Shown here: positions 1 to 64,000 of the stretch, piece after piece
How positions within the stretch are numbered: the first letter of the stretch is position 1
How the letters are laid out: the number at the start of each line of letters is the position of its first letter
The notes under the pieces: model-generated
The model's input: only the letters and a program-made list of their open reading frames with translations
Told to the model about the DNA's origin: nothing
Database searches by the model: none
Translations under genes and position numbers: made by a program
NCBI GenBank assembly: GCA_947475245.1
Contig: CANJLW010000003.1
Location: 287,511-351,510, forward strand
DNA length: 64,000 nucleotides
Direction: 5' to 3'
DNA from: Acetobacteraceae bacterium
GTDB lineage: Bacteria > Pseudomonadota > Alphaproteobacteria > Acetobacterales > Acetobacteraceae

Positions 1-10
1 GGTCCTCCGG

Positions 11-943
11 CTACGCCCGCATGAGCGATCTGACATGGACGGTCACCGATTCGGCGAGCGCATGCAGGTCGTAGCCGCCTTCGAGCACCGATACCACCCG
101 CCCGCCGCAATGCGCGTCGGCGACGGCCAGCAATTGGTCGGTCAACCAGGCGAAGTCGGCGGTTTCCACACGCAACTGCGCCAGCGGATCGTCCTTATGG
201 GCATCGAAGCCGGCCGAGATGATCAACAGTCCCGGCGCGAACCGGTTCAATTCCGGCAGAATGTCGCGCTCCCACGCCGAACGAAACGCAGCGCTGCCCT
301 CATGCGGGCGAAGCGGCGCGTTGACGATGTTGTCGGCGATGCCGCGATCCCAGGCCTCTCCGGTGCCGGGATAGCAGGGGCTTTGGTGGGAGGACGCGTA
401 GAACAGGTCCTTGTCCTGGGCGAACATGGCCTGCGTGCCGTTCCCGTGATGCACGTCGAAGTCCACGACCGCGACCCGCTGGACTCCCCATTGCGCGCGC
501 GCGTGCAGCGCGGCAACGGCGACGTTGTTGAAGAAGCAGAAGCCCATCGCGCGCGCCGGTTCGGCATGATGGCCCGGCGGACGGACGGCGGCGAAGGCCG
601 ATCGCGCCTTCCCCGACATCACCAAATCCACCCCCAGCACCGCCGCCCCAGCCGCTCGGCTGATCGCCTCGACGCTGCCCTCGCTCATCGCCGTGTCGCC
701 GTCGAGCTGTACGCGGCTGCCGGGATCCGGATGAATCGCCAGAATCGCTTCGACATAGGGCCGCGGATGCACCCGGATCAGTTGTTCGATCGTCGCTTCC
801 GGCGCGGATTCGCGCGGCAGCATGGCGAACTCCGGTGCCTCCAGCGCATCGAGCACGGCTTGCAGCCGTTCGGAGCATTCCGGGTGATACGGCCCGGTAT
901 CGTGGTCCAGGCACGCGGCATGGGTGATCAGAACCGTGGTCAC
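11..943 (-). CDS. Histone deacetylase family protein (AcuC/HDAC-like amidohydrolase)
   Basis: A 310-aa zinc-dependent deacetylase of the arginase/HDAC fold, the usual length for bacterial class II-like members. Visible motifs in order are PGHHAEP (His125/His126, active-site charge relay), GFCFFNN, DFDVHHGNGTQ (Asp163 and His165 as zinc ligands), SAGFDAH (Asp247 as third ligand) and EGGYDL (Tyr292, transition-state tyrosine), so it should be catalytically competent. Family substrates are acetylated lysines, polyamines or small acetyl-amides; the sequence does not say which. It starts with GTG one base after the stop of the upstream TusA-like gene, so the two are almost certainly co-transcribed and perhaps translationally coupled. 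Confidence 0.93.
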   Translation of the reverse strand: MTTVLITHAACLDHDTGPYHPECSERLQAVLDALEAPEFAMLPRESAPEATIEQLIRVHPRPYVEAILAIHPDPGSRVQLDGDTAMSEGSVEAISRAAGAAVLGVDLVMSGKARSAFAAVRPPGHHAEPARAMGFCFFNNVAVAALHARAQWGVQRVAVVDFDVHHGNGTQAMFAQDKDLFYASSHQSPCYPGTGEAWDRGIADNIVNAPLRPHEGSAAFRSAWERDILPELNRFAPGLLIISAGFDAHKDDPLAQLRVETADFAWLTDQLLAVADAHCGGRVVSVLEGGYDLHALAESVTVHVRSLMRA

Positions 944-944
944 G

Positions 945-1196
945 TCATGCGTCCTTTGCTTCGTCCGGCTCCGGCCGGCGGCGGATCACGAAGCTGAACA
1001 CGCCGCTTTCCTCGCTCCATGCCAGCAGCGCGTGGCCGGTTTCCCGACAGAACGCCTGAAAATCGGCCACCGCCGCGCGGTCGGTGGCCAGCACGCGCAG
1101 TCGCTCACCCGGCGCCATGCCGCGCAGCGAACGGTTCGCGCGCAGCACGGGCAACGGGCAGTTCATGCCCTTCACGTCCAATAAGGTCTCGCTCAT
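945..1196 (-). CDS. TusA-family sulfurtransferase/redox protein
   Basis: An 83-aa protein starting MSETLLDVKGMNCPLPVL, with the family CPxP motif (Cys13-Pro-Leu-Pro16) near the N-terminus followed by the two-layer alpha/beta SirA/TusA fold. TusA-like proteins carry persulfide on this cysteine for tRNA thiolation, molybdenum cofactor or sulfur-oxidation pathways; no neighbour shows which applies here. The open frame extends further upstream, but the family motif begins right after the ATG at 1196, so the short start is chosen. It leads an apparent two-gene operon with the HDAC-like gene and is divergent from the ROK kinase, leaving 79 bp for both promoters. Confidence 0.85.
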   Translation of the reverse strand: MSETLLDVKGMNCPLPVLRANRSLRGMAPGERLRVLATDRAAVADFQAFCRETGHALLAWSEESGVFSFVIRRRPEPDEAKDA

Positions 1197-1275
1197 GCCC
1201 CTATCCTGGGGACATGACGTGCGCGCGGCAACCCGCTTTTTGACCGACAGGGGGTATTCGCGCCATCCTGCCGGC

Positions 1276-2175
1276 ATGAGCAAACATCGCATCGGTATCG
1301 ATCTGGGCGGCACGAAGATCGAAATCGCCGTTCTGGCGCCTGACGGGAACGAGGTCCTGCGCCGGCGTGTCCCAACGCCCAAGGCCTATCCCGACGCGCT
1401 GGCGGCGATCGCCGGCCTTGTGACGGACGCGGAGGCCACTCTCGGCGTCACCGCCACCGTCGGCATCGGCATCCCCGGCGTGATCAGCCCGGCCACGGGA
1501 TTGGTGAAGAACGCGAATTCCATCGCGCTGAACGGGCATCGCTTCGATCTGGATATCGCCGAAGCGCTGAGGCGCGAAGTGCGCGTCGAGAACGACGCCA
1601 ATTGCTTTGCGTTGAGCGAGGCGGTGGACGGCGCCGGTGCCGGCCATGGCGTGGTGTTCGGCGTGATCCTGGGCACCGGCTGCGGCGGCGGGATCGTGAT
1701 CAACGGTCAGGTCCATCGCGGGCCGCATCGGATCGCCGCCGAATGGGGCCATAACCCGCTGCCGTGGCAAACGCCGGAGGAATATCCTGGCAACCTCTGC
1801 TGGTGCGGCCTGCGCGGTTGCCTGGAAACCTACGTCGCCGGCCCCTCTCTGGCACGCGACTGCGACGGGCCGGAGGCACGCGACGCCAGCGCTTTCCCGG
1901 CGCGGGCCGCCGCGGGGGACGAACGCGCGCGGGCGGCGTTGGAACGCCACGCCGATCGTCTGGCGCGCGGGCTGGCACAGGTCATCAACCTGCTCGATCC
2001 CGATGCCATCGTTCTCGGCGGCGGGCTGTCGAACATGGCGCATCTGTATGTGGAGTTGCCGCGATTGCTGCCGCGCCACGTCTTCAGCGACACCATCACC
2101 ACGCCGATCGTCAAGAACAAGCACGGCGATTCGTCGGGGGTACGCGGCGCTGCCTGGCTTTGGCCCGCGACCTGA
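1276..2175 (+). CDS. ROK family sugar kinase (fructokinase/N-acetylhexosamine kinase-like)
   Basis: A 299-aa cytoplasmic kinase phosphorylating a free hexose, probably fructose or an N-acetylhexosamine. The ATP-binding phosphate loop DLGGTK lies at residues 9-14, the catalytic aspartate is Asp107 in ENDANC, and the ROK zinc site is His159 plus Cys175, Cys177 and Cys182 (CWCGLRGC). The substrate-facing EWGH motif is intact. The frame is open back to 1084, but MSKHRIGIDLGG at 1276 matches the family start; the upstream part overlaps the divergent tusA-like gene. No HTH domain is present, so it is a kinase rather than a ROK repressor. No sugar transporter is adjacent. Confidence 0.9.
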   Translation: MSKHRIGIDLGGTKIEIAVLAPDGNEVLRRRVPTPKAYPDALAAIAGLVTDAEATLGVTATVGIGIPGVISPATGLVKNANSIALNGHRFDLDIAEALRREVRVENDANCFALSEAVDGAGAGHGVVFGVILGTGCGGGIVINGQVHRGPHRIAAEWGHNPLPWQTPEEYPGNLCWCGLRGCLETYVAGPSLARDCDGPEARDASAFPARAAAGDERARAALERHADRLARGLAQVINLLDPDAIVLGGGLSNMAHLYVELPRLLPRHVFSDTITTPIVKNKHGDSSGVRGAAWLWPAT

Positions 2176-2236
2176 AGGGTCGCCTAAAACCAGTCGACCC
2201 GAAAGGTCGCGGGAGACAAGTCGACCTGAAGGGTCA
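2168..2236. repeat. Three 27-bp spaced palindromic repeats between convergent genes
   Basis: Three copies of a short inverted repeat, CGACCTGAAGGGTCG or a one- or two-base variant, start at 2168, 2195 and 2222, exactly 27 bp apart. The first overlaps the ROK kinase stop codon and the last overlaps the eipB stop codon, so they fill the junction between convergent genes. Each can fold into a small GACC/GGTC hairpin. A role in two-way termination is plausible but no T-tract is present. Confidence 0.6.
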
Positions 2237-3028
2237 GCAGCGCGGCGGGTGTACCTGGAATTTGGCCATCTTCGCGTTCATCACGAAGTCGCCGAAGTCC
2301 ATCTGCATGTCATCGGCCACGCCGTTCTCCCAATAGCGCAGGCCGACCTCGTAACTCGGCGTCGTCGCGCTCGCCTGCCGATCGAAAAACGCCAGTCGCA
2401 CCCGCGTGCTGGGAAGAACGGACAGCGCGGCGTGCGGCGTCGCGAATGGCGGCTTCCAGTCCAGGATGGCGGCGGAACTGTCCTGCGCGCCGTGCTCGTC
2501 GGTGCCGTCGAACAGCGGGATGGCGAGGAACTTCTTGCCGGCCCGCGCCGCCTCCAGAATGGCGCTGGTATGCGCCATCGGGAAGTAGGTACCGGCGGGC
2601 AATGTCTTCGTGTCGTCGTGCGGGGTGGTATATTTCGCCTCGCCGGGGCCGCCCGCGCGTTCCAGCGATGCTTCGCCGTCGGTCTGGCTCGTGACCGCGG
2701 TGTCGGTCAACTGCTTGACGTGGAAACGGAACTTCAGCCCGTCCTTGGACTCCCACGTCGCGTAGTCCGACTCCATCTCGATGCTTTGGCCATCGGCGTT
2801 GATCACGGTCATGCGCAGCCGCTGGCGCACCGCCCAGCCGTCGCAGGTGTCCACGACCTCGTACCCCATGCTGCCGCGCGCGCCCTGAACGTCGTTCCCG
2901 CGTGAGGAGCCGAAGGTAAGCTCGTAAGCCGCGTCATGCGCCGCCAACGGTGCCACCGCCGGTGTCTGAGCCCCGACCCCGCACGGGGCGACGAGCAGCA
3001 AGGAGACCAGGATAGCGCGCAGCCGCAT
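2234..3028 (-). CDS. eipB: EipB-like periplasmic cell envelope integrity protein (DUF1849)
   Basis: A 264-aa secreted protein. Residues 1-20 form a signal peptide (MRLRAILVSLLLVAPCG, cleavage near GAQ), followed by a single beta-rich domain with the family signature YEVVDTCDGWAVRQRL. Cys62 and the C-terminal residue Cys264 are placed like the conserved disulfide that closes the spiral beta-barrel of Brucella EipB. EipB proteins keep the alphaproteobacterial envelope stable; the molecular activity is not settled. The ATG at 3028 is chosen over an upstream in-frame ATG because it begins the signal peptide. The gene lies 43 bp downstream of aspS on the same strand. Confidence 0.85.
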   Translation of the reverse strand: MRLRAILVSLLLVAPCGVGAQTPAVAPLAAHDAAYELTFGSSRGNDVQGARGSMGYEVVDTCDGWAVRQRLRMTVINADGQSIEMESDYATWESKDGLKFRFHVKQLTDTAVTSQTDGEASLERAGGPGEAKYTTPHDDTKTLPAGTYFPMAHTSAILEAARAGKKFLAIPLFDGTDEHGAQDSSAAILDWKPPFATPHAALSVLPSTRVRLAFFDRQASATTPSYEVGLRYWENGVADDMQMDFGDFVMNAKMAKFQVHPPRC

Positions 3029-3071
3029 CGTGTTGCTCCGGTTTCCGGTCCGATCTTCCGAACCGCGTCGA

Positions 3072-4868
3072 TTACGTGCTTGTAGCACGCGGCTTCGCGG
3101 GGGGGAGATCGATCTTGAGTGACAACTCCTTCATCCGCGCCGGCGGAACCTCGGCCGGCGCACCCATCAGCAGGTCTTCGCCCTGCTGGTTCAGCGGGAA
3201 CAGGATGACTTCGCGGATGTTCGGCTCATCGGCCAGCAGCATCACCATGCGGTCGATGCCCGGCGCCGATCCGCCGTGCGGCGGCGCGCCGTAGCGGAAC
3301 GCGTTCAGCATGCCGCCGAAGCGGGCTTCAACGTCGGCGGCGCTGTAGCCGGCGATTTCAAAAGCACGCAGCATGATGTCCGGACGATGATTGCGGATCG
3401 CGCCGGAGGACAGTTCGATGCCGTTGCAGACGATATCGTATTGATAGGCTTTGATGGTCAGCGGGTCCTGCGTATTCAGCGCTTCCAGTTCGCCCTGCGG
3501 CATGCTGAACGGATTGTGGCTGAAGTCGATCAGACCGGTGTCTTCGTTCAGTTCGTACATCGGGAAGTCGGTGATCCAGCAGAACCGGAAGCTGCCCTTT
3601 TCCGTCAGGTTGAGCTCGTCGCCCAGGCGCGTGCGCACCGTACCGGCGAACTTCTCCGCCGTTTCCTTCTTGCCGGCGACGAAGAACACGGCATCGCCCG
3701 GCTGCGCGCCGCTGGCGAGCCGAATTGCCTCCGCGCGATCGGCTTCCAGATTGCGCGCGATCGGGCCTTTGGGGCCTTCGGCGTCATAGACAATGTAACC
3801 CAGCCCGCCGGCACCTTCGGCGCGCGCCCATTCGTTCAGCTTGTCGAAGAAACTGCGCGGCTGCATACCGGCACCCGGAGCCGGGATCGCGCGCACGATC
3901 CCGCCGGACGCGGCGATCTTCGCGAACAAGCCAAAGCCCGACCCGGCGTAATGCGTGGTCACGTCCGCGATCCGGATCGGGTTGCGCAGGTCCGGCTTGT
4001 CGGACCCGAATTCCAGCATCGCGGTGTCATAGGGGATGCGCGGGAAGGGCGGCTTGGTTACACCCCTTCCCTCGGCGAATTCCTCGAACACGCCGGCCAT
4101 CACCGGTTCAATCGTGTTGAACACGTCTTCCTGCGTGACATAGCTCATCTCGAAGTCGAGCTGATAGAACTCACCCGGAGAGCGATCCGCGCGCGATGCC
4201 TCGTCGCGGAAGCAGGGCGCGATCTGAAAGTAGCGGTCGAAGCCCGCGACCATCAGCAGTTGCTTGAACTGCTGCGGCGCCTGCGGCAGGGCATAGAACT
4301 TGCCGGGATGATTGCGCGCGGGCACCAGGAAGTCCCGCGCCCCTTCCGGGCTGGACGCGGTCAGGATCGGGGTCTGGTATTCCATGAACCCGGCATCGAT
4401 CATGCGCCGGCGGATGGAACTGATGACGTTCGATCGCAGCATCATGTTCCGATGCAGCTTGTCGCGGCGCAGATCGATGAAACGGTACTTCAGACGGATA
4501 TCCTCGGGGAAGCGTTCTTCCCCGGCGACCTGCATCGGCAGCACTTCGGCCGGCGACTGCACGATCATCTCGGTCACCCGCAATTCGATCTCCCCCGTCG
4601 GCAACCTGGGGTTCACCGTGCCGGTTTCCCGCGCCACGACCTGGCCGGTAACGGTCACGACGCTTTCCGGGCGCACCGCGTCGGCGGCTGCGAACCCGGC
4701 GGACCCGGCGGCGAACACGCATTGGGTCAGGCCGTAATGGTCGCGCAGATCGATGAACAACAGCCCGCCATGGTCGCGCTTGGAGTGCACCCAGCCCGAA
4801 AGGCGTACGGTGTTTCCGGCATCGGCGGCGCGCAGAGCGCCGCATGTATGGGTGCGATAGGCGTGCAT
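3072..4868 (-). CDS. aspS: Aspartyl-tRNA synthetase
   Basis: A 598-aa class IIb synthetase of bacterial length. The N-terminal OB-fold anticodon domain covers about residues 1-110 ([20 protein letters not shown]), class II motif 2 is seen in [19 protein letters not shown], the bacterial GAD insertion follows, and motif 3 is [14 protein letters not shown] near the C-terminus. It charges tRNA-Asp. In bacteria lacking AsnRS such enzymes are non-discriminating and also charge tRNA-Asn; that cannot be decided here. The start at 4868 ([10 protein letters not shown]) matches family N-termini, and the longer open frame upstream is non-homologous. Confidence 0.97.
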
Positions 4869-5222
4869 CGTCTGTAACCTGCTGCCAAGAAGGTCCGGCA
4901 AAGCCGAACCGGGGAATCCCGATGGGGACCAAGGGGCGGGAGACAAGCCCCGGCGGCAACGCCAAGTCAAGGCTATTGACGCGTGATCGCGCGCGTCGCC
5001 CATCGCGGAGCCATCTTCAGAGGATGTTAACCATTACGGGGCTAAAAGCAAAAACCGGCCGGGGCTGGCCCGACCGGTTCTGGAAGGGAGCACACGATGC
5101 AGTACCATCGTTTTCTCCTACCGAAGAGAGTGGTGATCATCGACATTCGTGTCAAGATCATCATTAAGCGACGGTAGGGGGCCGGCCGGCCCGGTCAAAC
5201 GGGTCGGCCACCTTCGGACCGG
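4869..5222. other. Intergenic region with possible small ORF, TTAACC half-site and GC-rich hairpins
   Basis: A 354-bp gap between aspS and the amidohydrolase gene, both on the minus strand. It contains GGATGTTAACCATTACGG at 5022-5039, closely resembling the CtrA-box region at 14920-14937 but with only a degenerate left half here. A GC-rich hairpin follows (AACCGG about 5053 pairing with CCGGTT about 5084), then a strong ribosome binding site ahead of a 26-codon ORF, and a second GC-rich hairpin at about 5184-5209. No tRNA or longer gene was seen. Confidence 0.5.
5097..5177 (+). CDS. Possible 26-aa basic small protein or leader peptide
   Basis: A short ORF reading MQYHRFLLPKRVVIIDIR and ending VKIIIKRR before TAG. 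It is preceded by GGAAGGGAG eight bases before the ATG, much better than chance, and flanked by GC-rich hairpins on both sides. It is oriented away from aspS, so its transcript would run antisense into the 3' end of the amidohydrolase gene unless it terminates at the 5184-5209 hairpin. The alternating hydrophobic and basic residues recall tiny regulatory or ribosome-associated peptides, but no family is recognised. Too short for reliable calling. Confidence 0.3.
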   Translation: MQYHRFLLPKRVVIIDIRVKIIIKRR

Positions 5223-6602
5223 CTATCCCGCCGAACGCGCGACAAAGCGTCCGTCGCCGGGACGCGCCAGCACCTGTTTGCCATCCCAGATCAGCCCGCC
5301 GCGCAGATAGGTCGCCGCCACGCGCGCCCGCATCGTGCGGCCGTGCCAGGCCGACCAGCGCATTTCCGGGCGATCAACGATCGAGTCCTGATCGAATACG
5401 AAGTCACCGCGTTCCATCACCACCAGATCGGCGTCCGAGCCAACCCTGATCTCCCCCTTGCGCGGCCATAATCCGTGCAACTTCGCGCTGCGTTCGGCGC
5501 AATAGGTCGCCATCAGTGTGGGCGACAGGCCGCGCTCCTCCAGCAAGGTGAACATCAGCGGCGCGAAGCTCTGCAATCCCGTCAACCCGGCGCCGCAGGC
5601 GAAGATATCGTCGCCGAGCTTGCGCTGGATCGGCCATGGGGCGTGATCGGTGGAGACATAGGCGACCTTGTCCGCGAGCAGACAGACCCACATACGCTCG
5701 ACCTCCGCCGCCGTACGAAACGGCGGGTTGCACTTACCGAAGCCTTTCAGCCGGACAATGTCGTCCTCGGTCATGCACAGATACTGGATGCATGCCTCCC
5801 CCGTCGTTTTGGCGCCCATGCCGCGGAATGCTTCGGCCAGTTCGAAGCCGCGCGCGATCGACGAGTGCGCGATGTGCACATGCGCGCCGGTCTCCAGCGC
5901 CATTTCGAAGATTTCCAGATCCGCCATCGACTCGGCCAATGGCGGTCGCGTGCGGCAATGCATGATCGGATCGGTGCGTCCGGAGGCGCGCGCCTGCTCC
6001 GTCAGTTTCTCCACCAGTTCCTGATCTTCGTTATGGATTGCCACCGGCAGACCGGTTTTGGCGATCGCATGAAACGCCGCCAGCATCGTCGGATGGTCGA
6101 TGCGCGGAAACCGCACCGCGTCGTACTCATAGGTCGAAAGCTTGAAGGCCGATATGCCCGCCGCCGCGAGGCCGGGAATGGCATCCAGCCCGCCGGACTT
6201 GGAAATGGTGCCGTAAAGCGCCATGTCGACGTGCGATGTTCGTTCCACCCAGTCGATCTTCTCGGCCAGGATCGCCGCATCCGTGACGGGCTTCGGCACG
6301 TCGTAAGGCATGTCGCAACAGGTGGTTACCCCGCCGGCCGCGGCGCAGCGGGTCGCGCTTTCGATGCCCGGCCACCCCGTCGATGACGAGGTGTGCATGT
6401 GCCCGTCGACAAGTCCGGGCAGAATCAAATTGTCGCCGTAATCGACAATTTCGCCCGCCGGTGGTCTGGTACCCGCGCCGATGGCGGCAATCGTATCGCC
6501 GCGAATGGCGATGTATCCGTTCGGGATGATGGATTGACTGGTGACCAGGGTTCCGGCGACCACGCGATCGAAGGGCTGTGACACTGTTTTATCGGCCTCC
6601 AT
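5223..6602 (-). CDS. Dihydroorotase/allantoinase-like cyclic amidohydrolase
   Basis: A 459-aa binuclear metal amidohydrolase. Metal-site residues are visible in order: HxH in DGHMH (His68, His70), the lysine that is carboxylated in this family in AFKLST (Lys154), IHNEDQ (His190), HIAHSS (His246) and STDHAPW (Asp319). Length and motifs fit the allantoinase/dihydropyrimidinase/hydantoinase branch, which opens cyclic ureides; the substrate is not decided. The start at 6602 is chosen because the TIM-barrel and beta-sandwich N-terminus begins there; the longer open frame overlaps the divergent prpD gene. A 136-bp gap separates the two divergent starts. Confidence 0.85.
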
Positions 6603-6738
6603 CCAGGTGCACGCTTGCCGATCCGGCAAAGCGACCTTACGAAGCGCCACAGGTACAACCATTGGGGCCTGCCATCCAGGCCAGATCGCGCGGGAACGGT
6701 GGTCATCCCTTCCGTCCGGCGCTGAACGGAGGAATCGC

Positions 6739-8238
6739 GTGATTACACATGACGTAAAGGTGCACCCGTCGAAGGCGAACCTGAAGCGGGAAGACCAGCT
6801 GGCATGGAAGATCGCGGGCGTCGCCGCCGACAAGGTCGCGGTGCCTAAGAACGTGACCGAGATGATCATCAACCGCATCATCGACAACGCCTCCGTCGCG
6901 ATCGCCGCCATCAACCGTCGCCCCGTTGTCTCCGCGCGCGACATGGCGTTGGCCCGTCCGAACAAGTCAGGCGCGACCGTGTTCGGCGTCGCGCCGGGCA
7001 AGCGGGTTACGCCGGAATGGGCGGCCTGGGCGAACGGCACGGCGGTGCGCGAACTTGACATGCACGACACGTTCCTTGCCGCCGACTACTCCCATCCCGG
7101 CGACAACATTCCGCCGATCCTGGCGGTGGCGCAAACGATGGAGAAATCGGGACGCGACCTGATCCGCGGCCTGGCCACCGGCTACGAAATTCAGATCGAC
7201 CTGGTGCGGGCGATTTGCCTGCACGAGTTCAAGAAGGATCACATCGCCCATCTCTGCCCCGCCCAGGCGGCCGGCATCGGCACGCTGCTGGGCCTGAAGC
7301 AGGACATCATCTACCAGGCGGTTCAGCAGGCGGTGCATGTCAGCTTCTCCACCCGCCAGTCGCGCAAGGGCGAAATCAGCTCCTGGAAGGCCTATGCCCC
7401 CGCCCATGCCGGCAAGCTGGCGGTGGAAGCGATCGACCGCGTCATGCGCGGCGAAGGCGCGCCGAGCCCGATTTACGAAGGCGAGGATAGCGTGATCGCG
7501 TACATGCTGGGTGGCGCGAAGGGCGAATATCAGGTGCCGCTGCCCGGCGTCGGTGAAGCCAAGCGCGCGATCCTGGACAGCTACACCAAAGAACACAGCG
7601 CGGAATACCAGTCGCAGGCGCTGATCGATCTCGCCTTCCGCATGCGCGAGCAGATCGGCGACTTCGACCAGGTGAAGAAGATCACGATCCACACCAGCCA
7701 CCACACCCACTACGTGATCGGCACCGGTGCCAACGATCCGCAAAAGATGGACCCGAAGGCCAGCCGGGAGACGTTGGATCACTCCATCATGTACATCTTC
7801 GCCGTCGCGCTGCAGGACGGGTCCTGGCACCACGTCGACAGCTATGCGCCGAAGCGCGCCGCGCGGGCCGATACCGTGCGTCTGTGGCACAAGATCGAAA
7901 CGCGGGAAGATCCGGAATGGACCCGCCGCTACCATGCGACCGATCCGAACGAATTGTCCTTTGGCGGCCGGGTCGAGATCGAGATGGAAGACGGCTCCAA
8001 ACTGATCGACGAACTCGCCGTGGCGAACGCGCATCCCAATGGCGCAAAGCCGTTTGGCCGCGACGACTACATCCGCAAGTTCAAAATCCTGACTGACGGC
8101 CTGATCACTACCCGGGAATCGAACCGCTTTCTGGAAGCCGCGCAGGATCTGGCGCGTCTGCCGGCGGGCGATCTGCATCGTCTGAACGTCGCGCTGCCGA
8201 ACGGCACGCTGACCGTCGGCAAGCCTGGTCTGTTCTAA
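6739..8238 (+). CDS. prpD: MmgE/PrpD family 2-methylcitrate dehydratase
   Basis: A 499-aa MmgE/PrpD-family dehydratase, typical family length, predicted to dehydrate 2-methylcitrate to 2-methyl-cis-aconitate in propionyl-CoA breakdown. The N-terminal all-helical domain and the C-terminal alpha/beta domain are both present, and the protein aligns by eye with PrpD from residue 1 ([20 protein letters not shown]). The start is GTG at 6739 with a clear GGAGG at 6728-6732. It is followed after 11 bp by prpC, supporting the methylcitrate assignment over other PrpD-family roles. No prpB lyase or prpR regulator is in the window. Confidence 0.88.
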
Positions 8239-8249
8239 GGAGGAAACCC

Positions 8250-9404
8250 ATGAGCGAAACCACACCGCCACCGAACCGGGCGAAAAAGGGCGTTGGCCTG
8301 TCCGGCGTGACCGCCGGCAACACCGCGCTGTGCACCGTCGGACGCTCCGGCAACGACCTGCATTACCGCGGCTACGACATTCTCGACGTCGCCGATACCT
8401 GTGAGTTCGAGGAGATCGCCTATCTGCTCGTGCACGGCACTCTGCCGACGCGGGCCGATCTCGCGGGCTACAAGGCCAAGCTGCGCTCGCTGCGCGGCCT
8501 GCCGGCCGGCGTCAAGGCGGCGTTGGAAGCGCTGCCCGCCGCGGCGCATCCGATGGATGTGATGCGCACGGGCGTTTCCGCCCTGGGCTGCATCCTGCCG
8601 GAAAAAGAAGACCAGAACCGCCCCGGCGCGCGCGACATCGCCGATCGACTGATGGCCAATCTCGGGTCGATGCTGCTGTACTGGTTCCACTTCGCCCATA
8701 ACGGCAAGCGCATCGACGTCGAGACCGACGACGACAGCATCGGTGGCCACTTCCTGCACCTGCTGCATGGCAAGAAGCCGTCCGACGCGCATGTGCGGGC
8801 GATGCACACCTCGCTGATCCTCTACGCGGAACACGAGTTCAACGCTTCTACCTTCACCTGCCGCGTGGTCGCCGGCACGGGGGCGGACATGCACTCCGCC
8901 ATCACCGCCGGCATCGGCGCGCTGCGCGGACCGAAGCACGGCGGCGCGAACGAAGTCTCATTCGAAATCCAGAACCGCTACGAAAGCCCGGACGAGGCGG
9001 AAGCCGACATCCGTCGCCGGGTCGCGAACAAGGAGGTCGTGATTGGCTTCGGTCATGCCGTCTACACGATCTCCGACCCGCGCAACAAAGTCATCAAGGA
9101 AGTCGCGCGCCGGCTGTCGGTCGAGAAAGGCTCCATGAAGCTGTTCGACATCGCCGATCGGATCGAGGCGACGATGTGGGACGCGAAGCGGATGTTCGCC
9201 AATCTCGATTGGTTCTCCGCCATCAGCTACAACATGCTCGGCGTTCCGACGTCGATGTTCACGCCGCTGTTCGTGATCGCGCGGACATCCGGCTGGGCGG
9301 CGCATGTGATGGAACAGCGGGTCGATAACAAGCTGATCCGTCCGACCGCGAATTACACCGGACCGGAAAACCTGACCTTCGTGCCGATCGATCAGCGCGG
9401 CTGA
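8250..9404 (+). CDS. prpC: 2-methylcitrate synthase / citrate synthase family
   Basis: A 384-aa type II citrate synthase-family enzyme in the short PrpC size class, condensing propionyl-CoA with oxaloacetate. Key motifs are GPKHGGANE (first catalytic His), GFGHAVY (second His) and the C-terminal segment ending HVMEQR with the CoA- and substrate-binding arginine. Pairing with prpD, and the phrase [16 protein letters not shown] near the N-terminus typical of PrpC, favour methylcitrate over citrate synthase. The ATG follows AAGGAGG by seven bases. The operon ends at an intrinsic terminator 23 bp downstream. Confidence 0.9.
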
Positions 9405-9426
9405 TCCCTGCACCTGTGTCGCTTGG

Positions 9427-9460
9427 AACCGCCGCGGCCCCAGGTCGCGGCGGTTTTCAT
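9427..9460 (+). terminator. Intrinsic terminator of prpDC
   Basis: A perfect 10-bp GC-rich stem (AACCGCCGCG at 9427-9436 with CGCGGCGGTT at 9446-9455, 9-nt loop) is followed by TTCATTTT. It sits just after prpC and before the convergent otnC gene, so it ends the prpDC transcript. Confidence 0.8.
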
Positions 9461-9503
9461 TTTGAACGCGGGAAACCGACGATCCTGCCGTCGGAACTTC
9501 CTG

Positions 9504-10136
9504 TTAGTTGAACGTGGCCAGCAGATCGTCGACCTGCGCCGCGGTCAGCAGTCGCGGCGACGAAGCCCGCAAAATCAGAAACAGCTTCGCCGCTTCCTCC
9601 AACTCCTCCGCCGCATAAACCGCGTCGGTCAGCGTCTTGCCGCAGACCACCGGACCGTGATTGGCGAGCAGTACGGCCCGCGCGCCAAGCGCCGCCTGAT
9701 GAATCGCCGGCTCCATCGCCGCGTCGCCGGGACGGTAATACGACACGATCGGCATACGGCGTCCGACACGCATGACAAAATACGGCGTCAGCGGCGGGAT
9801 CGGATTGTCGGGATCGACGTCCGGCAGGCACGCCACCGCCGTCGCCTGTGTCGAATGCAGGTGCACCACAGCCCCCGCATCGGCACGCGCCGTGTAAAAC
9901 GCGCGATGCATAAACACTTCCTTCGACGGCTTGTCGCCGCCGACATGCTCGAACGCGTCGTCCAGTTTGGAGATGCGAGACGGGTCCAATCGACCCAGGC
10001 TCGAATTCGTCGGCGTTATCAGATACCCGTCCGCCAATCGCATGCTGATATTGCCGGCGCTGCCGACGGAAAACCCGCGCGCAAACAGGCTGGCGGCGTG
10101 TTCGGCCATCAATTGGCGCGCATCGCTTTCAAGCAT
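9504..10136 (-). CDS. otnC: 3-oxo-tetronate 4-phosphate decarboxylase (class II aldolase family)
   Basis: A 210-aa class II aldolase/adducin-fold enzyme. Catalytic Glu73 (SKEVFMH) and the zinc ligands His92 and His94 (VHLHSTQ) and His160 (NHGPV) are in place. GNISMRL near residue 29 is the phosphate-binding glycine segment. Because it overlaps otnK by 8 bp, it is best read as OtnC, which decarboxylates the phosphorylated 3-oxo acid to dihydroxyacetone phosphate. Other class II aldolases share these motifs, so the exact substrate rests on context. Confidence 0.87.
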   Translation of the reverse strand: MLESDARQLMAEHAASLFARGFSVGSAGNISMRLADGYLITPTNSSLGRLDPSRISKLDDAFEHVGGDKPSKEVFMHRAFYTARADAGAVVHLHSTQATAVACLPDVDPDNPIPPLTPYFVMRVGRRMPIVSYYRPGDAAMEPAIHQAALGARAVLLANHGPVVCGKTLTDAVYAAEELEEAAKLFLILRASSPRLLTAAQVDDLLATFN

Positions 10137-11406
10137 GGTCGTGCTCCAGCATCTGGAACGCTTTCAGAAAGAAGTCCGCGGCGCCGAAGTTTCCGGACTT
10201 CAACGCAAGCTTCAGAGTCGGCCCCATACCTTCCGCCAACGTCCAGGGCACGCCCGGATCGATTTCCGGGCCGATGCGCAGGCTCTTGACCCCCAGGCGG
10301 CTGACGACGGCCCCGGATGTCTCGCCACCGGCCACCACCATGCGGCGCACGCCCCGAGCAACCAATCCCTCCGCGATCCCGGCCAGGGCTTCCTCGATCA
10401 GGGCACCGGCGGCGTCGCGGCCAAGCCGCGCCTGCAACGCGGAGACCTTTTCAGGCGATGCGGAAGCGGCGATCGCAATCGGGGCCGATCCAATCCGGCT
10501 CTCCGCCCAGTCCAGTGCCGCCTTGATCAGAACAGCGGCATCCGGGGTCTGCAACGGTTCCAGATCCAGCACCTGCAAGTGCCCGCGCGCGACGCCAAGC
10601 TGCGCGAGCGTGGCGCGTGAGCACGAGCCCGCCAGGATCGCGGAGGCACCGGCGACCGACGGCAGCGCGGCGGGGTCCGTGCGTTCCGACAGCAGGCCGC
10701 TTCGGCGGAAATTCCCCGGCAGGCCCATCGCGACACCCGATCCGCCGGTAATCAGGGCATGGTGTTCCGCGGCCTCCCCGATCGCGACCAGATGCGCGTC
10801 GGTGATCGCATCGACGATCGCGTAGCGTCGCCCTTGCTCCTTAAGCGCGGTCATGGCGCGTCGGATGGCCTGCGCCCCTTGCTCTACCGTCGCGAAGTTC
10901 ACCAGCCCGACCGCCCCCGTGGTCTGTCGCGACAACACGCGCACCAGATTGGCGTCGGTCATCGGGGTCAGCGGATGCTTTTCCATCCCACTCTCGTTCA
11001 GCAGCACGCCGCCGACGAACAGATGACCTTGATAGACGGTGCGCGCGTTGGTCGGGAACGCCGGACAGGCCAACGCAAAGCCGCTGCCGATGGCTTCGAC
11101 CAGCGCATCGGCGACCGGACCGATATTGCCTTGATCGGTGCTGTCGAAGGTGGAGCAGTACTTGAAGAAGTACTGCCGCGCCCCACCCGCCCGCAGCCAA
11201 TGCAGCGCGGCGAGGCTTTCGTCGATCGCCTGCCGGGTCGGGGCGGTGCGCGATTTCAGCGCAACCACCACGGCGTCGGCGTCAGGGGCCGGGTCACCCG
11301 GGTTCGGGGCACCGATCAACTGGACGGTACGCATGCCTCCGCGCACCAACATCGAGCAGAGATCGGTCGCGCCGGTAAAATCGTCGGCGATCGCGCCCAG
11401 CAGCAT
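10129..11406 (-). CDS. otnK: 3-oxo-tetronate kinase (DUF1537/OtnK family)
   Basis: A 425-aa four-carbon acid sugar kinase. The N-terminal substrate domain opens with MLLGAIADDFTGATDLCSML, the signature of the family, and the C-terminal nucleotide domain carries VVAGGETSGAVV. It phosphorylates a 3-oxo-tetronate before OtnC acts. The start at 11406 has GGAG six bases upstream; the frame stays open to 11904, but that part is a shadow of the glycosyltransferase gene. The cognate dehydrogenase and OtnI isomerase are not in the window. The 8-bp overlap with otnC suggests translational coupling. Confidence 0.9.
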   Translation of the reverse strand: MLLGAIADDFTGATDLCSMLVRGGMRTVQLIGAPNPGDPAPDADAVVVALKSRTAPTRQAIDESLAALHWLRAGGARQYFFKYCSTFDSTDQGNIGPVADALVEAIGSGFALACPAFPTNARTVYQGHLFVGGVLLNESGMEKHPLTPMTDANLVRVLSRQTTGAVGLVNFATVEQGAQAIRRAMTALKEQGRRYAIVDAITDAHLVAIGEAAEHHALITGGSGVAMGLPGNFRRSGLLSERTDPAALPSVAGASAILAGSCSRATLAQLGVARGHLQVLDLEPLQTPDAAVLIKAALDWAESRIGSAPIAIAASASPEKVSALQARLGRDAAGALIEEALAGIAEGLVARGVRRMVVAGGETSGAVVSRLGVKSLRIGPEIDPGVPWTLAEGMGPTLKLALKSGNFGAADFFLKAFQMLEHDHA

Positions 11407-11456
11407 GGTCGGCTCCTTTTCGTCAGTCTCGATTGGTCGTGTGGCAAGCCCGCAGA

Positions 11457-12494
11457 TCAGGCGCCGAGCGCGCTTGCGAATTGAAGGGCTTGGGTGTTCC
11501 AGGAAGGGAGCTTTTGGCCGCTGGCCCAGGACGCCTCGGCCATCTCCTGACGTAGCTCCGGGCTGAAGATCATACGGCGCAGCGCCTTGGACAGTTGGTC
11601 GACATCGCCGACCGGGCAGACGACGCCGGCTTCGATGTCCACCAAGGCAGCCGCGGCACCCCCGGCGGTGATCGCCACCGGCAACCCACGCTTCAACGCC
11701 TCGGCAACGGCCATGCCATAGCCTTCGTAATAGGTCGCCAGGGCGAAGATGTCGGAATCCTGCCAAAGATCGTCGAGCGGTCGGTCGGTGACTTCCCCCG
11801 CGAAGGTAACCTTTTGCGAAATATTCAGTTCTTCGGCCAGGGATTCGAGACCGTGCGCGTGCACCGGATCGCGATCGGTCGCGCCGACGATGGTCAGATG
11901 CCATTCAAGGTCGAACAAGCGAGCCAGTGCTCGCATCAGCAGATCGTGGCCCTTGCGCGGCAGCAGCGTGCCGATCGACAGAATTTGGCACGCGCGCCCA
12001 CCCGAACCGCGGCAGCGTTCCGCGTCATCGGTGCCGGGAGTGACAACGACCATGCGATCGGCCGCGATGCCGAATACCTGCCCGACCTGTTCGCGGGTCG
12101 TATCGCTGGTCACGATCAGCTTGGTCAGGCGGTTGAAAAGGCGTTGCTCGACGGCATGCAGGGCGCTTTGATCCGCGTCTGACAGGCCGGTTTCAAGCGA
12201 TGTCGGGTGATGGATCAACCCGATCGCGCGGCGGGCCGCCAGCGCGTCGTCCATGCCGGCGAAAGCCGGCAGCGCGAGCCCGTCGATCACCGGGCGCGTG
12301 TCCGGTGTCAGCCGATCCCACGCGGCGCAGGCGGCGTCGCGGGCCGTCGCGTCCGCGTGGGGGAACTGTCCGCCCAGTTCGACCACGTCCACGACATGGC
12401 CCAGGGCGCGCAAGCCGGCCACGATCCGGCGGTCATAGCCATAACCGCCGGAGACCGTGTCGAACGGTGCCGGGACGATCAGAGAAACATGCAT
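11457..12494 (-). CDS. GT4-family glycosyltransferase
   Basis: A 345-aa GT-B fold retaining glycosyltransferase. The N-terminal acceptor domain starts MHVSLIVPAPFDTVSGGYGY, with the glycine-rich loop that contacts the donor. The donor domain has GTLLPRKGHDLLMRAL and the nucleotide-sugar-binding glutamate motif YYEGYGMAVAEALKRGLPV. It should transfer a sugar to a lipid or glycan acceptor in the cytoplasm. It is slightly short for GT4 but has both Rossmann halves. It lies 50 bp upstream of otnK and 19 bp downstream of the receptor gene, with no polysaccharide cluster around, so the acceptor is unknown. Confidence 0.85.
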   Translation of the reverse strand: MHVSLIVPAPFDTVSGGYGYDRRIVAGLRALGHVVDVVELGGQFPHADATARDAACAAWDRLTPDTRPVIDGLALPAFAGMDDALAARRAIGLIHHPTSLETGLSDADQSALHAVEQRLFNRLTKLIVTSDTTREQVGQVFGIAADRMVVVTPGTDDAERCRGSGGRACQILSIGTLLPRKGHDLLMRALARLFDLEWHLTIVGATDRDPVHAHGLESLAEELNISQKVTFAGEVTDRPLDDLWQDSDIFALATYYEGYGMAVAEALKRGLPVAITAGGAAAALVDIEAGVVCPVGDVDQLSKALRRMIFSPELRQEMAEASWASGQKLPSWNTQALQFASALGA

Positions 12495-12513
12495 CGATCG
12501 TCTCCGGCTTCTG

Positions 12514-13731
12514 TCAGGTGTTCACGCCTTCGATGACACCGCCAAACGGTGCCCAGGTCTTGCCGTCCCAACGCATCAACTGCATCGCCTTGATAGGCCG
12601 GAAGTTGGTGGGGCTGGTATTGACCGTAATCCCCGGAAGCAAGGCCGGATTTTCAACATTCTTCAGGTTCGCCGCCTGTTTCATGATGTTCTCGCGGGTG
12701 AAGTTACCCTCACACTGCTTCAGGACCTGGAGCATCGTTTTGCTGACGGCATAGGCGAACACATAGCTCAGGTCCGTCTTGTCGGCACCGGGCATACGCT
12801 TGTCCATGAATTCCCGCCACTCGGCCATGCCGGCGTCCTGCGCCCAGCGCGGATCGGTTGGGTCCTTGATGTAGTTGGAACTGACCATGCCAATGGCGTT
12901 TTCGGGACCGGCGGGATTGATCACGGTGCCGACCGAGATCGACACGTTGGTCATCAGGAACAGCGGCTTCCAGCCGAGATCGGCGACCTTGCGAATCGAC
13001 TGCGCCGCGAACTTCGGGATCGCCGCGACAAGCAGCACGTTCGCTCCGGACGCCTGCAGGCTGGTGATTTGGCTGTCGATCGTCGCGTCGGTGGTCTCGT
13101 AAGTGGAGACCACGGTCATCTTGTCGAAGCGATCGCCAAGAACGTCCTTGACGCCGGCCGGATAGTCTTTGCCAAAATCGTCGTTCTGATAAAGGATCGC
13201 GATCTTCGCGTCGGGCTTCTGCTCCAGGATGTATTTCGTATAAATCTGCGCTTCCGTCCGGTAGCTCGGCTGGAAACCCATCGTCCACGGGAAGGCTTTG
13301 TGATCGCCCCACTTGTCGGCCCCGGTGGACACGAACAGATGCGGCACCTTCTTTTGGTTCACATAGCGATGGATCGCGGAATTGGTCGGCGTGCCCAATG
13401 TGTTGAACAGCAGCGCGACCTCATCCACCTCCACCAGGCGGCGCACCTGCTCGACCGTCTTCGGTGGGCTGTAACCGTCGTCGAGCGAGATGAAATTGAT
13501 CTTGCGGCCGCCGACACCGCCCTGCTCGTTCACCATGTTGAAGAACGCGGATTCCAGCTTGCCGATCACGCCATAGGACGATGCCGGGCCGCTATAGGCG
13601 ATGGTATGGCCGATCTTCAATTCCGTCGCGGTCACCCCCGGAGAGGTCTGCGCGGATGCGGAGCGAGGCCCGCCAATGGCAAAGGACGCCGCCAGGGCAC
13701 TGCCGCCAGCCAGAATATGCCGCCTGTTCAT
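12514..13731 (-). CDS. Branched-chain amino acid-type ABC receptor (periplasmic binding protein, orphan)
   Basis: A 405-aa LivJ/Peripla_BP_6-type solute receptor. The N-terminus MNRRHILAGGSALAASFA is an export signal with an RR pair, cleaved near ASA (residue 27). Mature-protein landmarks are IGHTIAYSGPASSYG, the start of lobe 1, and FVSTGADKWGDH, from the ligand cleft. Such receptors bind amino acids, amides or aromatic acids. No Liv-type permease or ATPase gene is in the window, so it is an orphan whose transporter lies elsewhere. The downstream glycosyltransferase and otnKC genes run the same way and may share its transcript. Confidence 0.88.
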   Translation of the reverse strand: MNRRHILAGGSALAASFAIGGPRSASAQTSPGVTATELKIGHTIAYSGPASSYGVIGKLESAFFNMVNEQGGVGGRKINFISLDDGYSPPKTVEQVRRLVEVDEVALLFNTLGTPTNSAIHRYVNQKKVPHLFVSTGADKWGDHKAFPWTMGFQPSYRTEAQIYTKYILEQKPDAKIAILYQNDDFGKDYPAGVKDVLGDRFDKMTVVSTYETTDATIDSQITSLQASGANVLLVAAIPKFAAQSIRKVADLGWKPLFLMTNVSISVGTVINPAGPENAIGMVSSNYIKDPTDPRWAQDAGMAEWREFMDKRMPGADKTDLSYVFAYAVSKTMLQVLKQCEGNFTRENIMKQAANLKNVENPALLPGITVNTSPTNFRPIKAMQLMRWDGKTWAPFGGVIEGVNT

Positions 13732-13789
13732 GGTCGTACTCCCAATTTTTATGTCCGGTCAGTCTAAGCGCGCTCGGTACCGAAATACA

Positions 13790-14545
13790 TCATGCACCCG
13801 CCGGACAGCTAACCCGCGCCGCGTAGCCAATCCAACCCCAGTCGGCAAACATCGAGCCAATACGCTCGACCGCATCGCGCAAGGCTCGCCGTGGCGCCGA
13901 CTTGACCGATCGGGTCTGGACCGGGGCGCCGGTAACGGTGTCGATCGCCTGCCTGATCCGTGCGCGGGCGCGGTGCAGCAGCACGCGTTGGTTTTCCGAC
14001 GACAATTCCAGCAGGGCGCAGGTTTCCTCGGCGTCCTTACCCTCGATGTCGCGCAGAATCACCACCGCTTTCTGCCCCGCCGGCAACCGTTCGATCGCGT
14101 CCTGGACATGGGACCAGAGTTGACGACCGCCGACGATACGCTCCGGATCCAACTCGTCCCAAAGGCGCGGAGCCTCGATCCAGTGGCCGTCCGGTTGAAA
14201 GGCACTGCCCGGCACCGACCGTTCGCCGGGCGCGGCCCCATCCAACAGCGCCGGTAATCCGACCAGCCGGCCTTCGCGACTCGCGCGCGTGCGGGATCGA
14301 TTGAGCACAATCGAATAAATCCAGGTCGACAGGCTCGATCGTCCCTCGAACCGCGCTATGCCCGAGTACACCGCCAGCCACGCGTCCTGCACCACTTCCT
14401 CCCCCTGCGCTCGGCTGCCGATTATGGAGGCAGCGACGCCGACCATCGGGGCGTGGTGGCGACGAATCAAAGCGCGATAGGCCGACGCGTCTCCTTGACG
14501 CAGGCGCGCCAGAAAGCTGGGATCGTCAAATTCGGTCTGGCTCAT
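13790..14545 (-). CDS. ECF-family RNA polymerase sigma factor
   Basis: A 251-aa sigma-70 factor of the extracytoplasmic-function group. Region 2 spans about residues 8-92 (QGEEVVQDAWLAVYSGIARF is the core-binding and -10 recognition part) and region 4 about 145-198 (LPAGQKAVVILRDIEGKDAE with the HTH). A roughly 50-residue C-terminal extension, ending in SCPAGA, is longer than in simple ECF factors. It is divergent from a small zinc-finger protein that looks like its anti-sigma factor, the common arrangement for ZAS-regulated ECFs. The shared region of 74 bp is too short to identify an autoregulatory promoter with confidence. Confidence 0.88.
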   Translation of the reverse strand: MSQTEFDDPSFLARLRQGDASAYRALIRRHHAPMVGVAASIIGSRAQGEEVVQDAWLAVYSGIARFEGRSSLSTWIYSIVLNRSRTRASREGRLVGLPALLDGAAPGERSVPGSAFQPDGHWIEAPRLWDELDPERIVGGRQLWSHVQDAIERLPAGQKAVVILRDIEGKDAEETCALLELSSENQRVLLHRARARIRQAIDTVTGAPVQTRSVKSAPRRALRDAVERIGSMFADWGWIGYAARVSCPAGA

Positions 14546-14619
14546 GCGTCAGGCGGCCTCTGTTGCCCTGATCTCGTTGGAGTGTAACGGATTAGCACCC
14601 GCCGTGTCATACCTGATCG

Positions 14620-14895
14620 ATGACGCTATGGAAGTGGAGTAAGCCAATTCCCACATGCCGGGATATGTCGGAACTCGTGACCGACTATATGGAGAACGCG
14701 CTGCCGCGAATTCCGCGGCTGCGGGCGGGGCTACATCTCGTCTTGTGCTCCTCCTGCCGAGCGTATTTTGACCAGTTCGGCAAGACCGTCCGTCTGCTGA
14801 ATGCCATGCCGGCGATGGCCAAGGACAGTTCGGCGGAGGACCGCGTTTTGGATGCCATCGCCTCCCGCCCCCCCGAGCCGGACGGGAAGCCCTAA
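14620..14895 (+). CDS. Putative zinc-finger anti-sigma factor (ZAS/zf-HC2-like)
   Basis: A 91-aa soluble protein. Cys13 and the cluster His39-x3-Cys43-x2-Cys46 (HLVLCSSC) give the zinc-binding pattern of ZAS anti-sigma factors, which hold an ECF sigma factor inactive and release it under oxidative or metal stress. It has no membrane segment, so it would act in the cytoplasm. The start at 14620 is preferred over the later ATG at Met16 because the later start loses Cys13. It is divergent from the ECF sigma gene, which supports the pairing. The rest of the protein is short and low in recognisable motifs. Confidence 0.7.
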   Translation: MTLWKWSKPIPTCRDMSELVTDYMENALPRIPRLRAGLHLVLCSSCRAYFDQFGKTVRLLNAMPAMAKDSSAEDRVLDAIASRPPEPDGKP

Positions 14896-15477
14896 AAAAA
14901 ATCTCGTGCCCTCTTAACCGGATGTTAACCATACGGTCGTAGGCTTCGATCGTTGGCTTCGGATTGTCCGGGGCCCGCTTGGATCGGAGTACCGCGCATG
15001 CGGATTGCCGCCAAAGGCCTGGTCGCCGCAAGCACGGCGCGGACCGTCCGGCGATCCAAAAGGCGGTTGTTGAATTTCCTTGTAAAGACCAAGCCGTTCT
15101 TCCAGTATCCTGAATACGATTCGGCTCTTTATTTCCCGGCGGCGAAACCCTGGGTGACAGGAGGCGAAATATTGGGTGGAAGCGGATCTTTGTCGCCCTG
15201 GGTGTCGTGCGCAACCTGGGAATACAAGTCATCGTGCCGCCGATCCAGGCGCGAACCAAGTCCATTGTGTCGTATTACATCGGTAATGCGGTGCCTTCAC
15301 ACTCATGTCAAAGGACAATGGCCGCATGGACGACGCCGCTCTCCTGCATAAAATGCCGCTTCCCGCGCCTTTCGCGCTTCAACGCCGGCTGTCTCGATTT
15401 CACTTGCACGCATCTTGCATCGCTTCCGTCGGCTTCACGCGGGGGCCAAGTCTGACGCAAAGCAAAGGAGCGATCGT
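14896..15477. other. 582-bp intergenic region upstream of the prkA operon
   Basis: It holds a CtrA-type site at 14914-14929 and a run of seven to eight A residues just after the anti-sigma stop. Between about 15060 and 15200 the sequence is distinctly more AT-rich than the surroundings. Open frames here (14953-15351, and a 58-codon frame 15305-15481 whose stop overlaps the prkA ATG) lack convincing ribosome sites. A long 5' leader, promoter region or unannotated small RNA for the prkA operon is the simplest reading. Confidence 0.5.
14914..14929 (+). promoter_or_regulatory. CtrA-type binding site TTAA-N7-TTAAC
   Basis: The sequence TTAACCGGATGTTAAC matches the full consensus of the alphaproteobacterial cell-cycle response regulator CtrA: two TTAA half-sites with a 7-bp spacer and the trailing C. 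In a GC-rich genome such a full match in an intergenic region is unlikely by chance. It lies between the anti-sigma-like gene and prkA, about 550 bp before prkA. Confidence 0.6.
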
Positions 15478-17424
15478 ATGAACGCGATTGATGACCTGTT
15501 TTCCGCCTATGCGCGCGGCTTCGAAGCCCAGCGCGACGCGGAGATGACCTTGCCGGAATATCTGGAGGGGTGCCGCGATAACCCGATGATGTACGCCACG
15601 GCAACCGAGCGCCTGTTGGCGGCGATCGGAGAGCCGGTGATGGTCGATACGTCCAAGGATGCGCGCATGGGGCGCATCTTCATGAACCGGACAATCCGCC
15701 TGTATCCGGCATTCGACGAATTCTACGGCATGGAAGAAACCGTCGAACGGATCGTCGGATTCCTGCGTCATGCCGCGCAAGGTCTCGAAGAACGCAAGCA
15801 AATCATGTATTTGCTCGGCCCCGTCGGTGGCGGCAAATCGTCGCTCGCGGAACGCCTGAAAGCGTTGATGGAGGTCTATCCCATCTACGTCCTGAAGGCG
15901 GACGACGAACTGAGCCCGGTTTTCGAAAGCCCGCTGGGGTTGTTCAACCCGGACCGGATGGGCGCGATGCTGGAAGATCGCTACGGCATTCCGCGGCGCC
16001 GGTTGAATGGGCTCATGAGCCCCTGGTGCCTCAAGCGCCTCGACGCTTTCAACGGCGACATCTCTCGCTTTCGCGTGCAGAAAATTGTGCCGTCGCGGCT
16101 GCGCCAACTCGCGATCGCAAAGACCGAACCCGGCGACGAAAACAACCAGGATATCTCTTCGCTCGTGGGTAAGGTCGACATCCGGAAGTTGGAACTGCAT
16201 TCGCAGAACGACCCAGACGCATACAGCTATTCCGGCGGTCTGAACCGCGCCAACCAGGGCATGCTCGAGTTCGTCGAGATGTTCAAGGCACCGATCAAGA
16301 TGCTGCATCCCCTGCTGACGGCAACGCAGGAGGGAAATTACATCGGCACCGAGAATATCGGCGCGATCCCGTTCACCGGGATCATCATGGCGCATTCCAA
16401 TGAATCGGAATGGCAAACCTTCAAGAATAACAAGAACAACGAAGCGTTCATCGATCGCATTTACGTGATCAAGGTACCCTATTGCCTACGGGTAACCGAA
16501 GAACAGAAAATCTACGACAAGCTTGTTTCCGGCTCTGAACTCGGCACCGCGCACTGCGCGCCGGCCACGCTGGAAATGTTGGCGCGCTTTACGGTGTTGA
16601 CGCGCCTGAAGAAGCACGAAAACTCGACGATCTATGCCAAAATGCGCGTCTATGACGGGGAAAGCCTGAAAGAAACCGATCCTCGCGCGCGCAGTCTGCA
16701 AGAGTACAAGGATGCCGCCGGAGTCGAGGAAGGCATGGATGGCGCGTCGACGCGGTTCGCGTTCAAAGTTCTGGCGGCGACCTTCAACCACGATACGACG
16801 GAAATCGCCGCCGATCCCGTGCACCTGATGTACGTGCTCGAACAGTCGATCCGGCGGGAGCAGCTGCCCCAGGAAACCGAAAAGCGCTATCTCGAGTTCA
16901 TTAAGGGCGAACTCGCGCCACGCTATGCCGAATTCATCGGCAATGAGATCCAGAAGGCCTACCTGGAATCCTACCACGATTACGGTCAGAACCTGTTCGA
17001 CCGCTATGTCGCCTATGCCGATGCCTGGATCGAGGATATCGACTTCAAGGACCCGGACACGGGCCAGATGCTCAACCGCGATTTACTGAACCAGGAACTC
17101 ACCAAGGTCGAGAAACCCGCGGGGATCGCCAACCCCAAGGATTTCCGCAACGAGGTCGTGAAGTTCAGCCTGCGGGCACGCGCCAACAACAACGGCAAAA
17201 ACCCGTCCTGGACCAGCTACGAAAAAGTCCGCGAAGTGATCGAGCGGCGCATGTTCAGCCAGGTCGAGGAACTGCTGCCGGTAATCAGCTTCGGCTCCAA
17301 AAAAGACGGAGAGACCGAGAAGAAGCACAGCGAATTCGTGCAGCGCATGGTCGCCCGCAACTATACGGAACGTCAGGTGCGTCGCCTCGTCGAGTGGTAC
17401 ATGCGCGTGAAACAGGCGGGTTGA
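15478..17424 (+). CDS. prkA: PrkA-family serine protein kinase (YeaG)
   Basis: A 648-aa AAA-type protein, the usual PrkA/YeaG length. The P-loop LGPVGGGKSS (residues 113-122) sits in the AAA_PrkA domain, and the C-terminal PrkA kinase-like domain is complete to RRLVEWYMRVKQ. In enterobacteria YeaG/YeaH/YcgB respond to nitrogen starvation and stationary phase; in Bacillus PrkA affects sporulation. The ATG at 15478 follows AAAGGAG by six bases. It is the first gene of a three-gene operon with yeaH seven bases downstream and spoVR after that, an order kept across many proteobacteria. Confidence 0.95.
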   Translation: MNAIDDLFSAYARGFEAQRDAEMTLPEYLEGCRDNPMMYATATERLLAAIGEPVMVDTSKDARMGRIFMNRTIRLYPAFDEFYGMEETVERIVGFLRHAAQGLEERKQIMYLLGPVGGGKSSLAERLKALMEVYPIYVLKADDELSPVFESPLGLFNPDRMGAMLEDRYGIPRRRLNGLMSPWCLKRLDAFNGDISRFRVQKIVPSRLRQLAIAKTEPGDENNQDISSLVGKVDIRKLELHSQNDPDAYSYSGGLNRANQGMLEFVEMFKAPIKMLHPLLTATQEGNYIGTENIGAIPFTGIIMAHSNESEWQTFKNNKNNEAFIDRIYVIKVPYCLRVTEEQKIYDKLVSGSELGTAHCAPATLEMLARFTVLTRLKKHENSTIYAKMRVYDGESLKETDPRARSLQEYKDAAGVEEGMDGASTRFAFKVLAATFNHDTTEIAADPVHLMYVLEQSIRREQLPQETEKRYLEFIKGELAPRYAEFIGNEIQKAYLESYHDYGQNLFDRYVAYADAWIEDIDFKDPDTGQMLNRDLLNQELTKVEKPAGIANPKDFRNEVVKFSLRARANNNGKNPSWTSYEKVREVIERRMFSQVEELLPVISFGSKKDGETEKKHSEFVQRMVARNYTERQVRRLVEWYMRVKQAG

Positions 17425-17431
17425 TCCCAAG

Positions 17432-18733
17432 ATGCACATCGTCGATCGCCGTTTGAACCCAAGCGGGAAGAGCCTCGCGAACCGCCAGCGGTTCATGCGG
17501 CGCGCGAAATCGATGATCCGCAAGGCCGTGCACGAGAATGCCGGCGCGCGCAGCATCAAGGATGCCGACGAGGGAGGGGAAGTCCTGTTGCCCGCCCAGG
17601 GTGTGCAGGAGCCGTCCTTCCAGCGCGGCGCGTCAGGCGGCATCCGCGACCACCTGCTGCCGGGAAACAAGGAATACGTTACCGGCGACACGATCCCCCG
17701 ACCGCAACAGGGCGGCGGTGGCGGCGGGTCGGAGGGCAGCCCGGACGGCGAGGGCGAGGATGTTTTTCGCTTCGCCCTTTCGCGCGACGAGTTTGTCGAT
17801 CTGTTCCTGGAGGATTTGGAACTACCCGACCTGTTGAAGCGTCGCGTCGCGCAAACCGAGGTCGTGAGCTACAGCCGAGCGGGGTATTCGGTGTCGGGGT
17901 CGCCGGCAAATCTTGCGTTGACGCGTACGGTTCGCAACAGCCTGTCGCGCCGTATCGCGCTGCGCCGCCCGAAAGCCGAGGAACTGGCTGCCCTACGCGC
18001 GGAACTCGCCGATCTCGATCCCGCCGACGACACGCGGCGTGTCGAGTTGGAGGCCGAGTTGTTGCGCAAGGAACGGCGCACGGGATTGATCCCCTATATC
18101 GATCCCCTCGACGTTCGGTACAAGCGCTTCGACCCGATGCCGAAGCCCGCCGCGCAGGCCGTGATGTTTTGTCTGATGGATGTGTCGGGATCCATGACCG
18201 AACACATGAAGGATCTGGCGAAGCGGTTTTATATCCTGCTCTATCTGTTCCTGAAGCGGCGCTATAAAAATGTGGAGGTCGTGTTCATCCGCCATACCCA
18301 TACGGCGGCGGAAGTCGACGAAGACGCGTTTTTCAACAGTCCCGAAACCGGCGGCACGGTGGTTTCGACGGCGTTGGAGGAAATGCGCCGGATCATCGCC
18401 GATCGCTTCGATCCCGACGGTTGGAACATCTATGCCGCGCAGGCATCGGACGGCGACAATACCGCCAGCGATAACGAGCGCACCGCCGAACTGCTGACCC
18501 AACATATTCTGCCCGCCAGCCAGTACTACGCCTATCTGGAAGTCGGGCGCGATATGGACCACTTCCCCACCGGCTTCATCCGACGCGACAGCGACCTGTG
18601 GCAAACCTACGCCGCGCTTGTCGCAAAAGGAGCACCCTTGGCCATGCGCAAGGTTGGACATCGGCGCGACATCTATCCGGTGTTTCGGGAACTGTTCGCG
18701 CGCAAAACAGGTGCTGAAGCGGCCATTGCCTGA
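17432..18733 (+). CDS. yeaH: YeaH/YhbH family VWA-domain protein (DUF444)
   Basis: A 433-aa DUF444 protein. The basic N-terminus (IVDRRLNPSGKSLANRQRF) is the family signature. A glycine-rich low-complexity stretch covers about residues 94-103, and a von Willebrand A-like domain follows with the MIDAS-type motif DVSGSMTE at 250-257. The partner kinase gene lies immediately upstream and spoVR 36 bp downstream. The protein probably works with PrkA as an ATPase-VWA pair, by analogy with MoxR-VWA systems; that is inference. Length and domain order are normal for the family. Confidence 0.93.
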   Translation: MHIVDRRLNPSGKSLANRQRFMRRAKSMIRKAVHENAGARSIKDADEGGEVLLPAQGVQEPSFQRGASGGIRDHLLPGNKEYVTGDTIPRPQQGGGGGGSEGSPDGEGEDVFRFALSRDEFVDLFLEDLELPDLLKRRVAQTEVVSYSRAGYSVSGSPANLALTRTVRNSLSRRIALRRPKAEELAALRAELADLDPADDTRRVELEAELLRKERRTGLIPYIDPLDVRYKRFDPMPKPAAQAVMFCLMDVSGSMTEHMKDLAKRFYILLYLFLKRRYKNVEVVFIRHTHTAAEVDEDAFFNSPETGGTVVSTALEEMRRIIADRFDPDGWNIYAAQASDGDNTASDNERTAELLTQHILPASQYYAYLEVGRDMDHFPTGFIRRDSDLWQTYAALVAKGAPLAMRKVGHRRDIYPVFRELFARKTGAEAAIA

Positions 18734-18769
18734 CGAGCACTCTCCCTCCATCAACGGGGAAACAAAGAC

Positions 18770-20314
18770 ATGAGCGCAACACTTCGCGCCGAACGTCCAC
18801 TGTTTGAAAAAGCCGACTGGCAATTTTCGACGATTCAGCGCTGCCACGACGAAATCGAAAAAATCGCCGTGGAGGAAATGGGGCTTTCCGTCTATCCGAA
18901 CCAGATCGAGGTGATCGGCACGGAACAGATGCTGGATGCCTATTCGTCCATCGGCATGCCGCTGTTCTACAAGCACTGGTCGTTCGGCAAGCAATTCGCG
19001 CGCAACGAAGCCCTGTACCGCGCCGGGATGCAGGGGCTGGCGTACGAAATCGTTATCAACTCCAACCCCTGCATCAGCTATATCATGGAGGAAAACACCG
19101 CGACGATGCAGGCGCTGGTGATCGCGCACGCGGCTTTCGGCCACAACCATTTTTTCAAGAACAACTACCTGTTCAAGCAATGGACGGACGCCGACGGCAT
19201 CCTTGACTACCTGGAATTCGCCCGCGACTACATCATCTCGTGCGAAGAGCGCTACGGCGAAGCCGCGGTCGAACAATTGCTGGACTCCGCGCACGCCCTG
19301 ATGAACCAAGGCGTGCATAAATATCCCCGCGCGCGCGCCACCGATCTGCGGACGGAAGAAAAGCGGGAACGCGGGCGTCGGGAACACGACGAACGCGTCT
19401 TTAACGACCTCTGGCGCACCGTGCCCGGCAAGGACCCTGCTCGGCATGACCCAACGGCGGAGGAACGTCGGCGGGCATTGTTGCAGTTACCGCAGGAAAA
19501 CATCCTGTATTTCCTAGAGAAAACCGCCCCCAGGCTGCAACCCTGGCAGCGCGAAATCCTGCGCATCGTTCGGATTATCGCGCAGTATTTCTATCCTCAA
19601 TCACAGACCAAGGTGATGAACGAGGGTTGCGCGACCTTTGTGCACTACAAGATCATGCACCGCCTGCACGAAAAAGGGCTGCTGACCGACGGGGCGATGG
19701 TCGAATTCCTGCACTCCCACACCAACGTCGTCTTTCAGCCCGATTTCGACGATCGTCGCTATTCCGGCCTGAACCCGTACGCCCTGGGCTTCGCCATGAT
19801 GCAGGATATCGAACGGATCTGCGAGAACCCGACCGACGAAGACCGGACCTGGTTTCCCGATATCGCCGGTCACGGCGATCCGATGGCCGTGCTGCGCGAT
19901 GTCTGGGCGAATTATCGCGACGAGAGCTTCATCCTTCAGTTTCTCAGCCCGCGCCTGATCCGACAGTTCGCCTTGTTTCACGTCGTCGACGATGCCGCCG
20001 ACCCGACGATGCGGGTCAATTCCATCCATGACGAGCGCGGGTATCGCAAAATCAGACAGGCCTTGGCTCGTCATTACGATATCAGCTGGACCTCGCCGGA
20101 TATTCAGGTCGTCGATGTCGATCTGGCGGGCGACCGCCGTCTGATCGTGCATCACCGCGCCTTGAACCAGGTTCTGTTGGAAGAAAAGGGTGCCAGGATG
20201 GTCCTGCAACACTTGGCCGATCTGTGGGGCTATGACGTGCAGATGAAGGAAATCGATCCGACATCGGATGCCGTGCTGAAAGAGTACAACGCCAAACCTC
20301 GTTCGACGCCGTAA
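18770..20314 (+). CDS. spoVR: SpoVR family protein (YcgB)
   Basis: A 514-aa SpoVR-family protein of typical size. Landmarks include YPNQIEVIGTEQMLDAY near the N-terminus, YKHWSFGKQF, MEENTATMQ and NEGCATFVHYKIMHRL. In Bacillus SpoVR is needed for normal spore cortex; in Gram-negative bacteria the homologue is a stationary-phase protein of unknown chemistry. The ATG at 18770 lies 36 bp after yeaH. No sporulation genes are nearby, and an alphaproteobacterium would not sporulate, so this is the stress-operon form. Confidence 0.94.
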   Translation: MSATLRAERPLFEKADWQFSTIQRCHDEIEKIAVEEMGLSVYPNQIEVIGTEQMLDAYSSIGMPLFYKHWSFGKQFARNEALYRAGMQGLAYEIVINSNPCISYIMEENTATMQALVIAHAAFGHNHFFKNNYLFKQWTDADGILDYLEFARDYIISCEERYGEAAVEQLLDSAHALMNQGVHKYPRARATDLRTEEKRERGRREHDERVFNDLWRTVPGKDPARHDPTAEERRRALLQLPQENILYFLEKTAPRLQPWQREILRIVRIIAQYFYPQSQTKVMNEGCATFVHYKIMHRLHEKGLLTDGAMVEFLHSHTNVVFQPDFDDRRYSGLNPYALGFAMMQDIERICENPTDEDRTWFPDIAGHGDPMAVLRDVWANYRDESFILQFLSPRLIRQFALFHVVDDAADPTMRVNSIHDERGYRKIRQALARHYDISWTSPDIQVVDVDLAGDRRLIVHHRALNQVLLEEKGARMVLQHLADLWGYDVQMKEIDPTSDAVLKEYNAKPRSTP

Positions 20315-20321
20315 GAAAAAT

Positions 20322-20345
20322 CCTCTCCCGCGGAAGCGGGAGAGG
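20322..20345 (-). terminator. Perfect 10-bp hairpin between convergent spoVR and flavin reductase genes
   Basis: CCTCTCCCGC (20322-20331) and GCGGGAGAGG (20336-20345) pair around a GGAA loop. On the minus strand the stem is followed by ATTTTTC, making it a good intrinsic terminator for the flavin reductase gene. The + strand side lacks a T-tract but the hairpin may still work for spoVR. A near copy occurs at 62163-62188. Confidence 0.75.
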
Positions 20346-20353
20346 ACATCCGA

Positions 20354-21001
20354 TTACTTCTTCATGTTGGCCTTGTGCGCGGGCCAATCTTCCAGCGCGA
20401 TGCGCGGCAGTTCGAAGCGGTCGGTCACGCGAGAATACCAGCCACCGCCATGCATGCGTCCGATCAGGTCGAGCTTCGGCGTGTCGATGTAGCAGCGCTC
20501 CTGATCCAGCACGCAGTCGTCGCGCACATAGACCGACAGAACCTTGCCCAGCACGACCGCGCGGTCGATGCCGACATCGACAATGACCAGACGCTCACAC
20601 TCGAACGCGACCGGAGCCTCGGCGATACGCGGCACCTTGACCTTGACCGAAGGCGCGGTCGTCAGCCCGGCTTCCTTCAGTTCGTCGACTCCCTTGGGGA
20701 AATCGATGGCGGTGACGTTCATCGGTTCGGCCAGGTCGTAGCTGACCAGATTGATCACGAATTCCCCGGTGCGACGAATATTGCCGCCGGTGTCCTTGAC
20801 GTCGCCCGGGCCGCGCCCGCCGATGCCGAAGGCCAGAATGGGCGGATTGCCCGACATCGCATTGAAGAATGAATACGGTGCCGCATTCACGGTGCCGTCC
20901 AGATCCTGTGTCGTTACCCAGGCAACGGGGCGCGGACCAATCGTCGCGACCAGCAGCTTGTAGATATTCTGGTTGGAGGTATCGGCGAAATCGAACAGCA
21001 T
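20354..21001 (-). CDS. Flavin reductase-like FMN-binding protein
   Basis: A 215-aa split-barrel flavoprotein of the DIM6/NTAB flavin reductase-like family. The N-terminal FMN-binding part reads IGPRPVAWVTTQD, followed by AAPYSFFNAMSGNPP, where phosphate and isoalloxazine contacts occur in family members. Such proteins reduce FMN with NAD(P)H for a monooxygenase or act as stand-alone flavoproteins. No flavin-dependent monooxygenase is adjacent, so the partner is unknown. It is divergent from the membrane protein gene with only 23 bp between starts. Confidence 0.88.
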   Translation of the reverse strand: MLFDFADTSNQNIYKLLVATIGPRPVAWVTTQDLDGTVNAAPYSFFNAMSGNPPILAFGIGGRGPGDVKDTGGNIRRTGEFVINLVSYDLAEPMNVTAIDFPKGVDELKEAGLTTAPSVKVKVPRIAEAPVAFECERLVIVDVGIDRAVVLGKVLSVYVRDDCVLDQERCYIDTPKLDLIGRMHGGGWYSRVTDRFELPRIALEDWPAHKANMKK

Positions 21002-21024
21002 GTCGGTCCCCTGAGGAAGTTGTC

Positions 21025-22434
21025 GTGAGCGTTACCCGTCGCACCGAACCCTGTCCAGACGCCGTTTCCGTCTGGTTGTACGGCTTTGTCTGGTTCGCCA
21101 CCCTGGCGGACCAATGTTTGACCTGGCCGCCGTTGGGACACGCGGCGGGCATTGCGATCCTGGGGTTCCTGTTGCTCCAGTTCCCGCGCCAGCGATCCTA
21201 CGTCCGAGCCTTGTTCGTCGGCCTGTCCGGCATCGGTCTGGCGGGCGTCGTCTTCTCCGCCGATCCGCTCGGCTTGTTTCTGGAAGGCTGGCGGCGAGGC
21301 GCGGTCTATGCCGCTTTTTTCCTCGCTTTATCGTCGTTGCGCGACGCGGCGGAGACCAGCCGTCTGGTGCGGCGCTGCGGGCAGCACCTTGTGGCGCAAC
21401 CGCCGGGACGGCGCTATGCCGCGCTTACCGGCGGCGGACATCTGTTCGGTATCATATTGTCCTATGGCGCGATCGAACTGCTGGGCGCGATGGTCATGCG
21501 CGCCGGCGGGCGGAGCGCGACCGAGAATGGTCGGCGCATGATGATGGCGATCTATCGCGGCTTCTGCGTGATGAACTGCTGGAGTCCGCTGAATCTGATG
21601 ACGGCGGTGGTGACGACCGCGGTGCCCGCGGCACCCATGCAGCGCCTGTTGCCCATCGCGTTCGTCGTCTCGATCGTAATTGCGGCCATTGGTTGGTTGG
21701 AAGATAGGCTGGCGTGGCGGCAAACCGGCGTGACCACGCGCACGACGGAACGCTGGACCGTTCACCTCCGCATCGTCGCCCTGGTCGCGCTGGTCATGCT
21801 CGGCGCGGAGACGATCAGTTGGCTGTTCGGCGTCGGTTTGGTCGCCTCCGTGACACTGGCGGTGCCGTCGATTGCCCTGGCCTGGGCGGTGGCGCAGACC
21901 GGACCGCGGACTCCGGGCTGGGCAATCGCGGTGATCCGTCGCCGTGTCGCCCGGTTCATGCGACGCGTGCCGAGTTTCCGGGGAGAGGCGACGGTGCTGT
22001 CCTGTTCCGGATTCATGGGGGTTGCGGCGGTCGGCGTGTTACCGGTCGACGGCATCGCGCCGTGGCTGACGCATATGCCGCCCGTGCTGGTCCCGCTGCT
22101 GGTTCCGGTGTTGCTGATCCTGACCGGCCAGATCGGTCTGAACCCGGTCGCGATCGTCGCCTTGCTGGGGGCCGCGATGCCCGATCCCGCGCGCCTCGGC
22201 GTCCCTCCCGCCGCCCTGGCGTTTGCCTGCATGGTCGGCTGGGGTCTTGGCGTAGGGATGACACCGATGTCCGCCTCCGCCATCACGACGGCGCGGTGGG
22301 CGGGCGCTTCGCCGTGGACGGTTGGATCGGCGTGGAACATCCGCTTTACCCTCGCGGCCCTGGTGTTTGCCTGGGCCGCGATCGGGGTGGTGTTTGTCTG
22401 CTTCGCCGGTGCTGCTCAAACAGCGGTGCCGTAG
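21025..22434 (+). CDS. Polytopic inner-membrane protein, transporter-like
   Basis: A 469-aa integral membrane protein with about ten to twelve hydrophobic segments, including [25 protein letters not shown] and [19 protein letters not shown]. Two conserved-looking loops, [18 protein letters not shown] and [17 protein letters not shown], resemble re-entrant, small-residue-rich loops of ion-transporter-superfamily carriers such as citrate, C4-dicarboxylate or gluconate permeases; no family is claimed. The start is GTG at 21025 behind TGAGGAAG. Its 3' end overlaps the convergent hyuAB gene by 19 bp. A carrier for the hydantoinase substrate would be a natural guess but convergent orientation gives no support. 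Confidence 0.75.
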
Positions 22435-25400
22435 CCGCCGCCGCCGGGTGTTTCGATGGTGAACGCGTCCCCAGGCAGTAATTCGGCGCTGTCCGCCCCG
22501 GTCAGAATGTCTCGCGTACCGTCGGCGCGATCCACCCATTGCAGGCCCGGGGCGCCATCCTGCCCGCCGTCCAGGCCAAACGGCGCGACGGTGCGGCGCG
22601 ACGACACGATCACGGCGGTCATTGGTTCCAGGAAGCGAATACGCCGTATTGCGCCGTCGCCGCCGTGGAACCGGCCGGCACCGCCCGACCCGCGACGGAT
22701 CGCGAAGGTTTCCAGCCGCACGGGATAACGCAACTCCAGCACTTCGGGGTCCGTCATGCGCGTGTTGGTCATGTGGGTCTGCACCGCCGAGGTACCGTTG
22801 AAAGTCGGCCCGGCACCGGTGCCGCCGCAGATGGTCTCGTAGTATTGGCGGGTCGCGTCGCCGAACAGGAAGTTGTTCATGGTCGCCTGCGAACAGGCGA
22901 TCGATCCCAGCGCGCCGAACAAGGCGTTGCAGGTGGCCTGAGACACCTCGGTGTTCCCCGCAACCACCGCCGCGCCACGGCGTGGCGACAGGAACGTGCC
23001 CTCCGGAATGATCAGGGTCAGCGGTTTCAGGCAACCGTCGTTCAGCGGGATGTCGTCGCCTACCAGGCAGCGGAAGACATACAGCACCGCCGCGCGCGTG
23101 ACCGCCGGCGGAGAGTTGAAATTGCCGTCGTTCTGCGAACCGGTGCCGGTGAAATCGACGACCGCGCTGCGGGTGGCGTGATCGACGGAAATGGCGACGC
23201 GGATCGGCTTGCCGTTGTCCATGATGTATTCGAACCGGCCGGAGCCAAGGCGATCGATCACGCGCCGCACCGATTCCTCGGCGTTATCCATGACATGGCG
23301 CATATAGGCACTGACGGTTTCCCAGCCGAACTGGCGCACGACCCGTTGCAGTTCCTGAACGCCCTTCTCGTTCGCCGCGACCTGCGCCTTGATGTCGGCG
23401 ACGTTCACGTCTGGGCTGCGCGCCGGATATCGCGCGGCCGCGAGCAACGCGCGGAACGGTCGTTCGCGGAATTCGCCGCCGTCGACCAGCAGGAAATCGT
23501 CGATGACGACACCCTCTTCTTCCAACGTACGTGACAACGGCGGCGTCGAACCCGGGGTGATCCCGCCGATGTCGGCGTGGTGCCCGCGCGACCCGACGAA
23601 AAACAGAATCCGCGTTCCCGTCGCGTCGAACACCGGGGTGATAACGGTCACGTCCGGCAAATGCGTGCCCCCATTGAACGGATTGTTCAACGCAACGACA
23701 TCGCCGGGCTTCAGCGTCGGACCGCGCTGCTCCAACACCGTCCGCACGCTTTCGCCCATCGCGCCCAGATGCACCGGCACATGCGGCGCGTTGGCGACCA
23801 AGGCGCCGGTCGCGTCGAATATGGCGCAGGAGAAGTCGAGCCGCTCCTTGATATTCACACTCATGGATGTGTTTTGCAGCACGGCGCCGGTCTGTTCCGC
23901 GACGTTCATGAACAGGTTGTTGAACAGTTCAAGCAGCACCGGATCGGGGCGCGTGGGATCGGCCAGCACGCGCGACGCCAAAACCTCGGTGCGACGCAGG
24001 ATCATGTGATCCAGCGCGGTCACCTCCGCCGTCCATCCCGGCTCCACCACCGTCGTGGCATTGGCCTCGCGGATCAACGCTGGGCCGGCGATACGGTCGC
24101 CGGCGAGCAGTGCGGTGCGTTCGTAAACCGGGGTATCACGCACCCGACCGTCGGTGAACATCGCAACACGATCAACTTCGGTCGGGCTACCCTGCGTGCG
24201 CGTGGGCAAGGTCGCTTCGAGCACGGCCTCTCCGGCGGCCAATGCCTCGACCGAGACGGCCTCCACGATCAGGGCACGGTTCGGCGTGACGAAGCCGAAG
24301 CGGGCGCGATGCGCTTCGGTAAAGTCCGCGACGATGCTGTCGCTGTCGCGCAGGGCCACGATCAGCGCGGCTTCGGTGCCGAGATAGCGCAGATGCAGAT
24401 GCCGCGTGCAGGCGATCCCGCCGGGATCGGCCCCCTGGCGTAACAGCGCATCGGTTGCCTCGCGCGCCAGACGGTCGGCCAGGGCTTCGAGCGCGGGCAT
24501 CAGGTCCGGCTGGAGCGGCTGTTCGACGGCCTGTTCCCGCATGGCGCTCTGATCGGCGAGGCCCATCCCGTAGGCCGACAGCACCCCCGCGAAGGGGTGG
24601 ATGAACACGGTTTCCATGCCCAGCGCATCCGCCACCAGGCAGGCGTGTTGCCCGCCGGCGCCGCCGAAGCATTGCAGCGCGAATTGCGTCGCGTCATGCC
24701 CCTTCTGCACCGACACCTGCTTGATGGCATTGGCCATATTCGCAACGGCGATGCGCAAAAACCCCTCCGCCACGTCATGCGCGGAGCGTTGTTCTCCGGT
24801 CTCCGCGCTGATGCGCGCCGCCAGTTCGGCGAACTGGGCTTCGACCACGGCGGCGTCCAGCGGCTGGTTCGCCTCGGGGCCGAAGATCGCCGGGAAATGC
24901 GCCGGTTGGATCTTGCCGACGCACACATTGGCATCGGTCACGGTCAACGGGCCGCCGCGTCGATAGCAGGCCGGTCCCGGTGCCGCACCGGCGGAATCCG
25001 GACCGACGCGCATCCGCGCGCCGTCGAAATGCAGGATCGATCCGCCGCCGGCGGCGACGGTGTTGATCGCCATCATGGGCGCGCGCATGCGAACGCCGGC
25101 GATCGCGGTTTCGAACGCCCGCTCGAACCCGCCCGCGTAAAGCGCGACATCGGTAGATGTCCCGCCCATGTCGAACCCGATGATCCTGTGCAATCCCGCC
25201 ATTTCGGCGGTCCTCGCCGCGCCGACAATGCCGCCGGCGGGGCCGGACAGGATGGCGTCCTTGCCCTGGAACCCGCCCGCTTCGGCGAGGCCGCCGCTCG
25301 ATTGCATGAAATACAGCCGCGTGCTCCCCAGTTCGGAGGCGACCTGTTCGACGTAGCGGCGCAGGATCGGCGACAAATAGGCGTCGACGACCGTGGTATC

Positions 25401-26021
25401 GCCGCGCGGAATAAGGCGCAGCAGCGGAGAGACGGCATGGCTGGCGGACACCTGCCGCAACCCGCAGGCACGGGCAATGTCAGCGAGGCGTTGTTCGTGT
25501 TCGGGGTATTTCCAGGCGTGCATCAACACGATGGCGCAGGCGTCGATGCCGTCCGCCTTGGCCGCGACGAAGGCAGCGCGGGCGGCGGTCTCGTCCAGCG
25601 GTTCGATCTCCCCGCCGTCCACACCGACGCGACCGCCGACTTCGACCACTCGCTCGTACAACATTGTCGGCAGGGTCAGAGCCAGGTCGAACAGTCGCGG
25701 GCGAGCCTGGTTGCCGATGCGCAGCGCGTCGGCGAAACCGCGATTGACGATCAGCAAGGTACGCTCCCCCTTGCGTTCCAGCAGCGCGTTCGTCGCCACG
25801 GTCGTGCCCATCTTGACGGCATCGATCAGCCCGGACGGGATCGGTTCCGATGGCTGAACGCCGAGGATGGCGCGAATGCCGGCGACCGCCGCGTCGCGAT
25901 AGCGGCCCGGATTTTCGCTCAACAGCTTATGGGTGGTCAGACGGCCATTGGGATCGCGCGCCACGATGTCCGTGAACGTGCCGCCACGATCGATCCAGAA
26001 CTGCCACTTGTTCGGCTGCAT
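22416..26021 (-). CDS. Fused hydantoinase/5-oxoprolinase (HyuA-HyuB)
   Basis: A 1201-aa ATP-dependent cyclic-amide hydrolase with both subunits in one chain. The HyuA half (about residues 1-688) has the actin-like phosphate loop [14 protein letters not shown] and the second phosphate segment [14 protein letters not shown]. The HyuB half (about 690-1201) begins near [19 protein letters not shown] and includes [12 protein letters not shown] and the glycine-rich C-terminus [11 protein letters not shown]. This arrangement is that of 5-oxoprolinase; microbial hydantoinases and acetone carboxylases are related. The substrate could be 5-oxoproline or N-methylhydantoin-like compounds. No separate regulator is adjacent. 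Confidence 0.92.
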
Positions 26022-26172
26022 GCGTATCTCCTTATCGCCGGCGCATCAGGCCAGCCCGGACGCCTCGGGTGCAAGAGGGTAATGCCACGACGATTGCTGT
26101 CTGGCGCGTCGCCTGGGGCGTTGACGTGACGAAAGCCCGACGGCACGACTCGACTCGGACAAGGAGACCACG

Positions 26173-26514
26173 ATGGCCGAGACGGTGACCTATGGCGATT
26201 TCGAACGCGTCGACATCCGGGTTGGGACAGTCGTTGACGCCCAGCCGTTTCCGCAGGCGCGCAAACCGGCCATCAAACTGACGATCGATTTCGGGGCGGA
26301 GATCGGAATCAAGAAATCCTCGGCCCAACTGACCGTGCATTATCGACCGGAAGACCTGATCGGCCGTCAGGTCTGCGCCGTGGTGAATTTCCCACCGCGC
26401 CAGATCGGCCCGTTCATGAGCGAGGTGCTGACGCTGGGCATGCCCGATGCCGACGGCGCCGTTGTCCTGGTCAAGCCCGACCTGGCGGTTCCGAACGGCG
26501 GGAAGCTGTTCTGA
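26173..26514 (+). CDS. csaA: CsaA-like tRNA-binding OB-fold protein
   Basis: A 113-aa single-domain EMAP/Trbp111-type OB-fold protein. The signature DFERVDIRVGTVVDAQPFPQARKP and the C-terminal VVNFPPRQIGPFMSEVLTLG match CsaA, which dimerises, binds tRNA-like structures and has chaperone activity linked to protein export in Bacillus. AAGGAG lies seven bases before the ATG. It overlaps the next gene by one base (TGATG), so the two are translated together. Confidence 0.92.
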   Translation: MAETVTYGDFERVDIRVGTVVDAQPFPQARKPAIKLTIDFGAEIGIKKSSAQLTVHYRPEDLIGRQVCAVVNFPPRQIGPFMSEVLTLGMPDADGAVVLVKPDLAVPNGGKLF

Positions 26515-27005
26515 TGGCCGAACGCTATTGGACGGTCACCTGGGACACGCTACACCGCGACACGCGGACATTGGCGGAACGGCTGGTCAATATCGGCCCG
26601 TTCAAGGGCATCGTCGCGGTCACGCGCGGCGGGCTGATCCCGGCGGCGATCGTGGCGCGGGAACTGGGCGTGCGCCTGATCGAAACCGTCTCCGTCGTCA
26701 CCTACAACGAAGAGCAGCTTGGCGCGCCGGTCGTGGTCAAGGCCCCGGCTGCCGCCGGCACGGGCGCCGGGTTTCTGGTCGTGGACGATCTGGTGGATAC
26801 CGGAACGACCATGCGCGTGGTGCGCGACCTACTGCCCGACGCGCATTTCGCCTGCGTCTATGCGAAGCCGAAAGGCCGACCGCTGATCGACAGTTTTGTG
26901 ACAGACGTCTCACAGGACACCTGGATACTCTTTCCCTGGGACACCGCGCTCGGCTTTGTTCCCCCCTTGCTGCGGCGTTCGGAATCGCCGGACGGCGCGG
27001 GTTAA
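26514..27005 (+). CDS. gpt: Xanthine phosphoribosyltransferase
   Basis: A 163-aa type I phosphoribosyltransferase of Gpt size. The PRPP-binding loop is VVDDLVDTGTT, the N-terminal VAVTRGGLIPAAIVAREL binds pyrophosphate, and DTWILFPWDT near the C-terminus is the Gpt signature that contacts the purine. It salvages xanthine and guanine to nucleotides in the cytoplasm. Its ATG overlaps the stop of csaA. The convergent EamA gene overlaps its end by four bases. Confidence 0.93.
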   Translation: MAERYWTVTWDTLHRDTRTLAERLVNIGPFKGIVAVTRGGLIPAAIVARELGVRLIETVSVVTYNEEQLGAPVVVKAPAAAGTGAGFLVVDDLVDTGTTMRVVRDLLPDAHFACVYAKPKGRPLIDSFVTDVSQDTWILFPWDTALGFVPPLLRRSESPDGAG

Positions 27006-27883
27006 CGACGGCGCGCGAACTGGAACAGGCATAGCGCCGTCAGCATCACGGCCGCCCCCACGGCCTGCAGCGGCGTGAGCGTCTCTCCCAACAGAGCGAC
27101 GCTCAGCAGGACGGTCACCAAAGGCTCCAGATTCATCGCCAGGGCGGTGCGGAACGGGCCGACCCGATTGGTCGAAACATAGATCAACAGCGTCGATAAC
27201 GTGCTGCCGATACTGACCCCGGCAAACGCGAGCCATCCAATGGAGGTCTGCGGCGGGTGCCACGCCCCCGCGATCAATGCCATGCCGATGAACAGGATCG
27301 TCGACGGCACCATCGCATACCAGGTGGTGACCCGCGCATCGGTTCCCGACAGGTAGGCGCGAGTGGCAAGCAGCGAAACAACACGGGCCGCCGCCGCGGC
27401 AAAGGCACAGCCGATGCCCAGCCAGGAAAGCGCCTCCACATGCGTCCCGAGCATGAGCGAGAGCCCGGCGAACGCGACGGCGGCGGTCAGCAGCGCGCGC
27501 CAACCCAGGCGATCCACGCCGGTGATCGCGCCGCCGATACCCGTCAACAGCGGATAGATGAAATAGGCCAGGATCGCGATCGAGACGGGCAACAGCGACA
27601 CGGCCATCAGCAAGCCGAACATGGTGCCCGCGAACAGCAGCCCAAGACCCAGGGCGATCAGCCGCTCTCGCGGCGGCAGCCATGCCGTCGGCGGAGCAAT
27701 CCGCAGCCAGGACCAGAAGAAGGCGACGACCAACATGCCCCGTAAGGAGACCAGGGTCAGCACATCCATGCCGTCGGCGTAAACGACCTTGAGCAGGATA
27801 TCGGTGACGCTGAATGACAGGGCGGCCGTGATGCAGGGCAACATGTCGTGCAACCGGGTTGCCGGTTGGGTTGCTGCGCTCAT
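27002..27883 (-). CDS. EamA/DMT-superfamily transporter
   Basis: A 293-aa protein with about ten transmembrane helices arranged as two EamA repeats, each of about 130 residues (first half from AALSFSVTDILLKVVYADG, second from ALSWLGIGCAFAAAAARVV). These proteins usually export amino acids, amines or other metabolites. The end of helix 10 (GAAVMLTALCLFQFARRR) has the usual positively charged tail. Start ATG at 27883. It is 27 bp downstream of the esterase gene on the same strand, possibly co-transcribed; the substrate is not known. Confidence 0.87.
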   Translation of the reverse strand: MSAATQPATRLHDMLPCITAALSFSVTDILLKVVYADGMDVLTLVSLRGMLVVAFFWSWLRIAPPTAWLPPRERLIALGLGLLFAGTMFGLLMAVSLLPVSIAILAYFIYPLLTGIGGAITGVDRLGWRALLTAAVAFAGLSLMLGTHVEALSWLGIGCAFAAAAARVVSLLATRAYLSGTDARVTTWYAMVPSTILFIGMALIAGAWHPPQTSIGWLAFAGVSIGSTLSTLLIYVSTNRVGPFRTALAMNLEPLVTVLLSVALLGETLTPLQAVGAAVMLTALCLFQFARRR

Positions 27884-27910
27884 GCCGAGGGGACGCGAAT
27901 CGGTCGCGCG

Positions 27911-28726
27911 TCAGGGGTCGGATTCATGTGGGACGTTTTCCTGTGGTTGGGACCAATCATGCAGGAAAGCGTCGAGAACGGAAGCGAAGCCGGTCGGATT
28001 GTCCGCGTGAACCCAATGACCGGCATTCTTGATCGCCACGAAGCGGGCGCGGGGAAACAGCGCGCGAATGGCCGGCCGGTGTTCGGGCAGGACATAGTCG
28101 GAGTTCGCGCCGGTCACGAACAGAGTCGGGCCTAGATAGGTGCCGGACGGCGTTTCCCAGCCCTCCAAATCCGGAATCGCGGCGGCGATCTCCTCCAGAC
28201 CGATCCGCCAGGAAGGGTTCGGTCCAAAATTCAGGTTTTGCAAAAGAAACGCGCGCACATCGGCATCGGCGACCACCGGTGTCAGATACGCCGCCGCGGA
28301 TGCCCGCGTCAGCGCGGCGGTCAACGGAATGGCACGCATCGCCGTGGCGATCGACGTGTTGGCATGGTGATAGATCGTCGGCGCTATGTCGGAGATCAGC
28401 AATCGCCCGATGGCGTCCGGCTGCAATACGGCGGCCGTCATCGCGGCCTTGCCCCCCATCGAATGGCCGATCATCGCGGCGGGCAGTGCCTTCAGATGGT
28501 CGAGTGTTTCAAGCACGTCGCGGGCCTGCGTGGCATAGCGCATGTCCGGCGCGTGCGGGCTGCCGCCATGGTTACGCATGTCGAGCGCGATGACCCGGAA
28601 GCGCGCCGACAAGGCGCGTTGGAATACCCCGAAATTGCGTCCGGCCCCGAACAACCCGTGCAGGAAGACGACCACGGGGCGTCCCGTCGTGTCGTTGGGC
28701 GCTGAATCGATGGCGTTCAGGATCAT
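27911..28726 (-). CDS. Alpha/beta-hydrolase (YbfF-like esterase)
   Basis: A 271-aa alpha/beta-hydrolase. The oxyanion segment is FLHGLFGAGRNFG, the nucleophile elbow GHSMGGK has Ser at its centre, and the catalytic His is in NAGHWVHAD near the C-terminus. The pattern is close to the YbfF/ABHD11 esterase group acting on acyl-CoA or short acyl esters, though the physiological substrate is open. The sequence between elbow and His contains the usual cap helices. It is flanked by the EamA gene downstream and a zinc-ribbon gene 31 bp upstream on the same strand. Confidence 0.88.
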   Translation of the reverse strand: MILNAIDSAPNDTTGRPVVVFLHGLFGAGRNFGVFQRALSARFRVIALDMRNHGGSPHAPDMRYATQARDVLETLDHLKALPAAMIGHSMGGKAAMTAAVLQPDAIGRLLISDIAPTIYHHANTSIATAMRAIPLTAALTRASAAAYLTPVVADADVRAFLLQNLNFGPNPSWRIGLEEIAAAIPDLEGWETPSGTYLGPTLFVTGANSDYVLPEHRPAIRALFPRARFVAIKNAGHWVHADNPTGFASVLDAFLHDWSQPQENVPHESDP

Positions 28727-28757
28727 GCGATGTCCTTACGGCCCAGGGCCGGGGGAA

Positions 28758-29135
28758 TCAGGAGCGCGGGCCGAATGTTGCGTAAAGCCGAGCGCTGGGG
28801 GGCCATAGGCGGGTTATGTCGTCGCGCCAGGCGATGGCGGCATATCCGCTCGCCAGCAGGATCAGGATGCTTCCCGCCCATGCGACAAGCAGCAGACGGT
28901 CGCCGGTGGGCTTGGTCGGCGTCGTCCGAACCGCCATCGGAGTGACGGGTTCCGCCGCTTTTGGTTCCGGCTCCGCATTTGGGGCCGACACGTCTTCCAT
29001 CGCGGCGGGCGGCGGTGGTGCCTCGATCGGTGTCCAACGACCACCGCACCGCGCGCACTGCACCGCCCGCCCGGCGGACAGGCGATCCTCGGGAATATCG
29101 TATTCCGTAGCGCAGGACGGGCAGGCGACCAACAT
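28758..29135 (-). CDS. MJ0042-type zinc-ribbon membrane protein
   Basis: A 125-aa protein with an N-terminal zinc ribbon (CPSCATEY about residues 5-12 and CARCGGRW about 27-34), a proline- and alanine-rich linker, and one predicted transmembrane helix (LLLVAWAGSILILLASGYAAI, split over about residues 81-101). The cytoplasmic zinc ribbon followed by a single membrane anchor is typical of many alphaproteobacterial MJ0042-domain proteins of unknown role. It is followed 31 bp later by the hydrolase gene on the same strand. No catalytic domain is seen. Confidence 0.8.
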   Translation of the reverse strand: MLVACPSCATEYDIPEDRLSAGRAVQCARCGGRWTPIEAPPPPAAMEDVSAPNAEPEPKAAEPVTPMAVRTTPTKPTGDRLLLVAWAGSILILLASGYAAIAWRDDITRLWPPSARLYATFGPRS

Positions 29136-29184
29136 GGTCGACAGATACAGGGTGTCGGGCGCCGGTTTCCAGCGCCTTTTGTCG

Positions 29185-30186
29185 TTACCCCACGGTCAGC
29201 ATGATCTTGCCGATATGAGCGCTGGATTCCATCAGCCGGTGCGCTTCCGCCGCTTGCGCCAGCGGGAAGGTCGCGTGCACGACCGGCTTGCATTCTCCCC
29301 GATCGAGGAGCGGCCAGATTTTCGCGCGCAGATCGTCGGCAATCGCCGCCTTTTGCGCGGTGGTACGCGGGCGCATGGTCGATCCGGTGATGGTCAGGCG
29401 GCGCACCATGATCATGGTCATGTCGAAGTTTTCGACCTTGGCCCCGCCGAGGAACGCGATCAACACCAGGCGCCCGTCGGTGCCCAGCGACCGAATGTTG
29501 CGGTTAGCGTAGGAACCGCCGACCATGTCCAGAATGACGTTAACGCCGCGCCCTTCGGTCAAGGTCTTGACCTCCGCGGCGAAATCCTGCGTGCGATAGT
29601 TGATCGCCGCGTCGGCGCCCAGCGCCAGGCTGGCCTGGCATTTTTCGTCGGACCCGGCGGTGACGTAGACCGTCGCGCCGAATGCCTTGGCGAACTGAAT
29701 GGCGGTCACGCCGATGCCGCTGGTGCCGCCGTGGATCAGCACCTTTTCGCCCGCCTGCAAGCGGCCCATCTGGAACAGGTTGGCCCATACCGTGAAACTG
29801 GTTTCCGGCAGCGCGCCGGCCTGGATCGCATCGTAGCCGGTGGGCCAGGGCAGGCATTGCGAGGCCGGAGCCGTGCAGTACTCGGCATAGCCGCCGCCGT
29901 TGGTCAGCGCGCAAACCTTGTCCCCGATCGACAGACCGGTGACGCCGGCACCGACGGCCACAACCTCTCCGGCGACTTCAAGGCCGAGCAGCGGGCTGGC
30001 ACCGGGCGGAGGCGGGTAGGAACCCTGGCGTTGGGCGACATCCGGGCGGTTTACGCCGGCGGCCAGGACGCGGATCAGAACTTCGTCGGATTTCACGGCG
30101 GGCACCGGTCCCGTCGCCATTTTCAGTACCTCCGGGCCACCGGCACCGTCCGCCTGGATATGGTTCATGCTGGTCGGGATCGGCAT
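29185..30186 (-). CDS. NAD(P)H:quinone oxidoreductase, PIG3-like
   Basis: A 333-aa zinc-independent medium-chain dehydrogenase/reductase. The GroES-like half covers the first 130 residues ([19 protein letters not shown]) and the Rossmann half has [19 protein letters not shown] for NADPH binding. The pattern of TIG3/PIG3-type quinone reductases, which reduce quinones by one-electron transfer, is clear ([20 protein letters not shown]). An alternative start at Met7 (30168) is possible. It is divergent from the dioxygenase gene, with 161 bp between the starts. Confidence 0.88.
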
Positions 30187-30347
30187 CGGGGAGTCCTTCG
30201 GTGTTTCAGGGGATTGGCCGTCCTTCGTATAACGGCAAACAGCCCCGCCTGTCTTCAGCGGCGCGGCGGTTCTCCCTTTGGGTCATTGTCGCTATCATGG
30301 CCAAAGGTCGCCGCGCGGCACCAAGCCGATACAACAGGATCGCCGTC

Positions 30348-31241
30348 ATGCAGGATCTGGACGAATTCACCGTGACCGAGGCCGCCCTGGCACAGATGGC
30401 GGGAACCGACGACGCCCGACTGCGCCAGATCATGGACGCCGCCGTGCGCCACCTGCATGCCTTCGCCAGGGAAGTCGATCTGACCCCGGCGGAGTGGCTG
30501 AACGGTATTCAATTCCTGACCGCGGTCGGACAGGCCTGCACCCCGGTTCGACAGGAATTCATTCTGTTGGCCGACGTCCTCGGCCTCAGCGCACTGGTCA
30601 ACATCCTCCACGACAAGAAAGCCGCCGAACTCGGATCGCAAAGCTCCCTGCTCGGCCCCTTCTATCGGGAGGACGCGCCGGAGATGGAAGCGGGCACCCG
30701 CATCGTCAAAAATCCCACCGCCGAGGAGATCGCGGTTTACGGGCGGGTGACGGATACCGCCGGCAACCCGGTTCCCGGCGCGCTGATACGCGTTTGGCAA
30801 ACCAGCGAGCATGGGCTTTACGACCTGCAACAAAACGGCGGTGCCGAGCTGGACATGCGCGGCAACTTCCGCGCCGATTCCACCGGGGCCTTCTGCTTCC
30901 GGACCGTTCGCCCACTCGGCTACGCCATTCCGATGGACGGACCGGTCGGCGCATTGGTACGGTCGCAGAACCGCCATGGGTTTCGCCCGTCGCATCTGCA
31001 CGTGATGATCGGTGCGGAGGGCTTTCGGGAATTGGTGACCGCACTCTATTTCGGCGACGATCCGCATATCGATTCCGATACGGTGTTCGGCGTGTCCGCT
31101 TCGCTGGTGGTGCGGGCACAGGACGACCCATCCTCCCCAATCCCCCAATTGCGGTCGGTGCGCTACGATTTCAAACTGGCCCGGGCGACCGAGGGGGAAA
31201 CCGGCCGCGTCGGAGGGGACCCTACCAAACTGGCCGTGTAG
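30348..31241 (+). CDS. Intradiol ring-cleavage dioxygenase (hydroxyquinol/catechol 1,2-dioxygenase type)
   Basis: A 297-aa iron(III) dioxygenase of the catechol-type family. The N-terminal helical linker domain covers about residues 1-100 and the catalytic beta-sandwich follows. The iron ligands are Tyr158 (HGLYD), Tyr192 (PLGYAIP), His216 and His218 (PSHLHVMI). QSSLLGPFYREDAP is typical of hydroxyquinol 1,2-dioxygenases and related enzymes that open the ring between the two hydroxyls. The start at 30348 (MQDLDEFTV) is chosen on family length. It leads a + strand series with a cyclase-type hydrolase 31 bp downstream, suggesting aromatic acid catabolism. Confidence 0.9.
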   Translation: MQDLDEFTVTEAALAQMAGTDDARLRQIMDAAVRHLHAFAREVDLTPAEWLNGIQFLTAVGQACTPVRQEFILLADVLGLSALVNILHDKKAAELGSQSSLLGPFYREDAPEMEAGTRIVKNPTAEEIAVYGRVTDTAGNPVPGALIRVWQTSEHGLYDLQQNGGAELDMRGNFRADSTGAFCFRTVRPLGYAIPMDGPVGALVRSQNRHGFRPSHLHVMIGAEGFRELVTALYFGDDPHIDSDTVFGVSASLVVRAQDDPSSPIPQLRSVRYDFKLARATEGETGRVGGDPTKLAV

Positions 31242-31272
31242 TCGCCGAGCGTCATCACAGAGGAAACCAACC

Positions 31273-32061
31273 ATGCCGCGTCGTCTGATCGATATCTCCG
31301 TCGCCTTGAAAGCCGGTATCAAGAGCGACCCGCCGCATACGCTGCCGAAGATCGAATATCTCGACCACCACCAGACCGCGCCGGCGATGGCCGAGTACAT
31401 GGGGGTCAGCGTCGATCAACTGCCGAACGGCGAATACGCCGCGGTGGAGCGTGTCGCGATCAGCACCCATAACGGCACGCATCTTGACGCGCCCTATCAC
31501 TATTTTTCCACCATGAACCATGCCCTGAAGCCGGGTGGGGAACCATCGTGGCGGATCGACGAAGTGCCGCTGGAATGGTGCTACCAGCCAGGGGTCAAGC
31601 TGGATTTCCGCCACCTGCCCGATGGCTATGTCGCGACGCCCGGCGATGTGGAGGCCGAACTGAAGCGCATCGGCCACACGCTGCGTCCGTTGGAGATCGT
31701 GGTCGTCAATACGGCGGCGGGCGCGCGCTATGGCGAAGACGATTACGTTGATCGCGGATGCGGCATGGGCAAGGCCGCGACGATGTGGATGCTGGAACGC
31801 GGCGTGCGCCTGGTCGGCACCGACGGATGGAGTTGGGATGCCCCCTTTTCCCTGACGCGGGAGCAGGTCGCTAAAACCGGTAACGCCGCGCTGATCTGGG
31901 AAGGCCATCGCGCCGGACGGGAAATCGGCTACTCTCATCTGGAAAAGCTGCATAACCTCGAACTTCTGCCGCCCGATGGGTTCGATGTTGTTTGCTTCCC
32001 GGTCAAAATCCATCGCGCCTCCGCCGGCTGGACGCGGGCCGTCGCGATCATCAACGATTAA
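31273..32061 (+). CDS. Cyclase-family metal hydrolase (kynurenine formamidase-like)
   Basis: A 262-aa protein of the cyclase/formamidase family. The metal-binding motif HNGTHLDAPYHY at residues 66-77 (HxGTHxDxPxH) is intact. Members hydrolyse N-formylkynurenine, isatin or lactone-like substrates through a manganese or zinc site. GGAAACC lies before the ATG. Its position after a ring-cleavage dioxygenase suggests a step in an aromatic pathway, such as lactone opening, but the actual substrate is not shown. Confidence 0.87.
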   Translation: MPRRLIDISVALKAGIKSDPPHTLPKIEYLDHHQTAPAMAEYMGVSVDQLPNGEYAAVERVAISTHNGTHLDAPYHYFSTMNHALKPGGEPSWRIDEVPLEWCYQPGVKLDFRHLPDGYVATPGDVEAELKRIGHTLRPLEIVVVNTAAGARYGEDDYVDRGCGMGKAATMWMLERGVRLVGTDGWSWDAPFSLTREQVAKTGNAALIWEGHRAGREIGYSHLEKLHNLELLPPDGFDVVCFPVKIHRASAGWTRAVAIIND

Positions 32062-32073
32062 GGAAAACCCGAC

Positions 32074-32271
32074 ATGGTTACATTCAAGGTGCCCGACATG
32101 CATTGCGAGGGCTGCGTCCGATCGCTGACCGGCGCGCTCCACGATGTCGATGCCGCGGCCACGATCGAAGCGGACCTGACCTCTCGCTTGGTTCGCGTCG
32201 GCAGTTCCGCGTCACCCGATGCGCTGGCCGAGGCGATGCGCGACGCCGGCTTTGAGGTCACGACGGCGTAA
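32074..32271 (+). CDS. Heavy-metal-associated domain protein (CopZ-like)
   Basis: A 65-aa ferredoxin-like HMA domain with the metal motif MHCEGC (Cys11 and Cys14). Such proteins carry Cu(I) or Zn(II) to a P-type ATPase or repressor. It sits 12 bp after the cyclase gene and is likely co-transcribed with it, although no copper ATPase or CueR/CopY regulator is nearby, so a role separate from copper export is possible. The rest of the fold is complete to the final FEVTTA strand. Confidence 0.87.
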   Translation: MVTFKVPDMHCEGCVRSLTGALHDVDAAATIEADLTSRLVRVGSSASPDALAEAMRDAGFEVTTA

Positions 32272-32350
32272 GTTCCAGGGTCGACCGGGGCACGATCCTC
32301 TCGTAAAACGCCTCTCGATTGCCGCGCGGGGCGTGGCCAGGGAGGATACG

Positions 32351-33922
32351 ATGCAGATACCCGCTACGACCGATAACGCCGCGCTGTTGCTGACGCGGCG
32401 GACCAGCCTGGGTCTTTTGCTCTCCGGCCTGATCGCGGGCGAAATCACGCCGGCGCATGCGGCGGCGCAGGGCACGCTGACCATCGCGATGCATGTGTCG
32501 CTGGCGCCGACCTGGTTCGATCCGGGCGAAACAACCGGACTGATCGCGCCCTATATCGTGCTCTACGCGTTGCACGACGCCATGGTGAAACCCATGCGCG
32601 AAGGGAATCCCGCACCCAGCCTCGCGGAGTCCTACACGGCGTCCGCGGATGGCCTGACGCATGAATTCGTGCTGCGGCCGGGGATCACCTTTCACAACGG
32701 CGATCCCGTCACGTCCGACGACGTGAAATTCTCCTTCGACCGGTACCGGGGCAATTCGCTGGCGATGCTGCGTGACGCCATCGCATCGTTCGAGACTCCC
32801 GATCCTCGCCGGGTGATTATCAAGCTCAAGGAAGCCTGGCCCGATTTCATGACCTTCTTTACCGGCGCGACCGGCGCGAACTGGGTCGTGCCGCGCAAGT
32901 ATCTGGAAAAGGTTGGCGACGCAGGTTTCAAAAAGGCACCGATCGGGGCCGGCCCCTACAAGTTCGTCTCGTTTGATCCCGGCGTGGAACTGGTGCTGGA
33001 AGCGCACGAGCCTTACTGGCGGCGCAGCCCCAGCATCAAACGCATCGTGATGCGGGTCATACCGGACGAGGCGACACGGCTGGTCGCGCTGAAGCGCGGA
33101 GAAGTCGACATCGCCTATTCGATCCGCGGGGAACTGGCGGCGGAGGTAAAGCGTACCCCCAACCTCAGCCTGAAGGTCGCGCCGGATGGCGCGATGTACT
33201 GGATGTATTTCCCGGAACAATGGGATGCGCAGTCGCCCTGGTCCGATTTGCGGGTGCGACAGGCCGCCGCGGCCGCGATGGATTACGATTCCATCAATAA
33301 CGCGCTGAACCTGGGTTACTCCACGATCTCCGGCAGCATCATCCCCCGCAACTTCCAGTTCGTCTGGACCGCCCCGAAACCCGTGTTCGATCAGGCGAAG
33401 GCGCGGAAACTGCTGGCCGACGCCGGCCATCCCAACGGCTTCGACGCCGGCTTCTATTATTGCGATTCGTCCTATGCCAACCTCGGAGAAGCGGCGGTCA
33501 ATAACCTTGCGGAGATCGGTATCCGCACGAAACTGCGCCCGATGGAACGCGCCGCGTTCGATAAGGCGTTCGCCGACAAGCGCTTCAGGAAAGGCATCAT
33601 CCAGGGCAGCAGCGCCGCATTCGGCAACGCCGCCACCCGGTTGTCGGCCTGGGTCGTCAGCAGCAGCCCCTATGCCTATGGCGCATATCCCGAGCTCGAC
33701 GAGTTGTATCTGCAACAATCCAAGGAAGTGGACATCGCGAAGCGCACCGCGATCCTGCACAAGATGCAACAGATCGTTTACGAAAAGCAGATCTTCGTGA
33801 ACCTGTGGCAGTTGGGCTTCCTGAACGCCGCCGGCCCGCGGGTGGGCGAAGCCGGCTTCGCCCTGATCAAAGACTTCGTCTACACGGGGCCGTTCGAGGA
33901 CATGACCTTGAAAGCCCAATAG
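32351..33922 (+). CDS. Dipeptide/oligopeptide-type ABC receptor (SBP family 5)
   Basis: A 523-aa family 5 periplasmic receptor. The signal peptide contains an RR pair (LLTRRTSLGLLLSGLIAGE) and cleaves near AHA. Family landmarks are the domain I start GTLTIAMHVSLAPTWFDPG, the LRPGITFHNGDPVTSDDVKF segment and LSAWVVSSSPYAYGAYPELD. A strong GGAGG is five bases before the ATG at 32351. The other four parts of the importer follow without a gap larger than 12 bp. Family 5 receptors also take heme, nickel, glutathione and sugars, so a peptide substrate should not be assumed. Confidence 0.92.
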   Translation: MQIPATTDNAALLLTRRTSLGLLLSGLIAGEITPAHAAAQGTLTIAMHVSLAPTWFDPGETTGLIAPYIVLYALHDAMVKPMREGNPAPSLAESYTASADGLTHEFVLRPGITFHNGDPVTSDDVKFSFDRYRGNSLAMLRDAIASFETPDPRRVIIKLKEAWPDFMTFFTGATGANWVVPRKYLEKVGDAGFKKAPIGAGPYKFVSFDPGVELVLEAHEPYWRRSPSIKRIVMRVIPDEATRLVALKRGEVDIAYSIRGELAAEVKRTPNLSLKVAPDGAMYWMYFPEQWDAQSPWSDLRVRQAAAAAMDYDSINNALNLGYSTISGSIIPRNFQFVWTAPKPVFDQAKARKLLADAGHPNGFDAGFYYCDSSYANLGEAAVNNLAEIGIRTKLRPMERAAFDKAFADKRFRKGIIQGSSAAFGNAATRLSAWVVSSSPYAYGAYPELDELYLQQSKEVDIAKRTAILHKMQQIVYEKQIFVNLWQLGFLNAAGPRVGEAGFALIKDFVYTGPFEDMTLKAQ

Positions 33923-33934
33923 CGGATCGCGGAC

Positions 33935-34855
33935 GTGAGGCAATTTATCGCGCGTCGGTTCGGCTATTCGCTGCTGTCGTTGCTGCTGCTGTCGTTGACG
34001 ATCTTTCTGTTCATCAGACTGACCGGCGACCCGACCAGCCTGCTGACCGAACCCGGCGCGACCGAGGCCGATATCGCCGCCGTGCAACAGAAATTCGGCC
34101 TGGATAAGCCGATCTGGGTGCAATACGCCTATTTCATGGGAAGCCTGATCAAAGGCGATCTCGGGGAGTCGTTTTACTATCAAACACCGGTACTGGAGTT
34201 GTACCTCTCCCGCCTCCCGAACTCCCTGATGCTCGCGACGGTCGCCATGGCGTTCTCGCTGGTGCTGGGCATTCCCACCGGCATCCTGGCCGCGGTCAAG
34301 GTCGGTCGGTTCTGGGACAGCGCCGGCAAATTGTTCGCGCTGCTCGGGTTATCGCTGCCGTCCTTCCTGGTCGGACTGCTGATGATCCTGTTCTTCTCGG
34401 TCTACCTGGAATGGCTGCCGTCATCGGGTTCCGGCACGTTCCTGCATCTGCTGATGCCGGCCTTCGCGCTGGGATGGTATTTCGCGGCGGCGCACATGCG
34501 GCTGACGCGATCCTCCATGCTCGAAGTCATGGGGTCGGAATACATCAAACTCGCGCGCCTCAAGGGCCTGACCGAAACGCGTGTCATCGTAAAGCATGCG
34601 TTCAAGAACGCGCTGATCCCCGTCGTGACGCTGGCGGGAATCAACATGATCAACATGATCAACGTCGCCGTGGTCGTCGAAACGGTCTTCGCCTGGCCGG
34701 GCATCGGCCGACTGCTGTACGAGGGCATCAACTTTCGCGACTTCCCGGTGGTACAGGGCGTGGTCATCATCGGCGGCAGCATGATCGTCGTCGTCAACCT
34801 GCTGGTCGATGTTCTGTACGCGCTGATCGATCCCCGAATCCGGTTGGAGAAGTAA
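33935..34855 (+). CDS. ABC importer permease, DppB type
   Basis: A 306-aa inner-membrane permease with six hydrophobic helices. The N-terminal MRQFIARRFGYSLLSLLLLSL and the DppB pattern of a large periplasmic loop before helix 2 are clear. The EAA-loop equivalent, YIKLARLKGLTETRVIVKHAFKNALIP, contacts the ATPase subunit. It lies 12 bp after the receptor gene and 5 bp before the second permease gene. Start ATG-equivalent is GTG at 33935. Confidence 0.93.
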   Translation: MRQFIARRFGYSLLSLLLLSLTIFLFIRLTGDPTSLLTEPGATEADIAAVQQKFGLDKPIWVQYAYFMGSLIKGDLGESFYYQTPVLELYLSRLPNSLMLATVAMAFSLVLGIPTGILAAVKVGRFWDSAGKLFALLGLSLPSFLVGLLMILFFSVYLEWLPSSGSGTFLHLLMPAFALGWYFAAAHMRLTRSSMLEVMGSEYIKLARLKGLTETRVIVKHAFKNALIPVVTLAGINMINMINVAVVVETVFAWPGIGRLLYEGINFRDFPVVQGVVIIGGSMIVVVNLLVDVLYALIDPRIRLEK

Positions 34856-34860
34856 GCGCC

Positions 34861-35718
34861 ATGCGTGCATTACGTTCCGTCCGTGCCTGGCTGCGCGATG
34901 CGCCGGCGATCCCTTTCCTGATTTTGGGCCTGATCGCTTTCGCGGCGGTCTTCGCCGACTTCCTCGCGCCGCACGACCCGCAGTTCGGCAAGCTCAGCGA
35001 ACGCTTCCTGCCGCCGTTTTGGATCGAGCGCGGCAGCACCGCCCATATTTTCGGTACCGACCATTTGGGGCGAGACGTCTTGTCGCGCCTGATCTTCGGC
35101 GCCCGCGTGTCAATGGTCGTCGGCTTTACCGCCGTCATCGTCTCCGGCGTCGTCGGCACGACCCTCGGCATTGTCTCCGGCTATCTCGGCAGTTGGGCGG
35201 ATCAGATCATCATGCGCGTGACCGATGCCTGGCTCGCGCTGCCCGCGTTGACCTTTGCGATCTTCCTGGCCGCGATCGTCGGGCCGAGCGAAATGAACAT
35301 CGTGATTATTCTGGCGGCTGTCTATTGGACGCGATACGCCCGCATCGTGCGTGGAGAAGTGTTGTCGCTGAAAGAGCGCGAATTCGTTCGCCTCGCCATC
35401 GTCGCGGGCTGTTCCAAATGGACGATCATGCGCCGCCACATCCTTCCGAACGTCATCAACTCCTCCATCGTTCTCGCCACCCTCATGCTCGGCATTGTGA
35501 TCGTGACGGAGGCGTCGTTGTCCTTCCTCGGCGTCGGGGTGCCGCCGCCGAAACCGGCCTGGGGCGTGATGCTGGCCGATGGCAAGCAGGGACTTATGGT
35601 GGGGCATTGGTGGCTGACCGTGATGCCGGGAACCTGCATCATGCTGATGGTGCTGGCCGCGAACCTTCTGGGCGATTGGCTGCGCGTCAAACTCGACCCG
35701 CAGCTCAGGCAGCTTTGA
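34861..35718 (+). CDS. ABC importer permease, DppC type
   Basis: A 285-aa permease with the DppC/OppC architecture: an N-terminal cytoplasmic segment, helix 1 (IPFLILGLIAFAAVFADFL), the GTDHLGRDVLSRLIFGAR motif, and the binding-protein-dependent transport domain with EFVRLAIVAGCSKWTIMRRH as the ATPase-contact loop. ATG at 34861. The pair of permeases forms the channel of the importer encoded here. It is followed immediately (one base) by the first ATPase gene. Confidence 0.93.
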   Translation: MRALRSVRAWLRDAPAIPFLILGLIAFAAVFADFLAPHDPQFGKLSERFLPPFWIERGSTAHIFGTDHLGRDVLSRLIFGARVSMVVGFTAVIVSGVVGTTLGIVSGYLGSWADQIIMRVTDAWLALPALTFAIFLAAIVGPSEMNIVIILAAVYWTRYARIVRGEVLSLKEREFVRLAIVAGCSKWTIMRRHILPNVINSSIVLATLMLGIVIVTEASLSFLGVGVPPPKPAWGVMLADGKQGLMVGHWWLTVMPGTCIMLMVLAANLLGDWLRVKLDPQLRQL

Positions 35719-35719
35719 T

Positions 35720-36700
35720 ATGACCGCACCCCTGCTGGAACTGCGCAATCTCTCCACACACTATGTTTCCGCCTCCGGCACGCGCGTGGTCCGCGCCGTG
35801 GACGATGTGTCGCTGACCATGAACGCCCGCGACACGCTGGGCATTGTCGGGGAGTCCGGATCGGGCAAAAGCACCCTGGCGCTGACCATGCTGCGCGTGT
35901 TGCCGCCCGCCGCGCGGATCGTCGGGGGGCAGATGCTGCTGGAGGGAGAGGACCTGGTCGCCAAGTCCGAGGAGGAGATGCGCAAGGTCCGCGGCAAGCG
36001 CATCGCGATGATCCTGCAAGATCCGATGGCGTCCCTGAACCCGCTGTTCTCCATCGGCGATCAGGTCGGCGAACCCCTGCGCCAGCACGAAGGCGCCAGC
36101 CGAGCGTCGGCGTGGAAAAAGGCGATCGGGCTGTTGAAGGCGGTGCGCATTCCGGCGCCGGAATCCCGCGTGACGCAATATCCGCACGAAATGTCCGGCG
36201 GGATGCGCCAACGCATTGTCGGCGCGATCGGCATATCGTGCGAACCACGCCTGCTGATCGCGGACGAGCCGACCACGAGTCTGGATCTGACCATTCAGGC
36301 GCAGTACCTGAACCTCCTCCGCGACCTTCAGCAAGACTACGGGCTTGGCCTGATTTTCATCACCCACAATCTCGGGATCGTTGCCAAGATGTGCAACCTG
36401 CTGGCGGTGATGTACGCGGGGCGGGTGGTTGAATCCGGGCCGGTGTCGACTGTGTTCAACGCCCCGGCGCATCCCTATACGGCGGCGCTTCTACACTCCA
36501 TCCCGCGCATGACGGAGCGGCGGGAGCGGCTGTCCGCGATCGACGGACAACCGCCGGACATGAGCGCCCTGCCGAAAGGATGTGCCTTCGCCGCGCGTTG
36601 CCCGCGGGTTTTCGATCGATGCCGGCAGGAGGAACCGCCGGTGTTCACCCCATCTCCCGGACAAACAGCCCGCTGCTGGCTGGCGGAGGGCACCCGATGA
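35720..36700 (+). CDS. ABC importer ATPase, DppD type
   Basis: A 326-aa ATPase. Walker A is GESGSGKST, the ABC signature is MSGGMRQR and Walker B is RLLIADEPTTSLD. The C-terminal oligopeptide-ABC extension with cysteines (KGCAFAARCPRVFDRC, likely the iron-sulfur or metal-binding module seen in DppD/OppD) is present. It should pair with the downstream DppF-type ATPase, whose ATG overlaps its stop codon in ATGA. Confidence 0.94.
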   Translation: MTAPLLELRNLSTHYVSASGTRVVRAVDDVSLTMNARDTLGIVGESGSGKSTLALTMLRVLPPAARIVGGQMLLEGEDLVAKSEEEMRKVRGKRIAMILQDPMASLNPLFSIGDQVGEPLRQHEGASRASAWKKAIGLLKAVRIPAPESRVTQYPHEMSGGMRQRIVGAIGISCEPRLLIADEPTTSLDLTIQAQYLNLLRDLQQDYGLGLIFITHNLGIVAKMCNLLAVMYAGRVVESGPVSTVFNAPAHPYTAALLHSIPRMTERRERLSAIDGQPPDMSALPKGCAFAARCPRVFDRCRQEEPPVFTPSPGQTARCWLAEGTR

Positions 36701-37659
36701 GCGTGGTTCTGGAAGTCGATCGCGTCAGCAAGCATTTTCAGGCGAGAAGCGGCTTTTTCGGCGGCGATCGACGCGTCGTGCGCGCCGTCGATAACGTTTC
36801 TTTCAGCATCGAGGAAGGCACGTCCCTGGGCGTGGTCGGAGAGTCCGGCTGCGGTAAATCCACCACCGCCAAGCTCGTGCTCGGCCTTGAAGACCCCAGC
36901 GCCGGAGCGATCCGCTTTGAGGGTAAAGACCTGGTCGGCATGGACGCCGCCGGGCGCAGGCACTACCGAAAATCCGTGCAGGCGGTGTTTCAGGATCCCT
37001 ACGCCTCGCTCAGCCCCCGCATGCGGATCGGCGCGATCATCGCGGAGCCGCTGATTACCAACGAGAAGCACTCGGCCGACACGGTGCGGGCGCGTGTGCT
37101 CGAAATGCTCGACCTCGTCGGGCTGCCGGCGCGCTCCGCCGATCTGTTCCCGCATGAATTCTCCGGCGGGCAACGCCAGCGCATCGCGATTGCCCGGGCA
37201 TTGGCGCTGTCGCCGCGGCTGATCGTGCTCGATGAACCGGTCTCCGCGCTGGATGTTTCCATACGGGCGCAAATCCTGAATTTGCTGCGCGACGTCCAGG
37301 ATCGGCTTGGGGTGTCGTACCTGTTCATCGCGCACGATCTGGCCGCCGTGGCGCATATGAGCCAGACGATCATCGTCATGTATCTGGGAAAGATCGTGGA
37401 AAGCGGAGAGGCCAGGGCTTTGGCCCGGACGCCGATGCATCCCTATACGGCGGCGCTGTTTTCAGCGTCGCTGCCGGATCATCCGGACGATCGAAGGGAA
37501 GAAATCATCCTGTCGGGCGAAGTTCCAAGCCCAATGAATCCGCCGACGGGCTGTCACTTCCACCCGCGTTGCCCCCGGGCGATGGCGCGGTGCGCCCAGG
37601 AAGCTCCGACATTGCGGGAGATCGATGGCAGGCGCGTGGCCTGCCATCTGTTCGACTGA
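36697..37659 (+). CDS. ABC importer ATPase, DppF type
   Basis: A 320-aa ATPase and last gene of the five-gene importer operon. Walker A is GESGCGKST, the signature FSGGQRQR, Walker B is [13 protein letters not shown], and the C-terminus has the cysteine extension [15 protein letters not shown] typical of the family. The ATG overlaps the preceding stop (ATGA at 36697-36700), showing translational coupling; the longer open frame upstream is within dppD and not used. The convergent Rap1a-like gene ends directly after it. Confidence 0.94.
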
Positions 37660-38049
37660 TCAGGCGGCCTTGCAGGGGAAGCGGATCGTCAGGAACTGCA
37701 ACAGCCCATCGATCGACGGCAAGGTGCGGTTCGCGGGCAGCGAACGGACCCAGTTGGTGAACTCGGTCATCGTCGCGGTCCGTGTCGGCGTCGGGTTCGG
37801 GAAGCAGAACGTCTTCTTGTCGCCGGCACGCCGCAGCTCCATCTCGATCACGCCCTGCGCGAACCCGTGACAGAAGTAGATCTTCGCATCCGCGCCCGCT
37901 TCCTTGGCCGGCGCACCGCACAGATCGGCCAGATCGTTCGTCGTCTTCGCATGCGGGCTGATCGGCTGCGCGGCCCAGGCCGCGTCGGTTGCGGCGATCA
38001 GCGGGGTTGCGATCAGGATTGCGGCGAACAGGGTGGGCAAGCGGATCAT
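37660..38049 (-). CDS. Secreted Rap1a/Tai-like small protein
   Basis: A 129-aa exported protein. A signal peptide (MIRLPTLFAAILIATPLIAA, cleaved about residue 27 after AWA) is followed by a compact domain with the pattern LADLCGAP...YFCHGFAQGV, two cysteines spaced as in the Rap1a/Tai fold. That fold is known from T6SS immunity proteins and from many secreted proteins of unknown role. No type VI effector or secretion gene is nearby, so an immunity role is not supported; a stand-alone periplasmic protein is more likely. It ends next to the ABC operon and is 19 bp downstream of queC on the same strand. Confidence 0.7.
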   Translation of the reverse strand: MIRLPTLFAAILIATPLIAATDAAWAAQPISPHAKTTNDLADLCGAPAKEAGADAKIYFCHGFAQGVIEMELRRAGDKKTFCFPNPTPTRTATMTEFTNWVRSLPANRTLPSIDGLLQFLTIRFPCKAA

Positions 38050-38068
38050 CGGCGTAAGCTCCTGGAGG

Positions 38069-38779
38069 TCAAACGGGTTGGTCAGAGCGGGCCTGCCAGC
38101 GGTGCCAGCCGGAGGCACGCAGATCGCAAGCGGGACATGTGCCGCAGCCATAGCCCCAGTCGTGGCGCCGCGAGCGATCGCCCAGATAGCAGGAATGGCT
38201 GTGTTCGAGAATGACATCCACCAGATCGTCCCCGCCGATCGTCCGCGCAAGCTCCCACGTGGCGGCCTTGTCGCGCCACATCAAGGGGGTCTCCAACACG
38301 AAACGGCGCTGTAGTCCCAGATTTAACGCCAGTTGCATGGCCTTGATCGTATCGTCGCGACAGTCCGGATAGCCGGAATAATCGGTTTCGCACACGCCCG
38401 CGACAATGCGGCGCAGACCGCGCCGATAGGCGATGGCCGCGGCGCATGTCAGGAACAGCAGGTTGCGCCCGGGCACGAACGTGGTCGGCAGTCCTTCCTC
38501 GTTCATCGTGATTTCGGTTTCCGACGTCAGCGCCGTCTGCCCCAGCCCGCGAAGTGTGGCGGTCAGATCGACGACGTGGTCCGGCCCCAGTCGCGCGCCG
38601 GCCATCGCGGCGCGAAGGGGTTCCCGACAGGTCAGTTCGATCGCATGTCGCTGGCCATAGGCAAAACCGACGGTCTCGACATGCGGGTAGCGATTCAGCG
38701 CCCAGGCCAGGCACGTGGCGGAATCCTGGCCGCCGGAAAACAGAACCAGCGCGCTGTCTTGGGAGATCGGGTCGGTCAT
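38069..38779 (-). CDS. queC: 7-cyano-7-deazaguanine synthase (queuosine biosynthesis)
   Basis: A 236-aa PP-loop ATPase. SGGQDSATC at about residues 15-23 is the PP motif, [18 protein letters not shown] and [14 protein letters not shown] are QueC signatures, and the C-terminal zinc site is formed by CYLGD plus GCGTCPAC. It converts 7-carboxy-7-deazaguanine to preQ0 for the queuosine tRNA modification. The start at 38779 is chosen because [17 protein letters not shown] matches the family; the frame runs on to 38872 without homology. It is divergent from the box operon. No other queuosine gene is in the window. Confidence 0.93.
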
Positions 38780-38822
38780 GGCGCGACTATGCCATGCCTG
38801 GGGTTGCCGTGCGAAGGCGGGG

Positions 38823-38853
38823 TTTACGCATGGGGTTCGTGCACTATAATGCA
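38823..38853 (+). promoter_or_regulatory. Promoter of the box operon with TGCA-N6-TGCA operator over the -10
   Basis: A perfect TATAAT (38845-38850) has TTTACG (38823-38828, 4 of 6 to consensus) 16 bp upstream. The -10 lies inside TGCA CTATAA TGCA (38840-38853), two TGCA half-sites with a 6-bp spacer. As I recall the literature, BzdR/BoxR repressors of benzoate pathways bind such TGCA repeats and are released by benzoyl-CoA. The first structural gene starts at 38871. No boxR-like gene is in the window. Confidence 0.7.
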
Positions 38854-38870
38854 TGCCAACGGAGGGGACC

Positions 38871-40418
38871 ATGAGCCAAAATCATGCCGATTGCGGCAAT
38901 GCCGTCGATTGGTTTGTCGACCGTCATGTGCGGACGGGTGCGGGCGACCGTCCGGCGTTTCGCGATCCATGGCGCGATCTGACCTATGGGCAGTTGGCCG
39001 CCGCGACCCACCGCTTCGCCAATGCTCTGCGTGCCGCCGGGATCGAACGGGAACGGCGCATTGCCCTGCTGTTGAACGATACCGTCGATTTTCCTATCGC
39101 CTTCTGGGGCGCTCTGCGCGCCGGCGTCGTCCCCGTGCCGATCAACACGCTGCTGCCGGCGGATATGGTTGCGTACATCCTGGCGGACTGCCGAGCGGAA
39201 GCGGTGGTGGTTTCCGGGGGGTGGACGGGGGAGAGCGTGGCGCTCAAACGCATTATCGTGTCGCAGCCCAACGGTGATCTTGCGAACGATCCGCGCCGTA
39301 TCGGGTTTGAGGATTTTCTGGCCCTCGGTTCGGCGGAAGGGCCGACGGTGGATGCCTCGCCGGATGAGGTCGCCTTCTGGCTCTACTCCTCGGGATCGAC
39401 GGGTGCCCCGAAAGGGGTCCTGCATGTGCATGGAAGTCTGCGCGCAACGGCGGACACGTATGGCGCGCGGGTACTGGGCATCCAGGCCGACGATGTGATG
39501 TTTTCCGCCGCCAAGGCGTTTCACGCCTATGGCCTGGGCAACGCGATGACGTTTCCAATGTCGGTGGGCGCCTGTGCCGTATTCCTGCCGACGCGCCCGA
39601 CACCCGATGCGGTGCTGGAAACCATGGAACGCTTCCAACCGACGATGTTCGGCGGCGTGCCGACGCTTTACGCGGGGTTGTTGGCCAATCCCTTTATCCG
39701 CGAGGGCGCCGGTTCCAATCGGTTGCGGCGCTGTATCTCGGCTGGGGAGGCACTGCCGGAAGATGTCGGGAAGCGGTGGCGCACCACCGTCGGCGTCGAC
39801 ATTCTCGACGGCATCGGTTCGACCGAGATGCTCCATATTTTCATCAGCAACGCGGTTGACGACGTTCGTTACGGCACCAGCGGCAAGCCGGTTCCCGGCT
39901 ACGACGCGCGGGTGATCGACGAGCACGGTCGCCCGGTTCCGCACGGTGAAGCCGGGGAGTTGATCGTGACCGGCCCCAGTGCGGCCGGCGGATACTGGAA
40001 CCAACGGGAGAAGACCCGAAAGACGTTTCGCGGCGAATGGACCTATACCGGAGACACCTACACGCGCGACGCCGACGGCTACTATCGCTTTCAGGGCCGT
40101 AGCGACGAAATGCTGAAGGTCAGCGGTGTCTGGGTCTCCCCCTTCGAGGTGGAGGAAGCGTTGATCGCGCACGAGGCCGTTCTGGAAGCGGCCGTGGTGG
40201 GTAAACAGGACCGAGACGGCCTGACCAAGCCGAAAGCCTTTGTCGTGCTGCGCGATACCGCTCTGCCCGCCGATCCCACTGAGTTGGGCGAGGCGTTGAA
40301 AGCGCATGTGAAGGAACGGATCGGCGTGTGGAAATATCCCCGTTGGATCGAGTTCATCGAAGCGCTGCCCAAGACGGCTACGGGCAAGATCCAACGCTTT
40401 CGATTGCGGGACGTTTGA
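38871..40418 (+). CDS. bclA: Benzoate-CoA ligase-like acyl-CoA synthetase
   Basis: A 515-aa AMP-forming ligase. The P-loop [14 protein letters not shown] is at residues 172-185, the aspartate motif is [19 protein letters not shown], and the catalytic lysine is Lys506 in [10 protein letters not shown]. The spacing and the sequence [14 protein letters not shown] are those of benzoate-CoA ligases. It activates benzoate to benzoyl-CoA, the substrate of the box pathway encoded downstream. GGAGGGG lies before the ATG at 38871. The next gene overlaps it by one base. Confidence 0.9.
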
Positions 40419-41191
40419 TGCGTCGAACGACAATCGATGTCGGCGGACGCAGGCTGGAGACCGCGCAATGGGACGGCGACCGTGCCGAACCCACGATCGT
40501 GATGCTGCACGAAGGTCTCGGTTGCATCGATTTGTGGCGCGACACGCCGGAACAACTCGCGGCGCGGACGGGTTGCCCGGTCTTTGCCTACTCCCGCTTT
40601 GGCTACGGCCGATCCGATGCCGAACCGCTGCCCTGGCCGCCGACCTATATGCACACCCAGGCCTTGGACGTGTTGCCGAATCTGATCGACGCGGCCGAGA
40701 TCGAGAGCGCGATTTTGCTGGGGCATTCCGATGGCGGCTCCATCGCCGCGATCTATGCCGGCGCGCGCGCGGACCCGCGCATTAAGGGTATCGTGCTGAT
40801 CGCGGCGCATTTTTTCGTCGAGGATCTGAACATCGCCGCCATCGAGCGTATCGCGGGCGATTACAAGACGGGCGGACTGCGTGACCGGCTGGGACGCTAT
40901 CATAACGACGTCGATGCGACTTTCCACGGCTGGAACGGTGCCTGGCTCAACCCCGCGTTTCGGTCGTTCGACATCGTCGGACTGCTGCCCGACATCGCGG
41001 TGCCGATGCTGGCATTGCAGGGCGCCGACGATCCCTATGGCACCGACGCGCAACTGCGGGTGCTGCAACAGCATGTGCGCTCGCCATTGCGCACGGTCCT
41101 GATCCCCGACGCCCGCCACGCCCCGCATCTGGAAGCGCGTGAGCCGACCCTGGCCGAGGTGACGCGCTTCATCATGGATATCGCCCTATGA
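40418..41191 (+). CDS. Alpha/beta-hydrolase of the box operon
   Basis: A 257-aa alpha/beta-hydrolase: MLHEGLGCIDLW oxyanion segment, nucleophile elbow GHSDGGSIAA and catalytic His in RHAPHLEAR. It is coupled both to bclA (TGATG) and to boxC (ATGA), so it is translated with the pathway. Box clusters often carry such a hydrolase, which may open a lactone or hydrolyse a CoA thioester to rescue CoA; the reaction is not established by sequence. The insertion FHGWNGAWLNPAF between core and cap is well preserved among such cluster hydrolases as far as I can judge. Confidence 0.85.
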   Translation: MRRTTIDVGGRRLETAQWDGDRAEPTIVMLHEGLGCIDLWRDTPEQLAARTGCPVFAYSRFGYGRSDAEPLPWPPTYMHTQALDVLPNLIDAAEIESAILLGHSDGGSIAAIYAGARADPRIKGIVLIAAHFFVEDLNIAAIERIAGDYKTGGLRDRLGRYHNDVDATFHGWNGAWLNPAFRSFDIVGLLPDIAVPMLALQGADDPYGTDAQLRVLQQHVRSPLRTVLIPDARHAPHLEAREPTLAEVTRFIMDIAL

Positions 41192-42807
41192 TCGACTTTC
41201 AGACCGACCCATCGCGTTACCGTCACTGGAAACTCTCCTTCGACGGTCCGATCGCCACGCTTGCGATGGATGTCGATCCCTCGGGCGGATTGCTGGGCGG
41301 CTATGAGTTGAAGCTCAATTCCTACGATCTCGGCGTGGATATCGAGTTGGCGGACGCCGTTCAGCGCCTGCGTTTCGAACACCCCGAGGTGCGCACGGTC
41401 GTGCTGCGTTCCGCCAAGGACGGCGTCTTCTGCGCCGGCGCCAACATCCGCATGCTTGGCAAGGCATCGCACGGGCATAAGGTGAATTTCTGCAAATTCA
41501 CCAACGAAACCCGCCTGTCGATCGAAGACGCCGGTGAGTTTTCCGGCCAACGCTATCTGGCCGCGATCGCGGGCAGCGCCGCCGGCGGGGGTTATGAACT
41601 GGCCGTGACCGCAGATTATCTGATGCTGATCGACGACCGCCGCTCCTCCGTTTCATTGCCGGAACTGCCGCTGCTGGCCGTGTTGCCCGGTACCGGAGGT
41701 CTGACGCGCCTGACCGACAAGCGGAAAGTCCGGCGCGATCTGGCGGATGTGTTCTGCACGACGGAAGAAGGCGTGCGCGGCCGTCGCGCGGTCGATTGGC
41801 GTCTGGTCGACGAGATTGTGCCGCCCTCGGCCTGGGAAGCCCGCGTGACCGAACGCGCGCTGACCTTGGCGGCCAAATCGGATCGCCCCGACGCCAAGGG
41901 TATCGCGCTGACACCGCTGCGGCGCGCGATCGACGCGGATGGCCTGACCTACGATCACGTTTCCGTCGCGTTGAAGCGTGACGCCGGGCAGGCAGTCGTT
42001 ACGATCACGTCTCCGACCGATGTTCCGACCGACCTTGCTTGTATCCACGCCGCCGGGGCCGCGTTCTGGCCGCTGGCGATGGCGCGCGAACTCGACGATG
42101 CCCTGCTGCATCTGCGATTGAACGAAGCCGATCTGGGACTGATCGTCTTCCGTTCGGCGGGTAACCCCGGACAGGTTTTAGCGGCCGATGCCTTGTTGAC
42201 GGCACACGCCGGCGACTGGTTCGTGCGCGAGATCGTGCTGCTGTTGAAGCGAGTCTTCAAACGCGTCGACATGACCTCGCGCAGCCTGATCACGCTGATC
42301 GATCGGGAAAGCTGCTTCGCCGGCAGCCTGGCCGAACTGGTGTTCGCCGCCGATCGCGCGGTGATGCTCGCGGGCGATGCGGGGCTGTCTCTGTCGGCGA
42401 TGAATTTCGGCCCCCTGACAATGGGCAACGGCCTGACGCGGCTGCAAAACCGCTTCCTCGGCGAACCCGCCTCCGTCGACGCCACCCATTCGGAGATCGG
42501 GCGAACACTCGACGCCGAGACGGCGGAGGCGATGGGACTGATCACATTTGCCTACGATGACGTGGACTGGGACGACGAAGTGCGGCTTCTGTTGGAAGAA
42601 CGCGCGTCCTATTCGCCAGACGCGCTGACGGGCCTGGAAGCCAACCTTCGCTTCGCCGGGCCGGAAACCATGGAAACGCGTATCTTTGGTCGCCTGACCG
42701 CCTGGCAGAACTGGATTTTCCAGCGTCCCAACGCGGTGGGAGAGGCCGGATCGCTGAAACGATACGGTTCCGGCCTGCGGCCGGATTTTTCGCGCGAACG
42801 CGTGTGA
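41188..42807 (+). CDS. boxC: 2,3-epoxybenzoyl-CoA dihydrolase
   Basis: A 539-aa double crotonase-fold enzyme, matching BoxC in length. The N-terminal module has the oxyanion glycines in FCAGANIRMLG and AIAGSAAGGGYELA; the C-terminal half includes LIDRESCFAGSLAELVFAAD. It cleaves the ring of 2,3-epoxybenzoyl-CoA, releasing formate and 3,4-dehydroadipyl-CoA semialdehyde. The start overlaps the hydrolase stop by four bases, and boxB follows after 22 bp. The gene order ligase-hydrolase-boxC-boxB is coherent with aerobic benzoate degradation. Confidence 0.93.
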   Translation: MIDFQTDPSRYRHWKLSFDGPIATLAMDVDPSGGLLGGYELKLNSYDLGVDIELADAVQRLRFEHPEVRTVVLRSAKDGVFCAGANIRMLGKASHGHKVNFCKFTNETRLSIEDAGEFSGQRYLAAIAGSAAGGGYELAVTADYLMLIDDRRSSVSLPELPLLAVLPGTGGLTRLTDKRKVRRDLADVFCTTEEGVRGRRAVDWRLVDEIVPPSAWEARVTERALTLAAKSDRPDAKGIALTPLRRAIDADGLTYDHVSVALKRDAGQAVVTITSPTDVPTDLACIHAAGAAFWPLAMARELDDALLHLRLNEADLGLIVFRSAGNPGQVLAADALLTAHAGDWFVREIVLLLKRVFKRVDMTSRSLITLIDRESCFAGSLAELVFAADRAVMLAGDAGLSLSAMNFGPLTMGNGLTRLQNRFLGEPASVDATHSEIGRTLDAETAEAMGLITFAYDDVDWDDEVRLLLEERASYSPDALTGLEANLRFAGPETMETRIFGRLTAWQNWIFQRPNAVGEAGSLKRYGSGLRPDFSRERV

Positions 42808-42829
42808 TCGCTACGACAGGAGCAGCCCG

Positions 42830-44278
42830 ATGCCCGATGGAACCCAAATCGACTATAACGGTCTGATCCCGAATAACGTCGGGCTGGCCGACGACCAGCG
42901 CGTGCGCAAGGCGCTTGAAACCTGGCATCCCGGCTACATCGATTGGTGGAAATCGATGGGACCGGAAGGGTTTCAGAACAGCCCCGTCTATCTTCGCACC
43001 GCCGTCGGTGTCGGCAGCGACAACTGGGCCAAGTTCGACTTCGTGCGCATGCCTGAGTACCGCTGGGGCATTCTGCTCGCCCCCGCCGTGGAAAACCGCG
43101 TGATCCCCTTTGGCGCGCACAAGGGCGAACCCGCCTGGCAGGAAGTACCCGGCGAATACCGCGCCATGCTGCGACGACTGCTGGTCATCCAGGGCGATAC
43201 CGAACCGGCAAGTGTCGAACAGCAACGCTATCTGGGCGCCACCGCGCCGTCTCTTTACGACCTGCGCAACCTGTTCCAGGTCAATGTGGAAGAAGGCCGT
43301 CACCTCTGGGCGATGGTCTATTTGCTGCAAAAATACTTTGGCCGCGACGGGCGCGAAGAAGCCGCCGACCTCCTCAAGCGCCGCTCCGGCAGTCAGGACT
43401 CCCCGCGCATGCTCGGCGCGTTCAACGAACAGACGCCCGATTGGCTGTCGTTCTTCATGTTCACCTTCTTCACCGATCGCGACGGCAAGATGCAGCTTGC
43501 CGCCCTGGCGCAATCGGGCTTCGACCCTCTGTCGCGCACCTGCCGCTTCATGCTGACCGAAGAAGCGCACCACATGTTCGTCGGCGAATCCGGCGTGCAA
43601 CGGGTCATCCAACGCACGGCGGAAGCGATGAAGGCAGCCGGTATCGACGACCCCTACGATATTGAGCGGATCCGCGCGCTGGGCGTCATCGATCTGCCGA
43701 CGATCCAGAAGAAGGCCAATCTGCACTTCTCCCTGACGCTCGACCTTTTTGGTAACGAAATCAGCACCAATGCGGCGAATGCCTTCAACTCCGGGATGAA
43801 GGGCCGCTACCGCGAGGACAAGCTCGACGATGACCACCAACTTCTGTCGGCGACCTACCCGGTCCTGCGCCCGCGCGATGGCCTGATCGTTTCGGAAGAC
43901 GTGCCGGCGCTCTCCGCGCTGAACATGCGCCTGCGTGACGATTACGTAGAGGATACGATCCTGGGCCTGCGGCGTTGGAACCGCGTGCTGGAAGGCCTCG
44001 GCATCGCCTTCCGCATGACCCTGCCGCACGTCGCCTTCAATCGCCGCATTGGGGAGTTCAGCGCGATCCGCGCCGACACCGCGGGCGCGTTGCTGACGGT
44101 GGAACAATGGGAAAAAACGCGCGAAACGATGCTGCCGTCGGTCGAAGACAACCTGTTCATTGCCGGCCTGATGAAGCCGGCGCGCGCGCCGGGCGCGTTC
44201 GCCGGCTGGATCGCGCCGCCGCGCAACGGCGTCGATAACCGTCCCGGAGACTTCGAGTACGTGCGGATCGAGGCATAA
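42830..44278 (+). CDS. boxB: Benzoyl-CoA 2,3-epoxidase, di-iron subunit
   Basis: A 482-aa ferritin-like di-iron oxygenase of BoxB length. Two E-x-x-H iron sites are visible: EEGRHLW (Glu155 and His158) and EEAHHMF (Glu244/245 and His247/248). It inserts one oxygen atom into benzoyl-CoA using electrons from BoxA. BoxA, a ferredoxin-linked reductase, is not in the window, so it must be encoded elsewhere. The last gene of the operon; a perfect 12-bp hairpin follows at 44287-44318. Confidence 0.94.
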   Translation: MPDGTQIDYNGLIPNNVGLADDQRVRKALETWHPGYIDWWKSMGPEGFQNSPVYLRTAVGVGSDNWAKFDFVRMPEYRWGILLAPAVENRVIPFGAHKGEPAWQEVPGEYRAMLRRLLVIQGDTEPASVEQQRYLGATAPSLYDLRNLFQVNVEEGRHLWAMVYLLQKYFGRDGREEAADLLKRRSGSQDSPRMLGAFNEQTPDWLSFFMFTFFTDRDGKMQLAALAQSGFDPLSRTCRFMLTEEAHHMFVGESGVQRVIQRTAEAMKAAGIDDPYDIERIRALGVIDLPTIQKKANLHFSLTLDLFGNEISTNAANAFNSGMKGRYREDKLDDDHQLLSATYPVLRPRDGLIVSEDVPALSALNMRLRDDYVEDTILGLRRWNRVLEGLGIAFRMTLPHVAFNRRIGEFSAIRADTAGALLTVEQWEKTRETMLPSVEDNLFIAGLMKPARAPGAFAGWIAPPRNGVDNRPGDFEYVRIEA

Positions 44279-44286
44279 GCAGCACC

Positions 44287-44318
44287 GGGCGTCGCGTCCC
44301 GTATCCGACGCGACGCCC
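44287..44318. terminator. Perfect 12-bp hairpin between convergent boxB and acyl-CoA dehydrogenase genes
   Basis: GGGCGTCGCGTC (44287-44298) pairs fully with GACGCGACGCCC (44307-44318) around an 8-nt loop, between two converging stop codons. There is no clear T-tract on either side. It is probably a two-way terminator that depends on the hairpin alone. Confidence 0.55.
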
Positions 44319-44328
44319 GAGGCGGCGA

Positions 44329-45495
44329 TCAATAGCTGCGCGGCATGCCCAACACGTGTTCGGCGACGTATGACAGGATCAGATTGGTGCTGATCGGCGC
44401 CACCTGATACAGCCGGGTCTCCCGGAATTTCCGCTCGATGTCGTACTCCTCGGCAAAGCCGAAACCGCCATGGGTCTGAATACAGGCCTCCCCGGCGGCC
44501 CAGGACGCCTCGGCGGCCAGCATTTTAGCGATATTGGCTTCCTCGCCCGGGGTCTGTCCGGCCTCGAACTTCGCCAGCCCCGCATGCACCATCATTTCCG
44601 CCGCCCGCATCTGCGCGTAGGCGCGCGCGATCGGGAACTGAATGCCCTGGTTCTGCCCGATCGGTCGACCGAACACCTGACGTTCCCTTGCGTAGTCAGA
44701 CGCCTTTTTGATGAACCACTTGGCATCGCCGATGCACTCCGCCGCGATCAGCAGGCGTTCGGCGTTCATGCCGTCCAGGATATAGCGGAACCCGCGACCT
44801 TCCACGCCGACCAGGTTCTCCGCCGGCACGATCATGTTGTCGAAGAAAACCTCGGTGGAGTTATGGTTCATCATCGTGCGGATCGGTCGGATCGTCAGAC
44901 CCTTACCCAGGCTCGCCTGCATATCGACGATGAACGTCGACAACCCATCGGTCTTTTTCGCCGCCTGATCCTTCGGAGTCGTCCTCGCCAACAACAACAT
45001 CAAATCCGAATGTTCCGCTCGGCTCGTCCAGACCTTCTGGCCGTTGACGACGTAATGGTCGCCCTCTCGGCGCGCGAAGGTGCGCAGCGATGTCGTGTCG
45101 GTGCCGCTGGTCGGCTCGGTCACGCCGAAGGCCTGCAGGCGCAGCTCGCCGGTCGCGATCTTCGGCAGATAGGTCTGCTTCTGCTTGTCGGTGCCGTGCC
45201 GCAGGATGGTGCCCATGATGTACATCTGGGCGTGACAGGCCGCGCCGTTGCACCCCTCTGCCTGCACAGTCTCCAGAATTGCCGCCGCGGCCGACAGCGG
45301 CAGGCCCGCGCCGCCGAATTCCTCGGGGATCAAGGCGCCGAGGTAGCCGCCTTCGGTCAATGCCCGCACGAACGCCGTCGGATATTCGCGGTCGGCGTCG
45401 AGCTTGCGCCAATATTCGCCGGGGAACTTCGCGCAGAGCTTCGCGACCTCCTGACGGATTTCGGTATGAGGGTCGACGAGCTGGGGCTGGTCCAT
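44329..45495 (-). CDS. Acyl-CoA dehydrogenase family flavoenzyme
   Basis: A 388-aa acyl-CoA dehydrogenase of typical size. Landmarks include AFGVTEPTSGTDTTSLRTFA (flavin- and substrate-binding) and IQTHGGFGFAEEYDIERKFRE near the C-terminus, which contacts FAD. The catalytic base position varies in the family and is not assigned here. It oxidises an acyl-CoA, possibly a dicarboxylic or aromatic-derived one since it converges on the box operon. It has its own start 5' of GATTCGCATGG and no co-transcribed partner. Confidence 0.9.
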   Translation of the reverse strand: MDQPQLVDPHTEIRQEVAKLCAKFPGEYWRKLDADREYPTAFVRALTEGGYLGALIPEEFGGAGLPLSAAAAILETVQAEGCNGAACHAQMYIMGTILRHGTDKQKQTYLPKIATGELRLQAFGVTEPTSGTDTTSLRTFARREGDHYVVNGQKVWTSRAEHSDLMLLLARTTPKDQAAKKTDGLSTFIVDMQASLGKGLTIRPIRTMMNHNSTEVFFDNMIVPAENLVGVEGRGFRYILDGMNAERLLIAAECIGDAKWFIKKASDYARERQVFGRPIGQNQGIQFPIARAYAQMRAAEMMVHAGLAKFEAGQTPGEEANIAKMLAAEASWAAGEACIQTHGGFGFAEEYDIERKFRETRLYQVAPISTNLILSYVAEHVLGMPRSY

Positions 45496-45558
45496 GCGAA
45501 TCTCCGGAGGTTGCCGTGGGAGAGCGGTCTTAGGACCGCCCCCCGCCTTGACGCAAGC

Positions 45559-45945
45559 TTAGGCCGAACGAAGCCATTTCCGCGCGGTCAACCGGCGCAC
45601 GGCGTTCAGGTAACGCTCGTTCGCGTTCGCCCAGGGTTCTTCAACGCGCATCATGCGCTGCATGTGTTCCATCATCACTGCGCTCAGCGCGTGGATCGCC
45701 TCGTGCCGATCCAGTCCCTGCGCCATAAGGTGGCGAAGCTTCAGCGCGACCGGCAGCATCTCCCCACCCATCGCGATCTGATTCTCGATGACGACATGCA
45801 TGGTGGCATGCAGCGTAGCGTTCCCGGCGATCATGGCGGCCTTGATATGCCAGACTTCGACCAACAGTCGGCGCGTCGCTTCGTCGGTTGCCAGCCAGGC
45901 CTCGGCGTCGGGTGCCGTATCCGGGTCGTATTGTTCGATCGCCAT
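45559..45945 (-). CDS. Small helical protein, DUF1841-like
   Basis: A 128-aa protein of mostly helical character. It contains LHATMHVVIENQIAMGG and, further on, HEAIHALSAVMMEHMQ, a two-histidine arrangement reminiscent of DUF1841 (H-x3-H then H-x3-H in two helices), which may bind a metal. I cannot assign a function. ATG at 45945, preceded by AGGGAGAGG. It is transcribed toward the acyl-CoA dehydrogenase gene, 63 bp away, and away from the HpcH-like gene. Confidence 0.6.
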   Translation of the reverse strand: MAIEQYDPDTAPDAEAWLATDEATRRLLVEVWHIKAAMIAGNATLHATMHVVIENQIAMGGEMLPVALKLRHLMAQGLDRHEAIHALSAVMMEHMQRMMRVEEPWANANERYLNAVRRLTARKWLRSA

Positions 45946-46047
45946 GGGCCTCTCCCTTGCCGCCCCATTTTGCTCGTGCCCCGCCTCTGGCCGCAAGCCG
46001 CCGACCGAGGCAGGATGGCGCAACGGATTAAGGATGGATGGGCCGTC

Positions 46048-46815
46048 ATGACGACCTTAAAGGACTCCCTGCGACTGAACGGGCGCGCGTTCGGTTCGAT
46101 GGCAATGGAATTCCTGACCCCCGGTCTGCCGGCGATCATCGCCGCGACCGGTGCCGAATTCGCGCTGTTCGACATGGAACACACCGGCGCAAGCCTGGAA
46201 ACCATGAAGTCGCTGATCGCCGGCTGTCGCGGATTGAACCTCGCCCCGTTGGTTCGCGTGCCTCGTGGCGAGTATCACTTCATCGCGCGGGCGTTGGATA
46301 TCGGCGCGCACGGCATCATGGTGCCGATGGTGAACTCCGCCGAAGAAGCCGCCTATATCGCGGCCTGCGCCCATTATCCCCCGGTCGGACGACGCGGCGC
46401 GGCGTTCGGCGTCGCGCACGACGATTACCGTATGACCGACCCCGCCGCCGCCATGGCCCGCGCCGATGCGCGCACCCTGGTGATCGCGCAGATCGAGACC
46501 GTGGACGGGTTGAACGAGGTGGAGGCGATCGCCGCCACGCCGGGTATCGACGTGCTGTGGTTCGGCCATTTCGACATGAGCAACTTCATGGGAATCCCCG
46601 GCCAATTCCAGCACCCGGACTTCCTGGCCGCCGTGCGGCGGATCGTCGCGGCGGTGAACGCGCATGGCAAGGTCGCGGGGTTCCTGGCGACCAACGACGC
46701 CTGGGCGCAGGAGTATTGGCGGCACGGCTTCCGCATGCTCGCCTACGGGCTCGACCACATGTTGTTCCAATCGGCTCTGAAGGCCGGGTTGGAAAAGATG
46801 CGGGTGTTTACTTAA
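46048..46815 (+). CDS. HpcH/HpaI family class II aldolase
   Basis: A 255-aa pyruvate-type aldolase. LFDMEHTGASLE supplies the Asp/Glu near the N-terminus, LVRVPRGEYHFIARALDIGAHGIMVPMV is the family core, and AQIETVDGLNEV gives the metal-binding glutamate. These enzymes cleave 2-keto-3-hydroxy acids or 2,4-dihydroxyhept-2-enedioate-type products with a divalent metal. The start at 46048 is preferred to another in-frame ATG at 46015 on family length; the longer open frame upstream is antisense to the neighbouring genes. Confidence 0.9.
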   Translation: MTTLKDSLRLNGRAFGSMAMEFLTPGLPAIIAATGAEFALFDMEHTGASLETMKSLIAGCRGLNLAPLVRVPRGEYHFIARALDIGAHGIMVPMVNSAEEAAYIAACAHYPPVGRRGAAFGVAHDDYRMTDPAAAMARADARTLVIAQIETVDGLNEVEAIAATPGIDVLWFGHFDMSNFMGIPGQFQHPDFLAAVRRIVAAVNAHGKVAGFLATNDAWAQEYWRHGFRMLAYGLDHMLFQSALKAGLEKMRVFT

Positions 46816-46817
46816 AC

Positions 46818-48584
46818 CTACCGCCCAAGCGCCGCGCCGGCCGGGCGGCGGGAGTCATTGGCGCCGTAAATCCGGCCCGCGACCATGCCGCCGCCGGCGA
46901 CTGAATCCTGGCCGGAGGATGCCAGCCCCGCCGTCCGGCCGAACGCCGCCGCGATCAGCGCCGCAGCGCCCCAGTTGGTTTGTTCGGCGATCTTGTGACC
47001 CATCGACTCCAGGACCGCCCTGGTGTCGGGCGACAACGCGAAGCGTTCGACCAGCAATGTGTCGGGCTGCCATTGGTGATGGATGCGCGGGGCATCCACG
47101 GCTTCCTGCGGCGACATGCCGTGATCGATCATGTTCAGCGCGGTTTGCAACACGATGGAGATGATGCGACCGCCGCCCGGCGAACCAAGCACCATGGCCA
47201 CCTTGCCGTCGTGCGTCACGATTGTCGGTGTCATCGACGAAAGCGGGCGCTTGCCCGGCGCTATGGCGTTCACCGCGCCTTGCATGAGGCCCGACAGATT
47301 GATCGTTCCGGGGCGGACGGTAAAATCGTCCATCTCGTTGTTCAGAACGAAACCGGTTCCCGGCGCCATGACCCCGGCGCCGAATGATCCGTTGATGGTA
47401 TAGGTGACGGCGACGGCATTGCCGGCCGCGTCGAGCACCGAATAATGCGTGGTCTCCGGCTTTTCGTGCGGCGCGACGCCTGGGCGCAGGCTGGCGGACG
47501 GCGTGGCTCGGTCGCCGATCGTGGCGCGGATCGCGGCGGCATAGTCCTTTGACAGCAAACGTTCCAGGGGATTGGCGACAAAGTCGGGATCGCCGAGGAG
47601 GGTGTTGCGGTCGAGGTAGGCGTGACGCATGGCCTCGGTCATCAGATGGATCGACCGGGCGGAGCGAACCCCCAGGCCCCGCATGTCGTAGCCTTCCAGG
47701 ATGTTCAGCATCAGGCACAAGGTCACGCCGCCGGAGGATGGCGGTGCCGCCGACAGGAAGGTGAACCCGCGATAGGTGCAGGAGATCGGATTGCCTTCGC
47801 TGACCCGATAGGCCGCGAAATCGGCGGCGGTTATGATGCCGCCACCGGCGCGGGACGCGGCTTCCACGGCCTCCGCGATGCGGCCGCGATAGAAGGCATC
47901 GGGGCCGTGTTCGGCGATGGCCGCCAGCGTGTTACCCAGATCGGTTTGCACCAGCCGATCGCCCGGTTCCATCGTGCTGCCATCGGGCCGCAGAAAGATT
48001 GCCGCGACGTTCGCCTGACGGCGCAACAGGGGGGCGACGCGCGCGACGATATCGACGTCGCCGCGAGTCAGGGTGAATCCCTCCCGCGCAAGCCGAATGG
48101 CGGGGGCCATCACCGTCGCCCGCGGCAAGGTGCCGTATTTCCGCAGCGCCGTATCCAGACCAAGGACCGAACCCGGCACGCCGACCGCGCGCCAGCCGAT
48201 CTGGCTCGCTCCGGCGATCGGTTGCCCCCCGGCGTCGAGATACATCGTCGCGTTCGCCGCCGCGGGCGCGGTTTCGCGGAAGTTCAGAAACACCGCTCGC
48301 CCATCCGCCAACCGCGCGGTCAGGAAGCCGCCACCGCCGATATTGCCGCAACAGGGATTGGTAACCGCCTCGGCATAGCCAACCGCCACCGCCGCGTCGA
48401 TCGCGTTACCCCCCTGCGCCAGCATCGCGACCCCGGCCTCCGTCGCCAGCCTTTGGGCGGAGACGACCATGAAATTCCCGGCCTCGGCGGCGGGCAACGA
48501 CGCCGCCCGAGCGGCACCGACGGCCGGAACGACACACAGCAGGGCGCGGGCAAGACGTTTTAGGATCGATGCAACAAATGGCAT
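46818..48584 (-). CDS. ggt: Gamma-glutamyltransferase
   Basis: A 588-aa Ntn-hydrolase. The N-terminus (MPFVASILKRLARALLCVVPAVGAARA) is a signal peptide, so the enzyme works in the periplasm. The self-processing site with the new N-terminal threonine is in PETTHYSVLD, and substrate-binding motifs include GSPGGGRIISIV and NNEMDDFTVRPG. It cleaves gamma-glutamyl bonds of glutathione and transfers the glutamyl group. The start at 48584 is chosen because it begins the signal peptide; the frame remains open to 48752. It is 23 bp downstream of mutY on the same strand. Confidence 0.93.
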   Translation of the reverse strand: MPFVASILKRLARALLCVVPAVGAARAASLPAAEAGNFMVVSAQRLATEAGVAMLAQGGNAIDAAVAVGYAEAVTNPCCGNIGGGGFLTARLADGRAVFLNFRETAPAAANATMYLDAGGQPIAGASQIGWRAVGVPGSVLGLDTALRKYGTLPRATVMAPAIRLAREGFTLTRGDVDIVARVAPLLRRQANVAAIFLRPDGSTMEPGDRLVQTDLGNTLAAIAEHGPDAFYRGRIAEAVEAASRAGGGIITAADFAAYRVSEGNPISCTYRGFTFLSAAPPSSGGVTLCLMLNILEGYDMRGLGVRSARSIHLMTEAMRHAYLDRNTLLGDPDFVANPLERLLSKDYAAAIRATIGDRATPSASLRPGVAPHEKPETTHYSVLDAAGNAVAVTYTINGSFGAGVMAPGTGFVLNNEMDDFTVRPGTINLSGLMQGAVNAIAPGKRPLSSMTPTIVTHDGKVAMVLGSPGGGRIISIVLQTALNMIDHGMSPQEAVDAPRIHHQWQPDTLLVERFALSPDTRAVLESMGHKIAEQTNWGAAALIAAAFGRTAGLASSGQDSVAGGGMVAGRIYGANDSRRPAGAALGR

Positions 48585-48607
48585 GGCTAAGCTCCGATCG
48601 GCAGAGC

Positions 48608-49681
48608 TTAGCCCCGGGGCGGTTTCTGCCGCGAGTCGCCTTGCGCCGAGCGGACGCATTTCAACATGACGGATGGCAGCGCCACGTCGTCCAACCCGGA
48701 CAGCGGGTGCGCGAAGCCGTCGCCCGCCAGCGCGTTTACCGATCCCGCCCAAACCTCGATACGCAGTTCAAAATGCGTGAAGACATGGCGCACCTGACCG
48801 GCCACGCGCCAAGCCGCGTCGATCGGCGCGTGGAGCCGAGCTTCCGCCGGTGTCCAGGTTTGCTCTCGCCAGGGCGTGCCTGGCAATTCGGTCATGCCGC
48901 CGAGGAGGCCGGAGGGCGGGCGGCGGCGGAGGAACAGATTGGTTCCGTCGGTGGCGTAGAAATGCACGCCATAACGGATCGGGCGGATTTTTTTCGGTGC
49001 CCGTACCGGCAGCCCGGGTGCCGTCCCCGTCCGGTACCCCGCGCAATACGCCGACCACGGACACAGCGCGCAGGCCGGAGCGGTCGGGGTGCAAAGCGTC
49101 GCGCCGAGGTCGAACAGCGCCTGTGCAAAATCCGAAGGGCGCGCCATTGCGTCCGGGTCCGCGCCCAGTTGGCCGGCGGCCGCCTGCATCGCGGGCTTCG
49201 CGGCGGGCATCGGCGTCTCGATGGCGAACAAGCGAGCGGTAACCCGCTCGACATTGCCATCCACCGGCACCGCCGGCAGATCGAAGGCGATCGCGCGGAT
49301 CGCGGCGGCGGTATAGACGCCGATGCCGGGTAAGGCGCGCAGCGCGTCCAGGCTACTGGGAAAGCCGCCCAGTTTGTCGACGGCTTGCGCGCAGGCATGC
49401 AGGTTGCGGGCGCGGGCATAGTACCCCAGACCGGCCCAGGCCGAGAGCACCGTGTCGAGCGGTGCCGCCGCCAGCGCCTGCACGGTGGGAAAGCGGCTTA
49501 CGAAGTTTTCGTAGTAGGGTATGACCGCCGTCACGGTCGTCTGTTGCAGCATGATCTCGCTGAGCCAGACCCGGTACGGATCGGCGACCTGCCCGGGTTC
49601 GGCGCGCCACGGCAGGCGCCGTCGCTGACGGTCGTACCAGCGCAACAGCAGATGGGCGGGGGCAATGGCGGACGAGGACAC
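48608..49681 (-). CDS. mutY: A/G-specific adenine DNA glycosylase
   Basis: A 357-aa MutY. Catalytic Glu42 lies in WLSEIMLQQTTV, the helix-hairpin-helix in ALPGIGVYTAAAI with Asp141 in VPVDGNVERV, and the [4Fe-4S] cluster ligands are Cys197, Cys204, Cys207 and Cys213 (C-x6-C-x2-C-x5-C). The C-terminal NUDIX-like domain for recognising 8-oxoguanine follows from about residue 230. It removes adenine mispaired with 8-oxoG. Its start overlaps that of the dciA-like gene head-to-head by up to 17 bp, so the two promoters are interlocked. Confidence 0.96.
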   Translation of the reverse strand: MSSSAIAPAHLLLRWYDRQRRRLPWRAEPGQVADPYRVWLSEIMLQQTTVTAVIPYYENFVSRFPTVQALAAAPLDTVLSAWAGLGYYARARNLHACAQAVDKLGGFPSSLDALRALPGIGVYTAAAIRAIAFDLPAVPVDGNVERVTARLFAIETPMPAAKPAMQAAAGQLGADPDAMARPSDFAQALFDLGATLCTPTAPACALCPWSAYCAGYRTGTAPGLPVRAPKKIRPIRYGVHFYATDGTNLFLRRRPPSGLLGGMTELPGTPWREQTWTPAEARLHAPIDAAWRVAGQVRHVFTHFELRIEVWAGSVNALAGDGFAHPLSGLDDVALPSVMLKCVRSAQGDSRQKPPRG

Positions 49682-50186
49682 AGACCCGGATATGACCCGC
49701 GCGGATCGGCACGTCTATGGCCCGCGCGCGGTCAGTGCCCTTATCCCCGGCGTCACAAGGCTGGCCTTCAAGGGTAAGGCCGGAAAGGGTCAGTCGATGG
49801 CCGGGGCGCGGATCATGCTGGATTGGCCGATCATCGTCGGCCCCGCCCTGGCCGCGGTGACAACCCCGCGACGCCTGTCGGCGGGCACATTGACCATCGC
49901 CTGCTCCGGTCCGATCGCCATGGAATTGCAGCACCTGGCGTCGGAGGTCGTGGACCGCGTCAACACCCATGTCGGACAGCCGGCCGTTCGCAGCCTGCGG
50001 TTCATGCAAGTGTCCATGCCGACCGCGACCGCGCTGGCGCGCTCTCCGCCGGCGCGCGCGATTGCCGCCGCGCAACAGGCGGTATCCCATCTTCCGGCCG
50101 GGGAACTGCGCGATGCCCTGGCCGGGCTCGGTAGCGTCGTGTTGGCCGCAAAGAAGCCCTTCCCGACTCGGAACACAAAATCGTAG
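49665..50186 (+). CDS. DciA-like DUF721 protein (replicative helicase loader family)
   Basis: A 173-aa DUF721/DciA-family protein. The central domain from IMLDWPIIVGPALAAVTTPRRL to MELQHLASEVVDRVNTHVG matches the KH-like DciA fold that helps load DnaB in bacteria without DnaC. The predicted start at 49665 overlaps the mutY start; the alternative ATG at 49692 (MTRADRHVYG) would remove the overlap and is also plausible. It is 27 bp upstream of the DsbA-like gene; the mutY-DUF721-DsbA-smc order is familiar from other alphaproteobacteria. Confidence 0.82.
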   Translation: MADEDTDPDMTRADRHVYGPRAVSALIPGVTRLAFKGKAGKGQSMAGARIMLDWPIIVGPALAAVTTPRRLSAGTLTIACSGPIAMELQHLASEVVDRVNTHVGQPAVRSLRFMQVSMPTATALARSPPARAIAAAQQAVSHLPAGELRDALAGLGSVVLAAKKPFPTRNTKS

Positions 50187-50213
50187 ACCCCTAGATGTAG
50201 AGGTAATAAGCCG

Positions 50214-50819
50214 ATGGAACGCCGTTTCTTACTATCCCTTGTGGCTTCTGGTGCGACTGCCCTGACCGTTGGGCGGCCCGGAAACGCATGGGCGGCCGAC
50301 ACCACACAGACCGAGCGGTCGGTGGGCAAGCCCGACGCCAAGCACACGGTCATCGAATTCTTCTCGCTGACCTGCACGCATTGCGCCGCCTTCGCGCGCA
50401 CCACGATGCCGCAGATCAAGGAGCAGTATGTCGATACCGGCAAGGTCCGGATCGTCTACCACGACTTCCCGCTGGATCAGATCGCGCTGACCGCCGCAAT
50501 GGTCGCGCGCCACCTGCCGGAAGATCGCTACGAACCGTTCATCAACGCCCTGCTGTCCAGCCAGGATCGCTGGGTCTTCGCCCGCGGCGTCGATCCGATC
50601 GCGGAGTTGTGGAAGACAGCCGCCCTCGCCGGCATGAACCGCGCCACCTTCGACAAGGCCATCGTCGACGACACGCTGCGCACCTTTCTGCTGAAACAAC
50701 AGCAGGACGACACCGCCCGCTGGAAGATCGACGCGACCCCCAGCTTCGTTATCAACGGCCAGCGGCATTCCGGCGGTTTGAGCTTCGACGCCTTCCGCAA
50801 ACTGATTCCCGACAGCTGA
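50214..50819 (+). CDS. DsbA-family thiol-disulfide oxidoreductase
   Basis: A 201-aa thioredoxin-fold protein for the periplasm. The first 27 residues form a signal peptide (MERRFLLSLVASGATALTVG, cleaved near AWA). The active site is Cys54-Thr-His-Cys57 in FFSLTCTHCAAF, and the cis-proline loop is in ATPSFVING. Family members form disulfides in, or reduce, secreted proteins; whether DsbA- or DsbC/BdbD-like cannot be fixed. It sits between the dciA-like gene and smc, 21 bp before the latter, so it is probably co-transcribed with them. Confidence 0.9.
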   Translation: MERRFLLSLVASGATALTVGRPGNAWAADTTQTERSVGKPDAKHTVIEFFSLTCTHCAAFARTTMPQIKEQYVDTGKVRIVYHDFPLDQIALTAAMVARHLPEDRYEPFINALLSSQDRWVFARGVDPIAELWKTAALAGMNRATFDKAIVDDTLRTFLLKQQQDDTARWKIDATPSFVINGQRHSGGLSFDAFRKLIPDS

Positions 50820-50840
50820 GCACGGAGAAAGGAACCACGA

Positions 50841-53800
50841 TTGCCGGTCAGTTTCCGTCGCCTGCGTATTACCGGGTTCAAAAGCTTCGCCGAACCCGTC
50901 AACGTCGAGATACTGCCCGGACTGACCGGCATCGTCGGCCCTAACGGCTGCGGTAAGTCCAACGTGGTGGAAGCCTTGCGTTGGGCCATGGGGGAGTCCA
51001 ACGCGCGCCAGTTGCGTGGCGGCGAAATGGACGACGTCATTTTCGCCGGCACCGCCGCCCGGGCGTCTCGCAGACAGGCCGAAGTCGCCCTGTTGCTTCA
51101 GGAAACCGCCGGCATCGCGCCGCCGCCGTTTCACGAACAGGGTGAGCTGGAAATCATCCGTCGTATCGAGCGCGGCTCCGGCTCCAACTACCAGATCAAC
51201 GGCCAGGACGCCCGCGCGCGCGATGTGCAGACCCTGTTTGCCGATCTGGCATCCGGTGCCCGCGCCTCCGCCATGGTCAGTCAGGGCCGTGTCGGGTCCC
51301 TGGTCAACGCCCGCCCGGAAGACCGCCGGGTCGTGCTGGAGGAAGCGGCGGGCATCACCGGCCTGCACGCCCGTCGCCACGAAGCCGAACTGAAACTGCG
51401 ATCGGCGGAGGCCAACCTCGCCCGCGCCGACGATCTGCGCGCGCAACTCGAAACCCAACTCGCCGGCCTGAAACGTCAGGCGCGTCAGGCCATCCGCTAT
51501 CGCGGCATTTCCGGCACGATCCGCGAGGCGGAAGCCGAACTTCTTTCGATCCAGCACGCTCGGGTCGAACGTGCCCGAGCCGCCGCGCGTTCGGCGTTGC
51601 ACGATGCCGGCACGGCCGTCGCCGCCGCCACGGAAGCCGCGACTCAGGCAACCGCGGAAGCCACCGACGCGGCGGCCGATCTGCCGGCCCTGCGGGAAAC
51701 CGAAGCCGCAAGCCGCACGATCCTGGAACGCTACCGCCTGGCGCAGGAACAGCGGGCGGCGGAGGAAGAGCGAGCCAAGGTCGCGCTGGGGGAAGCCATC
51801 CGCCGCCTGGATACGCTGCGGCGCGATCTCGCCCATGCCGACCAGTTGCAACGCGACGCCAACGACGCGCGCGAACGACTGACGAAAGAAGATTCTGCAC
51901 TGAGCCAGGCCCTCGACGGGCACGAAACCCGCGCCCAGGCCGCGGAACAGGCCGCGACGCATACCGCCGACATCGTCCGCGCCGCCGAAGCCGCCGCGAA
52001 TGCCGCGATGGAAGCCGCCGCCGACGCCAATGCCCGCGCGCATGCCGCCAACCAGATGCTGACGCAGGCGGATCAACGCTTCCGCCGGATCGACGAGCAG
52101 TTCCGCCGCCTGCGCGACGACTTCGCGCGCATGCGCGCTCAGCAGGTCGATCCGGAAAAGCTGACGACCGCCGCCGGTCAGGTCGAACAAGCCGACGCCG
52201 CCCTGATACAGGCGCGTTCGGCGCTCGAAACCGCCGAACAGGCACGATCCGCCACGCTCGCCGATGTCGCGCGCACCCGCGAAGCCCAGGCCGCCGCCGA
52301 CTCCGCGCGGGCCAAACTGGCGGCCGAAGCGCAGGCGCTGACCGAAATCCTGGCGGTTAAGGATGGGGAGCGTTGGCCGCCCATGGTCGACGCGCTGACC
52401 GTGCCGGCCGGTATGGAATCCGCTCTGGGCGCGGTTTTGGGGGAGGAACTGACCTCCGCGCTGAACCCGGGCGCGCCGCGGCACTGGCGCGCTTTGCCGC
52501 CGTTCGATCCCGCGCCCGCCCTGCCCGCCGGCGCGACCGTCCTGGCCGAGATCGTGCAAGGGCCGCCCGCCCTGGCGCGGGTGTTGTCGCAGATCGGGGT
52601 CGTGGAATCCGACGCCGTCGGTACCGAGGGCCAGACCCATCTGGCGCCGGGGCAAATCCTGGTATCCCGCGAAGGCGCCATCTGGCGGTGGGACGGCTAT
52701 ACGATCCGCGCCGGCACACCCACCGCCGCCACCGTGCGCCTGCGCCAACGCAATCGTCTGGCCGACCTGCGCGACCGCCTTACCCTTGCCCAGCAAACCG
52801 CCGATGCCGCGCGTCAGGCGCGAACGGCGGCGGAATCCGCTTCGCAGGCCGCGAGCCTCGCCGAACAGCAGGCCAGGGCCTTGCGGCGCGACGGCGAACA
52901 ACGCCTGGAACGCGCCCGCGCCGCGCTGGCGGCATTGCGCAACGAAGCCGCCACCGTCGCCGCCCGTCTCGCCGCCGCCGAGGGCGCGCTGACCCGCGCT
53001 GCCGTGGAACACGAAGATGCCACCGGGGCGTTGGAACGCGCCAAGGCCACCGCCGCCGAACTGCCCGATATCGCCGAACTGCGGGCGCGCGTGGATCGAA
53101 CCCGCGCCGAACTGTCCGCCGCCCGTGCCCGCGAAAGCACCGCCCGATCCGACCGCGACAGCCTGGCCCGCGAGCACGCCGGCCGGATGAACCGCCGCCG
53201 CGTCATCGCCGCCGAACGCGACGGCTGGACCGAACGCGCGCGCGATGCCTCGGAACGCGTCACCGACCTGAACGCGCGCCTGACAGAGGCAGAAGCCCAG
53301 CAGGCCGCGTTACAGGCGGCCCCCGCGCGCGCCGCCGCCCAACGCGCGGAAGCCCTGGACGCGCTGCAAGTTGCCGAAGCCGCCCATCGGCGCTCGGCGG
53401 ACGCCCTGCAAATCGCCGTCGACCGCTCCGGCGACGCCGATCGCGCCGTGCGAGCCGCCGAGGTTCGGCTGGCCGCCGCCCGCGAGGCCGCCGTCCGCGC
53501 CGAAGGCGCCGTGACCCAGGCCGACCATGCCTGGGGCACCGTGGCCGAACGCATTCTGGAACGTCTCGGCGTCAACCCCGCGCTGCCCGATCCCCCCGCC
53601 GATCTGGCCCCCGACGCCGAGGACAAAGCCCGCAAGCGCCTGGAACGCCTGCAACGGGAACGGGAAGAAATGGGCCCGGTCAACCTGCGCGCGGAAATCG
53701 AGGCGGAGGAGATCGAAAAGCGTCTGGCCGGGCTGGAGGCCGAGAAACAGGAACTCGCCACCGCCATCGCGCGCCTGCGCGGCTCCATCGGGCATCTGAA

Positions 53801-54314
53801 CCGCGAGGGGCGGGAGCGGCTGAACGCCGTCTTCCAGGAAGTGGACAAGAACTTTCAGCAACTGTTCGGCCGCATGTTCGGCGGCGGTCGCGCGCATCTG
53901 GCGCTGGTCGGGTCCGACGACCCCCTCGCCGCCGGGCTGGAAATCTACGCCCAGCCGCCGGGTAAGAAATTGTCCGCGCTGTCGCTGCTGTCGGGCGGCG
54001 AACAGGCGCTGACGGCCTTGTCGCTGATCTTTGCCGTCTTCAAGTGCAACCCCGCCCCGGTCTGCGTGCTGGACGAGGTGGACGCGCCGCTGGACGATGC
54101 CAACGTGGATCGCTTCTGCGCCCTGTTGGAAGATATGGTGCGAGAGACCGGAACGCGGTTCCTGGTTGTGACGCATCACCCGCTGACGATGGCGCGGATG
54201 GATCGGCTTTACGGCGTAACGATGCAGGAACGCGGCGTGTCGCGCCTGCTGTCCGTCGATCTGGCCCGCGCCGCCGCCATGATCGAGCCTGTGGCCCGCA
54301 TGGCGGCTGAATAG
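50841..54314 (+). CDS. smc: Chromosome segregation protein SMC
   Basis: A 1157-aa SMC of normal length. Walker A GPNGCGKS is at residues 33-40, the two long alanine- and arginine-rich coiled-coil arms run about 170-500 and 660-1000, the hinge is about 505-650, and the C-terminal head has the signature LSGGEQALTALSLIFAVF with Walker B VCVLDEVDAPLDD. It holds and loops chromosomal DNA with ScpA and ScpB, which are not in this window. The start is TTG at 50841 behind GAAAGGAA, consistent with the N-terminal VSFRRLRITGFKSF. The next gene converges on it 8 bp away. Confidence 0.96.
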   Translation: MPVSFRRLRITGFKSFAEPVNVEILPGLTGIVGPNGCGKSNVVEALRWAMGESNARQLRGGEMDDVIFAGTAARASRRQAEVALLLQETAGIAPPPFHEQGELEIIRRIERGSGSNYQINGQDARARDVQTLFADLASGARASAMVSQGRVGSLVNARPEDRRVVLEEAAGITGLHARRHEAELKLRSAEANLARADDLRAQLETQLAGLKRQARQAIRYRGISGTIREAEAELLSIQHARVERARAAARSALHDAGTAVAAATEAATQATAEATDAAADLPALRETEAASRTILERYRLAQEQRAAEEERAKVALGEAIRRLDTLRRDLAHADQLQRDANDARERLTKEDSALSQALDGHETRAQAAEQAATHTADIVRAAEAAANAAMEAAADANARAHAANQMLTQADQRFRRIDEQFRRLRDDFARMRAQQVDPEKLTTAAGQVEQADAALIQARSALETAEQARSATLADVARTREAQAAADSARAKLAAEAQALTEILAVKDGERWPPMVDALTVPAGMESALGAVLGEELTSALNPGAPRHWRALPPFDPAPALPAGATVLAEIVQGPPALARVLSQIGVVESDAVGTEGQTHLAPGQILVSREGAIWRWDGYTIRAGTPTAATVRLRQRNRLADLRDRLTLAQQTADAARQARTAAESASQAASLAEQQARALRRDGEQRLERARAALAALRNEAATVAARLAAAEGALTRAAVEHEDATGALERAKATAAELPDIAELRARVDRTRAELSAARARESTARSDRDSLAREHAGRMNRRRVIAAERDGWTERARDASERVTDLNARLTEAEAQQAALQAAPARAAAQRAEALDALQVAEAAHRRSADALQIAVDRSGDADRAVRAAEVRLAAAREAAVRAEGAVTQADHAWGTVAERILERLGVNPALPDPPADLAPDAEDKARKRLERLQREREEMGPVNLRAEIEAEEIEKRLAGLEAEKQELATAIARLRGSIGHLNREGRERLNAVFQEVDKNFQQLFGRMFGGGRAHLALVGSDDPLAAGLEIYAQPPGKKLSALSLLSGGEQALTALSLIFAVFKCNPAPVCVLDEVDAPLDDANVDRFCALLEDMVRETGTRFLVVTHHPLTMARMDRLYGVTMQERGVSRLLSVDLARAAAMIEPVARMAAE

Positions 54315-54322
54315 GCCGCGCG

Positions 54323-55627
54323 CTACTTGGCGGGCGGCGGCTGCGGCGGTGTTGGCGTCGGCTTGGTTCCCGGGTCGCCGATGTCCAGGTTCGCCGGAAA
54401 GACCTTCTTGATCAGTGAATCCAGCATGGTCAGAAACGCCTGCGACCCGTAACCCGCGATGAACCCCAGGCCGCAGGTCGTCAGCGTCAGATTGGCCGCC
54501 AAAGCGCCACTGCCGTTCATCGGCGCGCCGGTCGGGCTGTAAAACAATCCCACCGCCACCCCCGCCACCATGCCCTGCGGCACGCTGAGCAACGTCGTCC
54601 ACCAGTCGCGCGGCCCCAGCGTGCTGTCGCGCATTTTTTCGCTGACCGCGCGAATGGCCGCGACAAACGTGCCCAGCACGCCGAACAGCATCGGCAGGAC
54701 ATAGTTGCTGAGGACGGACAAAATCGACGCGATGGATTGTTCCAGGGGCGGAAGATCGTCATCGGATTGACCGGTTGACGACTGACTGGCGCTCGAGCAG
54801 CGCAAGTTCGTCCAGTGCAGAATGTTCATCAGCCTCGCGCGCCAGGAATTATCGCACGGAAACAGATGCGTCAGGTCGGTCTTCGCGAGTGTTTCGGCGG
54901 ACGATAACTCATCCAGCCTTTTGCACCCGGCGGCGTTCTCGGCGGTAATGGTCCAGCACGTCGTCTCCTGCGTCAGGTTTGGAGAGGTGCGATACAAGGC
55001 CGCCCGATCCTGGTGAATCTGATCGATGCGCTGCACCGTCGCGCGCCCCACCGCCACTTCCCAGTAAATCAGCGACGTCATGATCAGCAGCACGATCGTC
55101 GCCCAGATCACCGATTTGAACAGGCAGTTGAAACGCCCGGCCTGACCGGACAGCCCGTGAAAGGCGCTCTCCGCCAAAGATCGCAACGAACTCCCCGCCG
55201 GGTTCCGCGGTGCGGGGTTGCCGAAACGCGGCAGCCAGCCAAAGCAGCCGTGCCGAACATCGCCGTCGGCCTCGCTGCGGGAGAACAGCGCGGTATAGGC
55301 GATCGTCAGGCCGCGCGCCGGATGCGCCAGGGCCGCCAGCCGATCCTTGGCGAGCAGCAGAAACGCCGCATCCGCCGCGCGCGCTTCCGCCGATCGCCCG
55401 GGCGGGGCCGGATAGCGGATCGCGGCCAGCGTCGCCAAAATCTCCTGCGCGTTCAGCGGGTCGCCGCCCTTGGGGTTCGGCATCGTCAGCGTCGACAATT
55501 CCTTGTCCGGCCGACCCGAAACGAAATCGAGCAGCAGGAACACCTCATCGAGGTTGCGCTTGAACAAAACCGCGTTAATCATCTCTTGATGATCCCGGTT
55601 CGCTTCCGTGTCGGGCGTGTCACTCAT
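54323..55627 (-). CDS. Four-TM membrane protein of unknown family
   Basis: A 434-aa protein not recognised. Residues 1-165 are cytoplasmic-looking; a first transmembrane helix (about 171-193, SVIWATIVLLIMTSLIYW) leads to a roughly 110-residue loop with cysteines at 224, 235, 258 and 277 that could be oxidised outside the membrane. Three further helices lie at about 304-326, 346-364 and 380-402, ending in a proline-rich tail. GGAGG precedes the ATG. Its neighbours across the gap are the HTH gene and the double-FGE protein, so it may be the membrane part of that accessory system. Such a layout would suit a signal receptor or pore, which is speculation. Confidence 0.7.
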   Translation of the reverse strand: MSDTPDTEANRDHQEMINAVLFKRNLDEVFLLLDFVSGRPDKELSTLTMPNPKGGDPLNAQEILATLAAIRYPAPPGRSAEARAADAAFLLLAKDRLAALAHPARGLTIAYTALFSRSEADGDVRHGCFGWLPRFGNPAPRNPAGSSLRSLAESAFHGLSGQAGRFNCLFKSVIWATIVLLIMTSLIYWEVAVGRATVQRIDQIHQDRAALYRTSPNLTQETTCWTITAENAAGCKRLDELSSAETLAKTDLTHLFPCDNSWRARLMNILHWTNLRCSSASQSSTGQSDDDLPPLEQSIASILSVLSNYVLPMLFGVLGTFVAAIRAVSEKMRDSTLGPRDWWTTLLSVPQGMVAGVAVGLFYSPTGAPMNGSGALAANLTLTTCGLGFIAGYGSQAFLTMLDSLIKKVFPANLDIGDPGTKPTPTPPQPPPAK

Positions 55628-56014
55628 GCGCCGCCTCCTGTTCGTTGTTCCATTGGCAAGCGTACTGTTTCATGGATGGTTCGGTCGGGGCAAGTGACGC
55701 GGGTCACATCAACCCGCGATAGCCTTAGTGCAACCAGCAGGCAACGAGCATCAGGCCGATATAAGCCAGCCGCGCCAGCCAAACACTGTGACACTCATGC
55801 GACAACCACGCGATCCCGTACAGCAGCGCCGTGCTCGGCTGGTGGACGATAAAATCGACCAGCGCGGCAAGCTGCGGGCTATGGACAACGATCAATGCAA
55901 GCACCAAGTTAATCATGACGGGACTGACCTTTCATCTGTTCGACAAGGCCATGATCGACTAAATTCTTCAGTATTTATTGGTCATTACCTCGGGAATAAC
56001 CCACGGAGAAACTC
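55628..56014. promoter_or_regulatory. Divergent intergenic region of the accessory island
   Basis: A 387-bp gap between the membrane-protein gene and the HTH gene that faces away from it. It contains the possible 63-aa membrane ORF (55725-55916) and an AT-rich stretch just before 56000 (AAATTCTTCAGTATTTATTGGTC is read across 55961-55983), suitable for promoters of the HTH-FGE operon. The autoregulating HTH protein could bind here; no clear operator repeat was found by eye. Confidence 0.45.
55725..55916 (-). CDS. Possible 63-aa small membrane protein
   Basis: A small hydrophobic ORF: MINLVLALIVVHSPQL then two likely membrane segments (about residues 2-22 and 43-62, WLARLAYIGLMLVACWL). AAAGG lies about eleven bases before the ATG. 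It runs in the same direction as the four-TM gene, 97 bp ahead of it, and could be its small partner or a toxin-like peptide. No family is recognised and the case rests on ORF length and hydrophobicity. Confidence 0.4.
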   Translation of the reverse strand: MINLVLALIVVHSPQLAALVDFIVHQPSTALLYGIAWLSHECHSVWLARLAYIGLMLVACWLH

Positions 56015-56935
56015 ATGGGCCGGCCGCCGACCAAAACGCGCTTCCTGACGGAGCGTATCGCCCTGGCGAAGCTGATCGACGCCGCCTTGACCAAAGGGCA
56101 GCGCGCCACCGGCGAAAAGGGGCAGCCCTGGACCAACATGGGCTTCGCCGAGAAAATCGGCGCCAGCGCATCCAGCGTCGCCGAATGGCGTGACACCGCC
56201 AATCCCGCCCGCCCCGGCAATATCGTGCCGCTGCTGAACGCCTTCTTTGGCACCATCCCGGCCTATGCCGACGACAAAGCCGCCATGCTCAAGGCCTGGA
56301 AGCGCGCCGGCGGCATCGACTCCGACGACCCGCCCGACCCCCGCGCCATTCAGGCCGAGCAGTTCAGTGAGGTTGCGCAGGTGGTGTCGCTGCTGATCAA
56401 TCAGCCGACGCCCGATAATCAGGGCAACCTGAAAGTGCCCTATACGCTTCACCTCCGCTGCCACGAGAGCCTTGCGATCCCGATCGTCGTCAATAAGCGA
56501 CCGGTGACCGTCACGCTGGATATCGGCCTGACCGCGCCCCTGTTCGCGGTGGAATCGAAGCACTGGAATCCCGTGCAGGACAGCATCTTCCGCAAGCGTA
56601 AACACCCGAACCTTGCCAATCCCTTCAACGATTCGGTGCGGCTGATCGGCCCAACCGACAACCACAGCCGGATCGTCGGCGAACCGCTGGAAGACGAAAC
56701 CCACGTCCTGATGGAACCCTCCGGCGCCGCGCAGGACGACGGCCCGATCACCCTGCTCGTCAAGTCGCCGCGCGACGGCATCAGCGTTACCTTGGCCGAC
56801 GGGGCCGAACTGTCCGCCACCCAGCGCGACGTGATCGACGCGCTGTTCGCCTCCGCCATTCCCCGCGACGCCGCCAACCGGCTGGAAGTCGCCCGCGCCA
56901 CCATTTCCCCCAAAGCCGGGAAACCCTCGCAATGA
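56015..56935 (+). CDS. HTH-domain protein of the double-FGE operon
   Basis: A 306-aa protein. Residues about 10-70 look like an XRE-type helix-turn-helix domain (LIDAALTKGQR...NMGFAEKIGASASSVAEWRD, with the QxSxS-like recognition part SASSVAEWRD). The remaining 230 residues form an unrecognised beta-rich domain (TLHLRCHESLAIPIVVNKR, VTLDIGLTAPLF). It is likely a regulator or a sensor that shares its operon with the double-FGE protein, whose ATG overlaps its stop (ATGA). ACGGAGAA lies before its own ATG. HTH proteins beside FGE-domain genes are known in conflict and retroelement contexts, by general recollection. Confidence 0.7.
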   Translation: MGRPPTKTRFLTERIALAKLIDAALTKGQRATGEKGQPWTNMGFAEKIGASASSVAEWRDTANPARPGNIVPLLNAFFGTIPAYADDKAAMLKAWKRAGGIDSDDPPDPRAIQAEQFSEVAQVVSLLINQPTPDNQGNLKVPYTLHLRCHESLAIPIVVNKRPVTVTLDIGLTAPLFAVESKHWNPVQDSIFRKRKHPNLANPFNDSVRLIGPTDNHSRIVGEPLEDETHVLMEPSGAAQDDGPITLLVKSPRDGISVTLADGAELSATQRDVIDALFASAIPRDAANRLEVARATISPKAGKPSQ

Positions 56936-59148
56936 GCCTGACCCAGGACCACCTGCGCCGCATCGCCCATGTCGCCCATGCGCGCGATCTGGGGTTCGTG
57001 GACCTTGTCGGGCTGGCGCAACTCGACCCGGCGCAGGCGTTTCGCGGCGCGGTTCTGCGCGGCGACTTAAGCAATCAGGATTTGCGCGGCTTCGACCTGA
57101 CCGGGGCGATTTTCCAGGGCTGCGACCTGTCCGGCACCGATCTGTCCGCCACGACGGGCGTGACGGAGGCAATGCTGGACTCCGCCATCTGGACCGAGGC
57201 CACCATCCTGCCGTTCTGGGCCACGGGCACGCCGCCGTCCTGGGCGCACGACTGGGGCCGCGACGCGTTCGGCGCCTGGGTCAGCTTTCGCATCCCCTTC
57301 ACGCAGGTCGAGCAGCGCATGCGCTGGTGCCCGCCCGGCGACTTCCTGATGGGATCGCCGCCCGACGACCCGGAGGCGCGCGACGATGAACGGCCGCAGC
57401 ATCGGGTGACCCTGGTGCGCGGGTTCTGGATGTTTGAGACGGTGTGTACCGAGGCTCTGTGGACCGCTGTCACCGGCGAACCGCCGCGGCTCCAGCGCGG
57501 TGACAGGTTCCCGGCGACCGGTGTCAGTTGGGATGACGCCCAGGACTTCATCCGCCGCCTCAACACGATCTTGCCCGGCATCGCGCTCGGCCTGCCGAGC
57601 GAGGCGCGATGGGAATATGCGTGTCGTGCCGGCACGACGACGCGGTTCAGCTTTGGCGACACGATCGGGAAGGATCAGGTTTGCTACGGCGGCGGCGGCG
57701 GCCCGGTCGAGGTCGGCAGCCTGCCGGCGAATCCGTGGGGCCTGCGGGAGATGCACGGCAATGTCGAGGAATGGTGCGAGGATCGGTGGCATGACAGCTA
57801 CGCCGACGCCCCCGCGGACGGCACGGCCCGCGGCGGTGCCGCGTACCGCGTGCTGCGCGGCGGGTCCTGGTTCTACGTCGCGCGCCTCGCGCGCTCGGCG
57901 CACCGCGAGGGCTACGCCCCGTCGGACCGCCCCGGCAGCGTCGGCTTTCGCTGTGCCCGAGTTCAGCGAGCGGAAGAAGCGGAGCAGGCGGCGGTGCCGT
58001 CGGCCCTGGCGAGTCGGGGGAAAAGCGCGGAGCGCCCCCGGCCGCAAGGGCCGACGAGCGCCGCCGTCCTGCGCCGCGTGGGCGACACGGCGGATAACCC
58101 GCTCCCCCTCATCCCCCCGACAATCGTCCGCGCAAATCGGGTGGATCTGACTGCCCCTGTCCCACCCAAACCGGACTGGGCCTCCGCAATCGGCCGCGAC
58201 GGCTTCGGGCTGTTCACCGTCTTCACCGTCCCGGATACAGAGGTCACCCAACGCATGCGCTGGATCCCGCCCGGTCGCTTCTGGATGGGCTCGCCGGATG
58301 ACGAACCAGGCCGGTTCGGGAATGAAGGCCCTCGGCATCTGGTGACCCTGGAACACGGCTTCTGGCTGTTCGACACACCGTGTACCCAGGCGCTATGGCA
58401 TTCCGTGATGGGCAATAACCCCAGCTACTTCAAAACGCCCAACCGGCCGGTCGACAGCGTGTCTTTCAACGACGCCCTGGACTTTATCGGCAAGCTCAAT
58501 AGCCGCGTCGACGGCCTGGACCTGACCCTGCCGTCGGAGGCCGAGTGGGAATATGCCTGCCGCGCCGGCACCGAAGACGCAACCTATGCCGGCCCCATCA
58601 CGATCCTGGGGGAGAACAACGCGCCGGTGCTGGACCCCATCGCCTGGTACGGTGGCAACAGCGGCCGCGATTTCGACCTGGACAATGGACATGACGTCAG
58701 CAATTGGCCTGAAAGGCAGTATGACGATCCGCGTGCCGGGACCCGGATCGTGGGACAGAAGGCAGCGAACGGCTGGGGATTGTACGATATGTTGGGCAAT
58801 GTCTGGGAATGGTGCGAGGATCGCTACCACAAAGACTACGACGGCGCCCCGGTGAACGGCATGCCCAGGCGCGACGACGGTGGGTCCGCTGCCGCGCGCC
58901 GCGTGCTGCGCGGCGGGTCCTGGTTCAGCGACGCGCGCCACGCGCGCTCGGCGAGCCGCGACGACCCCGACCCGTCGCGCCGCCACGACGGCCTCGGCTT
59001 TCGCTGTGCCCGAGTTCAGCGAGCCGGCGGAGCGGCAGCGAAGGGCGGGGAGGAGCAAGCGTCGGGAGCGGAGCGAGCAGCGGCGACGACCAGCCCGAAG
59101 CGGACGCGCAGCAAGCGGCAAGCACCACTCCCTTTAAAGCGCACGTGA
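56932..59148 (+). CDS. Pentapeptide-repeat protein with two FGE/C-type-lectin-fold domains and two DGR-like variable regions
   Basis: A 738-aa protein with no signal peptide. A short pentapeptide-repeat segment (about residues 37-72; AVLRGDLSNQDLRGFDLTGA) is followed by FGE domain 1 (about 119-347) and FGE domain 2 (about 410-698), joined by a low-complexity linker and ending in a basic tail. Each FGE domain has PPG.F.MGSP, a central LPSEA(R/E)WEYACRAGT and a C-terminal RVLRGGSW...GFRCARVQRA. The last 134 bp of both domains (57838-57971 and 58891-59024) are identical but for 19 bases in 14 codons, while the rest of the domains differ. Lectin-like FGE domains are the usual targets of diversity-generating retroelements, where they display variable residues on a ligand-binding face. 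Confidence 0.85.
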   Translation: MSLTQDHLRRIAHVAHARDLGFVDLVGLAQLDPAQAFRGAVLRGDLSNQDLRGFDLTGAIFQGCDLSGTDLSATTGVTEAMLDSAIWTEATILPFWATGTPPSWAHDWGRDAFGAWVSFRIPFTQVEQRMRWCPPGDFLMGSPPDDPEARDDERPQHRVTLVRGFWMFETVCTEALWTAVTGEPPRLQRGDRFPATGVSWDDAQDFIRRLNTILPGIALGLPSEARWEYACRAGTTTRFSFGDTIGKDQVCYGGGGGPVEVGSLPANPWGLREMHGNVEEWCEDRWHDSYADAPADGTARGGAAYRVLRGGSWFYVARLARSAHREGYAPSDRPGSVGFRCARVQRAEEAEQAAVPSALASRGKSAERPRPQGPTSAAVLRRVGDTADNPLPLIPPTIVRANRVDLTAPVPPKPDWASAIGRDGFGLFTVFTVPDTEVTQRMRWIPPGRFWMGSPDDEPGRFGNEGPRHLVTLEHGFWLFDTPCTQALWHSVMGNNPSYFKTPNRPVDSVSFNDALDFIGKLNSRVDGLDLTLPSEAEWEYACRAGTEDATYAGPITILGENNAPVLDPIAWYGGNSGRDFDLDNGHDVSNWPERQYDDPRAGTRIVGQKAANGWGLYDMLGNVWEWCEDRYHKDYDGAPVNGMPRRDDGGSAAARRVLRGGSWFSDARHARSASRDDPDPSRRHDGLGFRCARVQRAGGAAAKGGEEQASGAERAAATTSPKRTRSKRQAPLPLKRT
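57838..57971 (+). repeat. Putative DGR variable region 1 (VR1)
   Basis: Codons 303-347 of the double-FGE gene. Variable codons here read TAC, TAC, GTC, CTC, CAC, GAG, GGC, TAC, GCC, GAC, CCC, GGC, AGC and GTC. All but one end in C, as expected if the template has AAC codons whose adenines are randomised; GAG would come from a GAA. Invariant codons between them contain no adenine. The final 29 bp (57943-57971) are unchanged from VR2 although they contain adenines, matching the initiation-of-mutagenic-homology segment at the 3' end of known VRs. Confidence 0.85.
58891..59024 (+). repeat. Putative DGR variable region 2 (VR2)
   Basis: Codons 654-698 of the same gene, at the C-terminal FGE domain. 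The variable codons read CGC, AGC, GAC, CAC, AGC, GAC, GAC, CCC, GAC, CGC, CAC, GAC, GGC and CTC. Compared with VR1, 115 of 134 bases match; all 19 mismatches fall at sites that one common adenine-containing template explains, and 14 of them have an A in one of the copies. Identity stops abruptly after CAGCGAGC and about one codon before the 5' end, so it is a bounded cassette rather than general domain duplication. Confidence 0.85.
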
Positions 59149-59166
59149 GTGCGCTTTCGATTTTTT
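59136..59166 (+). terminator. Hairpin plus T-tract at the end of the double-FGE gene
   Basis: AAAGCGCAC (59136-59144) pairs with GTGCGCTTT (59149-59157) around a GTGA tetraloop that contains the TGA stop codon. CGATTTTTT follows. This is a good intrinsic terminator. DGR target genes can also have a hairpin just after the variable region; at 111 bp beyond VR2 that second role is only a possibility. Confidence 0.75.
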
Positions 59167-60630
59167 CCGCTTCCAACGAAGCGCGGGAGGCGCAGGCGGA
59201 GCCTCGGGTGGGCCGAGCGAGCAGAGGGAGCGGAGGAGACCGCCCGCCCCGCCATGCCGACCGATACGACGGCCAATCAATCGGTCGCCGCCGGCGTATC
59301 AACCGCGATCCGCGCTGATCCGTTCAATCCGCGTCCATCCGCGTTAGTTTTTCTTTGCAAACGGCACCAAGGCAAGCCACTCACCAATGGGGGGACGGAG
59401 CCTGCAAGGAAAAGCAAAAACGCGGATACACGCGGATATAGCAGATAATCGCGGATCGCGGTCGACAGGCCGTTCGCCAAGCTTACGCGCCGTAAGTCGC
59501 CCACCGCCAAACAACCCGCCATCCCCCCCCCTGTGCCACCGGCGGATCAACCACGATCCGCGCTGATCCGTTCAATCCGCGTCCATCCGCGTTAGTCTTT
59601 CTTTACAAACGAAACCAAGGAACGCCACGCGCCATTGGGGGGACATGCGCCTGCAATGAAAAGCAAAAACGCAGATAAACGCGGATATAGCAGATAATCG
59701 CGGATCGCGGCCGACAGGCCGTTCGCCAAACTTACGCCCCGTAAATCGCCCACCGCCAAACAACCCGCCATCCCACCCTGTGCCACCGACCGATCAACCG
59801 CGATCCGCGCTGATCCGTTCAATCCGCGTCCATCCGCGTTAATTTTTCTTACAAACGAAACCAAGGCACGCCACTCACCATTGGGGGGACGGAGCCTGCA
59901 ATGAAAAGCGAAAACGCAGATAAACGCGGATATAACAGATCAGCGCGGATCGCGGCCGACAGGCCGTTCGCCAAGCTTACGCCCCGTGAGTCGCCCACCG
60001 CCAAACAACCCGCCATCCCACCCTATGGCACCGGCGGATCAACCGCGATCCGCGCTGATCCGTTCAATCCGCGTTAGTTTTTATTTACAAACGAAACCAA
60101 GGCACACCACTCGCCATAGGGGACATGCGCCTGCAAGGAAAAGCAAAAACGCAGATAAACGCGGATATAGCAGATCAGCGCGGATCGCGGTCGACAGGCC
60201 GTTCGCCAAGCTTTCGCGCCGTGAGTCGCCCAGCGCCAATCAACCCGCCATCCCATCCCCTGTGCCCCCGGCATATCAACCACGATCCGCGCTGATCCGT
60301 TCAATCCGCGTCCATCCGCGTTAATTTTTCTTTACAAACGGAACCAAGGCACGCCCCGCGCCAGTGGGGGGATGGAGCCTGCAATGAAAAGCAAAAACGC
60401 AGATAAACGCGGATATAGCAGATAATCGCGGATCGCGGTCGACAGGCCGTTCGCCAAACTTACGCGCCGTAAATCGCCCACCGCCAAACAACCCGCCATC
60501 CCACCCTGTGCCACCGACGTATCAACCGCGATCCGCGCTGATCCGTTCAATCCGCGTTAGTCCTTCTTTACAAACGGAACCAAGGCACGCCCCGCACCAG
60601 TGGGAGGATGAGCCCGCGAGGAAAACCAAA
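59149..60630. repeat. Non-coding tandem array of about 5.4 copies of a ~245-bp repeat
   Basis: Copies begin (at ATCAACC) at 59298, 59546, 59793, 60038, 60275 and 60521, with spacings of 248, 247, 245, 237 and 246 bp; the 237 reflects an 11-bp loss of GTCCATCCGCG. Each unit holds two opposed clusters of CGCGGAT-like words, one in each strand, with starts about 10 bp apart (one helical turn). Between them are less conserved stretches. Small ORFs in it are by-products of the repeat. The region from 59149 to about 59290 is GC-rich, unique sequence with no gene seen. Confidence 0.85.
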
Positions 60631-61023
60631 TTAAAGCCCGTTCGCCACACGCCTGATCTCCAGTCGCGCATTGCCGAAGTTCAGCAACAAACACAGCCGA
60701 AGGCCAGTCCCCTTCAGGTAATTGACGCACTGCGCGACATGGGTCGCATCCAATGTTCGGACCGTTTTTATCTCCACCAGCAGCATTCGTTCAACCAGAA
60801 CGTCGGCAAAATACGCGCCGACCACCCTCCCGCCATAGCAAACCGCGATGCCAAATTGCTGTTCCGCCAGACAGCCGGCCTGACGCAGGTCCATGATCAG
60901 GGCATTCTCGTAGACCTTCTCCAAAAACCCGGCGCCGAGTGTATTCAACACATTGAAGGCGCAACCGATGACGACCTCCGTCAATGCGTCCAGCCGCTGA
61001 ATATCGGCGCGTATCGTTTCCAT
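60631..61023 (-). CDS. GxxExxY family protein (PD-(D/E)XK-like fold)
   Basis: A 130-aa member of the GxxExxY family. Gly32-x-x-Glu35-x-x-Tyr38 lies in GAGFLEKVYENAL, and the later ADVLVERMLLVEIKTV gives Asp74, Glu84 and Lys86, the arrangement of the PD-(D/E)XK nuclease superfamily. The family is widespread and of unknown function; many members sit beside repeats of CGCGGAT-like words, as this one does (inference from general recollection). The gene ends inside the last repeat copy and is divergent from the Bug receptor gene. Length is typical. Confidence 0.88.
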   Translation of the reverse strand: METIRADIQRLDALTEVVIGCAFNVLNTLGAGFLEKVYENALIMDLRQAGCLAEQQFGIAVCYGGRVVGAYFADVLVERMLLVEIKTVRTLDATHVAQCVNYLKGTGLRLCLLLNFGNARLEIRRVANGL

Positions 61024-61160
61024 AAAGCACTATCCGCCTGCATCCCATCCAAGCAATCGTGACAGCAAACCGTTGCCAATCCGTTAACGCCCACCCCATC
61101 GCGTTGTGTTGCGCCAAACCGGCGGTATGCTGAACCCAACAGGGCCAGGGAGAATACAGC

Positions 61161-62153
61161 GTGTCGCGAATCAGTCGGTTGTTTTCGTTTTCCGCGCGGC
61201 GTCGCGCCGTCACCGCCGGCGTGCTCGCGCTGGCCGCGGGGCTTTTCGGTCCGGCGGCGCAAGCGGCGGATTGGCCGACCAAGCCGGTGCGGATCATCTA
61301 CAACTACCCGCCGGGCACCGGCGGCGACGTGCTGACCCGCACCGTGGCCGACGGACTCAGTCAGCGCTTCGGGCAGTCATTCGTAGTCGATAACCGTGCC
61401 GGCGCGTCGGGCACCGTGGGCGTGGAAACGGCGTCGCGCTCCACCCCCGACGGCTACACGTTCCTGGCGAGCCCGAATGCGCCGATGGTGCTGCTGCCGC
61501 AACTGCGGAAAGTCGGCTACGAACCGCGCGATTTCAAACCCGTCGCCGGCGTCGGCGAATACGTCTACGGCTGGGCCGTGCTGCCCAGCCTGGGCGTGAC
61601 GACGGTGGCCGAACTGGTGGCCATGGCGAAGGCAAAGCCGGGCAAGCTGTCCTACTCCTCACCCGGAGTCGGATCGGCGACCAACCTGCGCGGCGAAGCG
61701 CTGAATATCCTGGCGGGCATGGATACGACCCATATCCCGTATCGCGGCGGGCCAGAGGCGATCATCGATTTCCTGGGCGGGCGCGTGGATATCATGCTGG
61801 ATAATATCCATTACCCCTACGTAAAGTCGGGCAAGGCGGTCATGCTGGCGGTCACCAGCAGCAAGCGGCACCCGGATTTCCCCGACGTGCCGACGATGGC
61901 GGAAGCGGGCTATAAGATCGACCTGCCGACCTGGCTGGCGTTCTACGCGATCAAGGGCACGCCCGACGACATCGCCCTGAAATTCGGTACCGCCGTCTCT
62001 GAAATCACCGCTCGGCCTGAAATCCGGGATCGCATTCTGTCGGTCGGCTTCTTCCCGATCAGCGAAACCCCGGCCGCCCTGGCCGCGATGAACGAGCGGG
62101 AGTTCGCGTCGTACGAAGCCTGGGTCAAACGCGCCAACTTCAAGATCGACTAA
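61161..62153 (+). CDS. Bug/TctC-family tripartite transporter receptor
   Basis: A 330-aa periplasmic receptor. The signal peptide ends near AQA (residue 35; RRAVTAGVLALAAGLFGPAA). The mature N-terminus WPTKPVRIIYNYPPGTGGD and the loop DNRAGASGTVGVE are the Bug-family carboxylate-binding loops. Such receptors supply carboxylates to TctAB membrane partners, none of which is here, as is common for this expanded family. The start is GTG at 61161 with AGGGAGAA upstream. It converges on the RraA-like gene, so a shared substrate is possible but not shown. Confidence 0.9.
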   Translation: MSRISRLFSFSARRRAVTAGVLALAAGLFGPAAQAADWPTKPVRIIYNYPPGTGGDVLTRTVADGLSQRFGQSFVVDNRAGASGTVGVETASRSTPDGYTFLASPNAPMVLLPQLRKVGYEPRDFKPVAGVGEYVYGWAVLPSLGVTTVAELVAMAKAKPGKLSYSSPGVGSATNLRGEALNILAGMDTTHIPYRGGPEAIIDFLGGRVDIMLDNIHYPYVKSGKAVMLAVTSSKRHPDFPDVPTMAEAGYKIDLPTWLAFYAIKGTPDDIALKFGTAVSEITARPEIRDRILSVGFFPISETPAALAAMNEREFASYEAWVKRANFKID

Positions 62154-62162
62154 GCAACGAAA

Positions 62163-62188
62163 GCCTCTCCCACCCGCGTGGGAGAGGC
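62163..62188. terminator. Perfect 11-bp hairpin between convergent receptor and RraA-like genes
   Basis: GCCTCTCCCAC (62163-62173) pairs with GTGGGAGAGGC (62178-62188) around a CCGC loop. It is nearly the same hairpin as at 20322-20345 (CCTCTCCC/GGGAGAGG) and lies in the same position between converging genes, so it is probably a small repeated terminator cassette. Confidence 0.65.
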
Positions 62189-62201
62189 AGCCGTTTCCGC
62201 G

Positions 62202-62933
62202 TTACTTCGCTTTCTTGGCGGCGTAGGACCCACCGGCCGCCCGCACTTCCGCCGCGTTCGTCGCGGCCCTCAATCGCGCCAGGTGCTCAGCTTCGCCTTC
62301 CAGCATCTTCTGGGCGTTTTCCAGCACCTGCGCGGCCTTGTCGGCGGGAAACTTCACCGCGCCGTTCTCGTCCATATGGATAAGATCGCCCGGCGCGACA
62401 TCCATGCCGCCGACGGATACCGGCACGTTCACCGCCTGAACCGCCATTTCACCATGGCCGGCGGTCACCCCGCCCAGCAGCATCTGGAAGTTCAGCTTGC
62501 GCACCGCGTCCACATCGCGCGACGGGCCGTTCGACAGCATGCCGATGCAGCCGACAGCCTTCATGGAGGTCACCATGATCTCCCCGGCGAGGCCGGCCTT
62601 GCTCATCAGATGGGCGGGCCATTTCTGCTGGATGACCAGGATCGTGGGCTTCTTCATCGCGTCGAGCGCGTCGACAACGTCCATGAACGACAGACGGCCG
62701 GAGTAATTCGGGTCGGGCAGGCCAAAGACGCAGGTCACGGCGTGGCCGACGATGGCGCCCATCTCGGGATAGATGCAGCGGATGGAGGTGTCGGTGTACC
62801 AGTTCTCGGTCCAGGGGTTATACAGCCCCAGGCACAGCGGATTCTTCGGGTAGGTCGCGACGACATTGGTAATGGTCGGGGTGTCGATCTTACGCAGTTC
62901 GCTCAGCACGTCGGTCTTCGGCGCTTTGGCCAT
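62202..62933 (-). CDS. RraA-like 4-hydroxy-4-methyl-2-oxoglutarate aldolase family protein
   Basis: A 243-aa protein of the RraA/HMG-aldolase fold. The segments GHAVTCVFGLPDPNY and SNGPSRDVDAV (the pyruvate/metal-binding loop GPxRD) are clear, and the divalent-metal aspartate is in the latter. Members cleave 4-hydroxy-4-methyl-2-oxoglutarate or oxaloacetate, or serve other roles; the N-terminal part is slightly longer than in E. coli RraA. It converges on the Bug receptor gene. The C-terminal tail is lysine-rich (GGSYAAKKAK). Confidence 0.86.
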   Translation of the reverse strand: MAKAPKTDVLSELRKIDTPTITNVVATYPKNPLCLGLYNPWTENWYTDTSIRCIYPEMGAIVGHAVTCVFGLPDPNYSGRLSFMDVVDALDAMKKPTILVIQQKWPAHLMSKAGLAGEIMVTSMKAVGCIGMLSNGPSRDVDAVRKLNFQMLLGGVTAGHGEMAVQAVNVPVSVGGMDVAPGDLIHMDENGAVKFPADKAAQVLENAQKMLEGEAEHLARLRAATNAAEVRAAGGSYAAKKAK

Positions 62934-63047
62934 GGCGGGTCATCCTTTCTGAACGACCGCCGAGTGGGATCGGGCGGCGGCCGGGCGTTTCCGCCCAAGT
63001 CATCCGCCGAAGCACCCCATTCTGGCAAGAGGGGGTGCCGAACCGCG

Positions 63048-63287
63048 TTACCGCCCCGGTATCGCGGTGCCCGCCAGGCGCTGCGCCGATTGGCCCAGAC
63101 CGCGGACCAGGCTGCCCGCCATCGAGTCGTCGCAGGGTTGCGCGGCGTTGGTCGCGGCGCACCCTGTCGGCGCGGCGGGCGACGTCATTGCCATCTGCGC
63201 CAGCGGCAGCGCCGCGACACAGCCGGTCAGGCCAAGCATGGCGAGGATGGGAACGCAAAGGCGGAACGCTATGGTGGGGGAGGTCAT
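63048..63287 (-). CDS. Small predicted lipoprotein
   Basis: A 79-aa protein with a lipoprotein signal: MTSPTIAFRLCVPILAMLGL then LTGC, the lipobox with Cys23. The mature part is about 57 residues with cysteines at about 43 and 52, and no known domain. AAAGGA is seven bases before the ATG. It probably sits in the membrane, facing the periplasm. It is 70 bp downstream of the mmcB-like gene and 114 bp upstream of the RraA-like gene. Confidence 0.75.
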   Translation of the reverse strand: MTSPTIAFRLCVPILAMLGLTGCVAALPLAQMAMTSPAAPTGCAATNAAQPCDDSMAGSLVRGLGQSAQRLAGTAIPGR

Positions 63288-63357
63288 GGGAAGTCCTTTC
63301 CTGCGAACAACCGCAGGATGCGGACCAAAAGACGAAGAAAGGGTTAATCGGCGACGA

Positions 63358-63846
63358 TTATTCGACTCGCAGCGCGGCGCGGATATCCGCCATGCCTGTC
63401 GGGTCTTCGTGCACTGTCAGGCGGCCGGCGGCCAGCAGTGCGAAGCGATGCAACAAGGAACGGCGGCGCGCGGGGGGAAGCGGATGGCGCGGCGCCTCCG
63501 TCAGCAGATCGGCTTCCCGTTCGGCGGCGACGATCAGGCCAATCTCGGCGGGTAACAGCGCGCGGGGGAAGTCGGGATCGATCGCAAAATACAAGTAATC
63601 GCAGAAATCCCGATACTCCGGCCATTTGCGATCCGCGAGGAAGTCGGCGGCACCGGATTTGACCTCTATGCAGACAAAGCCCCCATCGGGCTGCAAGGCC
63701 AGGATGTCGGCGCGTCGGCCGTTGGGCAGCGGCATTTCATGCAGCGGTGCCCAGCCAAGGCGGACGCACAGGCGTGCCGCGGCCAGGCGAATGGCGGCCG
63801 TACGCTGTCGGTTGCCGGCGTCGCCGATGTCAGAGGAGGAGGGCAT
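63358..63846 (-). CDS. MmcB-family DNA repair protein (PD-(D/E)XK-like)
   Basis: A 162-aa protein of the alphaproteobacterial MmcB family. RRADILALQPDGGFVCIEVKSG has the nuclease-like D...E-x-K core, and ADFLADRKWPEYRDFCDYLY is the family signature. MmcB is induced by DNA damage and by mitomycin C in Caulobacter, and is thought to act on damaged DNA; its exact reaction is unknown. The ATG at 63846 is followed upstream, within 28 bp, by the end of a transposase gene, so its native promoter has probably been displaced. Confidence 0.86.
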   Translation of the reverse strand: MPSSSDIGDAGNRQRTAAIRLAAARLCVRLGWAPLHEMPLPNGRRADILALQPDGGFVCIEVKSGAADFLADRKWPEYRDFCDYLYFAIDPDFPRALLPAEIGLIVAAEREADLLTEAPRHPLPPARRRSLLHRFALLAAGRLTVHEDPTGMADIRAALRVE

Positions 63847-63873
63847 CGATCGCAGGGGAATCGGGTGAAGGTT

Positions 63874-64000
63874 TCACCTCTTGATGAGGGCTGCGAGGAA
63901 GTCATCATCCCACGCAGCCACTTTCCGCCGCAGGCGTAGCGAGTCCTTGCTGTTGGCAGTTCGCAGAAGATTGTGCGCCATATGCTTGATGGTTGTGAAA
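63874..64000 (-). mobile_element. C-terminal end of an ISAs1-like transposase, cut by the window edge
   Basis: Reading the minus strand from 64000 gives FTTIKHMAHNLLRTANSKDS and then LRLRRKVAAWDDDFLAALIKR before TGA at 63876-63874. The pattern H-M-A-H-N-L-L-R followed by K-x-A-x-W-D-D-D-F/Y-L resembles the C-terminus of ISAs1-family transposases. The rest lies beyond the window. The element end should be within 63847-63873; CAGGGG at 63853 may be its terminal repeat, but that is not certain. Confidence 0.65.

Follow-up and report, generated by a model that had tools for sequence, protein, structure and literature searches.

Diversity-generating retroelements (DGRs) that act on several variable repeats (VRs) in the same target ORF have been described before. 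In the survey of PMC6642488, as far as its available text goes, 31 of 271 DGRs with multiple VRs have several of these in one ORF, as does the gene described here. The available part of PMC10907252 reports for Thiohalocapsa PB-PSB1 that DGR 4 and 5 share one target in which tandem CLec domains carry the variable repeats, that the reverse transcriptase (RT) of DGR 4 and 5 is replaced by MITE-like arrays, and that writing in trans by DGR 2 was inferred; tandem CLec targets are recorded there also for Marichromatium and a Chromatiales contig. According to the same portion of that paper, the PB-PSB1 system differs from ours in belonging to a VMAP ternary system with vWA plus three CLec domains, in having a matching template elsewhere in the genome, and in showing variation in the population. 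A second close counterpart is the DGR of Treponema denticola (PMC4891356, available text), a spirochete, unlike the host of our sequence. Its variable protein TvpA (2y3c) is an FGE-type C-type lectin, its accessory gene is of the HRDC kind, its targets can be remote, and some isolates keep target genes without complete DGRs. In the accessible parts of further papers, HRDC is given as a known DGR accessory (PMC10053308), a large DGR survey states that remote targets would escape it (PMC8144416), and FGE-type DGR targets, some with TIR or vWA, are proposed as sensors or effectors of conflict systems (PMC10907252, PMC7159879). Because several VRs in one ORF, tandem CLec targets, remote targets and HRDC have all been published, the kind of system is known; what is reported here is taken as a new instance of it, in its lineage, in the pentapeptide-FGE-FGE form of the target and in having a TIR-FGE co-target. 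A literature search joining diversity-generating retroelements with Acetobacteraceae found no paper.

The target gene and its two repeats

The window, that is, the whole stretch of 64,000 nucleotides that was analysed, lies at the end of contig C3 of a 5.23-Mb draft genome (89 contigs, 99.14% complete), referred to here as the source genome. It contains the following features.

56015..56935 (+), gene upstream of the target, 306 aa, with a stop that overlaps the start of the target gene
56932..59148 (+), candidate DGR target gene, 738-aa ORF; pentapeptide repeats in the N-terminal region, followed by two domains of the FGE-sulfatase kind (C-type-lectin fold)
57235..57966 (+), first FGE domain, about aa 102-345, with VR1 at its end (Pfam and domain alignment)
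57838..57966 (+), variable repeat 1 (VR1), 129 bp; constant 3' end GGC TTT CGC TGT GCC CGA GTT CAG
58171..59019 (+), second FGE domain, about aa 414-696, with VR2 at its end (Pfam and domain alignment)
58891..59019 (+), variable repeat 2 (VR2), 129 bp; constant 3' end identical to that of VR1
59287..60630 (+), MITE-like tandem array; units of about 248 bp to 60557, period-483 reading to 60630 (TRF)

Pfam analysis of the target gene detected FGE-sulfatase in two stretches (E 1.1e-82) together with Pentapeptide. The top Foldseek matches of the protein included PvdO (5hha) and Treponema denticola variable protein 1 (2y3c), a result that confirms the FGE fold and nothing further. The predicted structure had a mean pLDDT of 72.4 with values below 50 in parts of both repeats, and the model is therefore uninformative on binding faces or on the placing of varied residues. 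T. denticola TvpA has one variable region per protein. The upstream gene had no match in Pfam or NCBIfam; a short N-terminal stretch of it resembled the gene upstream of the target in G009, a relative of the same genus (29% over 86 columns, E 1e-7).

A preliminary description of this DNA had proposed, from the letters alone, that the ends of two FGE domains in one gene are DGR variable regions. When 57838-57971 was compared again with 58891-59024 (both +), its counts were reproduced: 115 of 134 positions were identical, the 19 differences were spread over 14 codons, and in 13 of the 14 differing pairs both codons ended in C, GAG/GAC being the sole exception. As it had also stated, invariant codons were free of adenine (21 identical codons in the first 105 bases), and both repeats terminated FGE domains within one gene, the ORF of 738 aa listed above. 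The identical 3' run, given as 29 bases, was found to be 31 bases long. Its statement that silent sites are conserved was borne out as well. Third-codon-position identity of the two domains was 0.98 in the repeat and 0.52 outside, and among codons for the same residue, 29 of 29 were identical inside the repeat, compared with 60 of 102 outside. This pattern of identity is far beyond chance.

Related loci with template and reverse transcriptase

When 145 genomes were searched at 1e-8, the repeat was present in 13, the source genome among them. A complete DGR, in which RT, adenine-rich template, variable repeats and an accessory HRDC gene lie together, was found on contig C15 (L077) of G009, where the upstream gene and the double-FGE gene, which bears both repeats, are followed in turn by the HRDC gene, the YMDD RT and the template. 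The window gene and the double-repeat gene of G009 aligned from residue 1 with 53% identity, and in both orthologous targets each of the two FGE domains ends in a variable repeat. Directly downstream, however, the two loci part: HRDC, RT and template follow the target in G009, whereas the MITE-like array follows it in the window. The best match of the G009 RT among solved sequences was 8ub7 (1.5e-35), which we take to be the Bordetella phage BPP-1 DGR RT complex. The G009 repeats differed from their own template at 18 and 16 positions, of which 16 and 14 were at adenines and the other two, in each repeat, in the 3' end. The DGR reading of the preliminary description thus gained support from within the genus, where an ortholog of the window gene, likewise with two repeats, lies beside HRDC, a DGR-type RT and a template rich in adenine.

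The same plan was read by eye on a Magnetospira contig and a Chromatiaceae contig, in each of which a tandem-FGE target is accompanied by RT and template and by a further target with a single FGE domain. Differences from the template fell on adenine at 12/13, 11/14 and 14/16 positions in the Magnetospira repeats and at 14/16, 14/17 and 14/16 in the three Chromatiaceae repeats (L126). A template was also present in G027, beside an RT lying in two frames, and the repeats of this genome were mostly on other contigs; here, adenines accounted for 15/23 and 15/22 differences in the two closest repeats and for 18-22 of 37-39 in the other three. In Rhodanobacteraceae (L128), the values were 18/28 and 17/25. 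Three of the five G027 repeats and L128 fit the adenine pattern more poorly than the other relatives do. In G059, a truncated template-like copy was found right after the double-FGE gene (L076 7663-7777), and its contig had no match to the RT profile.

The fetched loci yielded 51 non-redundant copies, 10 of them template-like (16-26 core adenines) and 41 variable (3-13). Four of the 10 template-like copies belong to another template type. This second type in the genus (L181 666-769, L107, L108 and L182) has a 3' end with GCCAG.ACGCCTCCATGCC, and RTs with YVDDF lie beside it in L107 and L108.

The closest repeat outside the source genome (85%) was on contig C60 of G007, a genome of the same genus. 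A template on C157 of G007 was ruled out as the cognate of that genome's four repeats, its 3' end and codons being of another type, and an RT of another type was split in two, each piece close to the end of a different contig. In the 9-contig genome G137, contig C1 (L078, L187) carried four variable repeats, none template-like, and the single RT-profile match, an ORF at L186 6002-7360, did not look like a DGR RT when read by eye; the G137 repeats are possibly a frozen set.

A family-wide search of 397 genomes, in which two candidates per genome were scored, gave 9 genomes with matches at 1e-10, including the source genome. When seven family loci were re-extracted in search of a closer template, two held a repeat and five had no match to the pattern; with 6 and 12 core adenines, neither of the two repeats is template-like. 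The exact repeat pattern was carried by none of the viral contigs searched, and the viral search returned one locus with an RT relative (34%). Matches to the G009 RT were found in 132 plasmid records, every one below 60% identity. The top-ranked match had 34.5% identity over 92%, and the highest among the 20 listed had 38.3% over 57%. A single plasmid record matched the repeat (74%).

Four repeats in the source genome and the search for their writer

The whole source assembly was searched with either repeat (best 40 of 93 and best 40 of 158 candidates scored), and four strong matches were obtained, both window repeats plus one place each on C8, at 44986-45129 (-), and on C18, at 21002-21132 (-). 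The next-best matches to the window repeats were less than 40 bases long. The C8 repeat lies in the gene of a 393-aa pentapeptide-FGE protein and the C18 repeat in that of a 460-aa TIR_2-FGE protein. With PADLOC, the window target gene and the C8 gene had no match, and the C18 gene had two weak matches in its TIR region (E about 3e-4). Genes of the GxxExxY family (TIGR04256) were seen near two of the three repeat-bearing genes, at 60631-61023 (-) in the window and at 948-1328 (+) in the C18 stretch (L005), which may be coincidence.

When the four repeats were aligned, they had their constant codons in common and varied at the same codons. Among 129 columns, 28 were variable, with 12, 13 and 3 at codon positions 1, 2 and 3. 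The variable columns were compared with template adenines by proxy, the templates of G009, Magnetospira and G027 serving as rulers. Of the 28, 21 coincided with adenines in the G009 template, which has 25 in all (P 1.6e-14), 21 with adenines in that of Magnetospira, which has 24 (P 2.7e-15), and 20 with adenines in that of G027, which has 26 (P 3.2e-12); these hypergeometric P values assume that columns are independent. The coincidence with adenines in foreign templates supports the earlier DGR reading. Taken together, the three templates covered 25 of the 28 columns and left over columns 63, 71 and 86; at column 63, the four repeats had four different bases. Column 128 is adenine only in the G027 template, whose end is shifted there. 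Template adenines that were invariant in the source genome numbered 4 of 25 (G009), 3 of 24 (Magnetospira) and 6 of 26 (G027). Across the six domain pairs, third-position identity was 93-98% inside the repeats and 38-52% outside, and identical codons for the same residue amounted to 28-30 of 29-33 inside compared with 41-68 of 69-118 outside. Because the variable columns lie on template adenines and silent sites are conserved, the four repeats are regarded as DGR variable repeats.

All four source-genome copies were also of the variable class by their 75-bp core, with 6-11 adenines. At column 124, a template C was opposed to a repeat T in 8 of 8 template-repeat pairs from G009, Magnetospira and L126 (the template ends of G027 and G059 deviate otherwise). 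All four source-genome copies have T at this column, which suggests that they have the variable (IMH) and not the template (IMH*) 3' end.

The preliminary description had named an RT and a template as the things to look for; both are present in related genomes, but neither a DGR RT nor a template was found in the source assembly, in searches for which very short fragments of either are below detection. The PF00078 profile found one RT in the assembly, on C46. The G009 RT had no match at 1e-10, and a profile of three RTs, run with an E limit of 10, found the C46 RT only. This protein scored 375 bits with TIGR04416, group II intron RT (cut-off 300), and was flanked on either side by Rfam group II intron elements. 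As a group II intron RT lying between intron RNA domains, it was ruled out as the writer. On C46 (L001 1156-2523 and 3010-3681), it is located just downstream of an FGE gene whose best NCBIfam match was PvdO, below cut-off, and which had no match to the variable repeat. The G009 template matched the four variable copies and, over 53 bases each, C64 and C1. The G009 HRDC protein, searched with an E limit of 1, matched nothing in the window and nothing in the surroundings of the C8 and C18 repeats (14-kb stretches L120 and L121). When the G009 RT was compared by tblastn with the window and with the surroundings of these two repeats, a single 33-residue match in the C8 stretch was obtained (E 0.27), which was taken as chance.

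The MITE-like array occupies the place of HRDC, RT and template in G009. It has inverted arms of up to 59 nt, and one unit had a strong fold (z -6.2). Partial matches of less than 90 bp were found on seven other source-genome contigs, and because related repeats thus lie elsewhere in the genome too, we go no further than to infer that the array may have displaced the writer next to the window gene.

The fate of the presumed writer and the possible meaning of the repeats

Taken together, these data suggest, at a probability of roughly 0.93, that the two variable repeats of the window gene were written by a DGR. In the mechanism envisaged, an error-prone RT would copy one shared template repeat, template adenines would be randomised during copying, and the copy would overwrite each FGE domain at its 3' end. 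One template probably served all four source-genome repeats, in which case at least those of C8 and C18 would have been written in trans. An RT and template beside the window gene, acting in cis, would since have been lost, with the MITE-like array now in their place. The products may be binding proteins or sensors with varied ligand-facing residues, one of them fused to TIR.

Under this explanation, the writer is either unassembled or unbinned, or it is gone. The first state, in which RT and template reside on a missing plasmid, prophage or contig and act in trans on the four repeats, comes close to an even chance in our estimation. The source genome is a draft in 89 contigs, the split RT of G007 near contig ends indicates that such loci can be lost in assembly, and action in trans was inferred for Thiohalocapsa PB-PSB1 in the available text of PMC10907252. 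The four repeats also show little drift. The third-position share of variable columns, counted over two to four repeats per genome and five in G027, was 0/10 in G009 and 1/20 in Magnetospira, both with RT and template; 3/28 in the source genome and 5/30 in G007; and 8/37 in G137 and 11/28 in G008, in neither of which a writer of this type was detected. G027, with a template and a broken RT, had 11/46 over its five repeats, so the order of drift does not strictly follow the presence of a writer. Given the few third-position variable columns, the source genome by its look was recently written. Against an unassembled writer stand the completeness of the assembly (99.14%), the failure to find in it any piece of RT or template long enough to be detected, the low identity of the plasmid matches, and the absence of the exact repeat pattern from the viral contigs searched.

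The second state, in which a DGR wrote all four repeats, RT and template were then lost, and the binding surfaces are now fixed, is plausible but tentative, at somewhat less than even odds. It accords with the failure to find RT and template in the source assembly and with the array at the relative's HRDC-RT-template place, as in PB-PSB1 DGR 4 and 5 (PMC10907252, available text). G137, with four repeats in only 9 contigs, no template-like copy and an RT match not of DGR type by eye, would be a parallel case. In addition, the C18 protein cluster consisted of one sequence on 10 contigs, which argues against present diversification there, provided that the contigs are independent; the C8 cluster comprised four sequences on six contigs, and that of the window gene two sequences on one contig. 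The small third-position drift, when set against that of G137 and G008, speaks against long-frozen repeats, and any loss of the writer would be recent. A broader form of the idea we consider unlikely at present. In it, the genome would hold a writer-less repertoire, with four freshly diversified binding surfaces distributed over a tandem-FGE, a single-FGE and a TIR-FGE protein and with no RT or template of its own, because the DGR writer would come and go in the population, having given way to a MITE-like array here and persisting in relatives; hypermutation would then be followed by fixation of chosen variants.

Gene conversion can affect the 3' ends of paralogs. Ordinary duplication of the FGE domain with positive selection, or conversion between paralogs, in either case without reverse transcription, is nevertheless very improbable: the two FGE domains are indeed paralogs, but silent sites have hardly changed within the repeats and have diverged strongly beyond them, the variable positions fall on adenines in the templates of other genomes, and repeats of the same kind adjoin RT and template in relatives.

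With writing by a DGR as the favoured explanation, the window gene adds a clean tandem-repeat DGR target in Acetobacteraceae. A single template of the G009/Magnetospira type would have served TIR-fused, single-FGE and tandem-FGE proteins at three loci, a target set that fits the published idea of DGR targets as conflict-system sensors. The differing drift in relatives with and without a writer would offer a way to study hypermutated proteins after loss of the mutator.
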